Origin: Prochlorococcus sp. AG-355-I04
GTDB lineage: Bacteria; Cyanobacteriota; Cyanobacteriia; PCC-6307; Cyanobiaceae
Length of the DNA: 64,000 nt
Direction: 5' to 3'
Assembly (NCBI GenBank): GCA_003280915.1
Contig: QCDL01000005.1
Location: forward strand, 40,499-104,498
Below the pieces are notes generated by a model. The model searched no databases. It saw only the letters and a program-made list of their open reading frames with translations, and had not been told where the DNA came from. Shown here in pieces: positions 1 through 64,000 of this stretch; position 1 is the stretch's first letter; every line of letters starts with the position of its first letter. The position numbers and the translations under genes were made by a program.

Positions 1-785
1 TTTTGCCATCTAAATTTTGGATTATTTTTATCAAAATCTTTCACACTTGATAAATATGGATATTTATTCTTCCATACATCTTCACTATTTTCTGTCATTC
101 CTCCTGAGCTGCTATGAAACAAAGCATTAATTAATTTGTTTTTATAAGTTAAAACCAAAGATCTTGTACTTTTAACGGCTCTGATAGTTTTATAAGTTCT
201 TGACTCCAAGCCATTGTAGACTTGATTTTTCTGGGTTGAATCTATATCAAATAAATTATTTCCCTTTTGCTTTAAGGCATAAGTTCTAGAGGCAATTGCT
301 TGTGCCTTTAACGCTTCAATAGGCCATTTTGTTGGCATCTCTGAACCCACTACACTACTTAGGTATTTTTCTATTCCTAAAACATTCACTACCAAGACTT
401 CAGATTCAAGTACAAAGAGATTAAGCTTACCAGAGAACCTCTTCTGACCTACCCATATACCTCTGCCATCAGAAGATCTAACTTGAAATTGTTGATTACT
501 TTTTAAATCATATTTTTTTTGTTTATTTTTATCAAAATATAAAATTTTTTTATTTTTATCATTTTTCAAAGTTAAGCCTTTTATTTTTTTACCTGAAAAT
601 AGTTTCCCGTCTATGGTTAAAGGAATTGATCTATCTGATCTAATCCTTAAATAATCATTTTTTGATATTAAAACTCTGATTATTGGCTCTCTAGATGCAA
701 AAACACTTTCACTCTGAAAAACACTAATAAATAAAATACTAATCAGGCAACATTTACTATAATTATTTTTAAATTTAAGTATCAC
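1..785 (-). CDS. SpoIID/LytB-domain protein (C-terminus outside window, GTG start)
   Basis: Manual reverse-strand translation; contains FHSSSGGMTENSEDVW, typical of SpoIID/LytB; partial so absent from ORF track. Confidence 0.8.
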   Translation of the reverse strand, partial: MILKFKNNYSKCCLISILFISVFQSESVFASREPIIRVLISKNDYLRIRSDRSIPLTIDGKLFSGKKIKGLTLKNDKNKKILYFDKNKQKKYDLKSNQQFQVRSSDGRGIWVGQKRFSGKLNLFVLESEVLVVNVLGIEKYLSSVVGSEMPTKWPIEALKAQAIASRTYALKQKGNNLFDIDSTQKNQVYNGLESRTYKTIRAVKSTRSLVLTYKNKLINALFHSSSGGMTENSEDVWKNKYPYLSSVKDFDKNNPKFRWQ

Positions 786-872
786 TTTGTTTAAAAACAA
801 ATGCTTAATTTGCCTAAGTTTGACTAAAAGTCTAGATTTAAGCCAGATATAAAAAAAAAATATCATAAATAA

Positions 873-1811
873 GTGAATATCACCTTCTTAGGAACAAGCT
901 CAGGAGTACCATCCTTGTCGAGGAATGTTTCTTCCCTAGCACTTAAATTATCACAATCATCAGAAGTTTGGCTTTTTGATTGTGGAGAGGGAACTCAACA
1001 TCAAATAATGAAAAGCAATATTAAATCTTCGCAAATCAAGAAAATATTTATTACACATATGCATGGAGATCATATTTATGGCTTGCCTGGACTTTTGGCT
1101 TCCTTAGGTTTATCAGGAAATAGTGAGGGTATTGAAATTTACGGTCCTTCAGAATTGCGAAGTTTTATTAATTCTGCACTTAAAAGTAGTTTTTGCAAAT
1201 TATCGTTCCCATTGCATTTTGTGGAAGTTGAAAATTTTGCATCAAAAAATAAAATTCTATTTGAAAACAATAAAATAAAAGTAAATTGCGCCTCCCTTAA
1301 ACATAAAATACCTGCTTTTGGTTATCGAGTGAGTGAAAAAGATAAGCCAGGTATATTTGATATCAAAAAGGCAGAGTCTCTAAACATTAAGCCTGGACCA
1401 ATTTATTCAGAACTGCAACAAGGTAAAAAAGTCGTATTAGCGGATGGTAGGAAATTTGATGGGAAAGAATTCTGTGGACCTCCTAGAAAGGGTGAAAGTT
1501 TTGTTTATTGCACTGATACAGTCTTTAGCGAATCAGCTGTTTCACTATCGGAAAATGCCGATTTACTCGTACATGAATCTACTTTTTCAGAGGAGGATGA
1601 AAGCATGGCCTACGAAAAATTACATTCCACAACAACTATGGCTGCCAAAACAGCGTTATTATCTAACACAAAAAAATTAATTATTACGCATTTGAGTCCT
1701 AGATACACCAAAAAAAATACAATTACGCCAAGTGATTTGCTTAAAGAAGCTCAAAAAGTTTTTCCAAATACTCAACTAGCGAAAGATTTTCTAACGGCAG
1801 AAATAAAATAA
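873..1811 (+). CDS. rnz: Ribonuclease Z (tRNA 3' endonuclease)
   Basis: [21 protein letters not shown] start and [14 protein letters not shown] metallo-beta-lactamase motif. Confidence 0.95.
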
Positions 1812-1843
1812 ACTGCAACAGTTCGTGAGAAGAAGGGTCGTAA

Positions 1844-2446
1844 TTGACCAACCCATGGAATAATAGTCTTAGGTTTTCTATATTGATGTTGATCGAAATG
1901 GTTTCTATTTTTTCATCACTACATAAGTCTTTTAAAAGACTATTTATTTTTCTTCCTCTAATTATTGGTTTACTTATTAATCCAATCTCTACAAACGCAC
2001 TCTACCCTAGTGATCCTTCATCAGTTGAAGTACTAAAAGATGATCTTCACGGGGCCGACCTTCATAATACTGAATATGTTAAATATGATTTGTCTAATCA
2101 AGATTTAGGAGAAGCTAATCTTCAAGGCGCATATATGAGCGTAACAACTGCAAAAAACTCTAGTTTTAAAGGAGCCAACATGACGGACCTCATTGCATAT
2201 GCAACACGCTTTGATAATGCTGACTTTACTGATGCGAATCTTACCAATGGTGAGCTAATGAAAAGTGTTTTTGATGGAGCAATTATTGATGGAGCGGACT
2301 TTACTGATGCGAATCTTGATCTTTCTCAGAGAAAATCCTTATGTGAAAGAGCTAGTGGAACTAACTCACAAACTGGAGTTAATACAATTGATAGTCTTGA
2401 ATGCACAGGCTTAAAAGGTTACATGCCTCCAAAGCCAAAAGCATAA
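1844..2446 (+). CDS. Pentapeptide-repeat protein, probably exported (true start may be downstream)
   Basis: Repeats ADLHN/ANLQG/ADFTDANL; hydrophobic N-terminus. Confidence 0.85.
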   Translation: MTNPWNNSLRFSILMLIEMVSIFSSLHKSFKRLFIFLPLIIGLLINPISTNALYPSDPSSVEVLKDDLHGADLHNTEYVKYDLSNQDLGEANLQGAYMSVTTAKNSSFKGANMTDLIAYATRFDNADFTDANLTNGELMKSVFDGAIIDGADFTDANLDLSQRKSLCERASGTNSQTGVNTIDSLECTGLKGYMPPKPKA

Positions 2447-2464
2447 TATTTAAAGCTAACTAAC

Positions 2465-2824
2465 TTAATAAGGGTAAATATTACCAGGCTCTTTTGAGCC
2501 TGGTTTTTTGCTATACCACCATTCTTGTATATCAGAAGAAAATTTCTTTGAAAAAAGAGTTATCACTGTATCAACAGGTTTTGATCCAGGCTCCAAAATC
2601 TGTACTGAGTAGGATGGGCATTTTCTTGAAGCCATATCAGCAACAAACCTAGATCCTATTCTTCTCCAACTAGGCTCCTTACTTCTCCAAGCTAGCCTAG
2701 AACAGGGCCAAGGCAACTCCTCCCTATCATAAAGTCTGCAACATGGTCCAATCACCTTATAACTGTACTGCCCTCCGTAACTTGATTGAACACTGCCTGT
2801 CTTGAAAAATTCAAATTTATTCAT
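2465..2824 (-). CDS. Hypothetical protein
   Basis: 119 aa ORF, cysteine/arginine-rich (IGPCCRLYDREELPWPCSRLAWRSKEPSWRRIGSRFVADMA), looks like a conserved cyanobacterial protein. Confidence 0.7.
   Translation of the reverse strand: MNKFEFFKTGSVQSSYGGQYSYKVIGPCCRLYDREELPWPCSRLAWRSKEPSWRRIGSRFVADMASRKCPSYSVQILEPGSKPVDTVITLFSKKFSSDIQEWWYSKKPGSKEPGNIYPY
2483..2509 (+). terminator. Rho-independent terminator after pentapeptide gene
   Basis: ACCAGGCTC-TTTT-GAGCCTGGT followed by T-run. Confidence 0.9.
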
Positions 2825-2827
2825 TTA

Positions 2828-2857
2828 CAAAAAAAAGCCACCTTCATAGAGGGTGGC
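2828..2857 (-). terminator. Terminator downstream of petF
   Basis: Minus strand GCCACC...GGTGGC followed by T8. Confidence 0.85.
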
Positions 2858-2902
2858 AAAGAAATAATGAATAATCAACTTAGTAAAGTTAATTTTTTAT
2901 AA

Positions 2903-3202
2903 TTAATACAATTCTTCCTCAGCATGAGTTGTAATTGTGACATCAGATGTTGGATAAGCAACACATGTAAGAACGAAACCTGCTTCTAGTTGGTCATCAT
3001 CCAAGAAACTTTGATCTGATTGATCAACACTACCTGAAGTAACTTTTCCAGCACATGTTGAACATGCTCCAGCTCTGCAGGAATATGGAAGGTCGATACC
3101 TTGTTCTTCAGCAGCATCGAGGATGTACTGGTCATCAGGTACTTCAATGGTTGAATTGAGACCTTCACTTTCGCTGATGAGTGTAACTTTGTAAGAAGCC
3201 AT
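2903..3202 (-). CDS. petF: 2Fe-2S ferredoxin, plant/cyanobacterial type
   Basis: [13 protein letters not shown]...[11 protein letters not shown], 99 aa. Confidence 0.97.
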
Positions 3203-3336
3203 TTAAATAAAAAATTGTTGGTAATTAATACCTATCAAATACATTTTTAACATCGATTGAGTCGATATGTGAGATTTTGAAGTAAAAAATGACACAATAA
3301 AATGTATTAAAGAGTATCTATAAGAAAAACTTATGC

Positions 3337-4248
3337 TTAAGTTAGGTCAATGATTTTTTGCGCAGAAATACATGCCCAATCTTTTCTAGTTGATACTTCC
3401 AATAATTTCAAGTCATTCTCAATTAATATTTTTATAATCTCCTCTTTTTGTGAATTCAAAATTCCACTGAAAATAACTTCCCCATTGTTTCTTAAGCACT
3501 TATAAATATTTGGAATCATTTCTTTTATTACTTCAGCAAGAATATTGCATAGAACAAAATCAAATTGTTTGAGTTGATTTTTGAAAATTACTTCATCAAA
3601 AGATCCCAAATATGTATTTAAATTTTTTAAATTACCAAAATTTAGTTGAAAATTAGAGTTAGTTGAATTGATGGCTAAATAATCATTATCGACTGCACAA
3701 ACCTCTTTAGCGCCAAGCAACCTTGCGGCGACACTCAAAATCCCACTACCACTCCCAATATCTAATACCTTCTTATCAGAGAATAAAATATTCTCCATTT
3801 TTTCTAAGCAAAGATAAGTCGAAGGGTGACTTCCTGTACCAAAGGCTGCTCCAGGGTCAATTTTTATGATTTTTTTATCTTTAAATTTTTCATTTGGATT
3901 TATCCAACAAGGCAATATTAAAAAATGATTTCCTACTAATTCAGGCGCCCAATATTTCTTCCAGCTTGTTAACCAATCCTCCTCTTTAATAATGCTCCAA
4001 TGAAAAAATTGATTAGTAGGGACATTAATGTTCAGAAGTTTACTAATTATTTTTTCAAATCCGCTTTTAGAACTCTCGGCCCAATCATCAATTGGAAGCC
4101 ATATATTAACCTCTTTTTTATTTTCATTTTTAATTAAATATTCAAATGAAAAACTAAATATTCCCAGCTCATTTAATTTCCAAATAATAATTTCTTCTGA
4201 ATCACTTTCTATCAAAAAAGTTAGTTTATACCAATCTCTTATTGCCAT
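3337..4248 (-). CDS. prmA: Ribosomal protein L11 methyltransferase
   Basis: [20 protein letters not shown] and [15 protein letters not shown] motifs. Confidence 0.95.
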
Positions 4249-4265
4249 TGATGAAGCAAGCCTTT

Positions 4266-5852
4266 TTATAAAGTAACTGGATTAGCATTGGTAATTCCCT
4301 CAACTTCAACAATAGTATCAAGCAACTGATTCGGTATTGGATCATCAATACTTAGAACCATAACAGCTTCACCTCTAACAATTTTGCGCCCAACTTGCAT
4401 TGAGGCAATATTTACATTGTTGCTACCTAATAAGGACCCCAGCTTGCCAATAATACCAGGCATATCTCTGTGCCTAGTAACCAACATATATCTGCTTGGC
4501 GATACGTTAACTGGGTATTGATCAATACTAATAATTCTCAATTCTCCATCAGCGAAAATGCTTCCCGCTACGCTATGGTCGCCATTATCTCCATAAGTAG
4601 TTAACTGAAGCGACCCACTAGCAAATTCAGGTCTTGCCTCATCTTTACTCTCGACAACTGTAATTCCCCTCGAATCTGCTTCTATAGAGGCATTCACATA
4701 ATTTATCCTATCTCCCAGAGCTTTACTTAGAAGGCCTTTTAGACTAGCAATTATTAATGGTTGGGAAGGATGTTGCACAAATTCACCTTGAAGCTTCACC
4801 TCTAGTTTTTGAATCTGTCCACCTGAAAGCTGGCTTATAAGAAGACCCATTGTTTCAGCCAACTGCAAATGAGGTTTGAGACTATCCATAATATCAGGGC
4901 CTAAACCTGGTATGTTTACTGCAGTTCTAGCAGATAAGCCAAGCAAGACGTCTCTAATTTGTTCTGCGACATCAACAGCTACGTTTTCTTGAGCCTCCCG
5001 AGTAGATGCTCCCAAGTGAGGGGTAAGGATAAGATTCTTTTCAACCTTTAAAAGTGGCGAATTAGATTCCAAAGGTTCTTTAGAAAAGACATCTATTGCA
5101 GCGCCTCCAATCAATGATTTATTTAAAGCTTCTGATAATGCTTCTTCGTCAATCAAGCCTCCTCGAGCACAATTAATTAATTTTGCGCTACTTTTCATAC
5201 TTTTAAGCACCTCCATGTTTACTAAATTTTCTGTCTCTGGTGTGCGAGGTAAATGCAAAGTTACATAATCGGATTGTTGGAATAAATCTTCTAGATCAGA
5301 TAGTTTAACTTGGATTTGTTGAGCTCTTTCAGTTGAAACAAAGGGATCATATCCGCAAACTTCCATTCCTAATGCATTAGCAACTTTCGCTACATGTGCG
5401 CCAATTTTCCCTAAACCTACTACACCTAATTTTTTCTTATACAGCTCATTCCCAACGAATTTCTTTCTCTCCCATTTACCTAGCAAAGTACTACTATTAG
5501 CAATTGGAATATGTCTAGATAAGGCCAACATCATAGCTATAGTATGTTCAGCCGCAGCTATTGTGTTACCCCCTGGAGAATTAACAACAAGGACTCCTTT
5601 TTGCGTAGCAGCCTCAACATCTACATTATCGACTCCAACTCCTGCTCTCCCAATGATTCTCAGTTTACTTGAAGAGTTAATAATCTCTTCAGTCACTTGA
5701 GTACCAGAGCGAATCATTAAAGCATCATAATCTTTAATAATGGAAGCTAACTCAGATTCTGAGATTCCTATCTTCTGATCAACCTGAGCAACTTGTGAAA
5801 GAATATCGATTCCTGTTTGATCAATTGGATCTGTAATGAGAACTTTTGTCAT
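4266..5852 (-). CDS. serA: D-3-phosphoglycerate dehydrogenase
   Basis: 528 aa, [13 protein letters not shown] Rossmann motif, C-terminal ACT-type domain. Confidence 0.97.
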
Positions 5853-5951
5853 TTAAGATTGGTTCTTTAATCTTTTACTTTAACTTAATCTATAGTGTAT
5901 GTATCATATTTTATTAATTTGAATAACACACAAACATTTGAGGATTGAAAT

Positions 5952-6518
5952 TTGACTAAAAGTATTGTGATATTTGAAGACATTGATAAATGTATCCAGC
6001 TATTTGATGTTTTCAAAGAAAAATCAATAATGCTCTCTGAAGCTATTTTGATCCCACCAATAAGTGAGAAAATATCATCAGAAGAAACAGAATTGCTCAA
6101 TGCGAAAGCTAATATCTTATTCAAATCTCAAAATTTTGAAGATATAAGAATCTTAAATCCTAAACTTGATAGAAAGATCAGACAACAAGATATGAGTAGA
6201 TGGCTAATGCCATTCGGGTTTATAGCTGGAATAGCTTTTTCTAATATGACAAATTTATCTACCTTCAGCTTTCTTGGTTTAAATAACATCGGGGAATCAT
6301 TAATTGGAGGTCTTTTAGGAATGGGTTCAGGATATTTAGGAAGCATTGTTTCTTCTGCAAGTATCAACATTAATAGAAATAAAGAGTTAAGAACGATAAT
6401 TAATTTTAATAAAGAGGGTAAATGGCTTGTTCTACTTGAAAATCAAATTGGAGCTGAATTACCATGGGCTTTGATAAAACAATCAGAAGCAAAAGATATA
6501 ATTTTTTTAGAAGGCTAA
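5952..6518 (+). CDS. Conserved hypothetical membrane protein
   Basis: 188 aa, glycine-rich segment GESLIGGLLGMGSGYLGSIV. Confidence 0.75.
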   Translation: MTKSIVIFEDIDKCIQLFDVFKEKSIMLSEAILIPPISEKISSEETELLNAKANILFKSQNFEDIRILNPKLDRKIRQQDMSRWLMPFGFIAGIAFSNMTNLSTFSFLGLNNIGESLIGGLLGMGSGYLGSIVSSASININRNKELRTIINFNKEGKWLVLLENQIGAELPWALIKQSEAKDIIFLEG

Positions 6519-7310
6519 ATGATTGACTTAAAAGAGATCTTAATAAATTCAAACTACAAAAAAGAAACTGAGGAATTAATCAATATTGCTAACTTAGCCT
6601 ACAAACACTGGGAAACTTACTGGACTGGGTTTAATTCAACTTATGTTTGCGAGAATATTTTAAAAGATTTTGAAAATTTAAATGATTTCAAATTTTTTAT
6701 TTATGGAGGATTCTCCTCTTCTCAAAGATCTAGGATAGCTTGCTTTAGAGGAGATAATATTTTTGAAGAAGATGCGCTAAAAGGTAATTTTCCAGCTCAA
6801 GGAATAAAAATTAATGGAAATTTTTTATTTGATAATGCTACACAAGACGACTTTAGATCCCTCTTAATTGAAAATGGAGTAAATATAGCAAAAATAGGAG
6901 ATATATGGACTATTGGCGATAGGGGAGCACAAGGGATAATTGATAATTCAAATATTAAGCATCTAAATGAAAAGATTTTTTATTTAAGAGACGTAAAAGT
7001 AAAAGTTAATTTAGTAGGTATAGATGAATTACAAATACCTTCTGGAAGATCAAAAAAACTTGTAAATACAGTAGAAGCTTCAACAAGATTAGATGCCATA
7101 GCTTCAGCAGGTTTTAGGATATCACGAACCAAAATCATTGAAAGGATAGAAAATGGAATGCTCAGATTAAATGGAAGCAAAGTTAATAAGCCAACAATTA
7201 ATCTAAAAATTGGCGACAAACTAGAACTTGAAAATAAAGGATTTATCGAAATTCTAAATTTAGAAATAACCAAAAGAGAGCGATGGAAAGTTAAATTACT
7301 TAGAAAATGA
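6519..7310 (+). CDS. Photosystem II S4-domain (YlmH-like RNA-binding) protein
   Basis: STRLDAIASAGFRISRTKIIERIENGMLRLNGSKVNKPTINLKIGDKLEL S4 domain. Confidence 0.85.
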   Translation: MIDLKEILINSNYKKETEELINIANLAYKHWETYWTGFNSTYVCENILKDFENLNDFKFFIYGGFSSSQRSRIACFRGDNIFEEDALKGNFPAQGIKINGNFLFDNATQDDFRSLLIENGVNIAKIGDIWTIGDRGAQGIIDNSNIKHLNEKIFYLRDVKVKVNLVGIDELQIPSGRSKKLVNTVEASTRLDAIASAGFRISRTKIIERIENGMLRLNGSKVNKPTINLKIGDKLELENKGFIEILNLEITKRERWKVKLLRK

Positions 7311-7359
7311 AACGCAACCTGCTATTTTCTTATAAGGGGAATTAAAAATTCCTCAATTG

Positions 7360-7431
7360 GGGCGATTAGCTCAGTGGTAGAGCACTACCTCGACACGGTA
7401 GTGGCCACTGGTTCGAATCCAGTATCGCCCA
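7360..7431 (+). tRNA. tRNA-Val(GAC)
   Basis: Acceptor GGGCGAT/ATCGCCC, anticodon stem CTACC/GGTAG with loop TCGACAC (GAC), T-loop TTCGAAT. Confidence 0.93.
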
Positions 7432-7498
7432 TTAAAACTTTAGACGAACTAGGTTATATCCACAGAAAATAATTTCATTTTTTAGATTATTAAAAAAG

Positions 7499-8116
7499 AT
7501 GAAACTTAATCAAATAATTAATCTACATAAGGGGCTCACTGCATTTGTAGTGATAGGTCTTATGATTTTTTTTGATAATTTTACGATTGCTCCTTACGTT
7601 TATTTGGCTCTACATGGTACTTATGGATTACTTTGGCTTCTAAAAGAAAAGATATTCCCAGATCCTTATTTTAAAGAAAAAATCAATTTTTTAACTTCAG
7701 TTACTGGTTTTATTTTCCTTGGAAGTTACTGGGTAGCTCCCTACATTCTTATCTCATCTCAGAAGTCTGTTCCAAATATCGTAATAGCTGCATCTGTATC
7801 TATAAATATAATTGGTGTATTTCTACACTTTGCTAGTGATGCCCAAAAATATTTTTCTCTTAAATTAAAAAAAGATCTAATTAAAGAAGGATTTTTTAAA
7901 AATATAAGGAATACAAATTATCTAGGAGAAATACTAATTTATCTATCATTCGCCATACTTTCAATGAGTTTCATACCATTAGTAATTCTTGCAATATTTT
8001 TCTCTATAGTTTTTCTTCCAAGAATGATAAAAAAAGATAAATCGCTCTCAAAATATGATTCATTCGAAGAATACAAAAAGAAAAGTGGTCTTATATTTCC
8101 TAAATTAAATGCCTGA
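7499..8116 (+). CDS. Integral membrane protein, DUF1295/ICMT-like
   Basis: NYLGEILIYLSFAILS and C-terminal FEEYKKKSGLIFPKL. Confidence 0.7.
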   Translation: MKLNQIINLHKGLTAFVVIGLMIFFDNFTIAPYVYLALHGTYGLLWLLKEKIFPDPYFKEKINFLTSVTGFIFLGSYWVAPYILISSQKSVPNIVIAASVSINIIGVFLHFASDAQKYFSLKLKKDLIKEGFFKNIRNTNYLGEILIYLSFAILSMSFIPLVILAIFFSIVFLPRMIKKDKSLSKYDSFEEYKKKSGLIFPKLNA

Positions 8117-8660
8117 TAACAACTTACCCAGTTGGAGGCAAGATTTAAAATCTTCTAGAAAAAAAGAAGGCAAATCACCCTCTAATAGATGGATACAGCT
8201 TGCAACAGTCAGCGAAGAAAATGAGCCAAGATTAAGAACAGTTGTTTTCAGAGGATGGCATAAAGATAGTTCAATGATTATTTTTACAGATAGAAGAAGT
8301 GAAAAAATTGGGCATTTACAATCCAACCCTAATGCAGAAATATTATGGTTCTTTTTGAAAACCAAATCACAATATAGATTCAAAGGAAAAATTCATGAAT
8401 TAAGGGATAACAAAAATTATTGGGATTTATTATCAGAAAAATCAAAATCTTCTTGGTTTTGGGGATCTCCTGGAGAGAAAATAAACCCAAAATTCCAATC
8501 TGCTTACGAAATATTATCCAATCTTCCCAAGTCAGAAAATTTTGTAGTTCTAAATTTTGAAATCGATTCAGTAGATCTTCTTAAATTAGAACAGCCTGTT
8601 CATAAAAGATATCTTTGGGAAAAGAGTAAGAAATGGGAAAAAGTTGAAATTAATCCTTAA
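8109..8660 (+). CDS. Pyridoxamine 5'-phosphate oxidase-like FMN-binding protein
   Basis: WIQLATVSEENEPRLRTVVFRGW, RSEKIGHLQSNPNAEILWFF. Confidence 0.85.
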   Translation: MPDNNLPSWRQDLKSSRKKEGKSPSNRWIQLATVSEENEPRLRTVVFRGWHKDSSMIIFTDRRSEKIGHLQSNPNAEILWFFLKTKSQYRFKGKIHELRDNKNYWDLLSEKSKSSWFWGSPGEKINPKFQSAYEILSNLPKSENFVVLNFEIDSVDLLKLEQPVHKRYLWEKSKKWEKVEINP

Positions 8661-8734
8661 ATATTTCTAAATTGTATATTTAGGTTGAAAAACAAATAGT
8701 GATCAGTCAGTTTTAAAAAAGAAGTATTATTCAT

Positions 8735-8908
8735 ATGGATTTTTCAGAAATTCCAGAAAACCCTTTAATCTTTTTATCTTGGGTGACTGCTATAGGGCTA
8801 TTTATAAGTCTTTCAGAAGCAACAATTAAGATAAAACTTGAGAAGAGAAATTGTTATAGAAAAAGGTTAGAACTAATCAATAACCTTTATCCTAAAAAAT
8901 TAGCTTGA
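8735..8908 (+). CDS. Small protein, 57 aa
   Basis: Manual: MDFSEIPENPLIFLSWVTAIGLFISLSEATIKIKLEKRNCYRKRLELINNLYPKKLA; one TM. Confidence 0.6.
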   Translation: MDFSEIPENPLIFLSWVTAIGLFISLSEATIKIKLEKRNCYRKRLELINNLYPKKLA

Positions 8909-9451
8909 AGTATCTGAGAGTATGTTCGCTTGCAGAAATTGAAATAAGCCACCTTTACTTGTTTCTTCTTTAACTTCAACTTCCTTAGAATTTTTTGGTT
9001 TTGTTGAAGAAATGATTTCCTCTTCATCTTCTGATTTCAAAATTCTGATAATGACTTCATCTAAGGAGAAATTACCAGGCCCTGTTAATGCAATTGATGT
9101 TGCTGAAGCGAAATACAAAAGTAAAAGTTCTAGTAAGAAAATATTAAAACCTGAAGTAACTAGTGCATGATAAATGGCTACAGAAATTGTTCCCACAATT
9201 GCCAAAGCCCCGAATCTTGTCGCTAAGCCGATAATTAGTAGCCAACTACCACCTATTTCAGAGAATGCCGCTATGTATGATAAAAATATTGGAAATGGAA
9301 GATGTAATGGTCTGACAAAAGCATCAGCGAAATTTTCTATATTTGCTAATTTCTCATATCCGTGATGAATAAGAACAGTTCCAGTTATAACTCTAAGAAT
9401 TAATAAAGCAGTATCTTTGCTAAACGACTTGGTAAGAATTGTTGAGAGCAC
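8900..9451 (-). CDS. DoxX family membrane protein
   Basis: LLILRVITGTVLIHHGYEKLANI...AAFSEIGGSWLLIIGLATRFGA. Confidence 0.9.
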   Translation of the reverse strand: MLSTILTKSFSKDTALLILRVITGTVLIHHGYEKLANIENFADAFVRPLHLPFPIFLSYIAAFSEIGGSWLLIIGLATRFGALAIVGTISVAIYHALVTSGFNIFLLELLLLYFASATSIALTGPGNFSLDEVIIRILKSEDEEEIISSTKPKNSKEVEVKEETSKGGLFQFLQANILSDTSS

Positions 9452-9587
9452 TATAAAAAAATTATCCTTAAGTAAAAATAACTAGTCACAGTATCCATCG
9501 TGGATTAAAGAGCAAAAGTCGCGCCTAATTAAGTATTTATACTTAGTGCTCTAATGAATTCTTTTTCTGATTAGGAATTCAAGTAAG

Positions 9588-10742
9588 TTAAAAATTATTT
9601 TTTGAAAAATTTTCTAATATTCTCTGATTTATTTTTGGAATATTTTCTTTAAATTTAAAAAACCCTCTTTTAGCAAATTTCCAAGCAAATAAATCTTCAT
9701 CCCTCACAAGATTAAAAATTTTTTTATGGTGTAAATTTTTAAACTCAGTTATGAAATCATAATTTTCTCCTACTCCAGGATAAATAATGTCTATTTCGTT
9801 AGTATTTTTAAAAGTACTTTCCAATGAATAAGGATCAATCTGTTCAACATTATCAAATTGCTCTACAAATTCAGAGACCAAATCTTGTTTAAATTTCAAA
9901 ACAGATTCAGACAATTTAATTTGTCTTTGTTCATTTTTTAAAAGGATAATAAATACTTTTTTATAGCTTGGAAGTAAATTTTTAAGGGTTGCTAGGTGCA
10001 GATCATTTTCAAACATAATCAGATAATCTGATTTAGGATCCATATCATTTTTATAAATCTCATCTTCAAATGGTATTTGATTAGATTCTTCAAGAAAAAT
10101 TTGTTGATTACTTATTTTTTCTACATTAAATCTATTATTTGAAAACTTTCTGAGGTTTGATGATGAAAAAAGATATTGTTTTCCCTTCGTTTGCAATCCT
10201 CCGACCCATCTCCAGCTAAGAAGATTAGATGAAGCATCTCCATCAAAAAGATATTTAAAGAAAAACTTTGCTCCCAATTGCCATGGGAGGCCTAAATTAA
10301 ATATCCAAGTACTCGCAAACCACATTCTTGTATGGTTATGCAAATAGTTGTACTGCTTTAATTCATGGACCCAAGAATTAAAAAAATCTAATTCTGTATT
10401 GCCATTAATTGCACTTTCATATAGCTCATAATCAAAATCGAAATTGTTTTCTGAAATAAAATTTCTCCAAACTTTGGGTCTATTTTCCATCCAACCTTTC
10501 CAGTAAACTCTCCAAAATATTTCTTCAACAAATTTAGTTGAATTTTTGATTTTGTACTTACTTTTAATATCATTGATCAGATCATATTCCGATAATATTC
10601 TATGAGTAATGAAAGGCGATAATTTTGAAACTGAACTTTCGTTATTTGGCCCAAAATCAAAATTTCTTAATTTTGCATAATCATTGATTTTGTATTTCGC
10701 AAAATTTTCCCAGGTATTTTGAGCTTTTAATAAAAATGACAT
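9588..10742 (-). CDS. Photolyase/cryptochrome FAD-binding-domain protein with atypical domain order
   Basis: FAD-domain motifs (HNHTRMWFASTWIFNLGLPWQLGAKFFFKYLFDGDASSNLLSWRWVGG) in N-terminal half; alpha/beta-like segment C-terminal. Confidence 0.8.
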   Translation of the reverse strand: MSFLLKAQNTWENFAKYKINDYAKLRNFDFGPNNESSVSKLSPFITHRILSEYDLINDIKSKYKIKNSTKFVEEIFWRVYWKGWMENRPKVWRNFISENNFDFDYELYESAINGNTELDFFNSWVHELKQYNYLHNHTRMWFASTWIFNLGLPWQLGAKFFFKYLFDGDASSNLLSWRWVGGLQTKGKQYLFSSSNLRKFSNNRFNVEKISNQQIFLEESNQIPFEDEIYKNDMDPKSDYLIMFENDLHLATLKNLLPSYKKVFIILLKNEQRQIKLSESVLKFKQDLVSEFVEQFDNVEQIDPYSLESTFKNTNEIDIIYPGVGENYDFITEFKNLHHKKIFNLVRDEDLFAWKFAKRGFFKFKENIPKINQRILENFSKNNF

Positions 10743-11020
10743 TTTCTCATAACTTTAAAAAATTTTTTTATGTATTGATAGAAATTTCAAAAATTTGCCT
10801 TCAAATTAATCCTTAAAATTTTCTATTTCACTTTTAAGTAAATATGTTTGATTGAAGTATTTAATTTAAACGCCTTATCAGTACATTTTATACTCTTAAA
10901 TCGCTCTCTGCATAGGAGGATATTTAGTGGTCAATTACTTTTTAGATCTAATTTTAGTTTTCAAATCTTTATTTAAATGATTTTTTTCTAAAAGATTTTT
11001 AAATATTTATCAGAATTATT

Positions 11021-11770
11021 ATGAATAATTTATTAGTGAGAGATGTTAAGTATCTAGATGAACAATACAGAATAGGTGAAGGCATAATTTCGGATGATGC
11101 ATTTAAGCAACTTGAGAAGCTCTTTATTCCTATTGATCCAAACCCTAACTACTTTAATCAAAAAAATAATAAACTTTTGCCAAAATTAGCTAAAGAAAAC
11201 TATAAAGAATTTTTGGAAAGTTTATTAACAAAAACAAGATTAAGCATTCAACCAAAAATTGATGGCTGTGCTATTGCAATTAGATATATAGATGGCAATT
11301 TTAATAAAGCTATTACAAAGAAAGGATTTGATGTCTCAAGCAAAATTAAACAAATTAAAAATGTCCCCGATTGTATTCCTATCAAACGAGATTTTCAAAT
11401 TAGAGGTGAACTATACTCTACAAACCAAGTTGCCGGCATTTCCAAAAGAATTACAAGAAAATACCTCAATGATAAGAAAGGGATTGGAGAAAGTCTCCGC
11501 TTTTGCTGTTTCCAAATACTTAATGGAAGACTTAATCAATACGAAACCCTTAACTATCTTAAAAAATGTGGCTTCAGCACCCCTGAAAGTTACTTCACAA
11601 ATCATACAAGCGAAATCCAAATATATATAAAAAATTGGTTAGAGAAAAAAATATTTGCAAAATATCCAACTAATGGGATAGTTATAAAAATAAATAGTAG
11701 GAAATTACAGTTACTTAGAGAGAAAAGTTTATCTCAAAATAATGAATGGCAATATGCAATTGAAAAATAA
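11021..11770 (+). CDS. Stand-alone NAD-dependent DNA ligase adenylation-domain protein
   Basis: QPKIDGCAIAIRY (KxDG), FQIRGELY, TNGIVIKIN; ends at NEWQYAIEK. Confidence 0.75.
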   Translation: MNNLLVRDVKYLDEQYRIGEGIISDDAFKQLEKLFIPIDPNPNYFNQKNNKLLPKLAKENYKEFLESLLTKTRLSIQPKIDGCAIAIRYIDGNFNKAITKKGFDVSSKIKQIKNVPDCIPIKRDFQIRGELYSTNQVAGISKRITRKYLNDKKGIGESLRFCCFQILNGRLNQYETLNYLKKCGFSTPESYFTNHTSEIQIYIKNWLEKKIFAKYPTNGIVIKINSRKLQLLREKSLSQNNEWQYAIEK

Positions 11771-11878
11771 TATTGAATAGTACCTTCAATAAGAGCTCAC
11801 GATACTGAATTCCAGTATTTACAGTGGAAAAGTAATTAAATTTTGGTTAAATTCCAAAGCAATTTGCAGGATTACTAA

Positions 11879-12808
11879 ATGACTGCCACTATTTCAAGGC
11901 CAAAAATCTCTAAATGGGAAACATCTAATATTCCAAACCTTACAGGCAAAACAGCGCTTATTACTGGTGCGAATAGTGGTCTTGGATATTACACTGCAAA
12001 GGCCTTAGCAGAAAAAAATGCTCATGTTGTTATAGCTTGTAGATCACTCGAAAAAGCTAATCAAACTATCAAAAAACTTAAAGGTCTTAATCCTGAAGGA
12101 TTATTTACACCATTAGAATTAGATTTGTCAGATTTAAAAAATATTGTAGAAGTTCAGTCCAAAATTTTTGATAATTTTGAAAATTTGGATTTACTAATCA
12201 ATAATGCAGGCATTATGCATCCGCCTAAAACTCTTAGTGCCCAAGGATATGAAATACAATTTGCAGTTAATCATCTAGCTCACATGCTTTTGACACTAAA
12301 GTTACTTCCAATTATTGAAAAAAAAGAAGAATCTAGAATAGTGACGGTGACTTCCGGAGCACAATTTTTTGGCAAAGTTGGTTGGAAAAATCTGAAAGCC
12401 GAGAACTATTACAACAAATGGGAATCTTACTCCAATAGCAAATTGGCAAATGTAATGTTTGCTTTGGAACTAAATGAGAACTTAAAGCACAAAAATATAC
12501 TTTCTTTAGCTGCTCACCCAGGAATTGCAAAAACAAATCTCTTTACTGCTCAAAAACCTAACCCTGGTCCATTAGAAACACTCTCATTGGAATTATTTAG
12601 TCCTATTTTTCAAACTGCTGAGATGGGTGCTTTACCTCAGCTTTTTGCAGCTACTTCACCAGACGCAAGAGGCGGTGATCATTATGGTCCTAGATTTAAT
12701 TTCAGAGGTCATCCAAAACTATCCCCTACTTCTCCTTTCGCAATGAATAAAAAAGAAAGAAAAATTTTATGGGGAAAAAGCCTCGAAATACTTAATAACT
12801 TCTTATAA
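11879..12808 (+). CDS. Short-chain dehydrogenase (protochlorophyllide-reductase-like SDR)
   Basis: TALITGANSGLGYYTAKAL, NNAGIM, SYSNSKLAN. Confidence 0.92.
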   Translation: MTATISRPKISKWETSNIPNLTGKTALITGANSGLGYYTAKALAEKNAHVVIACRSLEKANQTIKKLKGLNPEGLFTPLELDLSDLKNIVEVQSKIFDNFENLDLLINNAGIMHPPKTLSAQGYEIQFAVNHLAHMLLTLKLLPIIEKKEESRIVTVTSGAQFFGKVGWKNLKAENYYNKWESYSNSKLANVMFALELNENLKHKNILSLAAHPGIAKTNLFTAQKPNPGPLETLSLELFSPIFQTAEMGALPQLFAATSPDARGGDHYGPRFNFRGHPKLSPTSPFAMNKKERKILWGKSLEILNNFL

Positions 12809-13069
12809 ATTTTTCATTTTTACTAACTTTAGAAAATACTTCAAGATATGTAATTCACTCTCTGAGAGTTTCATAAATTCTGTTAGGGCATCATAATTTT
12901 TTTCATCAATTTTTTTTGACAATTGAATAAAACTATCATGGTTTTCATTAACAAAGCGCTCAGCAATCTGAGACGGAGTTAAACCCTGTTCAATTAATTC
13001 ACCTGGAGCATTTTTCTCCCACTTTTCATAAAACCAAGAGAACCAATATTTTGCAGTATTATCTTCCAT
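12803..13069 (-). CDS. Hypothetical protein; paralog of 23393..23719
   Basis: Shares AExFI/VxxN and LTEFMKLSESELHIL with FLKLTECEMHVF. Confidence 0.75.
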   Translation of the reverse strand: MEDNTAKYWFSWFYEKWEKNAPGELIEQGLTPSQIAERFVNENHDSFIQLSKKIDEKNYDALTEFMKLSESELHILKYFLKLVKMKNL

Positions 13070-13169
13070 TAATTAAATTTTCTTGGGCGAATACTATAAA
13101 TACTGAAGAAAAATCTCATGATTGAATTACCCTTTAAACACAATTAATATAAATGCAATTATTAATTTA

Positions 13170-14600
13170 ATGATAGATAATCATTTAAGTAAAAGAGATA
13201 TTAATCTTGTAATTGGATTAGGTAAATCTGGATTTTGGGCTGCCAAGTATTTGAAAAGCATCAATAAGAGAGTAATTGTTTGGGAAAGTAAAGATGGGAT
13301 AGAATTCTTAGAAAGAAAAACAGCATTAGAAGAGCTTAATATCATAGTTTCTCTAAATAAAGAATTTGTATTTGAAGAAATTCAACCTTTTTTGAAAGAG
13401 ATCGAATCTGTTGTTGTAAGTCCATCAATACCTTATGACCATATAACTGTTATTGAATTAAAAAAAAAGGGAATTAAAGTAATTGGAGAAATTAATGTTG
13501 CATGGGAAATTTTAAAAGACACAAATTGGATAGGTATTACTGGCACAAATGGCAAGACTACTGTTACTCATCTACTAAGCCATATACTCTGTGATACTGG
13601 ATTATATGCTCCTTTTGCTGGAAATATTGGTACACCTTTATGTAAGTATGCTCACTCCAAAAAACATGAAAAAATTGATTGGGTTGTAGCTGAATTAAGC
13701 AGTTATCAAATAGAAATATCTCCAGAAGTAAAACCTAATATTGGGATATGGACAACCTTCACAGAAGATCATCTTGAAAGACATAAAACACTTGAAAACT
13801 ATTTCAACATAAAAAAAAGCTTGTTAGAAAAATCTGATTTTAGAATTTATAATTATGACGATAAAAACCTGAGAAATCACTACAGTTCACTATCAAGAGG
13901 GGTTTGGATAACAACTAGTTTTGATAAATCAAATTTTATTCATTGCGATTATTGGATAGATGAACAATCGTACATTGTTGAGAGAGGGAAGAAATTATTC
14001 AAACTTGAACATTTTTCTTTAAAAGGAATGCATAATCTTCAAAATCTTTTATTGGTAATTGCAGCAGCAAGAAAAGTTGGATTATCTGGTAAGAAGATTA
14101 AAGATTCTTTATCTAATTACAAACAATTACCCCATAGGATGGAAACAATTTATAAAAATAATGATATGGAAATCATTAATGATAGTAAAGCTACAAATTT
14201 TGACTCATCTATTGCGGGAATAAGTTCAATTGAAGGTCAAATAATAATAATTGCTGGGGGTAGATTAAAAGGCAATGAATATAGTGAGTGGATAAAAGTT
14301 TTAAAGAAAAAAGTTAAATGTGTTTTCCTTTTTGGAGAGAGCTCAAAAGTCCTAAAAATGGCGCTTATTAATGAAGGGTTTAAAAAAAATATTTTTGAAT
14401 TTTCAGAACTAAAAGAGCTTATAAATTTTGTTTTTAATTATATGCAAAATAATAGGGTTGGAACATTATTATTCTCACCTTCTTGCTCTAGTTTTGATCA
14501 ATTTAAAAATTATGAAGAGCGTGGAGATTATTTCAAGAAATTAATAAGTGAAAAATTATTGGATAATAAATCCATTTTTTGTTCAAGTATCATTTCGTAA
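13170..14600 (+). CDS. murD: UDP-N-acetylmuramoylalanine--D-glutamate ligase (ORF track start 13122 is probably too early)
   Basis: [51 protein letters not shown]. Confidence 0.95.
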
Positions 14601-14686
14601 TTTTCAGGTCGGTCATCACAACCGTTTACCCTCTAGCAAATATTCACTTAATTAGTTAGATTTTGACTATAAATTAACCACTAGCA

Positions 14687-15001
14687 ATGAGTGAATCTAA
14701 CAATTTACCTCAAGCAATAAGTCATAAAAAATTAAGTTACTTGATGCTTAAGGCACAAAAGGATTCTCATTTTTCTGATGAATTAGCAGAAATAGAAAGC
14801 CCTGAAAAAAGAGAATTTGAAGAGTTAATCAACAATTGGGAAGCTTCAACTAAGAAGGTAGTTAATGAGTTATCAAAAAGAAAAGAGAATTTACTAAAAG
14901 ATAAATCACCAAATTCCTTAATTGCACTTGGTGCTATGGAAGTTCACCTTAATATGGCTTTGCAAGCCTTAAATGCATTTAATAAAGGAGTTGATGGGTA
15001 A
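14687..15001 (+). CDS. Conserved hypothetical protein
   Basis: 104 aa ORF with clear coding character. Confidence 0.65.
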   Translation: MSESNNLPQAISHKKLSYLMLKAQKDSHFSDELAEIESPEKREFEELINNWEASTKKVVNELSKRKENLLKDKSPNSLIALGAMEVHLNMALQALNAFNKGVDG

Positions 15002-15014
15002 AATAACAGATAAG

Positions 15015-15749
15015 TTATAAGGAAGGCATCGAAAATAAGAGAAAATCTAAGTTTTTCTCAGTATCTATAGAAACATCATCATAATAATTAACTTCAAAAC
15101 CCAAGCCATCGCCAGATTCGAGAAATATATTTGAATTAGAGTCTTTACTTTTTAATAAAAGATTACCTTCTATTATTTGGATCCAATTATATTTATCGAT
15201 TTTTAATGGCAATTTTTTTTCTTTAATTGGCTTATATTTACAACGCCATAAAGAAATACTTTGATTTAAAGAAAGCTTATTATTTTTAGAATCTTTGTAA
15301 TTAAAAATAAGATTGTCCCACAACTTTTCATTTAATGAAATTTGATCATATCGAGGTTTGATATTTTCTTTTTGAGGGTATATCCAAATCTGGAACAACT
15401 TACAGGTCTCATTTTCTTCATTCTTCTCGCTATGAGAGATTCCAGTACCTGCAGACATAACTTGTACTTCATCTTTGTGAATTTTTCCAAGATTGTTTAA
15501 CGAGTCTCTATGAGTTATTGCTCCTTTTGTTACGACAGTAATAATTTCCATATTTGCATGAGAATGTGTATTAAACCCTGCATTAGGAGAAATAATATCT
15601 TCGTTTATAACTCTAATTTTCCCAAAATTATCCCATTTTGGATCTCTATGCTCTGCGAAAGAAAATGAATGCATTGAATGCAGCCAATCTCTTCTTGATA
15701 AAAATCTATCATCGGATTTTCTTATTTTAATAATATTAAAAACCATCAA
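15015..15749 (-). CDS. Pirin-family cupin protein
   Basis: HSFSFAEHRDPKWDNFGKIRVINEDIISPNAGFNTHSHANMEIITVV. Confidence 0.95.
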   Translation of the reverse strand: MMVFNIIKIRKSDDRFLSRRDWLHSMHSFSFAEHRDPKWDNFGKIRVINEDIISPNAGFNTHSHANMEIITVVTKGAITHRDSLNNLGKIHKDEVQVMSAGTGISHSEKNEENETCKLFQIWIYPQKENIKPRYDQISLNEKLWDNLIFNYKDSKNNKLSLNQSISLWRCKYKPIKEKKLPLKIDKYNWIQIIEGNLLLKSKDSNSNIFLESGDGLGFEVNYYDDVSIDTEKNLDFLLFSMPSL

Positions 15750-15840
15750 AATTAAATAGAATGAAAAAATTCTAAATAATTAGAAAAATATTTGTAAAAT
15801 TTTTTGATAAATTATTCCTAAAAAAAAACAAATATTAAAT

Positions 15841-15969
15841 TTAAAAATTTATTTTACTCTGAGCCTTATTAGCCTTTATCAATATTTTTTGTGCTTCGTC
15901 TCTTGTAAGGCATTTTTCTGCTTTTACGTTTAAGTTTTTAAGTTTTTGCAGTTGCTTTGTGTTACTCAT
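15841..15969 (-). CDS. Small protein, 42 aa
   Basis: Manual: MSNTKQLQKLKNLNVKAEKCLTRDEAQKILIKANKAQSKINF. Confidence 0.6.
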   Translation of the reverse strand: MSNTKQLQKLKNLNVKAEKCLTRDEAQKILIKANKAQSKINF

Positions 15970-16034
15970 AATTTAACCTGTTCTTAACTCTATTTTAACA
16001 TAAGTTTAAATTAATCGCCTCTTAAACCTTGGTA

Positions 16035-16577
16035 TCAAATCGTTTTTACTGCTTTGAGAATGGAATTATCAGAACAGTATAGAGGATGTATTGGATTATC
16101 TTTGATTGTTTTCTTAATTAAAAGCGGTCCCAAAGGATTATCAAAATTATTTTTTCTGATTGAGTTATATTGCATTATTTTTTTTGATATTCTTTTATTT
16201 CTATTTAGAAATTTTCCTTTGTTACCCCAACCTAACCATAAATCACAATTTTTATTTTCAGACCAGTGTTTTAAGTTTTTATAAATATGATTATTGTTTC
16301 GATAACCCACAGGGTTTTTATGTTTAAAAAGTTTTTCTGGTTTGCTTGAAATAAGAGCAAATAGATTTATTAATTTTACTTTGCCGTAATTATTATTTTT
16401 CGAAATTTTGATTATCTTTTTTGTTGTATTGTCTAAGAAAACTTCATCCGACAATGAGGGATTTAAACCAATAAAAATAATTTCCTTTGAAGATTTAGAA
16501 ACCTTATAACTTAAACTCCATCTATATAGTTTGTTGGCACTTATTAAACAATTTCTTTCTAGAAATAAATTATTCAA
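16035..16577 (-). CDS. DUF1643-like protein
   Basis: FIGLNPSLSDE...KLINLFALISSKPEKL...CDLWLGWGNKG. Confidence 0.8.
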   Translation of the reverse strand: MNNLFLERNCLISANKLYRWSLSYKVSKSSKEIIFIGLNPSLSDEVFLDNTTKKIIKISKNNNYGKVKLINLFALISSKPEKLFKHKNPVGYRNNNHIYKNLKHWSENKNCDLWLGWGNKGKFLNRNKRISKKIMQYNSIRKNNFDNPLGPLLIKKTIKDNPIHPLYCSDNSILKAVKTI

Positions 16578-17059
16578 CCTAAACCCACACCTCTAGCCAT
16601 GAGAGTGGCAAACAAAGGTATTGTTGCAAAGCCCACTAATTCGGTAGTAATGATTAGTCTGAACCTCTTGACTAGATTTTCAGATATTTCAGGTAATTTA
16701 TTCTTACTTAATGGAATGGCCCATAAGATATAGGTTGTTGTTGGGTATAAAGAAAGTAATCCGACAATAATATAAAGAGAAACCTTTATCCAAAACACAG
16801 GATTACCTGTATAGAAATCACCTCCTTGACCAAAATACTTAACACGCAAAATCCCAGTAACTAATATCGCAACTCCTGCTAAACCATAAACAACATCTGC
16901 AATTATCATTGAGATCGTCTCATTTCTATTAAGACCTACTTTGAGAGTCAATCTTTCAAACAAAAGAGAACCGAAACACAATATTATTCCTAAATAATGA
17001 ATATATGCTACTAATGCACTTTTAGCAATTTCACCTGTCAATAAAGTTCCTAATAACAT
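16574..17059 (-). CDS. DUF2214-like membrane protein
   Basis: AYIHYLGIILCFGSLLFERL... 161 aa multi-TM. Confidence 0.8.
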   Translation of the reverse strand: MLLGTLLTGEIAKSALVAYIHYLGIILCFGSLLFERLTLKVGLNRNETISMIIADVVYGLAGVAILVTGILRVKYFGQGGDFYTGNPVFWIKVSLYIIVGLLSLYPTTTYILWAIPLSKNKLPEISENLVKRFRLIITTELVGFATIPLFATLMARGVGLG

Positions 17060-17147
17060 TTTCTAGTCAAAATTTATACAATACTAACTACCAAATAAAG
17101 AATTTGTTTAGAAAATAAATTAAACAATAAAAAGTCAAATATTGAAT

Positions 17148-17897
17148 CTAGGACTCTAAAAACCTTTTTTGACCATCTTCAAAGAAATCCTTTTTATTCC
17201 ATACTTCGATTACGTCTGGGAAATGTTTTTCCATACAATTATCACAAACCCCATGACTGAATCTAATATCACTAATTTTCGAAAGATATTTTTCTAAATG
17301 CATCCAATCGCCCTCCTTATTTTTCACTTCTCTGCAATATGAACAGACAGATAAAATACCTTCCTGTTTGTGCAAGTTAGACAAAGCATCTAGCAAGTTC
17401 AATGACTTTTTTCTAAGCTCTAAAAATGAAACTATTTGCTTGGATAATAATTCCATAATATTGAATTGTTGTGTAGTTAGATTTCCTGGCTTTCTGTCTA
17501 TTACACAAAGAGTTCCAAGTTTATTACCATCACTATTTCTAAGGGGAAAACCTGCATAAAAACGAATCTTGGGGTCTCCTGTTACCAATGGATTATTTAT
17601 AAACCTCTCATCTTGGAAAGCATCATGAATAATTAATGGACTATTTTCTTTTATTGCATGGGTACAAAAAGACCAATCTCTTCTAGTTTCTGATATTTGA
17701 AGTCCTATTTTGGATTTAAACCATTGTTTATCTTTGTCTACCAATGTCATTAAAGAAATAGGCACATTACAGGTTGTAGCAGCAATTTTTGTAATATCGT
17801 CATAACATGATTCTGGCTTGGTTCCCAAAATCCTATATTCTGCTAAAGCTTTTAATCTTCTTTCCTCTTCTTCTTTTTTTGATACAAGATTCTGCAT
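17148..17897 (-). CDS. GAF-domain protein with C-terminal Cys-rich segment
   Basis: ISLMTLVDKDKQWFKSKIGLQISETRRDWSFCTHAI; CSYCREVK...CDNC. Confidence 0.88.
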   Translation of the reverse strand: MQNLVSKKEEEERRLKALAEYRILGTKPESCYDDITKIAATTCNVPISLMTLVDKDKQWFKSKIGLQISETRRDWSFCTHAIKENSPLIIHDAFQDERFINNPLVTGDPKIRFYAGFPLRNSDGNKLGTLCVIDRKPGNLTTQQFNIMELLSKQIVSFLELRKKSLNLLDALSNLHKQEGILSVCSYCREVKNKEGDWMHLEKYLSKISDIRFSHGVCDNCMEKHFPDVIEVWNKKDFFEDGQKRFLES

Positions 17898-18028
17898 TAA
17901 TCTTCACCAATAATTAAAACTTTAAAATTAAATTTTCTCCAAAAAACTTTTTCTGTCTAATACTTAATAAAAAAAAGATAAACTTATTGAATTGTTACTT
18001 ACTGATTTATTACGTATTAATTTATTAT

Positions 18029-19261
18029 TTATTGATTTAACTTTGAGACTGCCATCCCAGCGATCCATCCACTTGTCCAACAATGTTGAAAATTAAATCC
18101 ACCAGTTATCCCATCAACATCCAAAACTTCTCCAGAAAAAAATAATCCTGGACATATTAAGCTCTCCATACTTTTAAAATTAACCTCATTAATTTTTACG
18201 CCTCCGGAAGTAACAAATTCCTCTCCAAATGGACCTTTGCCCGAAATTATATATTTATCCCTCATTAGGGTATTTATCATTTTCTCTCTTTCATCCGCAA
18301 GTAAATCAGCCCACTTTTTCTCTTTATCAATACCTATTTTCTTTAATAAAAAAATCCATAATCTTTTTGTCAATAGTGGAACAGGTCTACTATTAATAAG
18401 ATTCACCTTGCCTTTATTTAATCTTAAATAATTAATTTTTTCTTTTAAATCCTCATAACTTAAAGAAGACCATTTAATGATTAAATTAAATTTATATTTT
18501 TGGCTATAAAGTTCCCTTGCTGCAATTGATGAAAGTTTTAATACTGCTGGCCCACTAAACCCCCAATGCGTTATTAGTAAATCGCCTCTATTTTGAAAAT
18601 TCTTATTGTTTAAATTAATTTCTATATCTATGCCCCTTATCGATACCCCACTACATTCATCCAAATTTGGTTCTTTTGTGGAAAAAGTAAAAAGCGATGG
18701 TACAGGTTTAACAATGGTGTGTCCAAGATTTTGAGCTAATTTATATCCGCTTGGATTACCTCCAGTTGAAAGAATAATATTTTTTGCAGTTACCTTTGCT
18801 TTTTTAAGACTAAAAATATTGAATATATTATCTGGAGTTTTTGCAATTTCTTTTACAAAAAATTTTGTTAGTATTTCTACGTTTTTTGATAAAGCACTTT
18901 TTCTCAAACAATCAATAACATCTGAAGAAGAATTAGACACTGGGAATACTCTTAGATCTTCCTCAATTTTTAATTTTAAACCTTTTTTCTCAAACCAATC
19001 GTATACATCTCCAGCAGCAAAACGATTAAATGATTCCAAGAGCTGAATTCCACCTCTGGGGTAATTCTCAATTAGTTCATTCGGTATCCATGTCGCATTA
19101 GTGACGTTACATCTTCCCCCTCCACTAATCCTTACTTTCTCCATAAGTTTTGAAGTTCCTTCAAGAATTATTATTCTTTTTATTCCATTTTCAGCAGCGG
19201 TTATTGCTGTCATAAAACCGGCTGCACCGCCTCCAACAACTGCTAAATCAAAAGTTTCCAA
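18029..19261 (-). CDS. HI0933/YhiN-like FAD-dependent oxidoreductase
   Basis: VVGGGAAGFMTAITAAENG, KVRISGGGRCNVTN, GEVLDVDGITGGFNFQHCWTSGWIAG. Confidence 0.93.
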   Translation of the reverse strand: METFDLAVVGGGAAGFMTAITAAENGIKRIIILEGTSKLMEKVRISGGGRCNVTNATWIPNELIENYPRGGIQLLESFNRFAAGDVYDWFEKKGLKLKIEEDLRVFPVSNSSSDVIDCLRKSALSKNVEILTKFFVKEIAKTPDNIFNIFSLKKAKVTAKNIILSTGGNPSGYKLAQNLGHTIVKPVPSLFTFSTKEPNLDECSGVSIRGIDIEINLNNKNFQNRGDLLITHWGFSGPAVLKLSSIAARELYSQKYKFNLIIKWSSLSYEDLKEKINYLRLNKGKVNLINSRPVPLLTKRLWIFLLKKIGIDKEKKWADLLADEREKMINTLMRDKYIISGKGPFGEEFVTSGGVKINEVNFKSMESLICPGLFFSGEVLDVDGITGGFNFQHCWTSGWIAGMAVSKLNQ

Positions 19262-19446
19262 AAACTTATTATTTAATATGCTTCAATACGATAATAGCAA
19301 GTAGTTATAAAGAAAAATTAGTCCAAAAACCATTAAAAAATAAATATAAAACTTTAAAAGTACATAATAAATAGCTACGATTTGCTAATTTTTAAATTTC
19401 TAGAAAAATCAACACAGTCGTTATTTTTATGCTGTAACTTAATTAA

Positions 19447-19683
19447 ATGATTTTGTTATTTTCTTACGTTAAATATTCTGAGGCCAGTTTTCCAATGACT
19501 GGTCAATATACTGCTCTTCTTTTAATAACTTCTGTTATTTGGGTTCTACTTTGGGTTGGATATAGACAAAATAAGATAAATGATGAGATCAAGAAAAAAG
19601 AAAAAGAAGAAAGAATTAATGCGAAAGTTCAAAGAAGAAAGAAGCTAGAGAGTTTGTACCCTACTAATAAAAAAACTGTTTAG
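19447..19683 (+). CDS. Small membrane protein, conserved hypothetical
   Basis: 78 aa ORF with TM then charged coil. Confidence 0.65.
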   Translation: MILLFSYVKYSEASFPMTGQYTALLLITSVIWVLLWVGYRQNKINDEIKKKEKEERINAKVQRRKKLESLYPTNKKTV

Positions 19684-19708
19684 AATTAATAAATTATTTT
19701 CAGTAAAT

Positions 19709-19807
19709 ATGAAAAAAAATAATTTCAAATCACTAATTCAGTACTTACCGGGGGTTTTGATTCTTATTTATGTATTCTTTTTAGCATTTACTCAATTTAT
19801 AAAATAA
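19709..19807 (+). CDS. Small protein, 32 aa, single TM
   Basis: Manual: MKKNNFKSLIQYLPGVLILIYVFFLAFTQFIK. Confidence 0.5.
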   Translation: MKKNNFKSLIQYLPGVLILIYVFFLAFTQFIK

Positions 19808-19828
19808 AATTTTTAAATATTATTCGTT

Positions 19829-20701
19829 TTGATTGGAATCCTTTCTGCTTTTGGAGCTGCTACATCATGGACATATGCGTGCTTTATTTGGCGCTCGCAA
19901 ACTCAAAAATATAAATCAATAGATATTAATTTAATAAAAAATATAATAGCTTTTATAGTTTTTATACCTGCTTTTATCAATCTAAGTTCTACAACTGAAT
20001 TAAAAAACATATTTATCCTATTAATTAGTGGAATAATAGGTATTGGTTTAGGTGATACTTTCTATTTAAAGTCACTACAAATAATTGGCACAAGGAAAAC
20101 TTTATCTATAGAAACTCTTTCTCCGATAATGGCAGCTTTATCAGGGGAATTTTTTATTAATGAAAATTTAACAACTAAATCATGGGTTGGAATAATTATA
20201 GTAACGATTTCGCTATTCATAATTCTCAGAAATGGTAACGATTTTAAAGAGGAAAACTCCTCTTTCTCAGAAAAAAATAACTTTAAGATTTTTGCTTTTC
20301 CTTTTTTATCAGTTTTATGTGCTGTTTTTGGAGGTCTTTTATCAAGGATGGTTTTCCTTCAAAGCAATTTATCTCCTTTCCTTACCACTGAAATAAGATT
20401 ATTAGGTGCAATAATTTTTTTAATTAGTCTAAAAGGATTTAAGATTAATTTTTTCTTAAAATACATAGACAAAAAACAACAAAAAAGATTTTTTATTTCA
20501 ATACTTCTTGGAACAAATGTAGGAATATTTCTGCAACAAGTTGTCTTTAAAACCCTTCCCATAGGAGTAGGATGGGCTTTATTAAGCGTATCTCCAGTAA
20601 TTTCCTTATTTTTTGCTAAGACTGAGGAAAGAGAAATTACCAAAAAAATAATATTTTTTACTTGTTTTTTATTTTTTGGGTTGACATTAATAATTCTTTA
20701 A
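19829..20701 (+). CDS. EamA/DMT-family transporter (TTG start)
   Basis: Multi-TM 290 aa, duplicated EamA-like halves. Confidence 0.88.
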   Translation: MIGILSAFGAATSWTYACFIWRSQTQKYKSIDINLIKNIIAFIVFIPAFINLSSTTELKNIFILLISGIIGIGLGDTFYLKSLQIIGTRKTLSIETLSPIMAALSGEFFINENLTTKSWVGIIIVTISLFIILRNGNDFKEENSSFSEKNNFKIFAFPFLSVLCAVFGGLLSRMVFLQSNLSPFLTTEIRLLGAIIFLISLKGFKINFFLKYIDKKQQKRFFISILLGTNVGIFLQQVVFKTLPIGVGWALLSVSPVISLFFAKTEEREITKKIIFFTCFLFFGLTLIIL

Positions 20702-20777
20702 TCTCTGAGTTAATGTAAAAAATACTCATGTTAATAAAAATTAAATGAAATAAAATTACCCTATAAACACTAAAAAA

Positions 20778-20900
20778 ATGAAAACATTAAAGAAAAAAAG
20801 ACTCGGAACATTGGAAGTTTATGTTATTTTTTTAAGCTGCATTTATGCAGGCTTTATAGGTTATAAATCTCTATTAAATGTTTTATTTACTTGGAATTAA
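20778..20900 (+). CDS. Small protein, 40 aa, TM
   Basis: Manual: MKTLKKKRLGTLEVYVIFLSCIYAGFIGYKSLLNVLFTWN. Confidence 0.55.
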   Translation: MKTLKKKRLGTLEVYVIFLSCIYAGFIGYKSLLNVLFTWN

Positions 20901-21031
20901 TTAATTCTTTCTAATGATTTAATCAACTTACCTCCATCTTGGTCATCATCATCATTTGAAGCGAAAAATAAAAAAAATATTCCTAAAGAAGCTATAGATA
21001 GCGAAATTGACAATACAGAAAGCTCATCCAT
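20897..21031 (-). CDS. Small protein, 44 aa, TM plus acidic DDDDQDGG tail
   Basis: Manual: MDELSVLSISLSIASLGIFFLFFASNDDDDQDGGKLIKSLERIN. Confidence 0.65.
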   Translation of the reverse strand: MDELSVLSISLSIASLGIFFLFFASNDDDDQDGGKLIKSLERIN

Positions 21032-21150
21032 AAATTAGAAATTTTTTTTATGATAATCGAAAAAGAATAAAAGACAGTAAAGAAATACACATTCTCGACA
21101 ATAAATATTTCTTTTATTTATAAAATTAAAAAACACATCCGAACTGTTTC

Positions 21151-21426
21151 GTGAAAGTTCTAATAACTTCCCCCTGTAGTGCAAGCGTAATAATTCAGTA
21201 TGGAATAAAAAGTTGGCCTATTTGGGAATGTGAGCCAAGCAAATTTCAATGGAATTACGATGATAAGGAGATTTGCTTAATTATTGAAGGTCAAGCAAAA
21301 ATAATTACCCAAAACGGTGACATTTACGTGATTAAAGCTGGAGATCTAATTGAGTTTCCTGCTGGACTTAACTGCGAATGGGAAGTAACCAAAAGTATTA
21401 AAAAACATTATCGATTGGGTAGCTAA
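21151..21426 (+). CDS. Cupin-domain protein
   Basis: IIEGQAKIITQNGDIYVIKAGDLIEFPAGLNCEWEV. Confidence 0.9.
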   Translation: MKVLITSPCSASVIIQYGIKSWPIWECEPSKFQWNYDDKEICLIIEGQAKIITQNGDIYVIKAGDLIEFPAGLNCEWEVTKSIKKHYRLGS

Positions 21427-21517
21427 ATTTAAGAAAAAATATTTTTTCTTCTTTACTGTTAATTCAATGTAGATAAAATATGATTAATAAGTAATTTTCA
21501 AGAAGGAAAATCATATC

Positions 21518-21688
21518 ATGCCTTTTACTGATCAAGAATACTTTGAGGTTATTGAAAAAAACGAAATAGTAAAAAAGGCCTTTGAAAATATTAAGCAAAT
21601 TTGCATTGATTTACAAAAACAAACAAATTGTCCTGAAGAGGACCTAAAAGATTTTCTTGAGTTTATTTCTAAACAATGGAATAAGTAA
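21518..21688 (+). CDS. Small protein, 56 aa
   Basis: Manual: MPFTDQEYFEVIEKNEIVKKAFENIKQICIDLQKQTNCPEEDLKDFLEFISKQWNK; reading favoured over the reverse-strand 70 aa ORF. Confidence 0.6.
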   Translation: MPFTDQEYFEVIEKNEIVKKAFENIKQICIDLQKQTNCPEEDLKDFLEFISKQWNK

Positions 21689-21754
21689 TAATTAAAAAGC
21701 CTTTTAAGAATAATAGATTTAAAATCACAATTCAGTTCTCTCACAGAATTAGCT

Positions 21755-21937
21755 CTAATCTAATTCCTTTTTTGGTTTTGTATTGATACTAGAAGTTCCC
21801 TTAGCAGCAGAAACAAAGAAAAAGAAGCCTACAATTCCTGATATACCAAATATCGCAGCCAAAGGATCAAAAGTGAAAGAAAACATAGAATTTATAAAAT
21901 CAAGATAAATAATAGTTTTTGAATCAAAATTGTACAA
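21755..21937 (-). CDS. Small membrane protein (likely internal Met start at MFSFTFDPLAAIFG)
   Basis: Hydrophobic DPLAAIFGISGIVGFFFFVSAAKG. Confidence 0.6.
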   Translation of the reverse strand: MYNFDSKTIIYLDFINSMFSFTFDPLAAIFGISGIVGFFFFVSAAKGTSSINTKPKKELD

Positions 21938-22167
21938 TTATTGTTAAGTATAAAAAATAACAATAACGCGATTCATTATGTCATTATTAGTTTCTCATAA
22001 GGATCAACAAAATTATTATTCACATTCATATTGAAGAATAAAAATATCAATAAATACTAAAGATTTATTCGTGCGACATAGCAAAGTTTAAAAAATATTT
22101 ATAGAAATATTGAATAACACTTCCCGAAGCATCCACAATTGTTGTTTCTTTAGATTAATATCAATCC

Positions 22168-22347
22168 ATGACAGAATTTTACTCAGCCTCTTCAGCAGTA
22201 AGTCCTTTTACGGTAATATTATGGTGTCTTTATCCAATAGCTGTACTTGTAATCATTGAGTTACTACTAGGGGGTGGATTTGATGATGATAACGATGACC
22301 AAGATGGAGGAATGCTTATACCTGCTTACTCTAGATCTGACGTTTGA
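22168..22347 (+). CDS. Small protein, 59 aa, TM plus acidic DDDNDDQDGGMLIPAY tail
   Basis: Manual: MTEFYSASSAVSPFTVILWCLYPIAVLVIIELLLGGGFDDDNDDQDGGMLIPAYSRSDV. Confidence 0.7.
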   Translation: MTEFYSASSAVSPFTVILWCLYPIAVLVIIELLLGGGFDDDNDDQDGGMLIPAYSRSDV

Positions 22348-22393
22348 AATTTTTAAGATTTTAAATTACAATCTTTGAAAAAATTTCAGAAAA

Positions 22394-22534
22394 TTGATTA
22401 GCAATATTGATACAACTCATATATCCTTAATTACACTCACCATTCTTATCATTTCCTCTCTGTCTTGGCTTGTCTTGAGAACTCTTAAAGAAGGTAGAAA
22501 AGCTTTAAAAGATATAAATAAGCATAAATCGTAA
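22394..22534 (+). CDS. Possible small TM protein with TTG start
   Basis: Manual: (M)ISNIDTTHISLITLTILIISSLSWLVLRTLKEGRKALKDINKHKS. Confidence 0.35.
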   Translation: MISNIDTTHISLITLTILIISSLSWLVLRTLKEGRKALKDINKHKS

Positions 22535-22646
22535 AAAACTTAAATAAATACTAGAATTTGAAGGATTACTAAGTTAAACAACTACAAATTCATAGTTGTT
22601 CTTTTTTGTGACGGGGCTCTCCTTCTAATTACTTTAATAAATAAAA

Positions 22647-22742
22647 ATGCATCTAAATTCTTTACTTTATATTTGTTCTATATCTTTATTCATTTATATA
22701 ATGGCGCTATTTTGGAGAGACTTGCCAAATCAAAAAAAGTAA
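22647..22742 (+). CDS. Possible small TM protein, 31 aa
   Basis: Manual: MHLNSLLYICSISLFIYIMALFWRDLPNQKK. Confidence 0.4.
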   Translation: MHLNSLLYICSISLFIYIMALFWRDLPNQKK

Positions 22743-22820
22743 ATACTTAATATTAAATTTATTGCTTATTGAAATCAATTGAGTTATTAATTAAATATTG
22801 GATTTAATTTTTTTATATAA

Positions 22821-22985
22821 ATGCTGAAAGAATCTTCAAATAACAATAACAAAAATATATTCTCAGAGAATACAAGTATTGCAAAAGAAAAGATGATTTG
22901 CAAAGACGGATTCTGTTCATTACCAAATATAGATGAGATCCCAAAACAAGATTCAAATGATATGAATTTATTTGATCCTATTTAG
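22821..22985 (+). CDS. Small protein, 54 aa, CKDGFCSLPN motif
   Basis: Manual: MLKESSNNNNKNIFSENTSIAKEKMICKDGFCSLPNIDEIPKQDSNDMNLFDPI. Confidence 0.6.
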   Translation: MLKESSNNNNKNIFSENTSIAKEKMICKDGFCSLPNIDEIPKQDSNDMNLFDPI

Positions 22986-23053
22986 TAAATAAATAATTTT
23001 TTGATAAATTAAAGATTAAATTGATAATGTTAAATTCTTTGAATTTTTAATTT

Positions 23054-23389
23054 ATGCTTAATGACTTTTTAAACGCATATAAAGAGTTTTGGATTAAAGC
23101 TACAGAGTTCAAAGGATTCACATCTCGATCGGACTGGTGGTTGGTTCAACTAGCGAATCTTATAATTTCTATCCTAACTATCCCAATATTTTTAAAAACG
23201 TTTGGTTTTAATGCATATGGATTAGTTTGTATTATTCCTCAAATAGCTATTGATATAAGAAGAATCAGAGATTTTGGAAAAGATTGGAAATGGATTTTTA
23301 TTAATTTAGTACCTATCTTCGGATGGATATTGTGGTTCATTTGGTTAGGTTTTGGTAAGACAGGTAATGGAAAAAATAAACTTATATAG
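23054..23389 (+). CDS. DUF805 membrane protein
   Basis: FKGFTSRSDWWLVQL...IRRIRDFGKDWKWIFINLVPIFGWILWFIWLGFGKTG. Confidence 0.9.
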   Translation: MLNDFLNAYKEFWIKATEFKGFTSRSDWWLVQLANLIISILTIPIFLKTFGFNAYGLVCIIPQIAIDIRRIRDFGKDWKWIFINLVPIFGWILWFIWLGFGKTGNGKNKLI

Positions 23390-23392
23390 AAA

Positions 23393-23719
23393 TTAACCCT
23401 TTATTTTTTTTCTTTTTTTAAAATCTACAAATCTTATCTTATTTCTTAATTCTATTTGTTTTTCAAGAATTCTAAACACATGCATCTCGCATTCGGTTAA
23501 TTTAAGAAACTGATCGAGTGTATCTTTATCTTCTTCATCAAAATCTTCAAAAACTTCTGAAATAGCAATACTATTTGTAGAAATAAAATCCTCTGCAACA
23601 TCTAGTGGATTCTTACCTGATTCAAAATCCAGAAAAGCTTCATAAGAATTAAGTTCTCTCGTTAACCATTTAAACCATGGTTCATTTTTATTATGTTTTT
23701 TATTTTTGATTTTCTTCAT
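23393..23719 (-). CDS. Hypothetical protein; paralog of 12803..13069
   Basis: See shared motif; 108 aa. Confidence 0.75.
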   Translation of the reverse strand: MKKIKNKKHNKNEPWFKWLTRELNSYEAFLDFESGKNPLDVAEDFISTNSIAISEVFEDFDEEDKDTLDQFLKLTECEMHVFRILEKQIELRNKIRFVDFKKRKKIKG

Positions 23720-23934
23720 GAAAAAATTTTTACTAGTTTAATCATTATTAGTTATTGATTCTTTGACAGCTGTACAATTACTTATTTTAAAAACTTATTT
23801 ATAAAATTTATTTATAAACCTTATTTATTACAAAAAAACCAGCATAATTGACCATAAAACTACTTAAAGAATAAGTATTTATTACTCATTATTTTCTCTA
23901 TAAGATAGCTAACATTAGTTTTTAATAAAGTACA

Positions 23935-24153
23935 TTGTCAATTCCATTTTATGACTTTCCTTCATCTCCAATTTTAATAATTGGTGCTCTTGGTATTGCA
24001 GTAGCAATAGCAGTTTTTATTGTTTCTTACCAAAAATATTTCAATTCTCCTTTGAACAGAGAGCTTGCAGAAAAGAAAAAAAGCCTAATTAAGGAACAAA
24101 AAGAATTAAATGAAAGATTAGAAAAAATAGAACAAGATTTAAAAAATTTATAA
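23935..24153 (+). CDS. Small membrane protein, TTG start
   Basis: 72 aa: TM followed by coiled coil. Confidence 0.55.
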   Translation: MSIPFYDFPSSPILIIGALGIAVAIAVFIVSYQKYFNSPLNRELAEKKKSLIKEQKELNERLEKIEQDLKNL

Positions 24154-24237
24154 AAAATTTCTCTTATATAAATGAGTTAATGATCTCGAATCCAAGATCA
24201 ATTTTTTTTTAAAAGGAATTATGGTCTATAAAGAGTT

Positions 24238-24393
24238 ATGGATAAAGATCATCTTATTGAATTAATTTCAAATAGCCTGCTTTACGATAGTAAAGATTCA
24301 GAATCAATTAGGAATCTTTGTGATTTTAAAAATTACTTAGAAAAGTTGAATTTAGAGCAATTAAGAACTATGTCAAAAGAATTTATTCTTTAG
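24238..24393 (+). CDS. Small protein, 51 aa
   Basis: Manual: MDKDHLIELISNSLLYDSKDSESIRNLCDFKNYLEKLNLEQLRTMSKEFIL. Confidence 0.5.
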   Translation: MDKDHLIELISNSLLYDSKDSESIRNLCDFKNYLEKLNLEQLRTMSKEFIL

Positions 24394-24468
24394 TACTATA
24401 ATTACAAATATTTTTTTAAAAATAAATACTTTTTGGAAATTGTTATTTTATTTAAAAATTAAAGAAAT

Positions 24469-25575
24469 ATGCCAGAAATAAATAGAAGTGAATTTTTAAT
24501 CAAGCCATTTCTAAAGAGAAACAACTTTAGGGCTTTCTATCAAATTATTTCAACCATCTGCCCAATAATTTCTATTTGGTTAATCGTTTACCAAATAATA
24601 AATCAACCTTTTTCAATATTTATAAAAGCATTTTTACTGATACCTATTATTTTTCTCCTTACTCTTTTCTCTTCTAGAACATTCTCATTAATGCATGATT
24701 GCGGTCATAATTCTCTTTTTACAAAACGAAAATTAAACCGCTTTTTTGGATTTTTACTTGGATTGGTTAATGGCATTCCCCAGAAGTCTTGGTCAATTGA
24801 TCATGCATTTCATCATAGGAATAATGGAAATTGGGAAATTTACAAAGGTCCGATAGATGTTTTAAGTCTTGAAAACTATAATTCCCTTTCAAAAAGAGAG
24901 CAAATATTTTATAAAATAAGTCGAAATTGGATGATGCTTTTCCCTGGCGGGTTTTTTTACTTAGTTTTAAAACCTAGATTAGGGCTGGTTATTATTATTT
25001 TTAATTTTACTAGAGATATATTGGAAGAAACTTTTATCAAAATAAAAAACAGAGAAATTCGTCAAATTCTATTTATTAATTCAAGAGTCAAACCACCTTT
25101 TTCTGATTATGGAGATAATTTCAGTGAACTATGTGAATTAATAATCAATAACATAGTAGTAATAATAGGATGGACTTTTATGTGTAAATGGTTGGGTTTG
25201 GTTTTTTTCTTATCATTTTATTCCATGATGTTAACCTTATCAGCAGCAATTTTAATATGTGTTTTTTTCGTACAACATAACTATGAGAATGCATATGCTA
25301 AAAATACAAGAAATTGGGATCTTATCGATGGAGCGATTTTAGGTAGTAGCAATTTAGATATCCCTGATTGGCTAAATTGGTTTTTAGCAGACATATCCTT
25401 CCACAGCATTCATCACCTCTCTGAGAGAATACCAAATTACAACTTAAGAGCTTGTCACAAAGCAAACATTCATTTGCTCCAACAATCAAAGTTCTTAAAA
25501 TTAAGCGATTTCTCTAAGTGCTTCAAATATATTATTTGGGATAACAAAAATGAAAAATTAATTCCAATAAGTTAA
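24469..25575 (+). CDS. Fatty-acid desaturase family protein
   Basis: Histidine boxes HDCGHNSLF, HAFHHRNN, HSIHH. Confidence 0.88.
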   Translation: MPEINRSEFLIKPFLKRNNFRAFYQIISTICPIISIWLIVYQIINQPFSIFIKAFLLIPIIFLLTLFSSRTFSLMHDCGHNSLFTKRKLNRFFGFLLGLVNGIPQKSWSIDHAFHHRNNGNWEIYKGPIDVLSLENYNSLSKREQIFYKISRNWMMLFPGGFFYLVLKPRLGLVIIIFNFTRDILEETFIKIKNREIRQILFINSRVKPPFSDYGDNFSELCELIINNIVVIIGWTFMCKWLGLVFFLSFYSMMLTLSAAILICVFFVQHNYENAYAKNTRNWDLIDGAILGSSNLDIPDWLNWFLADISFHSIHHLSERIPNYNLRACHKANIHLLQQSKFLKLSDFSKCFKYIIWDNKNEKLIPIS

Positions 25576-25578
25576 TAG

Positions 25579-25731
25579 CTAATTAAACCTTCTTCTCAAT
25601 TTTCTTTTTAAAGGAATACTGCTATATGCATGAGTACCAATAGATGGAGGCACGTCATTCTTTAAAGGATGCATAAAAGCATTTGCCATACTCTCTAACA
25701 TTTTCGAAAGCCAATTAATTACTGATTTCAT
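25579..25731 (-). CDS. Small protein, 50 aa
   Basis: Manual: MKSVINWLSKMLESMANAFMHPLKNDVPPSIGTHAYSSIPLKRKLRRRFN. Confidence 0.6.
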   Translation of the reverse strand: MKSVINWLSKMLESMANAFMHPLKNDVPPSIGTHAYSSIPLKRKLRRRFN

Positions 25732-26019
25732 TTGAAAACCTAAAAGTGCACTTTTATATCATCTAACTAAATTATTAAAAAGTAAATCAGTCTTTATGCT
25801 GATTTTTTTGGAAGATTACGTTATAAATGATTATTAAATAATCAAAATTATTGTTTCCAATATTCTTATAAAAGAAGTTTATTATTGTCTTTTTAAAGTT
25901 AAACCAAATGCAAAATAAATTTAGGGAATAATACTTATTTTTTCTAATTAACTTAATAAATTAAATTATTGAACATAATTTTATGCTATATCTCTATTCC
26001 AAATAAATCTAAAATTATT

Positions 26020-26178
26020 ATGAATAATTCATTTGTTTCTACAAACCAGGATACAGAAATAGATTCTATTAATTCATATTTTGAGTGTATTACTGAATGC
26101 AGTATTTTGAATGGCCATCAAGAATGTATTACTCGTTGTGTAGAGGTTCATTTAAAGGGGGGGGATCAAAATGAATAA
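26020..26178 (+). CDS. Small cysteine-rich protein with paired CX3C (internal Met of ORF 25969..26178)
   Basis: FECITECSILNGHQECITRCVE. Confidence 0.55.
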   Translation: MNNSFVSTNQDTEIDSINSYFECITECSILNGHQECITRCVEVHLKGGDQNE

Positions 26179-26323
26179 AAAAAATTCACCTCAAAGGAAA
26201 ACTACTTTAAAATGGAACTCTAATGGAGAGCTCTCAGAAATTGATATGTTGAGAATTTTAGAAAAGATATCTTCTAACGAGCTTAATAAATGTAAATTAA
26301 CATGCGATTCTGATCAAATTTAA
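26171..26323 (+). CDS. Small protein, 50 aa, overlapping the preceding ORF
   Basis: Manual: MNKKNSPQRKTTLKWNSNGELSEIDMLRILEKISSNELNKCKLTCDSDQI. Confidence 0.5.
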   Translation: MNKKNSPQRKTTLKWNSNGELSEIDMLRILEKISSNELNKCKLTCDSDQI

Positions 26324-26460
26324 AAAATTTTTTTCAAAAATTTTTCCAATGTTGCTGATAAAAAGCAGCTTATGGGTTTTTTGTAAGATCTCAATTTTAA
26401 TTAACTAGATCAATCTAGATTAAAACATTTTAACAACATCTTAGGTTTTAATTTAAAAAA

Positions 26461-26601
26461 TTAATTTTTAGAACTCCTACCTTTTTTAAAGAATGTTTTA
26501 CTAACTTCTTTTTTTGTTAGTTGAATCGGTTTTATTAATCCTGAATCACCATGAGTTGGACAATAATAAGTCATAAGCATCCACTTTTTTTCTTCATCCA
26601 T
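26461..26601 (-). CDS. Small protein, 46 aa
   Basis: Manual: MDEEKKWMLMTYYCPTHGDSGLIKPIQLTKKEVSKTFFKKGRSSKN. Confidence 0.55.
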   Translation of the reverse strand: MDEEKKWMLMTYYCPTHGDSGLIKPIQLTKKEVSKTFFKKGRSSKN

Positions 26602-26787
26602 AAGAAATCTTTTAAATAATGATTAAGTTTTTAAGACGGATTATGAAAAAACTGATTTTTTTTAATCTTTTTTTCTTTTTTACTTAATAATTTATAAAAA
26701 TTTTGATTCTATTCTCACTAAATAGATATAAATACGCATTTCTTTTAAGAAAAATCCTGCTATTTTTTGGTAAATTCAAAATTATTC

Positions 26788-26919
26788 ATGTCTCTAGAAT
26801 CTATATTGATGGTAGTTGCTCCAATCTGTCTTTTTACAGTGGGAGTGATTGTTTTACCTATTCTAGTAAAACCACGTAAACAATCTGGTTTGCCTAAGAG
26901 GTATATACGCGGTCTTTAA
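26788..26919 (+). CDS. Small TM protein, 43 aa
   Basis: Manual: MSLESILMVVAPICLFTVGVIVLPILVKPRKQSGLPKRYIRGL. Confidence 0.55.
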   Translation: MSLESILMVVAPICLFTVGVIVLPILVKPRKQSGLPKRYIRGL

Positions 26920-27155
26920 GTTAATTAAGTTTTAAAGAAGAGCAAAGACTATCACTAAAAATTAAATTGATAAATATAAAGATTGGGATAGGATACGACA
27001 AAATTGTCTGGCACAATTAACTTTTTTTGAAGATGAAATTAAAATCTTAAAAACTTTATAGAAAAAATTATAAATTCTTTTCATTATAAGATCGATTGAT
27101 GAATGGTAGGATATATAAATTCACTATTATTTAACAAAATTCTTAAACAAAAAAT

Positions 27156-28322
27156 TTGAGTAATATAAAATTTTCAGGTCTTCAAGGCCAAGCGCTTGTA
27201 ATAGAGGATAAAGATATTCCAAGCATAAAAGAATTTCAGGATGTTATTCCAAATAACTACTTTAAGTGCAATACCAAAACTTCTTTGAGGTATCTTTTAC
27301 AATCAGCTTTAATCCAATCATTAGTAGTTGCGCTAGGGTTATATATCCCATTTACCCCAAATATGATCCCAATTTGGATTATTTACGCTTTACTATCAGG
27401 TACCACTGCAATGGGATTTTGGGTAATTGCTCATGAATGTGGGCATGGAGCATTCTCTAAAAACAAGACATTGGAATCTTTAATTGGTTATTTACTACAT
27501 TCATTACTTTTAGTGCCTTATTTTTCTTGGCAGCGTTCTCATGCAGTTCATCATCGATTCACAAATAACATAACTAATGGAGAAACTCACGTCCCTTTAG
27601 TCATTAAAGGGAATGGACGTACAGAAAAAGTTGGCGGAGAAAAAGAATTACATTTTTCAAATTCCTTAGGTAAGAAAAATTATGGAATTCTTCAACTTGT
27701 TTTACATCTAATATTTGGCTGGCCTGCTTATTTACTTACCGGAAGTACAGGAGGTGTTAAATATGGAACTTCAAATCATTTTTGGCCAATTAAACCATTT
27801 TCTAAAGCATTATGGCCATCAACCTGGACCAAGAAAGTTTGGTTATCAGATATCGGTGTAGGTTTGACATTATTGAGCATTGTTTATTTAGTTTTCAAGT
27901 ATGGATTATTTCCAGTAATTGCTCTATATTTTGGTCCTTTATTAGTGGTTAATTGTTGGTTAGTAGTTTATACATGGCTTCATCATACAGATTCAGATGT
28001 ACCTCATCTTTCAAACACGGAATTTTCCTTTATGAGAGGAGCATTTCTGTCTATTGACAGGCCTTACGGCAAAGTCCTTAATTTTCTTCACCATAATATA
28101 GGTTCCAGCCATGTCGTTCATCATGTGTGTCCAACGATCCCTCATTATCATGCAAAAAAGGCAACTGTCTTTATTAAAAAAGCCTTTAAAAAAGCATATC
28201 TTTTTAATCCTGATCCGATACACAAAGCTCTATGGAATATTGCTTGCAATTGCGTTGCCGTTAAGTCAGACATCAAAAGGGGAAGATACATATGGCAATC
28301 TTCATACAAAATCATTGATTAA
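27156..28322 (+). CDS. Fatty-acid desaturase (delta-12/omega-3 like), TTG start
   Basis: Boxes HECGHGAF, HAVHHRFTNN, HVVHH; 388 aa. Confidence 0.9.
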   Translation: MSNIKFSGLQGQALVIEDKDIPSIKEFQDVIPNNYFKCNTKTSLRYLLQSALIQSLVVALGLYIPFTPNMIPIWIIYALLSGTTAMGFWVIAHECGHGAFSKNKTLESLIGYLLHSLLLVPYFSWQRSHAVHHRFTNNITNGETHVPLVIKGNGRTEKVGGEKELHFSNSLGKKNYGILQLVLHLIFGWPAYLLTGSTGGVKYGTSNHFWPIKPFSKALWPSTWTKKVWLSDIGVGLTLLSIVYLVFKYGLFPVIALYFGPLLVVNCWLVVYTWLHHTDSDVPHLSNTEFSFMRGAFLSIDRPYGKVLNFLHHNIGSSHVVHHVCPTIPHYHAKKATVFIKKAFKKAYLFNPDPIHKALWNIACNCVAVKSDIKRGRYIWQSSYKIID

Positions 28323-28438
28323 AAACACAATAAGCATTAATTCTTTATCACATTAATTTACGCAAATCTGAAAAGAATATAAAAGAATTAATAATAACAA
28401 ATTTTCCATCTTAGAAAATACCTAAATTAATTAATGCT

Positions 28439-28600
28439 ATGAGTGGTGACAATTTGCATGGAAAGCAACCAATTAAATTTTATTCGGAAAAAATAACACT
28501 GACAAAAATTGAATTATTAGAAAGGCAGTTGAGTTTGGGCGAAAAAATTTCAGATTTAGATCAAAAGCATAAAGAATGGAGCAAAAGATTATCAAGTTGA
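28439..28600 (+). CDS. Small protein, 53 aa
   Basis: Manual: MSGDNLHGKQPIKFYSEKITLTKIELLERQLSLGEKISDLDQKHKEWSKRLSS. Confidence 0.55.
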   Translation: MSGDNLHGKQPIKFYSEKITLTKIELLERQLSLGEKISDLDQKHKEWSKRLSS

Positions 28601-28651
28601 TCATCTTATATGATGAATTTTAATAAACTATTGATATTTATAATTGAATTA

Positions 28652-29269
28652 TCAAGAGACTTTTCTGTAAATTATTGAAAAATTATTTGCAGGCATCCTA
28701 ATAATATTTTCTTGAGAAAAACCATTTTTCTTACTCTCATCACAAACTTCCTCAAGGTTTTTAATACCCCAAAGATCATTTTGCATTTTTAATGAATTAT
28801 CGAAAAAATAATTACTTTCACTAGTATGCTTATTACTAATTTTAAATGGTCCATACAAAATCAAAAATTTCCCCTTATTGAGTAATTTTCCTGACTCTCT
28901 AAAGAGTGCTACAGTACATGACCACTGTGCTACATGAATCATATTTATAGAAACTATTCCTTGCAAAGAATGAGCTAAACTCATTGGAATTTTCCAAGGA
29001 GTTATTTCTACATCAATCTCAAGAGGTTGGGGCATTTTCTTAGTTAAGTCTTCATACTCAATCCAAGAACTTATACTTTTTCTATGCACCAACTCTGGAT
29101 CACTTGTCTGCCAAATTATTTCAGGAAAGCGTTTTTGAAAAACTACTCCATGTTCACCGCTTCCACTCCCGATTTCCAATACTGAACCTTTTTTTACAAT
29201 TTTGGATAGTACATCGCCAATGCAGTCTCTATTTCTTTGAGTTGCGGAGAAGAAAAGTCTATTATCCAA
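28652..29269 (-). CDS. DUF938-type SAM-dependent methyltransferase
   Basis: FFSATQRNRDCIGDVL, VLEIGSGSGEHGVVFQKRFP. Confidence 0.9.
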   Translation of the reverse strand: MDNRLFFSATQRNRDCIGDVLSKIVKKGSVLEIGSGSGEHGVVFQKRFPEIIWQTSDPELVHRKSISSWIEYEDLTKKMPQPLEIDVEITPWKIPMSLAHSLQGIVSINMIHVAQWSCTVALFRESGKLLNKGKFLILYGPFKISNKHTSESNYFFDNSLKMQNDLWGIKNLEEVCDESKKNGFSQENIIRMPANNFSIIYRKVS

Positions 29270-29318
29270 AATTAAAAATTGGGCCCCTCCCTAAAAACAA
29301 TAATTCTAAAATCCTTTA

Positions 29319-29483
29319 TTATTTAACCTTTCTCAATTTAGGAGTCGTGAAAAACATTATTTTAAGGCTAAAGAATAATATTGAAATTGTAAGAGCAGGC
29401 AAGATATAAAGTATTAAATCGGAACTCAATAGAGAAGGAATCTTTCCAAAAATTAAATGCATGTAGTAAGTTTCTAATGACAT
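29319..29483 (-). CDS. Small TM protein, 54 aa
   Basis: Manual: MSLETYYMHLIFGKIPSLLSSDLILYILPALTISILFFSLKIMFFTTPKLRKVK. Confidence 0.45.
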   Translation of the reverse strand: MSLETYYMHLIFGKIPSLLSSDLILYILPALTISILFFSLKIMFFTTPKLRKVK

Positions 29484-29568
29484 AAATTTATAAATATATC
29501 TAATTTATTAATAGCAATTATTTTAATTCTAAAAAACTTCTTCAGTCAAAAACAAAAATTCTTAAGAA

Positions 29569-29600
29569 AGAGTCAGCCTGTATCCCTACTAGCTGACTCT
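29569..29600 (+). terminator. Strong stem-loop, possible terminator
   Basis: AGAGTCAGC...GCTGACTCT, 9-bp perfect stem; no clear U-run. Confidence 0.45.
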
Positions 29601-29844
29601 ATATATATAGTAATTTAATTTACCCTTTAATGAGGATATACCTCTAAAAAAATAAGGTGAAAAGCTTATATTTTTTTTTAAAATTAAAAAAAATCAGAGC
29701 AACAACAAGAACACTTATAATGTATATTTCGGCACATAAATGTAGCAGTTTTTAATTTTTCCTGACAAATGAGGGGGATAAATCCCTATTTCTTTACATT
29801 ATTAAATAAATATGTTATATTTATTAACAAATTATTAAAAAAAA

Positions 29845-29952
29845 ATGACTCCAGAAGCAGAACGTTTTAACGGATGGGCAGCAATGTTAGGTTTCGTTGC
29901 CGCAGTGGGTGCCTATGTTACGACAGGTCAAATTATCCCAGGCTGGTTCTAA
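29845..29952 (+). CDS. hli: High light inducible protein, 35 aa
   Basis: Manual: MTPEAERFNGWAAMLGFVAAVGAYVTTGQIIPGWF. Confidence 0.93.
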   Translation: MTPEAERFNGWAAMLGFVAAVGAYVTTGQIIPGWF

Positions 29953-30092
29953 TGAAAAATAAAGAACCCAAAACCGTCGAAAAAGAAAAAATCGTGGCAG
30001 AAAAGCTTAATGGTAGATTTGCAATGTTAGGTTTTATTGCTCTAATTGGAGCCTATTTAACTACAGGTCAGATTATCCCTGGTTTTATCTAA
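29952..30092 (+). CDS. hli: High light inducible protein, 46 aa (ORF track start 29874 is not the real start)
   Basis: MKNKEPKTVEKEKIVAEKLNGRFAMLGFIALIGAYLTTGQIIPGFI; start overlaps preceding stop (TAATG). Confidence 0.93.
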   Translation: MKNKEPKTVEKEKIVAEKLNGRFAMLGFIALIGAYLTTGQIIPGFI

Positions 30093-30549
30093 AAAATATT
30101 TTTTTTTTATTAAGAGTTGAATTTATATCAAATTTAACTCTTTTTTATTATTTATATTGAATGTCTTTAATTAATAAGGTCTTGAAAAATCAATCATCCT
30201 AAATCGAATTTAAACAATATTCTATAAATCATTATAAATCTATAAAGCAATAATAAAAATTTAAATTTACTTCTCTTTATATCTAAAACCATATTCATGT
30301 CACATTAGCAACTATATAAAGGAAGTATTATTTTGATTTTTTTACTCATTTATAATAAAACAATATTCGGTCCAATTAAAAAACTATCTTAAAGAATTAA
30401 TTTACCTACATTAAAAGACAAAGACATAAAATTACTAAACTTTAAAAATCTAATAAAAATAAGAATATTAATTTGATTATTTTTCTTCTTTAAGACTTAA
30501 ATTTAAAATTTAAATTGATGCTATCTTTATTAGGATAATTTGGAGAACT

Positions 30550-30678
30550 ATGAGAGTAAAGCTTGAGCCTGAAACGGCCTTTATAGGCAAAAAATTTGCA
30601 TATTTATTCCTTTGCATAATATTTGGACTTAATGCCTTAACGTTTACTTGGTTTTTTTTATTCTCAAATTTGAAATAA
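30550..30678 (+). CDS. Small TM protein, 42 aa
   Basis: Manual: MRVKLEPETAFIGKKFAYLFLCIIFGLNALTFTWFFLFSNLK. Confidence 0.55.
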   Translation: MRVKLEPETAFIGKKFAYLFLCIIFGLNALTFTWFFLFSNLK

Positions 30679-30790
30679 AAGAAGTTATATGCTGAAATTT
30701 TATTTAATTACATTAAATTTAAAATTTACTATTTAATAAACCAATATCTTGCCCTATTGGCAAAACAATATAAAGTAAGAAATCAAAGTA

Positions 30791-30997
30791 TTAAAAAATT
30801 CCTGGAATTATTTGTCCAGTTGTTATGTAAGCGCCTAATAATGCTACGAAACCGACCATAGCCCATCTACCATTTACTTTTTCTGCGTTTTGAGGATATC
30901 CATCGTAAGATACAGATTCATCAATATATGGTCTTGTTTCTGATGGAAACATATTTTGTCTGCCACCTGATTCTGTTGTAACTCCTGATTTCGTCAT
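30791..30997 (-). CDS. hli: High light inducible protein, 68 aa
   Basis: AEKVNGRWAMVGFVALLGAYITTGQIIPGIF. Confidence 0.95.
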   Translation of the reverse strand: MTKSGVTTESGGRQNMFPSETRPYIDESVSYDGYPQNAEKVNGRWAMVGFVALLGAYITTGQIIPGIF

Positions 30998-31428
30998 TTA
31001 AAAAAATTAATTGTAAATTAAACTAACATATTTATTAACTTATGTAAACCAAAACCCTTAAATAATTTATTTCTGAGTGTTCAGGAGTAAATATGTGACA
31101 TTTTTGTTTAAGAAATAGCAGAAAGCAGAGATTTTCAAATGATTTATTATCTTCAAATTCACAGAAAAGTAGCAAATTAAGCATTTATACCCACACTAAG
31201 TAATTTTACTCAGTAGAATATTCACAGCATTTAGGAAGTGCTTAGCTGGTTAGTATCAGAAGTTCTGGATTAACCAAGTCGTCATGAGCTTGCCGTTGGG
31301 ATACTGCAAGCTCTTTCAATTTTAAAGCATTTAAAAAAACAAACGATTAAAAATAATTTTTTTTATTAACAATAAATATGTCATAAAATGAATTTATTGC
31401 TAAATAAAAAATAGAAATAAAGAAAGAT

Positions 31429-31530
31429 ATGTCTTCAGATTTTATTCTTATCCCTTCTTGTATTTTTATTATCGTTTTTCTTTTAAATAAAAAAAATATT
31501 TTCTCTAAGAGTAAACAAAAGGCCAAATAA
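31429..31530 (+). CDS. Possible small TM protein, 33 aa
   Basis: Manual: MSSDFILIPSCIFIIVFLLNKKNIFSKSKQKAK. Confidence 0.4.
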   Translation: MSSDFILIPSCIFIIVFLLNKKNIFSKSKQKAK

Positions 31531-31669
31531 TTATATTAGTTAAGATGAGGAAGAACATTAAAGATCAAAAACTTTTTAAGTATCTATAAATAAAAATTCT
31601 TAAAAAACTATTTTTAAATTTTTTTTGAATTTTTGAAGGTTTATAAAGAGAAATGGGCTTAATTTTTTC

Positions 31670-31795
31670 TTAAAATAAATTTTTAACTGGAATCATCAGA
31701 ACTTGTGACCAATATTCTTTTGACCGATTTATTTGTTCTTGTTTCTCAAGACAATGGATGCAATTACATTTTTTTATTAAAGTTTTAGATCTCAT
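31670..31795 (-). CDS. Possible small protein with CxCxxC motif, 41 aa
   Basis: Manual: MRSKTLIKKCNCIHCLEKQEQINRSKEYWSQVLMIPVKNLF. Confidence 0.4.
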   Translation of the reverse strand: MRSKTLIKKCNCIHCLEKQEQINRSKEYWSQVLMIPVKNLF

Positions 31796-31909
31796 CGATT
31801 GCTGACTTTTCCCTAACAAAACACAAAGAGAGATCGTTTTCAATAGTTAATTCTGTAAATAGGTTTTTAAAATAACTTCTATTTGATGAACCCTCTCTAA
31901 ATTAAAGAT

Positions 31910-33076
31910 TTATATTTTACTTGCTCGTTTAACTAGCAATAATGCCACCGCAATAGATAGAAACACAGGAGACCATGCTGCAACGAAGGGATTTAAAATA
32001 CCCTTTACCCCAAGAGAACTTGAAAAAAAAGATAAAATATAATATCCAAATATTAGTAACACACTTAAGCCAAATCCTTGACTCTTTGATGATCTTGAAA
32101 TTGATCTAACACCAAGTCCACTACCAATTAATCCAAAGACTAAGCAAGCTGCTGGAAGAGTAAATTTTTCTTGTATTCTTACTCGCATCCTTCTCGCTTC
32201 TTTTACATTGCCAGATTTTTGATAAAGTGCTTCTGCCATTTTTGCTTGTTTTAATGTCATATCATTAGCGTCAGACGGTACTTTAGCTAACTCCCTTGGA
32301 CCGTCTCCAAAAGGATATTTATATGTCTTGAAATTAATAAAGCTTACTGTTCCATCATCTTGGGAAATGGTTAAGCGGCCATCATAAAAGATCCAAAGAT
32401 TATTATTTTGATCAAATTCTCCTTTTTTTGCTTTAAGAGTTTGCTCTATACCTAGTCTTGAATAATCAATAAGAGTTACCTCTTCCATAAAATTATTGCG
32501 AAAAAACTTTGCATAAAAAATATGCGTTAAGTTTTCATTACTTTTTGAAATCTGATTGGAAGAATCAATTTGCGAACCATATCTAGAAAACATTATGTGT
32601 TTACCCTCTTCAGAACTTAAAGCTGTACCCAAAGAAGATCTCATAGTATTTTCCGCAACCCTATTGGAAATAGGTACAAGACTATCATTAAAACTAAAAG
32701 TAATAAATGTCATTAATAATGAGAGAAAAAATGCAGGTATAATAATTCTTATATTGGTAAATCCTAAACTCTTTAAAGCTGTTAATTCCGAATTAGAAGA
32801 TAATTTTCCATATGCAAGCAATGTAGCCAGAAGCATTGACATCGGAAAAGATAAGACAAGAAAGCCAGGCAGTTTTAAAATTAGTATTTTCAATGCAATT
32901 TGAAGCGGCAATCCAAATTCAACAATTTTCCTAACTAAATCGAACATAATTCCAACACTTAAGCTCACCGCCGTAAATGCTCCGATCGCAAATAACATTG
33001 GCGGCAACAATTGACTAATTAACCAACGATCAACAAGTGGGGTTTTAATTATTAGTTTTCTCAACTCGCTCCTCAT
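31910..33076 (-). CDS. LptF/LptG (YjgP/YjgQ) family permease; ORF track start 33175 probably too early
   Basis: LVDRWLISQLLPPMLFAIGAFTAVSLSVG; multi-TM architecture. Confidence 0.9.
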   Translation of the reverse strand: MRSELRKLIIKTPLVDRWLISQLLPPMLFAIGAFTAVSLSVGIMFDLVRKIVEFGLPLQIALKILILKLPGFLVLSFPMSMLLATLLAYGKLSSNSELTALKSLGFTNIRIIIPAFFLSLLMTFITFSFNDSLVPISNRVAENTMRSSLGTALSSEEGKHIMFSRYGSQIDSSNQISKSNENLTHIFYAKFFRNNFMEEVTLIDYSRLGIEQTLKAKKGEFDQNNNLWIFYDGRLTISQDDGTVSFINFKTYKYPFGDGPRELAKVPSDANDMTLKQAKMAEALYQKSGNVKEARRMRVRIQEKFTLPAACLVFGLIGSGLGVRSISRSSKSQGFGLSVLLIFGYYILSFFSSSLGVKGILNPFVAAWSPVFLSIAVALLLVKRASKI

Positions 33077-33116
33077 TATTTTTAAAAACATAAAGTTAGC
33101 CTCCATAGTCAAACAT

Positions 33117-34208
33117 TTAAATTGATTTTTTCCAAACGAACGAACTACTGGCCAAATAATTCCAAGCATAAACAATAGCTATACCAGCAATCTGCGCTAT
33201 AAATGTATCTGCCGATATGTATCTGTAGAAAGCTGTAGTTATTCCTATATTGGCAATTACAGGTAATGAAGCGACGATCAGAAATTTAAAAAGACCAATC
33301 AATAAAGCTGACTTCTTTAACCTCTCAGAGCGAAAAGTTACCTGATTATTAATTAAAAAATTGGATGTTGCTGCAGATAATATTGCGAAAGGTAATGCTC
33401 TATAGAAGTCAATAAGAAGAATTTCTACTAAAAATGAAGAAATAAAAAGTTGAACAAACACACCTGACATGCCCACCATTCCAAAACTTATGGCCCTTCT
33501 TGGTAATAATCTTAAAGTCAGATTATGAATAATTGAAACGATAAAATCCCACACTATAGCTATGTCTAATTTTGAATTACCAAATCTTCTTTCCTTGAAA
33601 GTCAATGGGACCTCATTCACCTTTAGTTCGCCCTTACTTAAAGCAAGTAATTCATACAAAAATTTAAATCCATTAATTTCTATTTTTCTTATAAATTTAT
33701 TAGTCATTTTTTTATTTAAGCAAAAACATCCACTTAAATAATCTGTTAATTTTGAGTAATTTCTATGCAAGGATATACGTGCTAGTTTATTAGAAATATT
33801 TGATCCTAGAGTTCTTTTATTTGATAATCCCTCTAGTTTAGATGCGTTAAGAAACCTACTTCCAATGACGATATCAGATTTTTTTTTATTAATTACATCT
33901 AACATATCTAATACAAAAGAAGGGTGATGTTGACCATCACCGTCAAGAACTAATATATATTTCCCTTGAGCGAAAATTAAACCCTCTTTAATAGCACTCG
34001 ATAAACCAGACCTGCCAATTCTTGTGATCAATTTAATTCTATTATTCAACTTCATATATTTATTTATCTCTTCAGAAGTTCCATCTGGAGAATCATCATC
34101 CACAACTACAATTTCATATTCAAAATGACTTATTACGACAGTTAATCTTTTTATAAGCGGTATTATATTTTGTACTTCATTAAATGTAGGTATGACTATG
34201 GATATCAT
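33117..34208 (-). CDS. GT2 dolichol-phosphate-mannosyltransferase-like domain fused to GtrA-like membrane domain
   Basis: ISIVIPTFNEVQNI, VVDDDSPDGT, VLDGDGQHHP; C-terminal GMVGMSGVFVQLFISS...NFLINNQVTF. Confidence 0.9.
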   Translation of the reverse strand: MISIVIPTFNEVQNIIPLIKRLTVVISHFEYEIVVVDDDSPDGTSEEINKYMKLNNRIKLITRIGRSGLSSAIKEGLIFAQGKYILVLDGDGQHHPSFVLDMLDVINKKKSDIVIGSRFLNASKLEGLSNKRTLGSNISNKLARISLHRNYSKLTDYLSGCFCLNKKMTNKFIRKIEINGFKFLYELLALSKGELKVNEVPLTFKERRFGNSKLDIAIVWDFIVSIIHNLTLRLLPRRAISFGMVGMSGVFVQLFISSFLVEILLIDFYRALPFAILSAATSNFLINNQVTFRSERLKKSALLIGLFKFLIVASLPVIANIGITTAFYRYISADTFIAQIAGIAIVYAWNYLASSSFVWKKSI

Positions 34209-34276
34209 TACTTTGGACTATTTAGCCTAATTACTTTATAGTATCTTAATGTAATGCTAAAAGAAATAAAATAAGG

Positions 34277-35449
34277 ATGAATAGTATTAAAAAGAAAATC
34301 GAATGGGATAAATATATTATTACTCTTAGTCCTATTTTTCTCATTTTTTATATAAGTAATGAAACCTATGCAATTGACTATAGAGCCTTTTATTTAGCAG
34401 GAAAATCTGTACTAAATAATCTTAATCCCTACTTAAATCATATCTCTTTAAGTAGTGATTTCTATGGACCTATTAATTCAGAATTATCTAAATTTTCTGG
34501 TTGGAAATATCCACCACTAGCATCCTATATTTTTACACCTCTTGCAACTTTACCTTACGAACTTTCGAAAAATATTTTTAATCTTATTTCTCTTCTAAGT
34601 ATTTCATTTGTAACTTTATTTATTATAAAAAAAAGGATTTTTCATATTAATCCTTATTCTCTAATTATTGTTGGAATAAGTTTCCCTTTACTAGCAATCA
34701 TATCAAGAGGACAAGTAGAGATTTTGATAGTTTGCATAGCATTGATATCTTTATATTTTTATAAACAAAAAAAAATCTTTTTAAGTGCTAACCTAATCGC
34801 AATTATGGGATTTATTAAAGTATTTCCTCTAATATTAGCCCTAGCCTTTATTAAAAGTTTTAGAAAAAATAAATTTTACATATATCTAATTGCTTCATTA
34901 CTAATACTTTACTTTTTAAATTTAACTTTGTGTCCCCTCGAATGGAGGCAATCATTTATAGAGAGAATAATGATTCCATGGAATCAAATGCCTTTAGGGG
35001 ATCTAGAAGAACTTCCTAACAATTTAGGTGTTATTAAAGATTCCATGATGGTAAGAACATCCGATGCTAGAAATTTATTTCATTCACATTTTTTTGTTTT
35101 TGGATTCGCTAATCCTTTATTATCTAACAATTTATTTTTGAGCGGAACAATTGGAATTATTGGAGCTCTAGTTTGCATATTTAAGTACGCAAAATATTCA
35201 ACATCATTATGCTTTTTTACAATCATGAATTGGATTAACATAATTAACCCAATATCATGGATTATGGGGTTGTTCTGGTATGTTCCTCTCTTTATTTTCA
35301 GTTATGAGAAAATAAAACCTTCCTTAAAAATAATCATTGTTCTTCCGCTTATACTTCCACCATTTTTAAATATCTCTGGTTACTTAGCCGCAATTATATC
35401 ATTATTCATTTTGAGTTTTTTCTCTAAAGAAAGTTTAAATAGTCTTTAA
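34277..35449 (+). CDS. DUF2029/GT87-like membrane glycosyltransferase
   Basis: IDYRAFYLAGKSVLNNLNPY...KYPPLASYIFTPLATLP. Confidence 0.75.
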   Translation: MNSIKKKIEWDKYIITLSPIFLIFYISNETYAIDYRAFYLAGKSVLNNLNPYLNHISLSSDFYGPINSELSKFSGWKYPPLASYIFTPLATLPYELSKNIFNLISLLSISFVTLFIIKKRIFHINPYSLIIVGISFPLLAIISRGQVEILIVCIALISLYFYKQKKIFLSANLIAIMGFIKVFPLILALAFIKSFRKNKFYIYLIASLLILYFLNLTLCPLEWRQSFIERIMIPWNQMPLGDLEELPNNLGVIKDSMMVRTSDARNLFHSHFFVFGFANPLLSNNLFLSGTIGIIGALVCIFKYAKYSTSLCFFTIMNWINIINPISWIMGLFWYVPLFIFSYEKIKPSLKIIIVLPLILPPFLNISGYLAAIISLFILSFFSKESLNSL

Positions 35450-35747
35450 AATCATATTTTTAAAATTTATAAAAGTTAGCTAAAATCTTCTTTAAGATGA
35501 ATAGATTTTGAATATTTCATACTTTAATAGAGTCAAAATGATAACTCTTACTATGGACTATCTAAGCTCAATATTTAAAAATATAACCACTAGAAAGTTT
35601 GTAAATGAAATTAAGTATTAATGTCTTTACTCAAAAATAACCAAATATAAAAATTTTAGAATATCAAAAATTATTATATTTAAAGTTTGCTTATTTTAAC
35701 TGTTAAGAATAACTTCTAAAAATATTTTATATAAAGTGAAAGTTTAC

Positions 35748-35930
35748 TTAATTAAACCAACCTTTTTTCTTTTCTTTGACTTTTGGTGAAGTCTGAACTT
35801 TAGGCGCTTCGTCTACCCTGCCTTTTATAATCATTAATGGAACTATTGCCCAAAGTGATAAAAATAATATCCAAAATAAATAAATGTTCATAATTTTAAA
35901 ACTTAATAAAATTATATTAAAATCAATCAA
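35748..35930 (-). CDS. Small TM protein (likely starts at MNIYLFWILF)
   Basis: ORF track, hydrophobic plus basic tail. Confidence 0.5.
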   Translation of the reverse strand: MIDFNIILLSFKIMNIYLFWILFLSLWAIVPLMIIKGRVDEAPKVQTSPKVKEKKKGWFN

Positions 35931-36223
35931 ATAAGATTCGTGAGTTTCTTTTTAAAGTTCTAGTTTAGAGGTATAATAAATTCTCATTTTCAATTAAAGC
36001 TAAATAGAATATTTTAAAAATTTTATATAAAGAGGAGATTATTTTAACGTTATAAAAAATATAAATATTATCAAGCAATAAAATTAATTGCACTCAACAA
36101 AACCACTGCTTTGCTTCAGGATGTGGAGAGTGCCTCTTTATAATGACACGATAAAAAATTTTTCGTGAATATTTAAAATCAAACTAATCTTTATCTAAAA
36201 TTAATTAAGCAAAGTTATGATTA

Positions 36224-36379
36224 TTGAAAAAATGTGATTTATGTCATAGGCAAGATAAAATTCATTACAGAGTTAAATCCATAATTCATAAAGACTGGAT
36301 TTTTTGTTGTAAAGAATGTTGGAATCTAATTTCTAAAAATAATGATTATTCCTATGGTGGCACAAGAAAGTCAAAATAA
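36224..36379 (+). CDS. Possible Cys-rich (zinc-ribbon-like) small protein, TTG start
   Basis: Manual: (M)KKCDLCHRQDKIHYRVKSIIHKDWIFCCKECWNLISKNNDYSYGGTRKSK. Confidence 0.4.
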   Translation: MKKCDLCHRQDKIHYRVKSIIHKDWIFCCKECWNLISKNNDYSYGGTRKSK

Positions 36380-36701
36380 TAAATTTTCCTGCAAACTAAT
36401 ATACAAAAATGGTGCATCTGAATATAACTTGCAAATAGAAATTGATGAAAATAGGGAGGAACTATTTAATAATTATTATTTTAAAAATAATTCTGAAAAA
36501 TATGATTCATTAAAAAATAAAAAGTTTCTTTTATTTGAAAAAATAGCCCAAAACAAACTTAAATTTAATATCAAAAAGACAATTATTTATTCTTTATCAA
36601 TTTTTGGATTTGTAATTATTTTGGGAATAATATTATTTTTTATTTCGCAATTTAAAAAAAATGAATCAACATTAACAAATAAATCAATTTTGATAGAATA
36701 A
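36342..36701 (+). CDS. Hypothetical protein with C-terminal TM
   Basis: 119 aa ORF. Confidence 0.55.
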   Translation: MIIPMVAQESQNNKFSCKLIYKNGASEYNLQIEIDENREELFNNYYFKNNSEKYDSLKNKKFLLFEKIAQNKLKFNIKKTIIYSLSIFGFVIILGIILFFISQFKKNESTLTNKSILIE

Positions 36702-36714
36702 AGATTTTAATTTT

Positions 36715-37191
36715 CTAAAAAAAATCATTAATTTCTTTTTTTATAGATTTATATTCTAGATTAATTCCTTTAATAAATTCATCTAGTTCTTTTTTTGTAT
36801 TCTTATATTCATTTATTTTTTGTTTGGTTTTCTCATGGAAAATGGATTCAAATTTTCCCGGACTTACCTCCTCTATCCAATATCCTGCCAAACAATAAAT
36901 TTGATTTGGAACAAAATTTATAATAAATAATTTTTTGGAATTTTTATATTGATCAATCATCTTATTAGCAAAAGTACCTTTAGTTTTGTTAATCCCGAAT
37001 AGAGTAATATCTTTTGCTAAAGGCTTAAAATTCTTCGATAGATTTTTACTTTTTTCTACTGTATTTCTAGAAATTATTTTTTCTAGAGTATAACAATAAT
37101 CAAATAAATTAGTATTTTCTTTTTTTGAAGGATATATAATTATTAGGGAACTTAAAAGTAAAAAAGAAGTAAAAAGAAATTTTTTAAACAT
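36715..37191 (-). CDS. Hypothetical exported protein
   Basis: 158 aa, signal-like N-terminus. Confidence 0.6.
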   Translation of the reverse strand: MFKKFLFTSFLLLSSLIIIYPSKKENTNLFDYCYTLEKIISRNTVEKSKNLSKNFKPLAKDITLFGINKTKGTFANKMIDQYKNSKKLFIINFVPNQIYCLAGYWIEEVSPGKFESIFHEKTKQKINEYKNTKKELDEFIKGINLEYKSIKKEINDFF

Positions 37192-37366
37192 TTATTTTAA
37201 TTATATTTACTATTTCATAAATATATAAAGACAATTCATAAATTACTATCAATTATATTTATAAGATTCACATAAATTAAAAAGATTTCTATTAATTTAG
37301 CTAAACCTATTTGAGAAAAATTTAGTATTTACTAAAAGCATAAAATTATTTTCTTATAATAAGTTT

Positions 37367-37747
37367 ATGGACTATTCTTTTTTGAAAAATAAACGTATCA
37401 AATCTTTTTTAGATTTTTTTTCAAGAGTATCAATTTCAGCAATATTTATTTCATCCATACCAGGGAAAATAAATGATTTTGAAAGAACTATTGAATATAT
37501 TTCTTCAAAAGGAATTCCCGAACCAATTTCATCTATTCTTCTAGTGGGAGCAATTATATGTCTTATCTTGGGTTCTGGATTTTTTATATTTGGAGAAAAA
37601 CAAAAAATCGGTTCAGTCTTTTTATTACTATTTCTTATTCCAACAACAATAATTTTTCATGTATTCCCTTTCCATCAAAGAGCAGTATTTATTAATCTCG
37701 GATTGATAGGTGGATTAATTATTGCTGCAATAAGGGATCCAAAATAA
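37367..37747 (+). CDS. DoxX-superfamily-like membrane protein
   Basis: FFSRVSISAIFISSIPGKINDFERTIEYISSKGIPEP. Confidence 0.8.
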   Translation: MDYSFLKNKRIKSFLDFFSRVSISAIFISSIPGKINDFERTIEYISSKGIPEPISSILLVGAIICLILGSGFFIFGEKQKIGSVFLLLFLIPTTIIFHVFPFHQRAVFINLGLIGGLIIAAIRDPK

Positions 37748-37766
37748 ATAACTTAATTAAAGAAAA

Positions 37767-37970
37767 CTAAATATTTTTTTTACCATCTCTTAATTCTGGA
37801 AAGTAATTCGCAATATGAATTAATTCATAAACCTCTTTGCTATCGTATTTTTTATTAGGAATTCCACTTCCTACCTCTATGCCTCTCTCTTTCATCTTCT
37901 TTAATATCAATTCTTGTCTTTGCAAACTTGACATAGACTTAAATCTTTTAGTTCGTTCTTCTTTATTCAC
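37767..37970 (-). CDS. Hypothetical protein, 67 aa
   Basis: ORF track. Confidence 0.55.
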   Translation of the reverse strand: MNKEERTKRFKSMSSLQRQELILKKMKERGIEVGSGIPNKKYDSKEVYELIHIANYFPELRDGKKNI

Positions 37971-38254
37971 TATCTATATTTAATTAAACTTTATTTTTAA
38001 GGTTACATCAATTAGCGATTCATTAAATAGGTAAGAAAGCCAGTAAAAGTAATTAATTTAAATCCAATAAAGAAAGGTAAATATTTTTTGACCTTTTTCC
38101 CAACGGGCAAAAATTTGTTTAATGAATTGATCATGATTTACATTAAAATCTAGTAATTAGAAACATCCTAACGAATTTTTTTTAGAATTATCTCATTTCG
38201 ATTTGTAAATCTTAAACAGTAGTTCTAAACTAGAAGTATTAAGTCCCTTTTTTT

Positions 38255-38641
38255 ATGAATGATAAAGAAACAATAATTTCATTATTAAATGAGTTTGCTA
38301 ATCCAAAAAAAATGGCCTCATTTTTTGTTAACAATGCGACTTCAAATTTTTTGTTCATAAGACCGAGTGGTAATCCTATAGATGCAAAAGGGTTCGAACA
38401 AATGATTACTGATGAAATTGTTCAAGAAAACGCAGAAATAACAAAAATTCACCGATTCGAATTTTTAAGCGAAGATATAGTAATGTGCATTTTTACACTA
38501 GGTTCAAAATTTACTTATAAAGGGACACCTAATGATGACTTACCAACAGTTACGTCAATTTTTAAAAAAGTAAATAATTTTTGGAAAATTCACTGGATGC
38601 AAAGATCTACAGGAAATTCAGATTTATCTTTATGGGATTAG
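38255..38641 (+). CDS. SnoaL/DUF4440-like protein
   Basis: Small alpha+beta ORF, FKKVNNFWKIHWMQRS end. Confidence 0.65.
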   Translation: MNDKETIISLLNEFANPKKMASFFVNNATSNFLFIRPSGNPIDAKGFEQMITDEIVQENAEITKIHRFEFLSEDIVMCIFTLGSKFTYKGTPNDDLPTVTSIFKKVNNFWKIHWMQRSTGNSDLSLWD

Positions 38642-38721
38642 CAAAGTTAACAGCACTTTTAATGGTGCTTCTACTTGTAGGAAGTTCTTTTGTTGGTTTA
38701 ATTTTGTATTTTATAAATTAA
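38632..38721 (+). CDS. Possible TM microprotein, 29 aa, overlapping the upstream stop
   Basis: Manual: MGLAKLTALLMVLLLVGSSFVGLILYFIN. Confidence 0.45.
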   Translation: MGLAKLTALLMVLLLVGSSFVGLILYFIN

Positions 38722-39356
38722 ATAGATCAAATAATACCCAGTAACTATTTTTATTGTTTTAGAAAAAAATGCTTCCTTTTTGCTAAGTAATTTGATTTTC
38801 AGGTAAAAATAAAAACTTTAGACAGACTAACGCCTATGTCTAAAGCCAATAAAGCAATTAGTAACTTAGTCATTTTTTAGAACTCTCAACTATTTTTTTG
38901 TAAAGTTCCTCAGAAATAGGTTGCATAACCTTTTAAAAATCTAATTACAAATTAATTATTTTAAAATTAATTACTAGTTACCAAATATACGAATATATGA
39001 ATTTTTAAATAGGCAAAAAATATATTCACTATAAGTTCTTCTTATAAAGTATTAATAAATACTTAATCCAAAAACGTCAATAAATTTCCAAACTTGTTTA
39101 AAAAAGAAATTAGAAACATTATTTTAAGTAAATAGATCCTCTATAAGTAAGCTTTATAATCTTTTCTTCTTGTTTTCTACAATATACGAATGACTTTCCA
39201 TTGAAATACATGTTTACCATGATGCAGCTCCTGAACTTGCTCAAGTCCCCGTCCTATGGCTTGAGTCGTACTGCGGTCTATCAGATGGTAGATCGGACGA
39301 TTTTGTAGTATTCACTACAATCCATTTATAAAGTATTTATACTTAGATGTCAACAA

Positions 39357-39503
39357 TTAATAGAAACTAAACTTCAATTTAAAAGAAGATTCGGCTCTCA
39401 TAAACTCCCGAAAAAGAATAAAGAACATATAACTACGAGTAACTCCCATAAAAACTGAAACAAATGCTAGAACTACACAAATAGGGCAATGTGGGAATCC
39501 CAT
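39357..39503 (-). CDS. TM microprotein, 48 aa
   Basis: Manual: MGFPHCPICVVLAFVSVFMGVTRSYMFFILFREFMRAESSFKLKFSFY. Confidence 0.45.
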   Translation of the reverse strand: MGFPHCPICVVLAFVSVFMGVTRSYMFFILFREFMRAESSFKLKFSFY

Positions 39504-39619
39504 TACTTATTTTCCAATATAAATTGCAATTCAGTCTCTGCATTAAGAATATCGATTCTTCTCTTGAGCAGTTTAAAAAATTTAATTATTTTTTTCAAAA
39601 TTGAACCTTCTTTAGGCAT
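39503..39619 (-). CDS. Basic microprotein, 38 aa; stop overlaps start of next (TAATG)
   Basis: Manual: MPKEGSILKKIIKFFKLLKRRIDILNAETELQFILENK. Confidence 0.5.
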   Translation of the reverse strand: MPKEGSILKKIIKFFKLLKRRIDILNAETELQFILENK

Positions 39620-39801
39620 CAATAATAATATTATTTAAGAATGAATATATCAATGAGCAAAAATACTGAAGCCATTGATATAACAAAAGTTTTGTAGCAA
39701 ATTTATACAATAAAAAACACTTACATATGCTCAGATACTCTTGATCAATTAGCTTATTCAGAGTCAATTATTAAAATTGGTGATCTAATTCCCTTGCAGT
39801 A

Positions 39802-39868
39802 CTATTTTTCTTTTGCTAGAAAAATAGAGCGGGCTAAAGTCCAATACTCCACGAGGATTTAGTCCGCT
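39802..39868. other. Two abutting hairpins; terminator-like on the minus strand
   Basis: CTATTTTTC/GAAAAATAG (39802-39827) then AGCGGGCTAAA/TTTAGTCCGCT (39828-39868). Confidence 0.7.
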
Positions 39869-40012
39869 TCCTAAAACCTGAGAGTGCAAATTTTTCTTAA
39901 TTAATATGCAACTATGCTTTATAGGGTAAATATCTTGATTGCGTAATAAGTTTATTTTGTATATTGCTATTACAAAAATGCTGAGTTTATTTAAATTAGT
40001 TACTGAATCGTC

Positions 40013-40132
40013 GTGGAGAAAGCTTTAGTAAATTTCTTTTACTGGTTACTGATAAGATCAGCCGAATCTCATTATGGAGAATCATTTGTCTCTGTAGAAG
40101 TTCCATCTAATTCAATCAGAAGTTTTTCTTGA
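40013..40132 (+). CDS. Microprotein, 39 aa, GTG start; SAESxYGxS family
   Basis: Manual: (M)EKALVNFFYWLLIRSAESHYGESFVSVEVPSNSIRSFS; paralog at 44465..44572. Confidence 0.65.
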   Translation: MEKALVNFFYWLLIRSAESHYGESFVSVEVPSNSIRSFS

Positions 40133-40277
40133 TTGTAGAAAGTTTTTAATTCTTAAATTCATAGCTTTCTGAAAATTGAATAACTAATTTGAGTTAAGTT
40201 GGTTAATTATCTCTATTGCAAATAAAGACAAGGTTGTTAATCTTGCACTTAAAGAAGAAACTTAATTTCTTAAACTG

Positions 40278-40487
40278 ATGCAATTTGATCATTTAAATTT
40301 CACTGAAGATGAAGGCCTCATGTCTATAGAAGATTTAAGGGCTTTACGTCTTCAAAAAAATAAAATTGAAAGTGATAAGAAAGCTAGGAAATATATCCTA
40401 GATATAAATCAAAGATATAGAAAAATGAGTAACCGCAAAAGTAATAGCTTTTTAAGGAATATGAACCCTTTTAAAAAGGCCGCATAA
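40278..40487 (+). CDS. Hypothetical protein, 69 aa
   Basis: ORF track, MQFDHLNFTEDEGLMSIEDLRALRLQKNK. Confidence 0.65.
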   Translation: MQFDHLNFTEDEGLMSIEDLRALRLQKNKIESDKKARKYILDINQRYRKMSNRKSNSFLRNMNPFKKAA

Positions 40488-40572
40488 ATTGTTAACCTAG
40501 ATTTTGCTAATTTTTTTAAATTTGCAACTTACAGAGTAAGATTTTAATGGTGTTTCTTTGGAAGAGTTTCAC

Positions 40573-40602
40573 CAAGAGGGGTCAATTTTTGGCCCCTTCT
40601 TT
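40573..40602 (+). terminator. Terminator-like hairpin after 40278..40487
   Basis: AAGAGGGG...CCCCTTCTTT region; imperfect stem, boundaries approximate. Confidence 0.6.
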
Positions 40603-40831
40603 GCGGAGATATTTTTAATTTAAACTCTTTCTAAAATAAAAGTAGTACTTTCCTAGAAGGGGAAAGTAATGCAAATCTTTTGTATAAAGTTTTTTTATAA
40701 ACACTTAATGAAAACTCTATATCTTCAATTAAGTCCTCTAATTAAAAAACAAAAGTTTAAGCTTATGAACCACATACCAAAATTTATTGAATTTTTTCAA
40801 CAATTATAAATTTTTTCATTTGCGATTTTTA

Positions 40832-41035
40832 ATGGCTTCACCTACAAGTTGGGAATTCTACAAAGAAGTTGAAACTAAGATTCTATGGGTCAATATTTGT
40901 ACCCAAAATTTAGAAGGCGTAGCTATTTCGATCAATAAATGGTGGAAGACAAGATATCCAGCATACAAAATCAGAATAGTTTCTAAACAAGAATTTGAAC
41001 TAGTAAAAATGCAAGCTGAGAAAAAGGAGCAATAA
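40832..41035 (+). CDS. Hypothetical protein, 67 aa (internal Met start)
   Basis: MASPTSWEFYKEVETKILWVNICTQNLEGVAISINKWWKTRYPAYKIRIVSKQEFE. Confidence 0.6.
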   Translation: MASPTSWEFYKEVETKILWVNICTQNLEGVAISINKWWKTRYPAYKIRIVSKQEFELVKMQAEKKEQ

Positions 41036-41111
41036 AATTGTTCTTTGGTAAATATTTATGCTGAAAATTTAATTTTTGCAGCTATTATTAAATCATTAAA
41101 TTAAGGAACAA

Positions 41112-41267
41112 ATGAATTCTGCATTTGCAAAAGTATCAAATTTGAAAGTTAATAGGGCTTCTAAAATAGCTATTACTCTCACATCATCAACTTTCTTTTT
41201 ATACGCCTTGGGTCAAGCACCAATTTTTAAAAATATTCTTGCAGGTGCCTTCTCTTGTTCTGGCTAA
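41112..41267 (+). CDS. Small protein, 51 aa
   Basis: Manual: MNSAFAKVSNLKVNRASKIAITLTSSTFFLYALGQAPIFKNILAGAFSCSG. Confidence 0.6.
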   Translation: MNSAFAKVSNLKVNRASKIAITLTSSTFFLYALGQAPIFKNILAGAFSCSG

Positions 41268-41337
41268 ATAAAATAATATTTTTTTAAGAGAAACTAAAAA
41301 TCTAAAATAGACTATGATTGACAATACATCTAAACTT

Positions 41338-41360
41338 AGAGGGATAAACCCCTCTTTTTT
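41338..41360 (+). terminator. Rho-independent terminator
   Basis: AGAGGG-ATAAAC-CCCTCT then T-run. Confidence 0.85.
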
Positions 41361-41420
41361 AATGTTTAATAGATTTATTTATGAAAAGATAATGACTCTT
41401 CTTATTTGTCTTTTCAGCTG

Positions 41421-41537
41421 ATGAATATTTCCCCTCACCTATTAATTGATGTTGTAATATTAAGCGCTGCCCTTACGATAACTTTGGTATTAAGAGCTAA
41501 AGGTAATGCTGCCAGAAAAGAAAAAGAAAATAAATGA
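41421..41537 (+). CDS. TM microprotein, 38 aa
   Basis: Manual: MNISPHLLIDVVILSAALTITLVLRAKGNAARKEKENK. Confidence 0.6.
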   Translation: MNISPHLLIDVVILSAALTITLVLRAKGNAARKEKENK

Positions 41538-41674
41538 TTACTAAAAAAGAAGAAAAAGAATTTAAAAAACCTAAATTATATAGATTTTGGAACTTTCTTA
41601 TTTATGGTAGTTCCATTGCTATTGGAGTTTTCTTAGTTTATTTATATTCTGCTTATGTCTTTATAAATAAATGA
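41534..41674 (+). CDS. TM microprotein, 46 aa (ATGA overlap with upstream)
   Basis: Manual: MITKKEEKEFKKPKLYRFWNFLIYGSSIAIGVFLVYLYSAYVFINK. Confidence 0.6.
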   Translation: MITKKEEKEFKKPKLYRFWNFLIYGSSIAIGVFLVYLYSAYVFINK

Positions 41675-41766
41675 CTTACATGTATGGCATGGCTATTACA
41701 TATGGGGTTGTGAGTCTTTTATTGCTTGGTGGGTTTGCATACTTTACTTTTAAAATGAAACGCTAA
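41671..41766 (+). CDS. TM microprotein, 31 aa (ATGA overlap with upstream)
   Basis: Manual: MTYMYGMAITYGVVSLLLLGGFAYFTFKMKR. Confidence 0.6.
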   Translation: MTYMYGMAITYGVVSLLLLGGFAYFTFKMKR

Positions 41767-41771
41767 TTTTA

Positions 41772-41897
41772 ATGTCCTCTTCAATGAAAGATTTCTTAGA
41801 TAAATTTTTTGATTTATGTAGAGAATATCAACAAGAAATTCCACCTCAGAAGATGGCTGAGATTTTAAGAGAATATGCAGATAGATTAGATGAATGA
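41772..41897 (+). CDS. Soluble microprotein, 41 aa
   Basis: Manual: MSSSMKDFLDKFFDLCREYQQEIPPQKMAEILREYADRLDE. Confidence 0.6.
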   Translation: MSSSMKDFLDKFFDLCREYQQEIPPQKMAEILREYADRLDE

Positions 41898-42027
41898 TAA
41901 ATACTGGCAGACCTAAGAAGGTATTAAGAGAATATAATTTCTAGCAAAATTTACACAAAATTTTTAAAATTTGGATTAAATTTTTTGAGGATATTTTCCT
42001 TGCAATTATTCATAATTTGAGATTTTT

Positions 42028-42285
42028 TTGATCCTTAATCCGTACAATTTTGTTCCTCTTACCGCACACATAAAACTTGAAATTTACTATTCAAATGAAC
42101 TAGAACATAGGTGTAGTCAAGAGATAAGTCTTATGGCACTAAATGACAAATTTACTATCCAAGAAATTAATTTGGATAAAAAAAACCTTTCATTTGATAA
42201 TAAGCTCAAAGAAATTGAAGCTTATTGGAATAACGAATGTGCAGAACATCCGAGTAACAACCATTGCAAGATTTTTTGTGATTAA
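42028..42285 (+). CDS. Hypothetical protein with C-terminal ECx3Px4Cx3C tail, TTG start
   Basis: Ends ECAEHPSNNHCKIFCD; paralogous tail at 42488..42634. Confidence 0.65.
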   Translation: MILNPYNFVPLTAHIKLEIYYSNELEHRCSQEISLMALNDKFTIQEINLDKKNLSFDNKLKEIEAYWNNECAEHPSNNHCKIFCD

Positions 42286-42370
42286 ATCTTTAACTTTTAG
42301 GTATTCTTACGCTTGATTTTTACATAATACCCGTACTAAAGAATAATTAGACAGAAAGGAGGCCAAGCAA

Positions 42371-42472
42371 ATGACTAATTTAGGTATAGAAATTTTATTT
42401 TGGACAATTTTAATTTCTTATTTGGGATTAAGGTTTTCTCAAACTTGGAATGGATTCAAAAAACAGTATTAA
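42371..42472 (+). CDS. TM microprotein, 33 aa
   Basis: Manual: MTNLGIEILFWTILISYLGLRFSQTWNGFKKQY; GGAGG-like site upstream (aaaggaggccaagcaa). Confidence 0.55.
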   Translation: MTNLGIEILFWTILISYLGLRFSQTWNGFKKQY

Positions 42473-42487
42473 TTAGGAGAATAGAAA

Positions 42488-42634
42488 ATGAAACTACAAA
42501 CTCAGTTCACGGTTCCAAAAAAAGAATTAAAAGATCTTGATTATGTCAAGAAAGTGGATTTCTTAGAAGAAACTTTAAACAAAGAATGTATAGATTATCC
42601 AAATCAAGAAGATTGCTTGGTTTGTTGCAATTAG
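42488..42634 (+). CDS. Small protein, 48 aa, C-terminal ECx3Px4Cx3C tail
   Basis: Manual: MKLQTQFTVPKKELKDLDYVKKVDFLEETLNKECIDYPNQEDCLVCCN. Confidence 0.65.
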   Translation: MKLQTQFTVPKKELKDLDYVKKVDFLEETLNKECIDYPNQEDCLVCCN

Positions 42635-42712
42635 AAATCAAAAAATAGCTGTTTTTTATAAGTAAATAATTTTTATTAGTATTTATAAATTTTCTAAAAG
42701 GGAGTTAGCACT

Positions 42713-43231
42713 ATGGAATTAAGATTCTTCCCAATAAATATTTTTAGAGAGACTCCAAAAGTCACATTCTTTGATGCAGGCATAGATAGTTCTAATGGTT
42801 CTGATGTTGTGATCCATTCTGGGGAAGCTATATCTCCTCCAGATGATTTAAAAGATGAGCAATATTATGTTCACAACCATCAAATTGACCACAATTTAGT
42901 TATCACTGGAGAAAGGAAATTTGTTTTAATAAATCCTTCCTGGGATGAACCTCATCATGTAATTTATTTAAATAGATCCATGGGAGCATTAGAAATTCCA
43001 ATAGGAACTTATCACAGATCTATCTCAGGTAAAGAAGGTAGTATTGTTTTAAACCAACCCAAAAGAGATAAATTTTTTGATCCTGCTAAAGAATTTATCC
43101 CTCAAAAATTAGACAAAATTAATTTAATTAATGCAAGAAAAAGTACACCTGTTTATTGGATTTACGAAAATAACAAAATCAAAAGAGTTCATTTTAATCC
43201 TCTAGAAAGAAAAGTTAAAACTCTTGTTTGA
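42713..43231 (+). CDS. Conserved hypothetical, cupin-like
   Basis: 172 aa: YYVHNHQIDHNLVITGERKFVLINPSWDEPHHVIYLNRSMGALEIPIGTYHRSISG. Confidence 0.75.
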   Translation: MELRFFPINIFRETPKVTFFDAGIDSSNGSDVVIHSGEAISPPDDLKDEQYYVHNHQIDHNLVITGERKFVLINPSWDEPHHVIYLNRSMGALEIPIGTYHRSISGKEGSIVLNQPKRDKFFDPAKEFIPQKLDKINLINARKSTPVYWIYENNKIKRVHFNPLERKVKTLV

Positions 43232-44087
43232 AATGAAAAAACATATATCCCATAATAATAATTTTAAAAACCTGAATTTAATTATTAATTCTGATACTTA
43301 TAAATTGGCTCACGAAGATATTGGCCTATTAAGCCGAAATGAAATGCGTGGAGTTAGAATGCTCCTTGAAATTACTAAACCAGATTTAATCCTTGAAGAA
43401 AATAAAATTCTTTCAACCATAATTATTTTTGGAGGTGCAAGCATTGCAGAAGAATCAAATACAAAAAAGAAAATTGAAAATATAAAAGAATTAATTAAAA
43501 AAAATAATAAATCGATACTTCTAAAACGAAATTTAAATAGATTAGAAAATTTGCTTCTAATAAGTAAGTATTATCAATCTGCGAGGGAGTTTTCTAAACT
43601 TGCTTCAATTAATAATCAAAATAAAAAATGTAATTCTCATGTGATTGTTACAGGTGGGGGGCCAGGAATTATGGAAGCTGCCAATAGAGGTGCATTTGAA
43701 GCAAATTGTAAGTCTATAGGGTTAAATATCAGTCTCCCTAATGAACAAATACCAAATGCTTTTATAACTCCGGGTCTTTGCTTTAAATTTAATTATTTTG
43801 CATTAAGAAAGATCCATTTTGTTATGCGATCAGTAGCTGCTGTATTTTTTCCTGGAGGTTATGGAACACTAGATGAATTATTTGAACTATTGACACTTTG
43901 TCAAACAGGAATGAAAAATAAAATCCCAATAATACTTTTTGGTAGAGAGTATTGGAATAAGATAATTAATTTTGACTATTTAGCTGATCTTGGATTAATT
44001 GAAGATGAACATTTAAATCTTTTCCAATATGCAGACACTGCATCAGAAGCATGGGAAATTATTAAATTTTCAAAAAAGTCAGTCTAG
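43224..44087 (+). CDS. LOG-family (putative lysine decarboxylase-like / cytokinin riboside hydrolase-like) protein
   Basis: VTGGGPGIMEAANRGAFEA and FFPGGYGTLDELFE. Confidence 0.92.
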   Translation: MFEMKKHISHNNNFKNLNLIINSDTYKLAHEDIGLLSRNEMRGVRMLLEITKPDLILEENKILSTIIIFGGASIAEESNTKKKIENIKELIKKNNKSILLKRNLNRLENLLLISKYYQSAREFSKLASINNQNKKCNSHVIVTGGGPGIMEAANRGAFEANCKSIGLNISLPNEQIPNAFITPGLCFKFNYFALRKIHFVMRSVAAVFFPGGYGTLDELFELLTLCQTGMKNKIPIILFGREYWNKIINFDYLADLGLIEDEHLNLFQYADTASEAWEIIKFSKKSV

Positions 44088-44126
44088 AAAACTACAAGCT
44101 GAATTGATAAAAATATAGAAGAATGA

Positions 44127-44243
44127 TTAATAAGTATTTGATATTTTGTTTTTCATGCTTTCAATCTTATTGATTAATTCATCTAACCATTCTGTATTAT
44201 TTTGCTCTTGTCTTTTATGGCTTTGGCTTTTTTGATTACTCAT
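44127..44243 (-). CDS. Microprotein, 38 aa, NNTxWLDxLIN family
   Basis: Manual: MSNQKSQSHKRQEQNNTEWLDELINKIESMKNKISNTY. Confidence 0.6.
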   Translation of the reverse strand: MSNQKSQSHKRQEQNNTEWLDELINKIESMKNKISNTY

Positions 44244-44464
44244 AAATTTCTTACTTTTATAGTTTATTTAATATATCTTCAGAAATTAAAGGAATCAATA
44301 AGCAATACTACCAAATCGATTGATAAAACAAGCTTTAGTAGCATTTCATACAAACCTAACCATCACAAATTAACTAAGAAAATCTAAATCTCTTCAGTTA
44401 AGTATTTTCTACGATGTTTTTATTTGAAATTCTGATTTGAATAAGTAAAGGTATAGATGTTCCT

Positions 44465-44572
44465 ATGGAAAAATCATTTCTGAATTTTATTTATTGGATC
44501 CTAGTAAAGTCAGCTGAAAGTTACTACGGAGATTCATTAAAAACAGAAGTACCTTATACACCTTATTTTTAG
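44465..44572 (+). CDS. Microprotein, 35 aa, SAESxYGxS family
   Basis: Manual: MEKSFLNFIYWILVKSAESYYGDSLKTEVPYTPYF. Confidence 0.65.
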   Translation: MEKSFLNFIYWILVKSAESYYGDSLKTEVPYTPYF

Positions 44573-44640
44573 TTTTGGCGGACCTTAACTTTTAATATGT
44601 AGATCTCTATTTTGAGAGTTATTAGTTTGGAATTAATTTA

Positions 44641-44799
44641 TTAAAAAACACAATATGGGTTACTTGTAGATTCACTACAAAATAATCTCTTACGTTGAAT
44701 TTCTTTTACTGATTGTGAATAAATTTGAGCAGTAAGGATCGTTCCAAAATTAACTAACACTATAATTAGAAGAAGTAACTCCATTGCAAGGTTGTTCAT
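44641..44799 (-). CDS. Small TM protein, 52 aa
   Basis: Manual: MNNLAMELLLLIIVLVNFGTILTAQIYSQSVKEIQRKRLFCSESTSNPYCVF. Confidence 0.5.
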   Translation of the reverse strand: MNNLAMELLLLIIVLVNFGTILTAQIYSQSVKEIQRKRLFCSESTSNPYCVF

Positions 44800-44876
44800 A
44801 AGATTACCCTCCTATAATTTATATAAAAACCTTATAACAGCAGAACAGGTATTGAATAGAGTTTAAATTCCTATTT

Positions 44877-45041
44877 TTAGCCATCGAGATTCTTTGGTAC
44901 TGGACTAGGTTCACAATTTTCGACGCATTCTTCTAAAGACTTTTCAGAATTACTCTTAATTTCGCAACTACGCAGACAATCATAGAAGGCATACTTGGGA
45001 TCTAATTCATTTTTGAATTGTTTATTTCTAAATGTATTCAT
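44877..45041 (-). CDS. Small protein with paired CX3C motif, 54 aa
   Basis: Manual: MNTFRNKQFKNELDPKYAFYDCLRSCEIKSNSEKSLEECVENCEPSPVPKNLDG. Confidence 0.6.
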   Translation of the reverse strand: MNTFRNKQFKNELDPKYAFYDCLRSCEIKSNSEKSLEECVENCEPSPVPKNLDG

Positions 45042-45043
45042 GA

Positions 45044-45151
45044 TCAAACTCCCTTTGATTTTTTTTCAAGTTGATTAATTAATTTATCCAACCAAAGAGT
45101 GTTATTGATCTTTTTTGTGTTTTTAAAGTATTTCATTTTGTAAGTACTCAT
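45044..45151 (-). CDS. Microprotein, 35 aa, NNTxWLDxLIN family
   Basis: Manual: MSTYKMKYFKNTKKINNTLWLDKLINQLEKKSKGV. Confidence 0.6.
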   Translation of the reverse strand: MSTYKMKYFKNTKKINNTLWLDKLINQLEKKSKGV

Positions 45152-45342
45152 GAAGTGAAGCCTCCAATCAGTGGATCTAATTTAAAGGTGATGATTCAAA
45201 TTTCCTAGAGCAAAAATACTGATTATGAATTTAGTGAAATATTTTAAAAATGATTAATTTATAGTTTGTATTTTAGGTATTAAAACTCTTGATTTTTGAA
45301 TATAACTAATACTAAATAACTTCTAAAAAAAGGGGGTTAATT

Positions 45343-45513
45343 ATGACTTACAGAAATCTAATTAAAAATAAAATTCAACATGCATTTGGTGGTTTGTTTG
45401 ATACGTTATCAATTGAGAGAAAACTAACTGATGCTCAAATGGAATGTATGCAATTCGGAATTTGTGATTATGCTCCAAGACAAGTTGAGGAAGTTCCCTT
45501 TTTTCATTATTAA
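45343..45513 (+). CDS. Small protein, 56 aa
   Basis: Manual: MTYRNLIKNKIQHAFGGLFDTLSIERKLTDAQMECMQFGICDYAPRQVEEVPFFHY; AGGGGG upstream. Confidence 0.6.
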   Translation: MTYRNLIKNKIQHAFGGLFDTLSIERKLTDAQMECMQFGICDYAPRQVEEVPFFHY

Positions 45514-45539
45514 TTTGAGTTTTTTTAAACGAAGAGCAA

Positions 45540-45854
45540 TTAGCTCCTCCTCACCCAATCAGGAGATCCACTAAACCAATCAGCAAGATCATCATTTTTG
45601 GGATCGAAATGATTTTCAGTTTCTAAACCATCAAGGCCAAGATTTTGGATAAGTCCATTTATTCCATCCGATTTTTGCTTGCCATATCTTCTTAAGCTAT
45701 TAGCTTTCTTAAGCCATGTCCATATAGTTGAATTATGTTTTGCAAACTTTTCTACATAAATTCTTTCCTCCAATGCGACAGGTTCATCTAGTGAAATCCT
45801 TTTTACAATATTATTAATTTTCAAACGAGTCTTGTTGGTTAAAAACATATTCAT
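45540..45854 (-). CDS. Hypothetical protein, 104 aa
   Basis: ORF track; ends DLADWFSGSPDWVRRS. Confidence 0.65.
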   Translation of the reverse strand: MNMFLTNKTRLKINNIVKRISLDEPVALEERIYVEKFAKHNSTIWTWLKKANSLRRYGKQKSDGINGLIQNLGLDGLETENHFDPKNDDLADWFSGSPDWVRRS

Positions 45855-46148
45855 AAAAGAAGTTAATGTTTTATAAAAGTTTTTTTTATGAATGTCTTGT
45901 CAATCTTTATTTCAAGAAAAAGTATTTTTTAGGAGCTTTTCAAGGACAAATATATTTATTTAACAACAGGTATATTCATTTGGTAAAAAAGACTACTTAA
46001 TACGATTTATATAACTTATATAAAAACGAGTTCCATATAAGTTTCTCTACACAATTTAAGATTTAATTTATAAAATTGAATAAGCAAAATTTACATTAAC
46101 ATTCGATTTAAAATAAGGGGAGCAAGCTCCTTATAAAAGATTTATACA

Positions 46149-46475
46149 ATGAAATGGAACAACCAAATCAAAAAAAAATTTGGTCAACACCGGAGATTGA
46201 TTTGTGACTACCTAATGTCCTCTAGGAAGTTAAAAGGACATAAGTTTTCCGAAAGACCATACACTCTTTACTCAATGAGATCCACATTCATTGAAAATCA
46301 TATCTTGAGAATTACTGATGCTTATTTATTAGCTCGTATACTTGGCAACTCAGTAGCAACAGTCATGCAGACTTACGAAAGGATAGACATCCGAAAGAGG
46401 ACAAAGGAACTAACCGATATTGAGTTCGGTTCGAAGAAAGGCAATCCTGAGACTATCAGCCTCTTTGACGAATAA
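46149..46475 (+). pseudogene. C-terminal fragment of a tyrosine recombinase (phage-type integrase)
   Basis: YTLYSMRSTFIENHI ... LLARILGNSVATVMQTYERI; N-terminal domains absent. Confidence 0.75.
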
Positions 46476-46671
46476 TCCTTTAAATGACAAAGACACAAAG
46501 CACGAAAGCTACATTAAGCAGCAAGCTAAGTGTCTTAGAAGAGATCTTCATTAATGAAAAAGGTTTTTGTGCTCGTGTGTAGGAGCGCGGAGTTAACCTT
46601 GAAACCGCTAGGTTCAAGTCCTTACGAAAAGGACAAGTCCTTAATCTACTTATACCGAATGATTCAACTTC

Positions 46672-47490
46672 TTGAAAGGTAGTTTATTACCAAATAGATA
46701 CCTAATTATTGTTGATAAAAGTTTTTACCATTACTATTTTCTTAATTCTCTTAAAAGTGTGGAATTATTAGTAACTATTGTTGGATTTTTTATATGTATC
46801 TTTGCTTTTGCATTCGTGATGGATTTTTTAACAACTTCTCTAAACAAATCAACTGCTGAGAAGTCCAGAAAAAGAAAAAGATCAATATCTCAGAAGACAT
46901 TAGTTGGAAACATATCATCAATTGAAGAACTTGATGAAATGATGTTTGACACAGCATCGAAATTTGCCAATAACATTGGTGTGAAGTCTGAAGATATTCC
47001 TAAATTGGGAAATGCATTGGGTATAGGATTTTTATTAAATGCTTATTTTACTTACTACATTAGAAGCAAAATTTATGCGGATCAGCCTCAATATGTTGAA
47101 GATTTCTATTGTAGAGATCGAGATTTAGTAATGGGAATATCAACATTTTTTCTTGTTGCAAAAAAAACTTATATCAAACAAGGAGAAAATCTTGTTGTTG
47201 GAGTCGAGGGTTTGAAACATATTTCTTTTTTAATGCATAAAAATTCCCAAGTTCCTCTTAGCGAAAGGATGAGAGATTGGAATGAAATAATTCCTCTAAA
47301 AGAGTTATTCAGAAGGTATCCCGAAGAATACTTAAAAGGGGTTGAGACATTAATTTCTACTTATAAAACTATTGATATAAATAGTGAATACGATAGATAC
47401 ACAGATGATTTCAATGAACTATTATCTAATTTAAAAATGTTTGTTTTTGATAGTCCTTTTGATAAAGAAAGTTCTTATTACAATTTTTAA
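46672..47490 (+). CDS. Hypothetical protein with N-terminal TM
   Basis: 272 aa ORF, TTG start in track; an internal Met is possible. Confidence 0.7.
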   Translation: MKGSLLPNRYLIIVDKSFYHYYFLNSLKSVELLVTIVGFFICIFAFAFVMDFLTTSLNKSTAEKSRKRKRSISQKTLVGNISSIEELDEMMFDTASKFANNIGVKSEDIPKLGNALGIGFLLNAYFTYYIRSKIYADQPQYVEDFYCRDRDLVMGISTFFLVAKKTYIKQGENLVVGVEGLKHISFLMHKNSQVPLSERMRDWNEIIPLKELFRRYPEEYLKGVETLISTYKTIDINSEYDRYTDDFNELLSNLKMFVFDSPFDKESSYYNF

Positions 47491-47534
47491 AAAAAATTTT
47501 TCAAATTAGATTAGTAAAATTTTTCAAATTTAAA

Positions 47535-47879
47535 TTATTCCTCTTTATCAACATCTATTACTTGATTTTTACTTTGTTTTAATTCTTCTTTACCCCAACT
47601 TGATCCAACTACCCCTCCTCCTATCAATCCCATAATAAGACCAAGAATACCTCCAAAAAACCCAACAATTACAGTGGTCATTATGAGACTTGATAAGAAA
47701 CCAGCAAATCCACCCCCTGTAATTAAAGATATTATTCCAATAAAAATACCCAAAGGTATACCAACAGAAAAAGAAGTTCCGATAGAACCTTCTATTATTC
47801 CCAATAAACCACCTGCAGCTGCACCACCGACTGATCCTACAGTTCCTTTAACTTTTCGCTTTACTTCTCTATCTTCCAT
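47535..47879 (-). CDS. Glycine-zipper-like membrane protein
   Basis: GGAAAGGLLGIIEGSIGTSF...GGILGLIMGLIGGGVVGSSWG. Confidence 0.7.
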   Translation of the reverse strand: MEDREVKRKVKGTVGSVGGAAAGGLLGIIEGSIGTSFSVGIPLGIFIGIISLITGGGFAGFLSSLIMTTVIVGFFGGILGLIMGLIGGGVVGSSWGKEELKQSKNQVIDVDKEE

Positions 47880-48159
47880 TGTTAAAAAACTTTTTCCTAA
47901 TTATGGATGTTAATTTTTTAAGAATAAATATTCTTAACAAACTAGTCAAATTAAATTCTTGACACTGACTATAAAATTGAATTATCTAGTATCTTTTTGT
48001 GAAAAGTTTTTTAATCTCTGGATTAGTAGAAGAATACAGAATCAAAACAAATCTCTTTGCTCTTTCACCAACTCATGCGATCAAAGTTTTTCAACAAAAA
48101 TATCCAAAAGCTCAAGATATTTTTGTAATACAAAATTTATTTAAAAATGGAAAATAATT

Positions 48160-48630
48160 TTGATGGATACAAATAATAATCAAAAACCAAATAAACCAAA
48201 AAAATATGGAATATGGGCTTGGGTAGGAGCTATATATGGACCGATTATTTTTTGGGTTCTTTTTGTAAATCTCCCAAAAGTTGAATGGAAATATGTCTTT
48301 GAATCTAATAAAACAAGAGTTGCTCGCCACCATCAAAAAGCAAAAGATATTGGATTACCTGGAATACCTTATTGGAGAAATACTGGAACAGGAGCAATAC
48401 TTTATATAAATGAAGAAGGCATTGCATACGCAATGTGCGGTCCTGATTTCTTTTGTTCAGAGGAATTAAATGCAAAAAAAGGTATACATTATTTGCCTGT
48501 TGCAGGAGGGGCTAAAAGAATTAAAAGCGATGTCATATTTGCTTTAAATAGCTATTGGTGCGATAGCTACGATATCAATAATTCTGGTAAATGTAGATCA
48601 GGTGGTTGGGTAAATGGTTCAGAAAGATAA
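48160..48630 (+). CDS. Hypothetical membrane-anchored protein
   Basis: 156 aa ORF, YGIWAWVGAIYGPIIFWVLFVNLP. Confidence 0.65.
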   Translation: MMDTNNNQKPNKPKKYGIWAWVGAIYGPIIFWVLFVNLPKVEWKYVFESNKTRVARHHQKAKDIGLPGIPYWRNTGTGAILYINEEGIAYAMCGPDFFCSEELNAKKGIHYLPVAGGAKRIKSDVIFALNSYWCDSYDINNSGKCRSGGWVNGSER

Positions 48631-49702
48631 GTTCCGATCAGAGAACTCTTTTCAGAAATTCATTCTTACTTTATTGATAATTTTTGTAGTACCTATTCCA
48701 GTAAAATCAGGAAATCAAATACCAGTTAGAAAAGACTGTTCTTTAGTCAAAAAGGAACAGGGATATGATTACTATGACAGACAGGAAGCTCATGATTTTG
48801 GAAGAAAAATTCAAACTCTTTTAGCAAAAAAAGATATTGAAGGAATTTATATGAATGTTCTAATTGATGAACTTCAAAACGGACCAAGAAGAGAATTCAT
48901 AGAAAATAAAAGTTTTGATCAAATCTTCCCGAAAGAATGGGTTAATAAAGTTATTAAAAGCGAAATTGATTGTGATTCCGTTGGATGGAGAGGATTCATG
49001 ATTTCTCATGGACTAATCTGGTTTGACAGAATGGAAAGTGGTAAATGGAGTATTAAATCCATAAACGGAGTTAATCAAGAAAACTTTGATAATAAAAATC
49101 TTATTGGCTGGGAAACCAATAAAGGAATAATTCCTCCTACATGTTTTCCTACATTTGGAAATTTTGAGAAACCAAAAGTAGATTTATTTACCGAAGAATT
49201 TGGGATTAAAAATAAAAGAAAATTTGAATATAGTCCAGGAGAATATATAGGAAAAACTATTCCTTTAGGTTATAAAATTAAATCAAAAATATCTAAAAAT
49301 AATGTTTATACAGTTTCTACTAATTTAAATGAATGTTTTAAATGGAACTCAGAAAATGGTTTCGTAAAAAATGAAAAAAGAAAAGATGAATTAGTTCTGG
49401 TTGAAAATATTATTTATCAGAAAAATAATATTAAAAATAGAGAGAATCATAATCGCTATAAATCTCATTATGAAGTACTAAAAAGAGTAGATTTATCTAA
49501 GTGCAATAAATTAGCAAAACAATTATCGCAATGTAATTATTCTTATTTGATTAGGATTGGTTATCACTCAGGGGGGACTATTGGATGGTTAGGAAAATAT
49601 TATATTTTTGGCATTTTTAAAGGTAATGATAACAATCAATATTTAGTCCCTTTAAAAATATTCTCCAATAGAAACTACGCTTTAAATGAAATAAATAATT
49701 AG
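48614..49702 (+). CDS. Hypothetical exported protein
   Basis: 362 aa ORF overlapping the previous one by 17 nt. Confidence 0.7.
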   Translation: MVQKDKFRSENSFQKFILTLLIIFVVPIPVKSGNQIPVRKDCSLVKKEQGYDYYDRQEAHDFGRKIQTLLAKKDIEGIYMNVLIDELQNGPRREFIENKSFDQIFPKEWVNKVIKSEIDCDSVGWRGFMISHGLIWFDRMESGKWSIKSINGVNQENFDNKNLIGWETNKGIIPPTCFPTFGNFEKPKVDLFTEEFGIKNKRKFEYSPGEYIGKTIPLGYKIKSKISKNNVYTVSTNLNECFKWNSENGFVKNEKRKDELVLVENIIYQKNNIKNRENHNRYKSHYEVLKRVDLSKCNKLAKQLSQCNYSYLIRIGYHSGGTIGWLGKYYIFGIFKGNDNNQYLVPLKIFSNRNYALNEINN

Positions 49703-49806
49703 TCAAGAATTTTTATTCTTTAAAAAGTTATTAAATTATCTATCTTAAATTGATTGAAATTTAGATAATTAATATACTTTTAACTTATAAATAAAGAGTT
49801 TTATCT

Positions 49807-50298
49807 ATGTTTGGGAAAATGATATCAAGAGGGGCTAGAAGTAACCTCAAGAAATCAATGGTTAAACTTCATAAAGCCAAATTCGGATCTCCAGTTCATA
49901 GACAATCAGTACAAGACGTTGCATTAAATTTAGAATTAATTTGTAAGCATTGGGATCATCATCCTTCGAGTCCTTTACTACCATCGCAAGAAGTAATCGT
50001 GGACTTTGCAGAATATATTTGTAGTGATGAATATGAAAGCTCAGATAGACAGCTCCTTGCAATAGCTGGAACAAACTTAAAAGATAAAGAATTAGAAAAT
50101 TTTATGACAATCATTTTGTTCTTATTTGAAAAAAATCAGGAGGACAAATCACATGAAAGATATTTGCAAGATAAAAAAAATATTAGTGACTTTGCTTGCG
50201 ATATATACACACAACTAAAACATCCAAACTTTCAGGCAAGTAGTGCTATGAGATCAGCAGTAAAGGAAATTGTAAAAAGAATAATAATGACAGACTAA
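49807..50298 (+). CDS. Hypothetical protein
   Basis: 163 aa ORF. Confidence 0.7.
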   Translation: MFGKMISRGARSNLKKSMVKLHKAKFGSPVHRQSVQDVALNLELICKHWDHHPSSPLLPSQEVIVDFAEYICSDEYESSDRQLLAIAGTNLKDKELENFMTIILFLFEKNQEDKSHERYLQDKKNISDFACDIYTQLKHPNFQASSAMRSAVKEIVKRIIMTD

Positions 50299-50479
50299 TG
50301 GTCAAAATTCCACCTTTTTAAGACCGAAGGCATTCTTATAAGAGGAAAGAGCAATCACGGGCTTCCTAAAGATCCAAGAATAACTTTCCTAAATAGTGTC
50401 TTTGATGGATAATAAATACATATTTGAATAAGTTATTCACACCTTACTCAAACCACACAAATCGCCCAAATCGTTTGAT

Positions 50480-50938
50480 ATGACTGAAGAAAAGTTTTGG
50501 CTAATGAAAAGTGAGCCTGATGCTTACAGCATAGATACTTTAAAAAATGACGGTGTAACTTTATGGGATGGAATAAGAAATTATCAGGCGCGAAATTATA
50601 TGAGAAAAATGAATAAAGGAGATAAAGTTTTTTTCTATCATTCGAATTGTAAACCCCCAGGTATTGTGGGACTTATGGAGGTAATAGATCTAAATATTGT
50701 TGATCCTACTCAATTTGATCAAGATTCAAAATATTTTGATCCAAAATCGAAACCTGATAATCCGAGGTGGGATTGTGTAAAAGTAGAATATAAATTTAAA
50801 TCAGATAAGATTTTAAGTTTACCTGAATTAAAGATTTTATTTAATGAGGATGAGTTATTAGTCGTAAAAAAAGGGAATAGGTTATCAATATTACCTGTCA
50901 GAAATGAAATTGCAAAAATACTACTAGAAAAAATATAA
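50480..50938 (+). CDS. EVE-domain protein
   Basis: WLMKSEPDAYSIDTL...LWDGIRNYQARNYMRKMNKGDKVFFYHSN. Confidence 0.95.
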   Translation: MTEEKFWLMKSEPDAYSIDTLKNDGVTLWDGIRNYQARNYMRKMNKGDKVFFYHSNCKPPGIVGLMEVIDLNIVDPTQFDQDSKYFDPKSKPDNPRWDCVKVEYKFKSDKILSLPELKILFNEDELLVVKKGNRLSILPVRNEIAKILLEKI

Positions 50939-50946
50939 AAATTTAT

Positions 50947-51198
50947 TTAATCCTTAAAATTCATTGAAAACATATTGCCAATATAAAGTCTCGTTAAATC
51001 CCTAGTTTGAAATCCTTTTTGCATCAAAAATCCTGCTATTGCGGCTTGAAGTATTCTGTATTGATCCCAGTTAGGATGATCCTCAACGAATTCTTTCATA
51101 GCCTTTTGAAGATTTTCTTGAAGTTCACATTTGAAACTTATTACTTCATCTTTATGATTTAAAACTTTTGAGTTGTGGTCGTAATTTAACTCTTGCAT
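50947..51198 (-). CDS. DUF2811-like protein
   Basis: MKEFVEDHPNWDQYRILQAAIAGFLMQKG. Confidence 0.75.
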   Translation of the reverse strand: MQELNYDHNSKVLNHKDEVISFKCELQENLQKAMKEFVEDHPNWDQYRILQAAIAGFLMQKGFQTRDLTRLYIGNMFSMNFKD

Positions 51199-51510
51199 AT
51201 TGGAAAAACTTGTTTAAATTAAAATCTACAAAATCTAGTTTTCTCCAAAATCACTAAATCGTCAACAAGCATTATTAAGAAACAGTCTCAGGTCATAGAA
51301 TAATGAGAATCCAGTTATAGAAGAGGGTTTCGTGGAAATGATTTTTGTAAAATTAAACCTCACTGAAATATAAAGATTTATATAAAATCAAAAGTTTTCC
51401 ACATGCTTTAGGTTGAAAGATATTTTTTTTAAAAATGTTGTGGAAAAGTTGTGAAAAAATTTTTTTTTGAAGGGGAAATATTTTCTAAAATTTCCAATTT
51501 TATTTATCTT

Positions 51511-51882
51511 TTAATCCATTGATTCCCACATGTTTTTTATTTCATAAAATAAATTTTGCGCAATTGGTATCGGCCAATACATTTCGAAGGATCTAGTTTG
51601 GTCTTGACTTTCAAAAACAAACCTTAAACTCCATTCATTCTTTTTGCCATCTAAATGAATATACCAAGGTAGTTGTTCCAATTCTAAACTAATGAATTCT
51701 TCATCCATTAGTTCATCTTGAATAGCTGCTTGTTGCTCATTAATTCTTAAAAGTAGAAGGTAGAGTGAATAGAATTCACTTTTTTGTAACTCAATTGACC
51801 AATTGTCTACACCAATCAAAAAGCAAAATTTGCCTTTTTTAAAATCTCTAAGTAATCTCCATCTTTTTTGGTCTTTTACCAA
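51511..51882 (-). CDS. DUF1818-like protein
   Basis: 123 aa, immediately downstream of rpoZ. Confidence 0.65.
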   Translation of the reverse strand: MVKDQKRWRLLRDFKKGKFCFLIGVDNWSIELQKSEFYSLYLLLLRINEQQAAIQDELMDEEFISLELEQLPWYIHLDGKKNEWSLRFVFESQDQTRSFEMYWPIPIAQNLFYEIKNMWESMD

Positions 51883-51884
51883 AA

Positions 51885-52121
51885 TTAACCTGGAAGTAAA
51901 TCTGGTTGATCTTGTTCGTCGCTTAGTTCAATAATTGACCTTTGAACGGGTTTAATATTTGACTCCTCTAGTAAGCCATCAAAATCATCAAAACGTCTTT
52001 GTTTAGCTCTGAAAGCAATTTTCACTGTAGTTAAATATCTATTAGTTGATTTTCTTATCAAGCTCTCACCTCTCTTAGCAAGATCATTAGAATCAACTCC
52101 TGCATTATTTGATATGTTCAT
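51885..52121 (-). CDS. rpoZ: RNA polymerase omega subunit
   Basis: [38 protein letters not shown]. Confidence 0.9.
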
Positions 52122-52215
52122 TAAAAAAAATTTTTTACTATAAAATATATTTTACAGTCTATTCGAACGTTTCAAAGCATAAATACAAAAAAATTTAATT
52201 GATTCAAATAATTTT

Positions 52216-53784
52216 ATGGAAGAAAGTTTATCTGGAACACTTGCTATTGATTTAGGGAATACTAATACTGTAGTAGCTTTTCAAGAGCAAAAAGATATAA
52301 ACCCCATTTTAGTTGAAATACCGAACATTACATCATCTCCAGGAGTCATCCCTACAGCAGTTTGGTTCGAAGAAACCTCAAAGACTCCTAAAATTGGTTT
52401 AAGTGCTTTAAAGATGAGGGATAACTTTAATTCTGATCTATTTTTTCATTCAAATTTTAAAAGATTAATTGGAAATTCCGATGAAAGAATTAACAAAAAA
52501 AATATCTTAACCCCCAATGAATGTGGCAAAAAATTCTTTCAAATTTTGTGGGCAAGCATTCCTAACAAATATGAAATCAAAAGACTAGTCTTAACTGCTC
52601 CAATAGATACATATAAGGGGTACAGAGAATGGTTAGTTAATCTTTGCGAGGAAATATCAGTTGATGAAATAGCCTTAGTTGATGAGCCTACCGCTGCAAG
52701 TTTAGGAATAAATGTACCATTCGGTTCAAAAATTATGACATTAGATATTGGAGGAAGTACAGTCGATATGAATATAGTCAAAATAGAGGGAGGAGAAGGA
52801 AAATCTGGTCCAATAGCTGAACTATTAAAATTTAAAGGGAATGATGTAAGCTCAATTTCAAAACAAAAAATAAGGTGTGCTGAAATAATTGGAAAAACAG
52901 GCTCAAAAATTGGTGGGAAAGATATTGATCAATGGATAGTTGATTATTGTATTCCAGGTAATAATTACGTTACTAATCTTTTAAGAGCAGAAGCAATAAA
53001 ATGCAAATTCAGTTCATCTACAATTGAATATGAAACAAAATATCCAATAAAGTTATTTACTGAACAACATCAAGAAAAAGAATTTTACTTAAGTAAAGAA
53101 ATTTTTGAGACAATACTCATAGAAAATAATTTTCTTAATCATCTTAACTCTCTGCTCAAAGATTTATTAAATCAAGCAAGAGGCAAATTTTGCACAGTTG
53201 AAGACTTAATTGCAATTGTTTTGGTTGGAGGAGGAACTCAAATACCATTAATTCATGAATGGATAAGAAAAAAAATTCCAGAAATTCAAATAAAATCGCC
53301 ACCTCCTATCGAATCAATAGCTTTGGGAGCTTTAGCAATGACCCCAGGGGTAAAAATTAAAGACATATTAAATAAAGGGTTATCTATAAGATTATTTAAT
53401 AAAAGAGAACAAAAACACTTTTGGCATCCAATTTTTTGTAAAGGTCAAATATGGCCAACTGAAAACCCATTTAAACTGATCCTACAAGCCAGCAAAAATA
53501 ATCAAAAAATATTCGAAATAATAATTGGAGAGACACAAAAAGAAAGATCATATGATGTCATTTTTGAAAATGGATTACCAAAGTTATCAGAGGTTCAAAA
53601 TGAAGAAGAAATTATAAAATGGGATAAGAAACCACAAAAAATAGTATTAAAAAATAAATCTAATATTGGAGAAGACAATCTAAAACTTTTTTTTAAAATC
53701 ACAAAAAGTGCCGATTTATTAGTTAAGTGTTTTGATATTAAAGATGAATTTTTGGGAGAATATAATTTAGGAAATATCTTCTGA
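52216..53784 (+). CDS. Hsp70-family (DnaK-like) protein
   Basis: LAIDLGNTNTVVAF, LVDEPTAASLGIN, LDIGGSTVDMNIV, VLVGGGTQIPLI. Confidence 0.92.
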   Translation: MEESLSGTLAIDLGNTNTVVAFQEQKDINPILVEIPNITSSPGVIPTAVWFEETSKTPKIGLSALKMRDNFNSDLFFHSNFKRLIGNSDERINKKNILTPNECGKKFFQILWASIPNKYEIKRLVLTAPIDTYKGYREWLVNLCEEISVDEIALVDEPTAASLGINVPFGSKIMTLDIGGSTVDMNIVKIEGGEGKSGPIAELLKFKGNDVSSISKQKIRCAEIIGKTGSKIGGKDIDQWIVDYCIPGNNYVTNLLRAEAIKCKFSSSTIEYETKYPIKLFTEQHQEKEFYLSKEIFETILIENNFLNHLNSLLKDLLNQARGKFCTVEDLIAIVLVGGGTQIPLIHEWIRKKIPEIQIKSPPPIESIALGALAMTPGVKIKDILNKGLSIRLFNKREQKHFWHPIFCKGQIWPTENPFKLILQASKNNQKIFEIIIGETQKERSYDVIFENGLPKLSEVQNEEEIIKWDKKPQKIVLKNKSNIGEDNLKLFFKITKSADLLVKCFDIKDEFLGEYNLGNIF

Positions 53785-53791
53785 AAACAAC

Positions 53792-54328
53792 CTATTCAAG
53801 AAAAACTCCTTCTTCATTATCAACATTTTTTAAACGTAAACTAATACTTTCAAATTTACTAGTTGGCACTTTTTTACCGCAAAAATCTGGTTGAATAGGC
53901 AATTCTCTATGACCTCTATCTACCATTACTAATAACATCACTCTTTGAGGTCTGCCCCAAGAATATAAAGCATCCATTGCAGCTCTAATTGTTCTACCTG
54001 TGTAAATTACATCATCTACTAAAAGAATTTCTTGTTTCTCAATAGGAGTTGGAATATCGGCAGCTTTTATTAGGCGAGTTCCAACTCTATTTTGGTCATC
54101 TCTATAAAAAGTTGGATCAATTGTTCCTTTTCTAACTCTTAAACCTGTCCTAGAGAATAATTCCTTTTCTAGCACTTCGGTTAGTTCAATTCCTCTAGTT
54201 GGAATGCCAACCAATAGAAGGTTATCGAGTTTTTTTACTTTTTCAATAATTTCGGAAGTTAACCGCGCAATAGTTTTTCTAAGCTCAACTTCAGTAAGTA
54301 TTACGATCTTTTTTGTTTTCTTGGACAT
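53792..54328 (-). CDS. pyrR: Bifunctional pyr operon regulator / uracil phosphoribosyltransferase
   Basis: ILLVDDVIYTGRTIRAAMDAL PRPP-binding motif. Confidence 0.93.
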   Translation of the reverse strand: MSKKTKKIVILTEVELRKTIARLTSEIIEKVKKLDNLLLVGIPTRGIELTEVLEKELFSRTGLRVRKGTIDPTFYRDDQNRVGTRLIKAADIPTPIEKQEILLVDDVIYTGRTIRAAMDALYSWGRPQRVMLLVMVDRGHRELPIQPDFCGKKVPTSKFESISLRLKNVDNEEGVFLE

Positions 54329-54465
54329 GATTTATCAATAAATAAAAGTCGTCTAATATTTTCATAAATTAGCAAAAGCTAACTATGTTAAATATAAATT
54401 GTTAAAGAGTAACGTTTAAAGCTAAATTTAAGGTTGGATCAGTTAAAAATGAATTTGATCTAAAT

Positions 54466-56088
54466 ATGTCAAAGATTAGCAGCAAAAATATTAAAAGATT
54501 AACTCTTCCTCAGAGCCCTGTAGTACTCGCAATATTAGATGGATGGGGATATCGACAAGAAAAATCAGATAATGCCATAAGAAGTGCCCATACACCAATC
54601 ATGGATTCATTATGGCATGCTTATCCACACACCTTAATAAGTGCTAGTGGATCTGATGTAGGCCTCCCAGATGGTCAAATGGGCAATTCAGAGGTAGGGC
54701 ACCTTACCATTGGTTCGGGAAGAATAATACAACAAGAACTTGTACGGATTTCGAATATTGTAAAAAATGATCAATTAGGTTTAGTAAATGAGTTAAAAGA
54801 GATGGCTGATTTATTAAAGAAAAATAATTCTACTTTGCATATCACTGGATTATGTTCAGATGGTGGAGTTCATAGCCATATTGATCATTTATTAGGATTA
54901 ATAAAATGGGCGTCTGAAAATGAAATCAAAAAAGTTGCAATCCATATTATTACCGATGGAAGAGATACTCCTGCAAAAAGCGCCTCTAAATATTTAAATC
55001 AAATAGAATCATGTATAAAAAAATTTAACACCGGAGAAATAGCTTCCATATGCGGAAGATACTGGATGATGGATAGAAATCTTTTATGGGATAGAACAGA
55101 AAAAGCATATTCTAATTTGACTGATCCAGATATTCAAATAACAAATATTTCTCCTCAGGATTACATTGAAAAGAGTTATGACAAAAACATAACCGATGAA
55201 TTTTTAGAGCCCATACGAATCTCTGAAAACTATCTAAAGGATGGGGATAGTTTGATTTGCTTTAACTTTCGTCCAGACAGAGCAAGACAAATATTTAAAT
55301 CACTTTCAATCAAAGAATTCTCAGATTTTGAAAGAAAAAATTATCCAAATCTAAATTTTGTCACTTTTACTCAATATGATCCGAGCTTTCCCGTTAAAGT
55401 TGCATTTCCACCTGAATCACTAAATAATTTTATAGGCCAAATAGTGTCAGAAAACGGACTTAAACAATACAGAACCGCGGAAACTGAAAAATATCCTCAT
55501 GTGACATACTTTTTCAATGGAGGTGTTGAAATTCCTTTACCTGGAGAAGAGAGACATTTGATTCCATCTCCAAGAGTCGCAACTTATGATATGGAACCCG
55601 AAATGTCTGCGGAGGAATTAACTATTAGTTGCTCTAAAGCAATTAAAAGTGGGAATTATGCTTTTGTTGTAATTAATTTTGCCAATCCTGATATGGTTGG
55701 TCACACAGGCAACATGGATGCAACAATTAAAGCTATAGAAAAAGTAGATAAATGTATAGGTCAAATAGTTAATGCTACTGGAGAAATGGGTGGAAGCATT
55801 CTTATTACAGCCGATCATGGTAATGCAGAGGTAATGAAAGGACCTGAAGGGGAACCATGGACAGCACACACAATAAATAAAGTTCCATTAATTTTGATTG
55901 AAGGTGAAAAAAGAAAAATACCAAATATGGGAAATGAAATTAATTTAAGAGATAATGCCGGCTTAGCAGATATTGCTCCCACTTTATTGCAATTATTAAA
56001 TCTCCCTATCCCAAAAGACATGACAGGCAAATCTCTCATACAAGAAATTGAATTAAAAGGTTATAATAAAGTTGTTCAACACGTTTAA
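54466..56088 (+). CDS. gpmI: Cofactor-independent phosphoglycerate mutase
   Basis: [34 protein letters not shown]. Confidence 0.97.
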
Positions 56089-56111
56089 AGTTAATAAAAG
56101 TCTTTTAAGCA

Positions 56112-56339
56112 ATGATTCAAATTATTAGTTGGATTTGGGTATTTTCTGGAGTTCTTCTCATTCTCTTAGTTTTACTTCATAGTCCTAAAGGGGATGGAAT
56201 GGGAGGAATAGCGGCCAGTGGAAGCTCTATGTTTAACAGCGCAAGCAGTGCGGAAGCCTCTTTGAATAAAATAACTTGGACTTTTTTAGTGATATTTTTA
56301 TCTCTGGCAATTATTCTCAGCGCTGGTTGGATTTCATAA
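56112..56339 (+). CDS. secG: Preprotein translocase SecG
   Basis: LLHSPKGDGMGGIAASGSSMFNSASSAEASLNKITW. Confidence 0.93.
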   Translation: MIQIISWIWVFSGVLLILLVLLHSPKGDGMGGIAASGSSMFNSASSAEASLNKITWTFLVIFLSLAIILSAGWIS

Positions 56340-56347
56340 AAGTAGAA

Positions 56348-56376
56348 AAAAGGGACCAATTTAATTGGTCCCTTTT
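56348..56376. terminator. Bidirectional terminator between secG and groL
   Basis: AAAAGGGACCAATTTAATTGGTCCCTTTT near-perfect palindrome between convergent genes. Confidence 0.92.
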
Positions 56377-56403
56377 AAAAATCAATTAAAAGCTATTATT
56401 TAG

Positions 56404-58405
<2,002 letters not shown>

Positions 58406-58623
58406 AGATTAATGGAGGATCATGATTGAGACGCTTAGCGTCGTATAAAAATGGAAAGAGAATTTCTCTGTCCGTATCATCAACAACATAATCTGCAAAG
58501 CGGCAATTCAACCATACTTAAACTGTGCGGGTGGCCGAACCCATTTAACGAATCTACCCATGAGGTGGTAGTATTTTCGCATTATGAGCTGTTTAAAATC
58601 AGCTATTCATCACCAATCAATAA

Positions 58624-60087
<1,464 letters not shown>

Positions 60088-60128
60088 AAATCTTATATTT
60101 ATAGTTAACTTTCAATAATATTAAATTA

Positions 60129-60533
60129 ATGTCAATTTCTCTAAAAGTTTTAGCTCCTAATAAAAATGTTTATCAAGGCGAAGCTGAAGAAGTAATCCTT
60201 CCTAGTACTACTGGTCAAATCGGAATACTACCAGGACATATCTCTTTAGTTACAGCTATAGATATTGGTGTTTTAAGGGTAAGAATGAATTCCCAATGGA
60301 AATCAATAGCTCTTATGGGAGGCTTCGCTGAAATTGAATCAGATGAAGTCATAGTTTTAGTAAATAATGCTGAAATTGGTTCTGAGATTAATGTTCAAAA
60401 TGCTGAACAAGACCTTAAAGAAGCAAAATTAGCAATTAGCAAATTTTCTGAAAATGAAAAAAACCCAGAAAAAATTAAAGCCTTGAAAGAGGTTTCTAAG
60501 GCTGAGGCTAGGATTCAAGCTGCAAAGAACTAA
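60129..60533 (+). CDS. atpC: ATP synthase F1 epsilon subunit
   Basis: [33 protein letters not shown]. Confidence 0.97.
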
Positions 60534-60536
60534 TAT

Positions 60537-61010
60537 TTAAGCAGTTCCACAAAAAGTTACTTCGGGGAACTTTAATTTGGCTTCTTCTAATTTTTTTGTT
60601 TTACCTTCTTCTTGCCAATAATTTATTACTTCAGTAGCTTTATTCAATATTTCTACTCTTTCGTTATCTGTAATCCAACCTTTACTCTCTATTTCACTTT
60701 TTAATTTTTCCCAAGCATCATCTCTTGGCCAAAAATAATAAGCAGTAAGAGGGCTTGCTCCTCCACCAACTATTTGATCGACTGCTAACGCCACATTATC
60801 AGGTAACCACAATACTTTTATTATGAACCTACCTTCATCAGGTTTAGGGGTATAACCGGATGGTACTCCATCTTCATCAATTGTTGCAGCTGCTAATACA
60901 GCTGTTGCACCCATCATTCCAGAATTAGGAGAAGAATTTTTAGACTTTGGAGCATCACTATTTTCCTTTTTTTCTGTTGAATTTTGATTTAACTTATCTG
61001 ATGAGGTCAT
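60537..61010 (-). CDS. Conserved hypothetical protein
   Basis: 157 aa: [39 protein letters not shown]. Confidence 0.8.
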
Positions 61011-61115
61011 TCACTTATTTATGTACAATAAATAATTTATCAGTTTATGGTCACATTTTGATTGATTTATTCAAAATTTCTTGAATTTAGTTATGGATAA
61101 GTTCCTAAGAGGATT

Positions 61116-61274
61116 TTATCTATCATGAGATACTTCATAAAAGTCATAAATAGTAGCTTCCAATGAATCCCAAAGATCTTTGGGGATATCGTTTTCTTCT
61201 GCGAACATGCCAAGTTGACTAGCTAAGCCTCTTGCTTGAGACAGTTTCGTATCATATGAATCTGACTTATTCAT
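61116..61274 (-). CDS. Small conserved-looking protein, 52 aa
   Basis: Manual: MNKSDSYDTKLSQARGLASQLGMFAEENDIPKDLWDSLEATIYDFYEVSHDR. Confidence 0.65.
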   Translation of the reverse strand: MNKSDSYDTKLSQARGLASQLGMFAEENDIPKDLWDSLEATIYDFYEVSHDR

Positions 61275-61328
61275 TTTTGAGCTTTAAACTTTATAAAAAA
61301 TAAATCTATTGACTAAATAAGTCAAATT

Positions 61329-62654
61329 TTAAAATTCTAAATCAGAAATTTCTTTTAGTGCCGCAATGCTTAAAATTTCTGGATTTGTATCTGTGACCAA
61401 AACATCATCTTCTATTCTTATCCCAATGCCTTTCCATTTATCCTCTATGAGGGGTTGACCCTCAGGGACTGGGATCCTATCACTAATATAAATCCCAGGT
61501 TCTACCGTAAGAATCATTCCATTCTGTAAAGGTACTTCATAGTCTCCCATTCTGTATGCTCCAACATCATGAACATCTAAGCCGAGCCAATGACCAGTTC
61601 TATGCATATAAAGATGCTTATAAGATTGATTCTCAATTATCTCCTTAGTACTGCCCGACAATAAACCAAGATCTTTTAATCCTTCTACAAGAATTGTTAA
61701 AGCGACATTATGAACAGCACTAGAATTAGACCCCTTTACAGCACTTTTAATTGCATTTTTCTGCGCACTCAATACAATTTCATAGATAGCTTTTTGCTCT
61801 TTAGAAAATTTACCACCTATTGGAATAGTTCTAGTAATGTCTCCATTGTAATAATCAGTTAGTGAGCAGCCAGCATCCACCAATAATAAATCATCTTTTT
61901 TCAAGGGTGCGTTATTGGAAGTGTAATGCAATATACATGCATTATCTCCCGAAGCAACAATAGAGTTATAAGCTGGTCCTCTCGCCCCTTTTTCCAAGAA
62001 GAATCCCTCTAGAAGACCCTGAATTTGTCTTTCATTTTTCTTTGATGAAATAGATTCTCTAACTAGTTCATGAGCTTCGGCTGAAATTTGTATAGCCTCT
62101 CTCATTCTCTTAATTTCAAATTCACTTTTAATTAATCTCATCTCATTTAAATAAATTTCTGGAGATTTTATAGAATTTGGGCCAACCCCTAATCTTGAGC
62201 GATTATCAAGTTGTTGTACAAATATCTCAAGTACCAGTTTCTCAATGGATGGATGCTTACCAATTGAAAAAACAAGTTCATCAGAACCATTTAGGTAAGC
62301 TGGCAGTAATTCTCTTAATTCGTTTATTGAGTGGGCCTTATCAGCATTAAACTCTTTTTCAGCACCCTCTAAGCCCCATCTAAAGCCATGCCAAACTTCG
62401 CTTATAACATCTTTAGGAGCAACAAACATAATAAATCTCTCTCCCTTTGGCTTATGCGACAAGAAAAGAGCAATTGCATCTGGCTCATCAAAACCTGTTA
62501 AATACCAAAAATTACTTTCTTGCCTAAAGGGATATTCACAATCGGCATGATGCTTTACAAGATTAGCCCCAGGGATAATAGCAGCTTTACCACCTAATTT
62601 ATTTAGGAATATTTCTCTTCTTTCTTCAAAAACATTATTTTCAGGTTTATTCAT
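61329..62654 (-). CDS. pepP: Xaa-Pro aminopeptidase
   Basis: LLVDAGCSLTDYYNGDITRTIPIGG, HRTGHWLGLDVHDVGAY, LTVEPGIYI. Confidence 0.95.
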   Translation of the reverse strand: MNKPENNVFEERREIFLNKLGGKAAIIPGANLVKHHADCEYPFRQESNFWYLTGFDEPDAIALFLSHKPKGERFIMFVAPKDVISEVWHGFRWGLEGAEKEFNADKAHSINELRELLPAYLNGSDELVFSIGKHPSIEKLVLEIFVQQLDNRSRLGVGPNSIKSPEIYLNEMRLIKSEFEIKRMREAIQISAEAHELVRESISSKKNERQIQGLLEGFFLEKGARGPAYNSIVASGDNACILHYTSNNAPLKKDDLLLVDAGCSLTDYYNGDITRTIPIGGKFSKEQKAIYEIVLSAQKNAIKSAVKGSNSSAVHNVALTILVEGLKDLGLLSGSTKEIIENQSYKHLYMHRTGHWLGLDVHDVGAYRMGDYEVPLQNGMILTVEPGIYISDRIPVPEGQPLIEDKWKGIGIRIEDDVLVTDTNPEILSIAALKEISDLEF

Positions 62655-62727
62655 AAATTATCTATTGGCGTATTTTAAAAAAAATGGAAGAATTAATTAA
62701 AAGAGATTTAGTATCTAATCTATTTTA

Positions 62728-63705
62728 ATGGAACCAAATGTATACGGCTTAATTTTGCTCATAATTACTATTATAATTGGGTCAGCATGTTGTTCGGGAG
62801 TAGAAGCGGCTTTTTTAGCTGTTAATTCAATTAAAGTTTTAGAAATAGCCTCAAAACAAAGGCCAAAAAGTTCTGCGAATCAACTACTTAAACTGAGAAA
62901 ACACCTTGGAAGAACACTAACTGTTATAACGATTACAAATAATGGATTTAACATCATTGGAAGTCTTGTTTTAGGTGTATACGGAGCAATGATAATTAAT
63001 AGTAATTATGGCTTAACCTTATTTTCAATTGTTTTTTATATATTAGTTGTATTAGTAGGAGAAGTTCTTCCGAAAGCTCTTGGTACAAAATTTTCAGTTC
63101 AGATAGCATTATTATCAGTTCCTATCTTGAGAATATTAAATATCTTAATGAAACCATTTTTAATACTAATCGAACAAATATTTCCAGTTATTACTGCAGA
63201 AAATGAAATTTCAACTGATGAGGCGGAAATTAGACAAATGGCAAAAATTGGGAGTCAGAAAGGTTTAATAGAAGCTGATGAGGCAGCAATGATATTTAAG
63301 GTTTTTCAATTAAATGACTTAAAAGCTAAAGACTTAATGATCCCTAGGGTATCAGCACCTTGTCTTAATGGATCTTCCAATCTTAATGAAATTTCAAAAC
63401 TTATAATGATAGATAACTCTCCATGGTGGGTGATTTTAGGAGATAAAGTTGACAAAATAATAGGTGTAGTTCAGCGTGAGAAAATATTAGAAGAATTAAT
63501 TAATGGCGAAAATAAAAAATCCTTATCAGAAATTTGCGAACAAGTGGACTACATTCCAGAAATGATTAAAGCAGATCAATTATTGACAAGATTTGACAAG
63601 AATCATAAAGGAGTAAAAGTAGTAGTAGATGAATTTGGGGGATTCGTGGGAATTATTGGTGCAGAAGCTGTGTTATCTGTCATAGCTGGTTGGTGGAAGA
63701 AATAA
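62728..63705 (+). CDS. CNNM/HlyC-CorC type (DUF21) membrane protein
   Basis: SGVEAAFLAVNSIKVLEIASKQ, EVLPKALGTKFS, DLMIPRVSAPCL. Confidence 0.92.
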   Translation: MEPNVYGLILLIITIIIGSACCSGVEAAFLAVNSIKVLEIASKQRPKSSANQLLKLRKHLGRTLTVITITNNGFNIIGSLVLGVYGAMIINSNYGLTLFSIVFYILVVLVGEVLPKALGTKFSVQIALLSVPILRILNILMKPFLILIEQIFPVITAENEISTDEAEIRQMAKIGSQKGLIEADEAAMIFKVFQLNDLKAKDLMIPRVSAPCLNGSSNLNEISKLIMIDNSPWWVILGDKVDKIIGVVQREKILEELINGENKKSLSEICEQVDYIPEMIKADQLLTRFDKNHKGVKVVVDEFGGFVGIIGAEAVLSVIAGWWKK

Positions 63706-63708
63706 ATC

Positions 63709-64000
63709 ATGAAAAAAGTTAAAAATAATAAAAATTATCTACTTTTAAAAAATTGGTGGGAAAATATTGATCTTACTAACTATGAAAAAAGTTTCTTTAA
63801 TAGGGAAATAATTTCTTTTAATCAACAACTGTTTAGGCTTAAAGAAAAAAAAATAAGAATTGGAGTATATGGCAAATCTGGAGTAGGAAAATCTTCTTTT
63901 TTAAATTCTTTATTAGAAAAAGATATATTCAAAACAAATATTATCAACGGCACCACAAGAGAAATACAATCGGAATTTTGGACTCTAAAAGATCAAACAC
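63709..64000 (+). CDS. GTPase, partial (runs off window)
   Basis: Manual: ...RIGVYGKSGVGKSSFLNSLLEKDIFKTNIINGTTREI (Walker A). Confidence 0.85.
   Translation, partial: MKKVKNNKNYLLLKNWWENIDLTNYEKSFFNREIISFNQQLFRLKEKKIRIGVYGKSGVGKSSFLNSLLEKDIFKTNIINGTTREIQSEFWTLKDQT

Follow-up and report, generated by a model that had tools for sequence, protein, structure and literature searches.

A conserved chain of overlapping microprotein genes for predicted single-helix membrane proteins in high-light Prochlorococcus

Cyanobacteria carry several genes for tiny single-helix membrane subunits, such as psbEFLJ and petG/L/M/N, and the psbEFLJ genes are tightly ordered. Coupled genes for small membrane proteins are already known as an arrangement. 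In Prochlorococcus MED4, an earlier study detected expression of 113 new short ORFs (33-130 aa), some of them in or near genomic island 5 (PMC2518516). Cyanobacterial mu-proteins are described as conserved, often unannotated and shorter than 80 aa, and Norf1 and Norf4 were reported there to be lacking in marine picocyanobacteria (PMC5126843). According to two further articles, genes that overlap by -4 or -1 are tightly linked in their translation (PMC10666635; PMC6728339), and the first of these adds that such overlaps are enriched among the subunits of heteromeric complexes (PMC10666635).

Here we analysed a block of very small genes in a stretch of 64,000 nucleotides (the window) from Prochlorococcus sp. 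AG-355-I04, whose genome comprises 1.56 Mb and carries the window on contig C5. The four ORFs of the original prediction were re-found exactly in position and length (Table 1), as were both claimed ATGA overlaps (41534-41537 for ORF1/ORF2 and 41671-41674 for ORF2/ORF3) and the 5-nt gap between ORF3 and ORF4. The upstream terminator that had been claimed was recovered by a pattern scan as a stem-loop at 41338-41355 followed by a T run, and it is kept in the upstream alignment of relatives. A scan for sigma-70 promoters found promoter-like sites less often than chance would predict, and we claim none; no Shine-Dalgarno sites were visible for the overlapping starts.

Table 1. Coordinates of the block within the window
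Feature	Position	Strand	Description
Terminator-like hairpin and T run	41338..41361	+	Found by pattern scan; immediately 5' of ORF0
ORF0	41362..41421	+	Candidate 19-aa microprotein MFNRFIYEKIMTLLICLFS; stop overlaps ORF1 start (TGATG)
ORF1	41421..41537	+	38 aa; predicted single-helix membrane protein, basic C-terminal tail
ORF2	41534..41674	+	46 aa; predicted single-helix membrane protein, basic N-terminus; -4 overlap with ORF1
ORF3	41671..41766	+	31 aa; predicted membrane protein with a single hydrophobic segment; overlaps ORF2 (-4)
ORF4	41772..41897	+	41 aa; soluble, acidic microprotein from a family with multiple copies in picocyanobacteria; adjoins ORF3

Each of ORF1-3 has, as predicted, one hydrophobic segment (Kyte-Doolittle 2.60, 2.22 and 1.91, respectively), and the ends are basic. 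Residues H6, D10 and R25 of ORF1 were invariant in the alignment. ORF1 and ORF2 were each modelled by AlphaFold2 as a single helix, and such single-helix models carry no information on assembly. If inserted into the membrane, ORF1 and ORF3 would, under the positive-inside rule, have the C-terminus inside, and ORF2 would have the N-terminus inside.

DNA matching the block, at least in part, was present in 134 of the 151 same-genus genomes. Among the 121 loci read out, where each denominator is the number of places in which the given ORF was found, the frame was open in 114/116 loci for ORF1, 106/114 for ORF2 and 94/100 for ORF3. The overlap was -4 in 92 of 99 adjacent intact ORF1/ORF2 gene pairs and in 84 of 85 ORF2/ORF3 pairs; when every locus was included and each distinct protein pair was counted once, it was -4 in 107/116 and 99/105, respectively. 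The dN/dS values, obtained from intact copies only in a set with many single-cell assemblies, were 0.16 for ORF1, 0.28-0.33 for ORF2 and 0.35-0.41 for ORF3 (the ranges come from counting sites by two methods). Shifted frames gave 0.77-1.68, and none of the column shuffles reached values this low. The original prediction had been staked on homologues, synteny and purifying selection, and all of these were found for ORF1-3, which are genuine genes conserved across high-light Prochlorococcus. Short frames are frequent in DNA of 28% G+C, and ORF1-3 could on that ground be taken for chance open frames in AT-rich DNA; this is refuted by about 100 conserved loci and by dN/dS values below those of the controls, and we give it practically no credence.

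ORF1 was present in all 24 own-genus genomes listed in the family sample, G022 holding only a short divergent relative, and nearly all named records with ORF1 are Prochlorococcus. In a second genus, short relatives of ORF1 (26-31 aa) have other small proteins as neighbours, membrane peptides among them. As a separate observation, a 208-aa protein encoded just 3' of psbA (L163, 4263-4889) has a start, MNISKFLLIDAVLV, resembling that of ORF1, and weak matches of this kind occur in frames of 207-230 aa in other genomes.

The predicted four-protein unit was not supported. ORF4 has the acidic, hydrophilic composition that had been claimed for it; however, even with internal starts allowed, its frame was open in no more than 46 of 91 loci, in the same assemblies that keep ORF1-3 open, and it belongs to an unrelated multicopy family. 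That family was found in 31 of the 59 genera sampled in the family, its conserved core (KDFLDKFFDLCREYQ.EIPP.KMAE.LR.YADRLD) is present in ORF4, and a second copy lies in the same genome at C46:2368-2505. In MED4, relatives of ORF3 and ORF4 are also neighbours. ORF4 is best seen as a separate microprotein family that is decaying here, a downstream passenger and an unstable member of the unit, and a four-member complex was rejected because of this decay. The decay also means that no antitoxin-like partner is retained, which speaks against ORF1-3 being small hydrophobic toxins or phage-defence peptides. Such a role would suit short, hydrophobic, basic-ended peptides encoded in a hypervariable island, but the PADLOC models of anti-phage defence gave no match, the phage collection contained no DNA or protein match to the block, and ORF1, which is strongly constrained by purifying selection, occurs in almost all of the genus sample; we consider the toxin or defence role very unlikely. 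A phage origin was rejected for want of a match in the phage collection.

Other small proteins are encoded downstream of the block. A 33-aa membrane microprotein (42371-42472, +) was open in 87 of 87 loci, and a 48-aa protein (42488-42634, +) that follows it ends in a proline-containing C-x8-C tail similar to the C-terminus of CP12; the same type of tail occurs at 42133-42285, and no Pfam match was obtained.

Upstream of ORF1, the alignment of the upstream DNA revealed a frame, ORF0, that the original prediction had missed and that reads MFNRFIAEKIMTLLISLFS. Its stop lies on the ORF1 start (TGATG or TAATG) in 104 of 113 loci, divergent ones included, such as the MED4 version MDKRFLAEKIMTLLISLIF. 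The ATG was kept in 90/95 and E8 in 95/95. From these sequence features, ORF0 is likely a coding frame. Its dN/dS of 0.86 was inseparable from the controls over 19 codons, a selection signal too weak for us to accept ORF0 as a proven gene.

The co-directed overlaps of ORF0/ORF1 (-1), ORF1/ORF2 (-4) and ORF2/ORF3 (-4) are all of the -4 or -1 type characteristic of translationally coupled pairs. ORF1-ORF2-ORF3, probably led by ORF0, would form one transcription unit 3' of the terminator. Termination-reinitiation at the TGATG and ATGA overlaps would couple their translation in vivo and yield tiny single-pass membrane proteins in a set ratio. The most likely reason would be a joint function, in which they form a small membrane assembly of their own or serve a larger thylakoid or plasma membrane complex as accessory subunits. 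We favour jointly made subunits, at about even chances, because -4/-1 overlaps couple translation and are enriched among heteromeric-complex subunits; the conserved frames and overlaps, the selection, the alternative chains described below and the single-helix models also count for this reading. Coordinated translation, as originally proposed, is well supported by the conserved -4 overlaps, whereas the membrane complex proposed with it is something that we infer.

Relatives of ORF1-3 recur in other coupled combinations in other genomic islands. One of the genomes, G015, is MED4, because its Yfr20 lies at 1336435-1336523, identical to the coordinates printed for MED4 (PMC2518516). At 816 kb in MED4, ORF1-ORF2, which span about 816334-816587, are followed by a 78-aa protein that overlaps by 1 nt and replaces ORF3; a count over the loci read out gave 13 distinct pairs with this -1 junction. 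At 359 kb, the order is ORF4, a 61-aa protein, ORF3, a 51-aa zinc ribbon, a 37-aa membrane peptide and a 48-aa membrane peptide, and the end of this chain lies 42 nt short of Yfr11, an RNA whose level falls in light and rises with DCMU. Other genomes have ORF3-zinc ribbon-ORF2 (G053), membrane peptide-24 aa-82 aa-ORF2 (G098), or membrane peptides-33 aa-ORF3 close to an hli gene (G137). The zinc ribbon/ORF2 junction was -1 and the ORF3/zinc ribbon junction -4 or -14, most of the rarer junctions being known from one or two examples each.

The 51-aa zinc-ribbon-like protein, with CxxC pairs and a TTG start (window 36224-36379, +), was found in 95 of 151 genomes and is coupled to ORF2 or ORF3 in some of them. 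A membrane peptide family of 37-43 aa (FFKELWxNQP...) was present in 121/151 genomes with up to 6 copies, for example at L181 2443-2556 and, directly after an hli gene, at L182 4264-4395. Elsewhere in the window, the gene of a 128-aa protein that looks NTF2-like by eye (38255-38641, +) shares 10 nt with that of a hydrophobic microprotein of 29 aa (MGLAKLTALLMVLLLVGSSFVGLILYFIN; 38632-38721, +), and this -10 pairing was seen in 47 distinct loci.

ORF1 occurs without ORF2 and ORF3 at L068, L069, L072, L215, L216 and L222, ORF2 occurs without ORF1 in certain other genomes, and ORF2 or ORF3 is absent or broken in some. ORF1, ORF2 and ORF3 are not obligate partners, because ORF1 or ORF2 stands alone in some genomes. 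Proximity within an island may, moreover, stem from genes moving together and not from their working together. This solitary occurrence and the swapping of partners between loci are what the main rival to joint subunits would lead one to expect, namely that ORF1-3 are genuine but independent genes, densely packed in the islands and moving as cassettes, with overlaps that merely save space or share a promoter. Nevertheless, the ORF1/ORF2 and ORF2/ORF3 overlaps of -4 survive much sequence change, and ORF2 and ORF3 are reunited in a different chain, around the zinc ribbon; we regard independence as possible but not probable. In the favoured reading, ORF1-3 belong to island-borne microprotein families that are recombined into varying coupled chains, with ORF4 as a passenger here. 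More tentatively, and with considerable doubt on our part, the islands may hold a combinatorial stock of microproteins re-assorted as coupled modules, which would yield small membrane assemblies that differ between strains and are tuned to light or nutrient stress. This proposed stock would comprise ORF1, ORF2, ORF3, ORF4, the 37-43 aa NQP membrane peptide, hli, the 51-aa zinc ribbon, membrane peptides of 29-30 aa and a GKEPP protein of 78-87 aa.

Rfam placed Yfr20 at 31225-31312 in the window; it also reported a Glutamine-II riboswitch aptamer at 39240-39302 (-), above the gathering score. The MED4 study assigns Yfr20 to genomic island 5 and describes the genes of this island as responsive to high light and to phosphorus starvation (PMC2518516). 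The block lies in the island 5 region, because Yfr20 is in the window, 10 kb away. This location, together with that of the MED4 ORF3 chain just ahead of Yfr11, is the sole lead to a possible role of ORF1-3 in light or nutrient stress.

Membership of ORF1-3 in known families was rejected, with nothing over threshold in Pfam, NCBIfam, PHROGs, PADLOC or PDB. Pfam and NCBIfam gave sub-threshold matches only; against PDB chains, the ORF1 and ORF3 profiles (A1 and A3) had no match at E<=1, and that of ORF2 (A2) had chance-level matches only. Compared with solved chains and Pfam families, ORF1-3 showed no similarity to known small subunits of PSI, PSII, cytochrome b6f or NDH, and no link to any known complex was found. 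The ExxN[GA]RxAM motif (HLIP / chlorophyll a-b binding) was absent from the ORF1-3 alignments, its sole match in the window being at about 30000. Open-access main texts yielded no description of ORF1-3. These results bear on a special case of joint subunits, in which ORF1-3 would serve a photosynthetic or respiratory complex as accessory subunits of one helix each. Their size, single helices and coupled order, the invariant H6 of ORF1, the hli genes in related chains and the light-stress link given for the island (PMC2518516) would fit, but no profile matched in PDB chains or Pfam, and the genes were limited to Prochlorococcus in these searches, with ORF2 or ORF3 absent or broken in some genomes. 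We consider this special case unlikely.

ORF1-3 resemble psbEFLJ and petG/L/M/N in comprising several tiny single-helix membrane proteins, and psbEFLJ also in tight order, whereas they show no sequence relation that we could find and are not universal in cyanobacteria. Like the predicted ORF1-3 proteins, the HLIPs are small single-helix membrane proteins; they are abundant in Prochlorococcus islands and their hli genes occur in related coupled chains, but ORF1-3 are without the ExxNxRxAM chlorophyll-binding motif. The cases consulted in the mu-protein article are not presented as coupled chains of several microproteins (PMC5126843), and the MED4 short ORFs of Steglich et al. (2008) share with ORF1-4 a small size and, for some of them, a place in or near island 5. 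In the open-access main texts searched, we found no account of the ORF1-3 families or of the way in which islands swap their partners. ORF1 is retained by almost every genome sampled from the genus and ORF2-ORF3 by most of the loci read out; these genes offer testable units for the roles of island genes, and they extend to a wider stock of microproteins whose members swap partners yet keep their stop-start overlaps.
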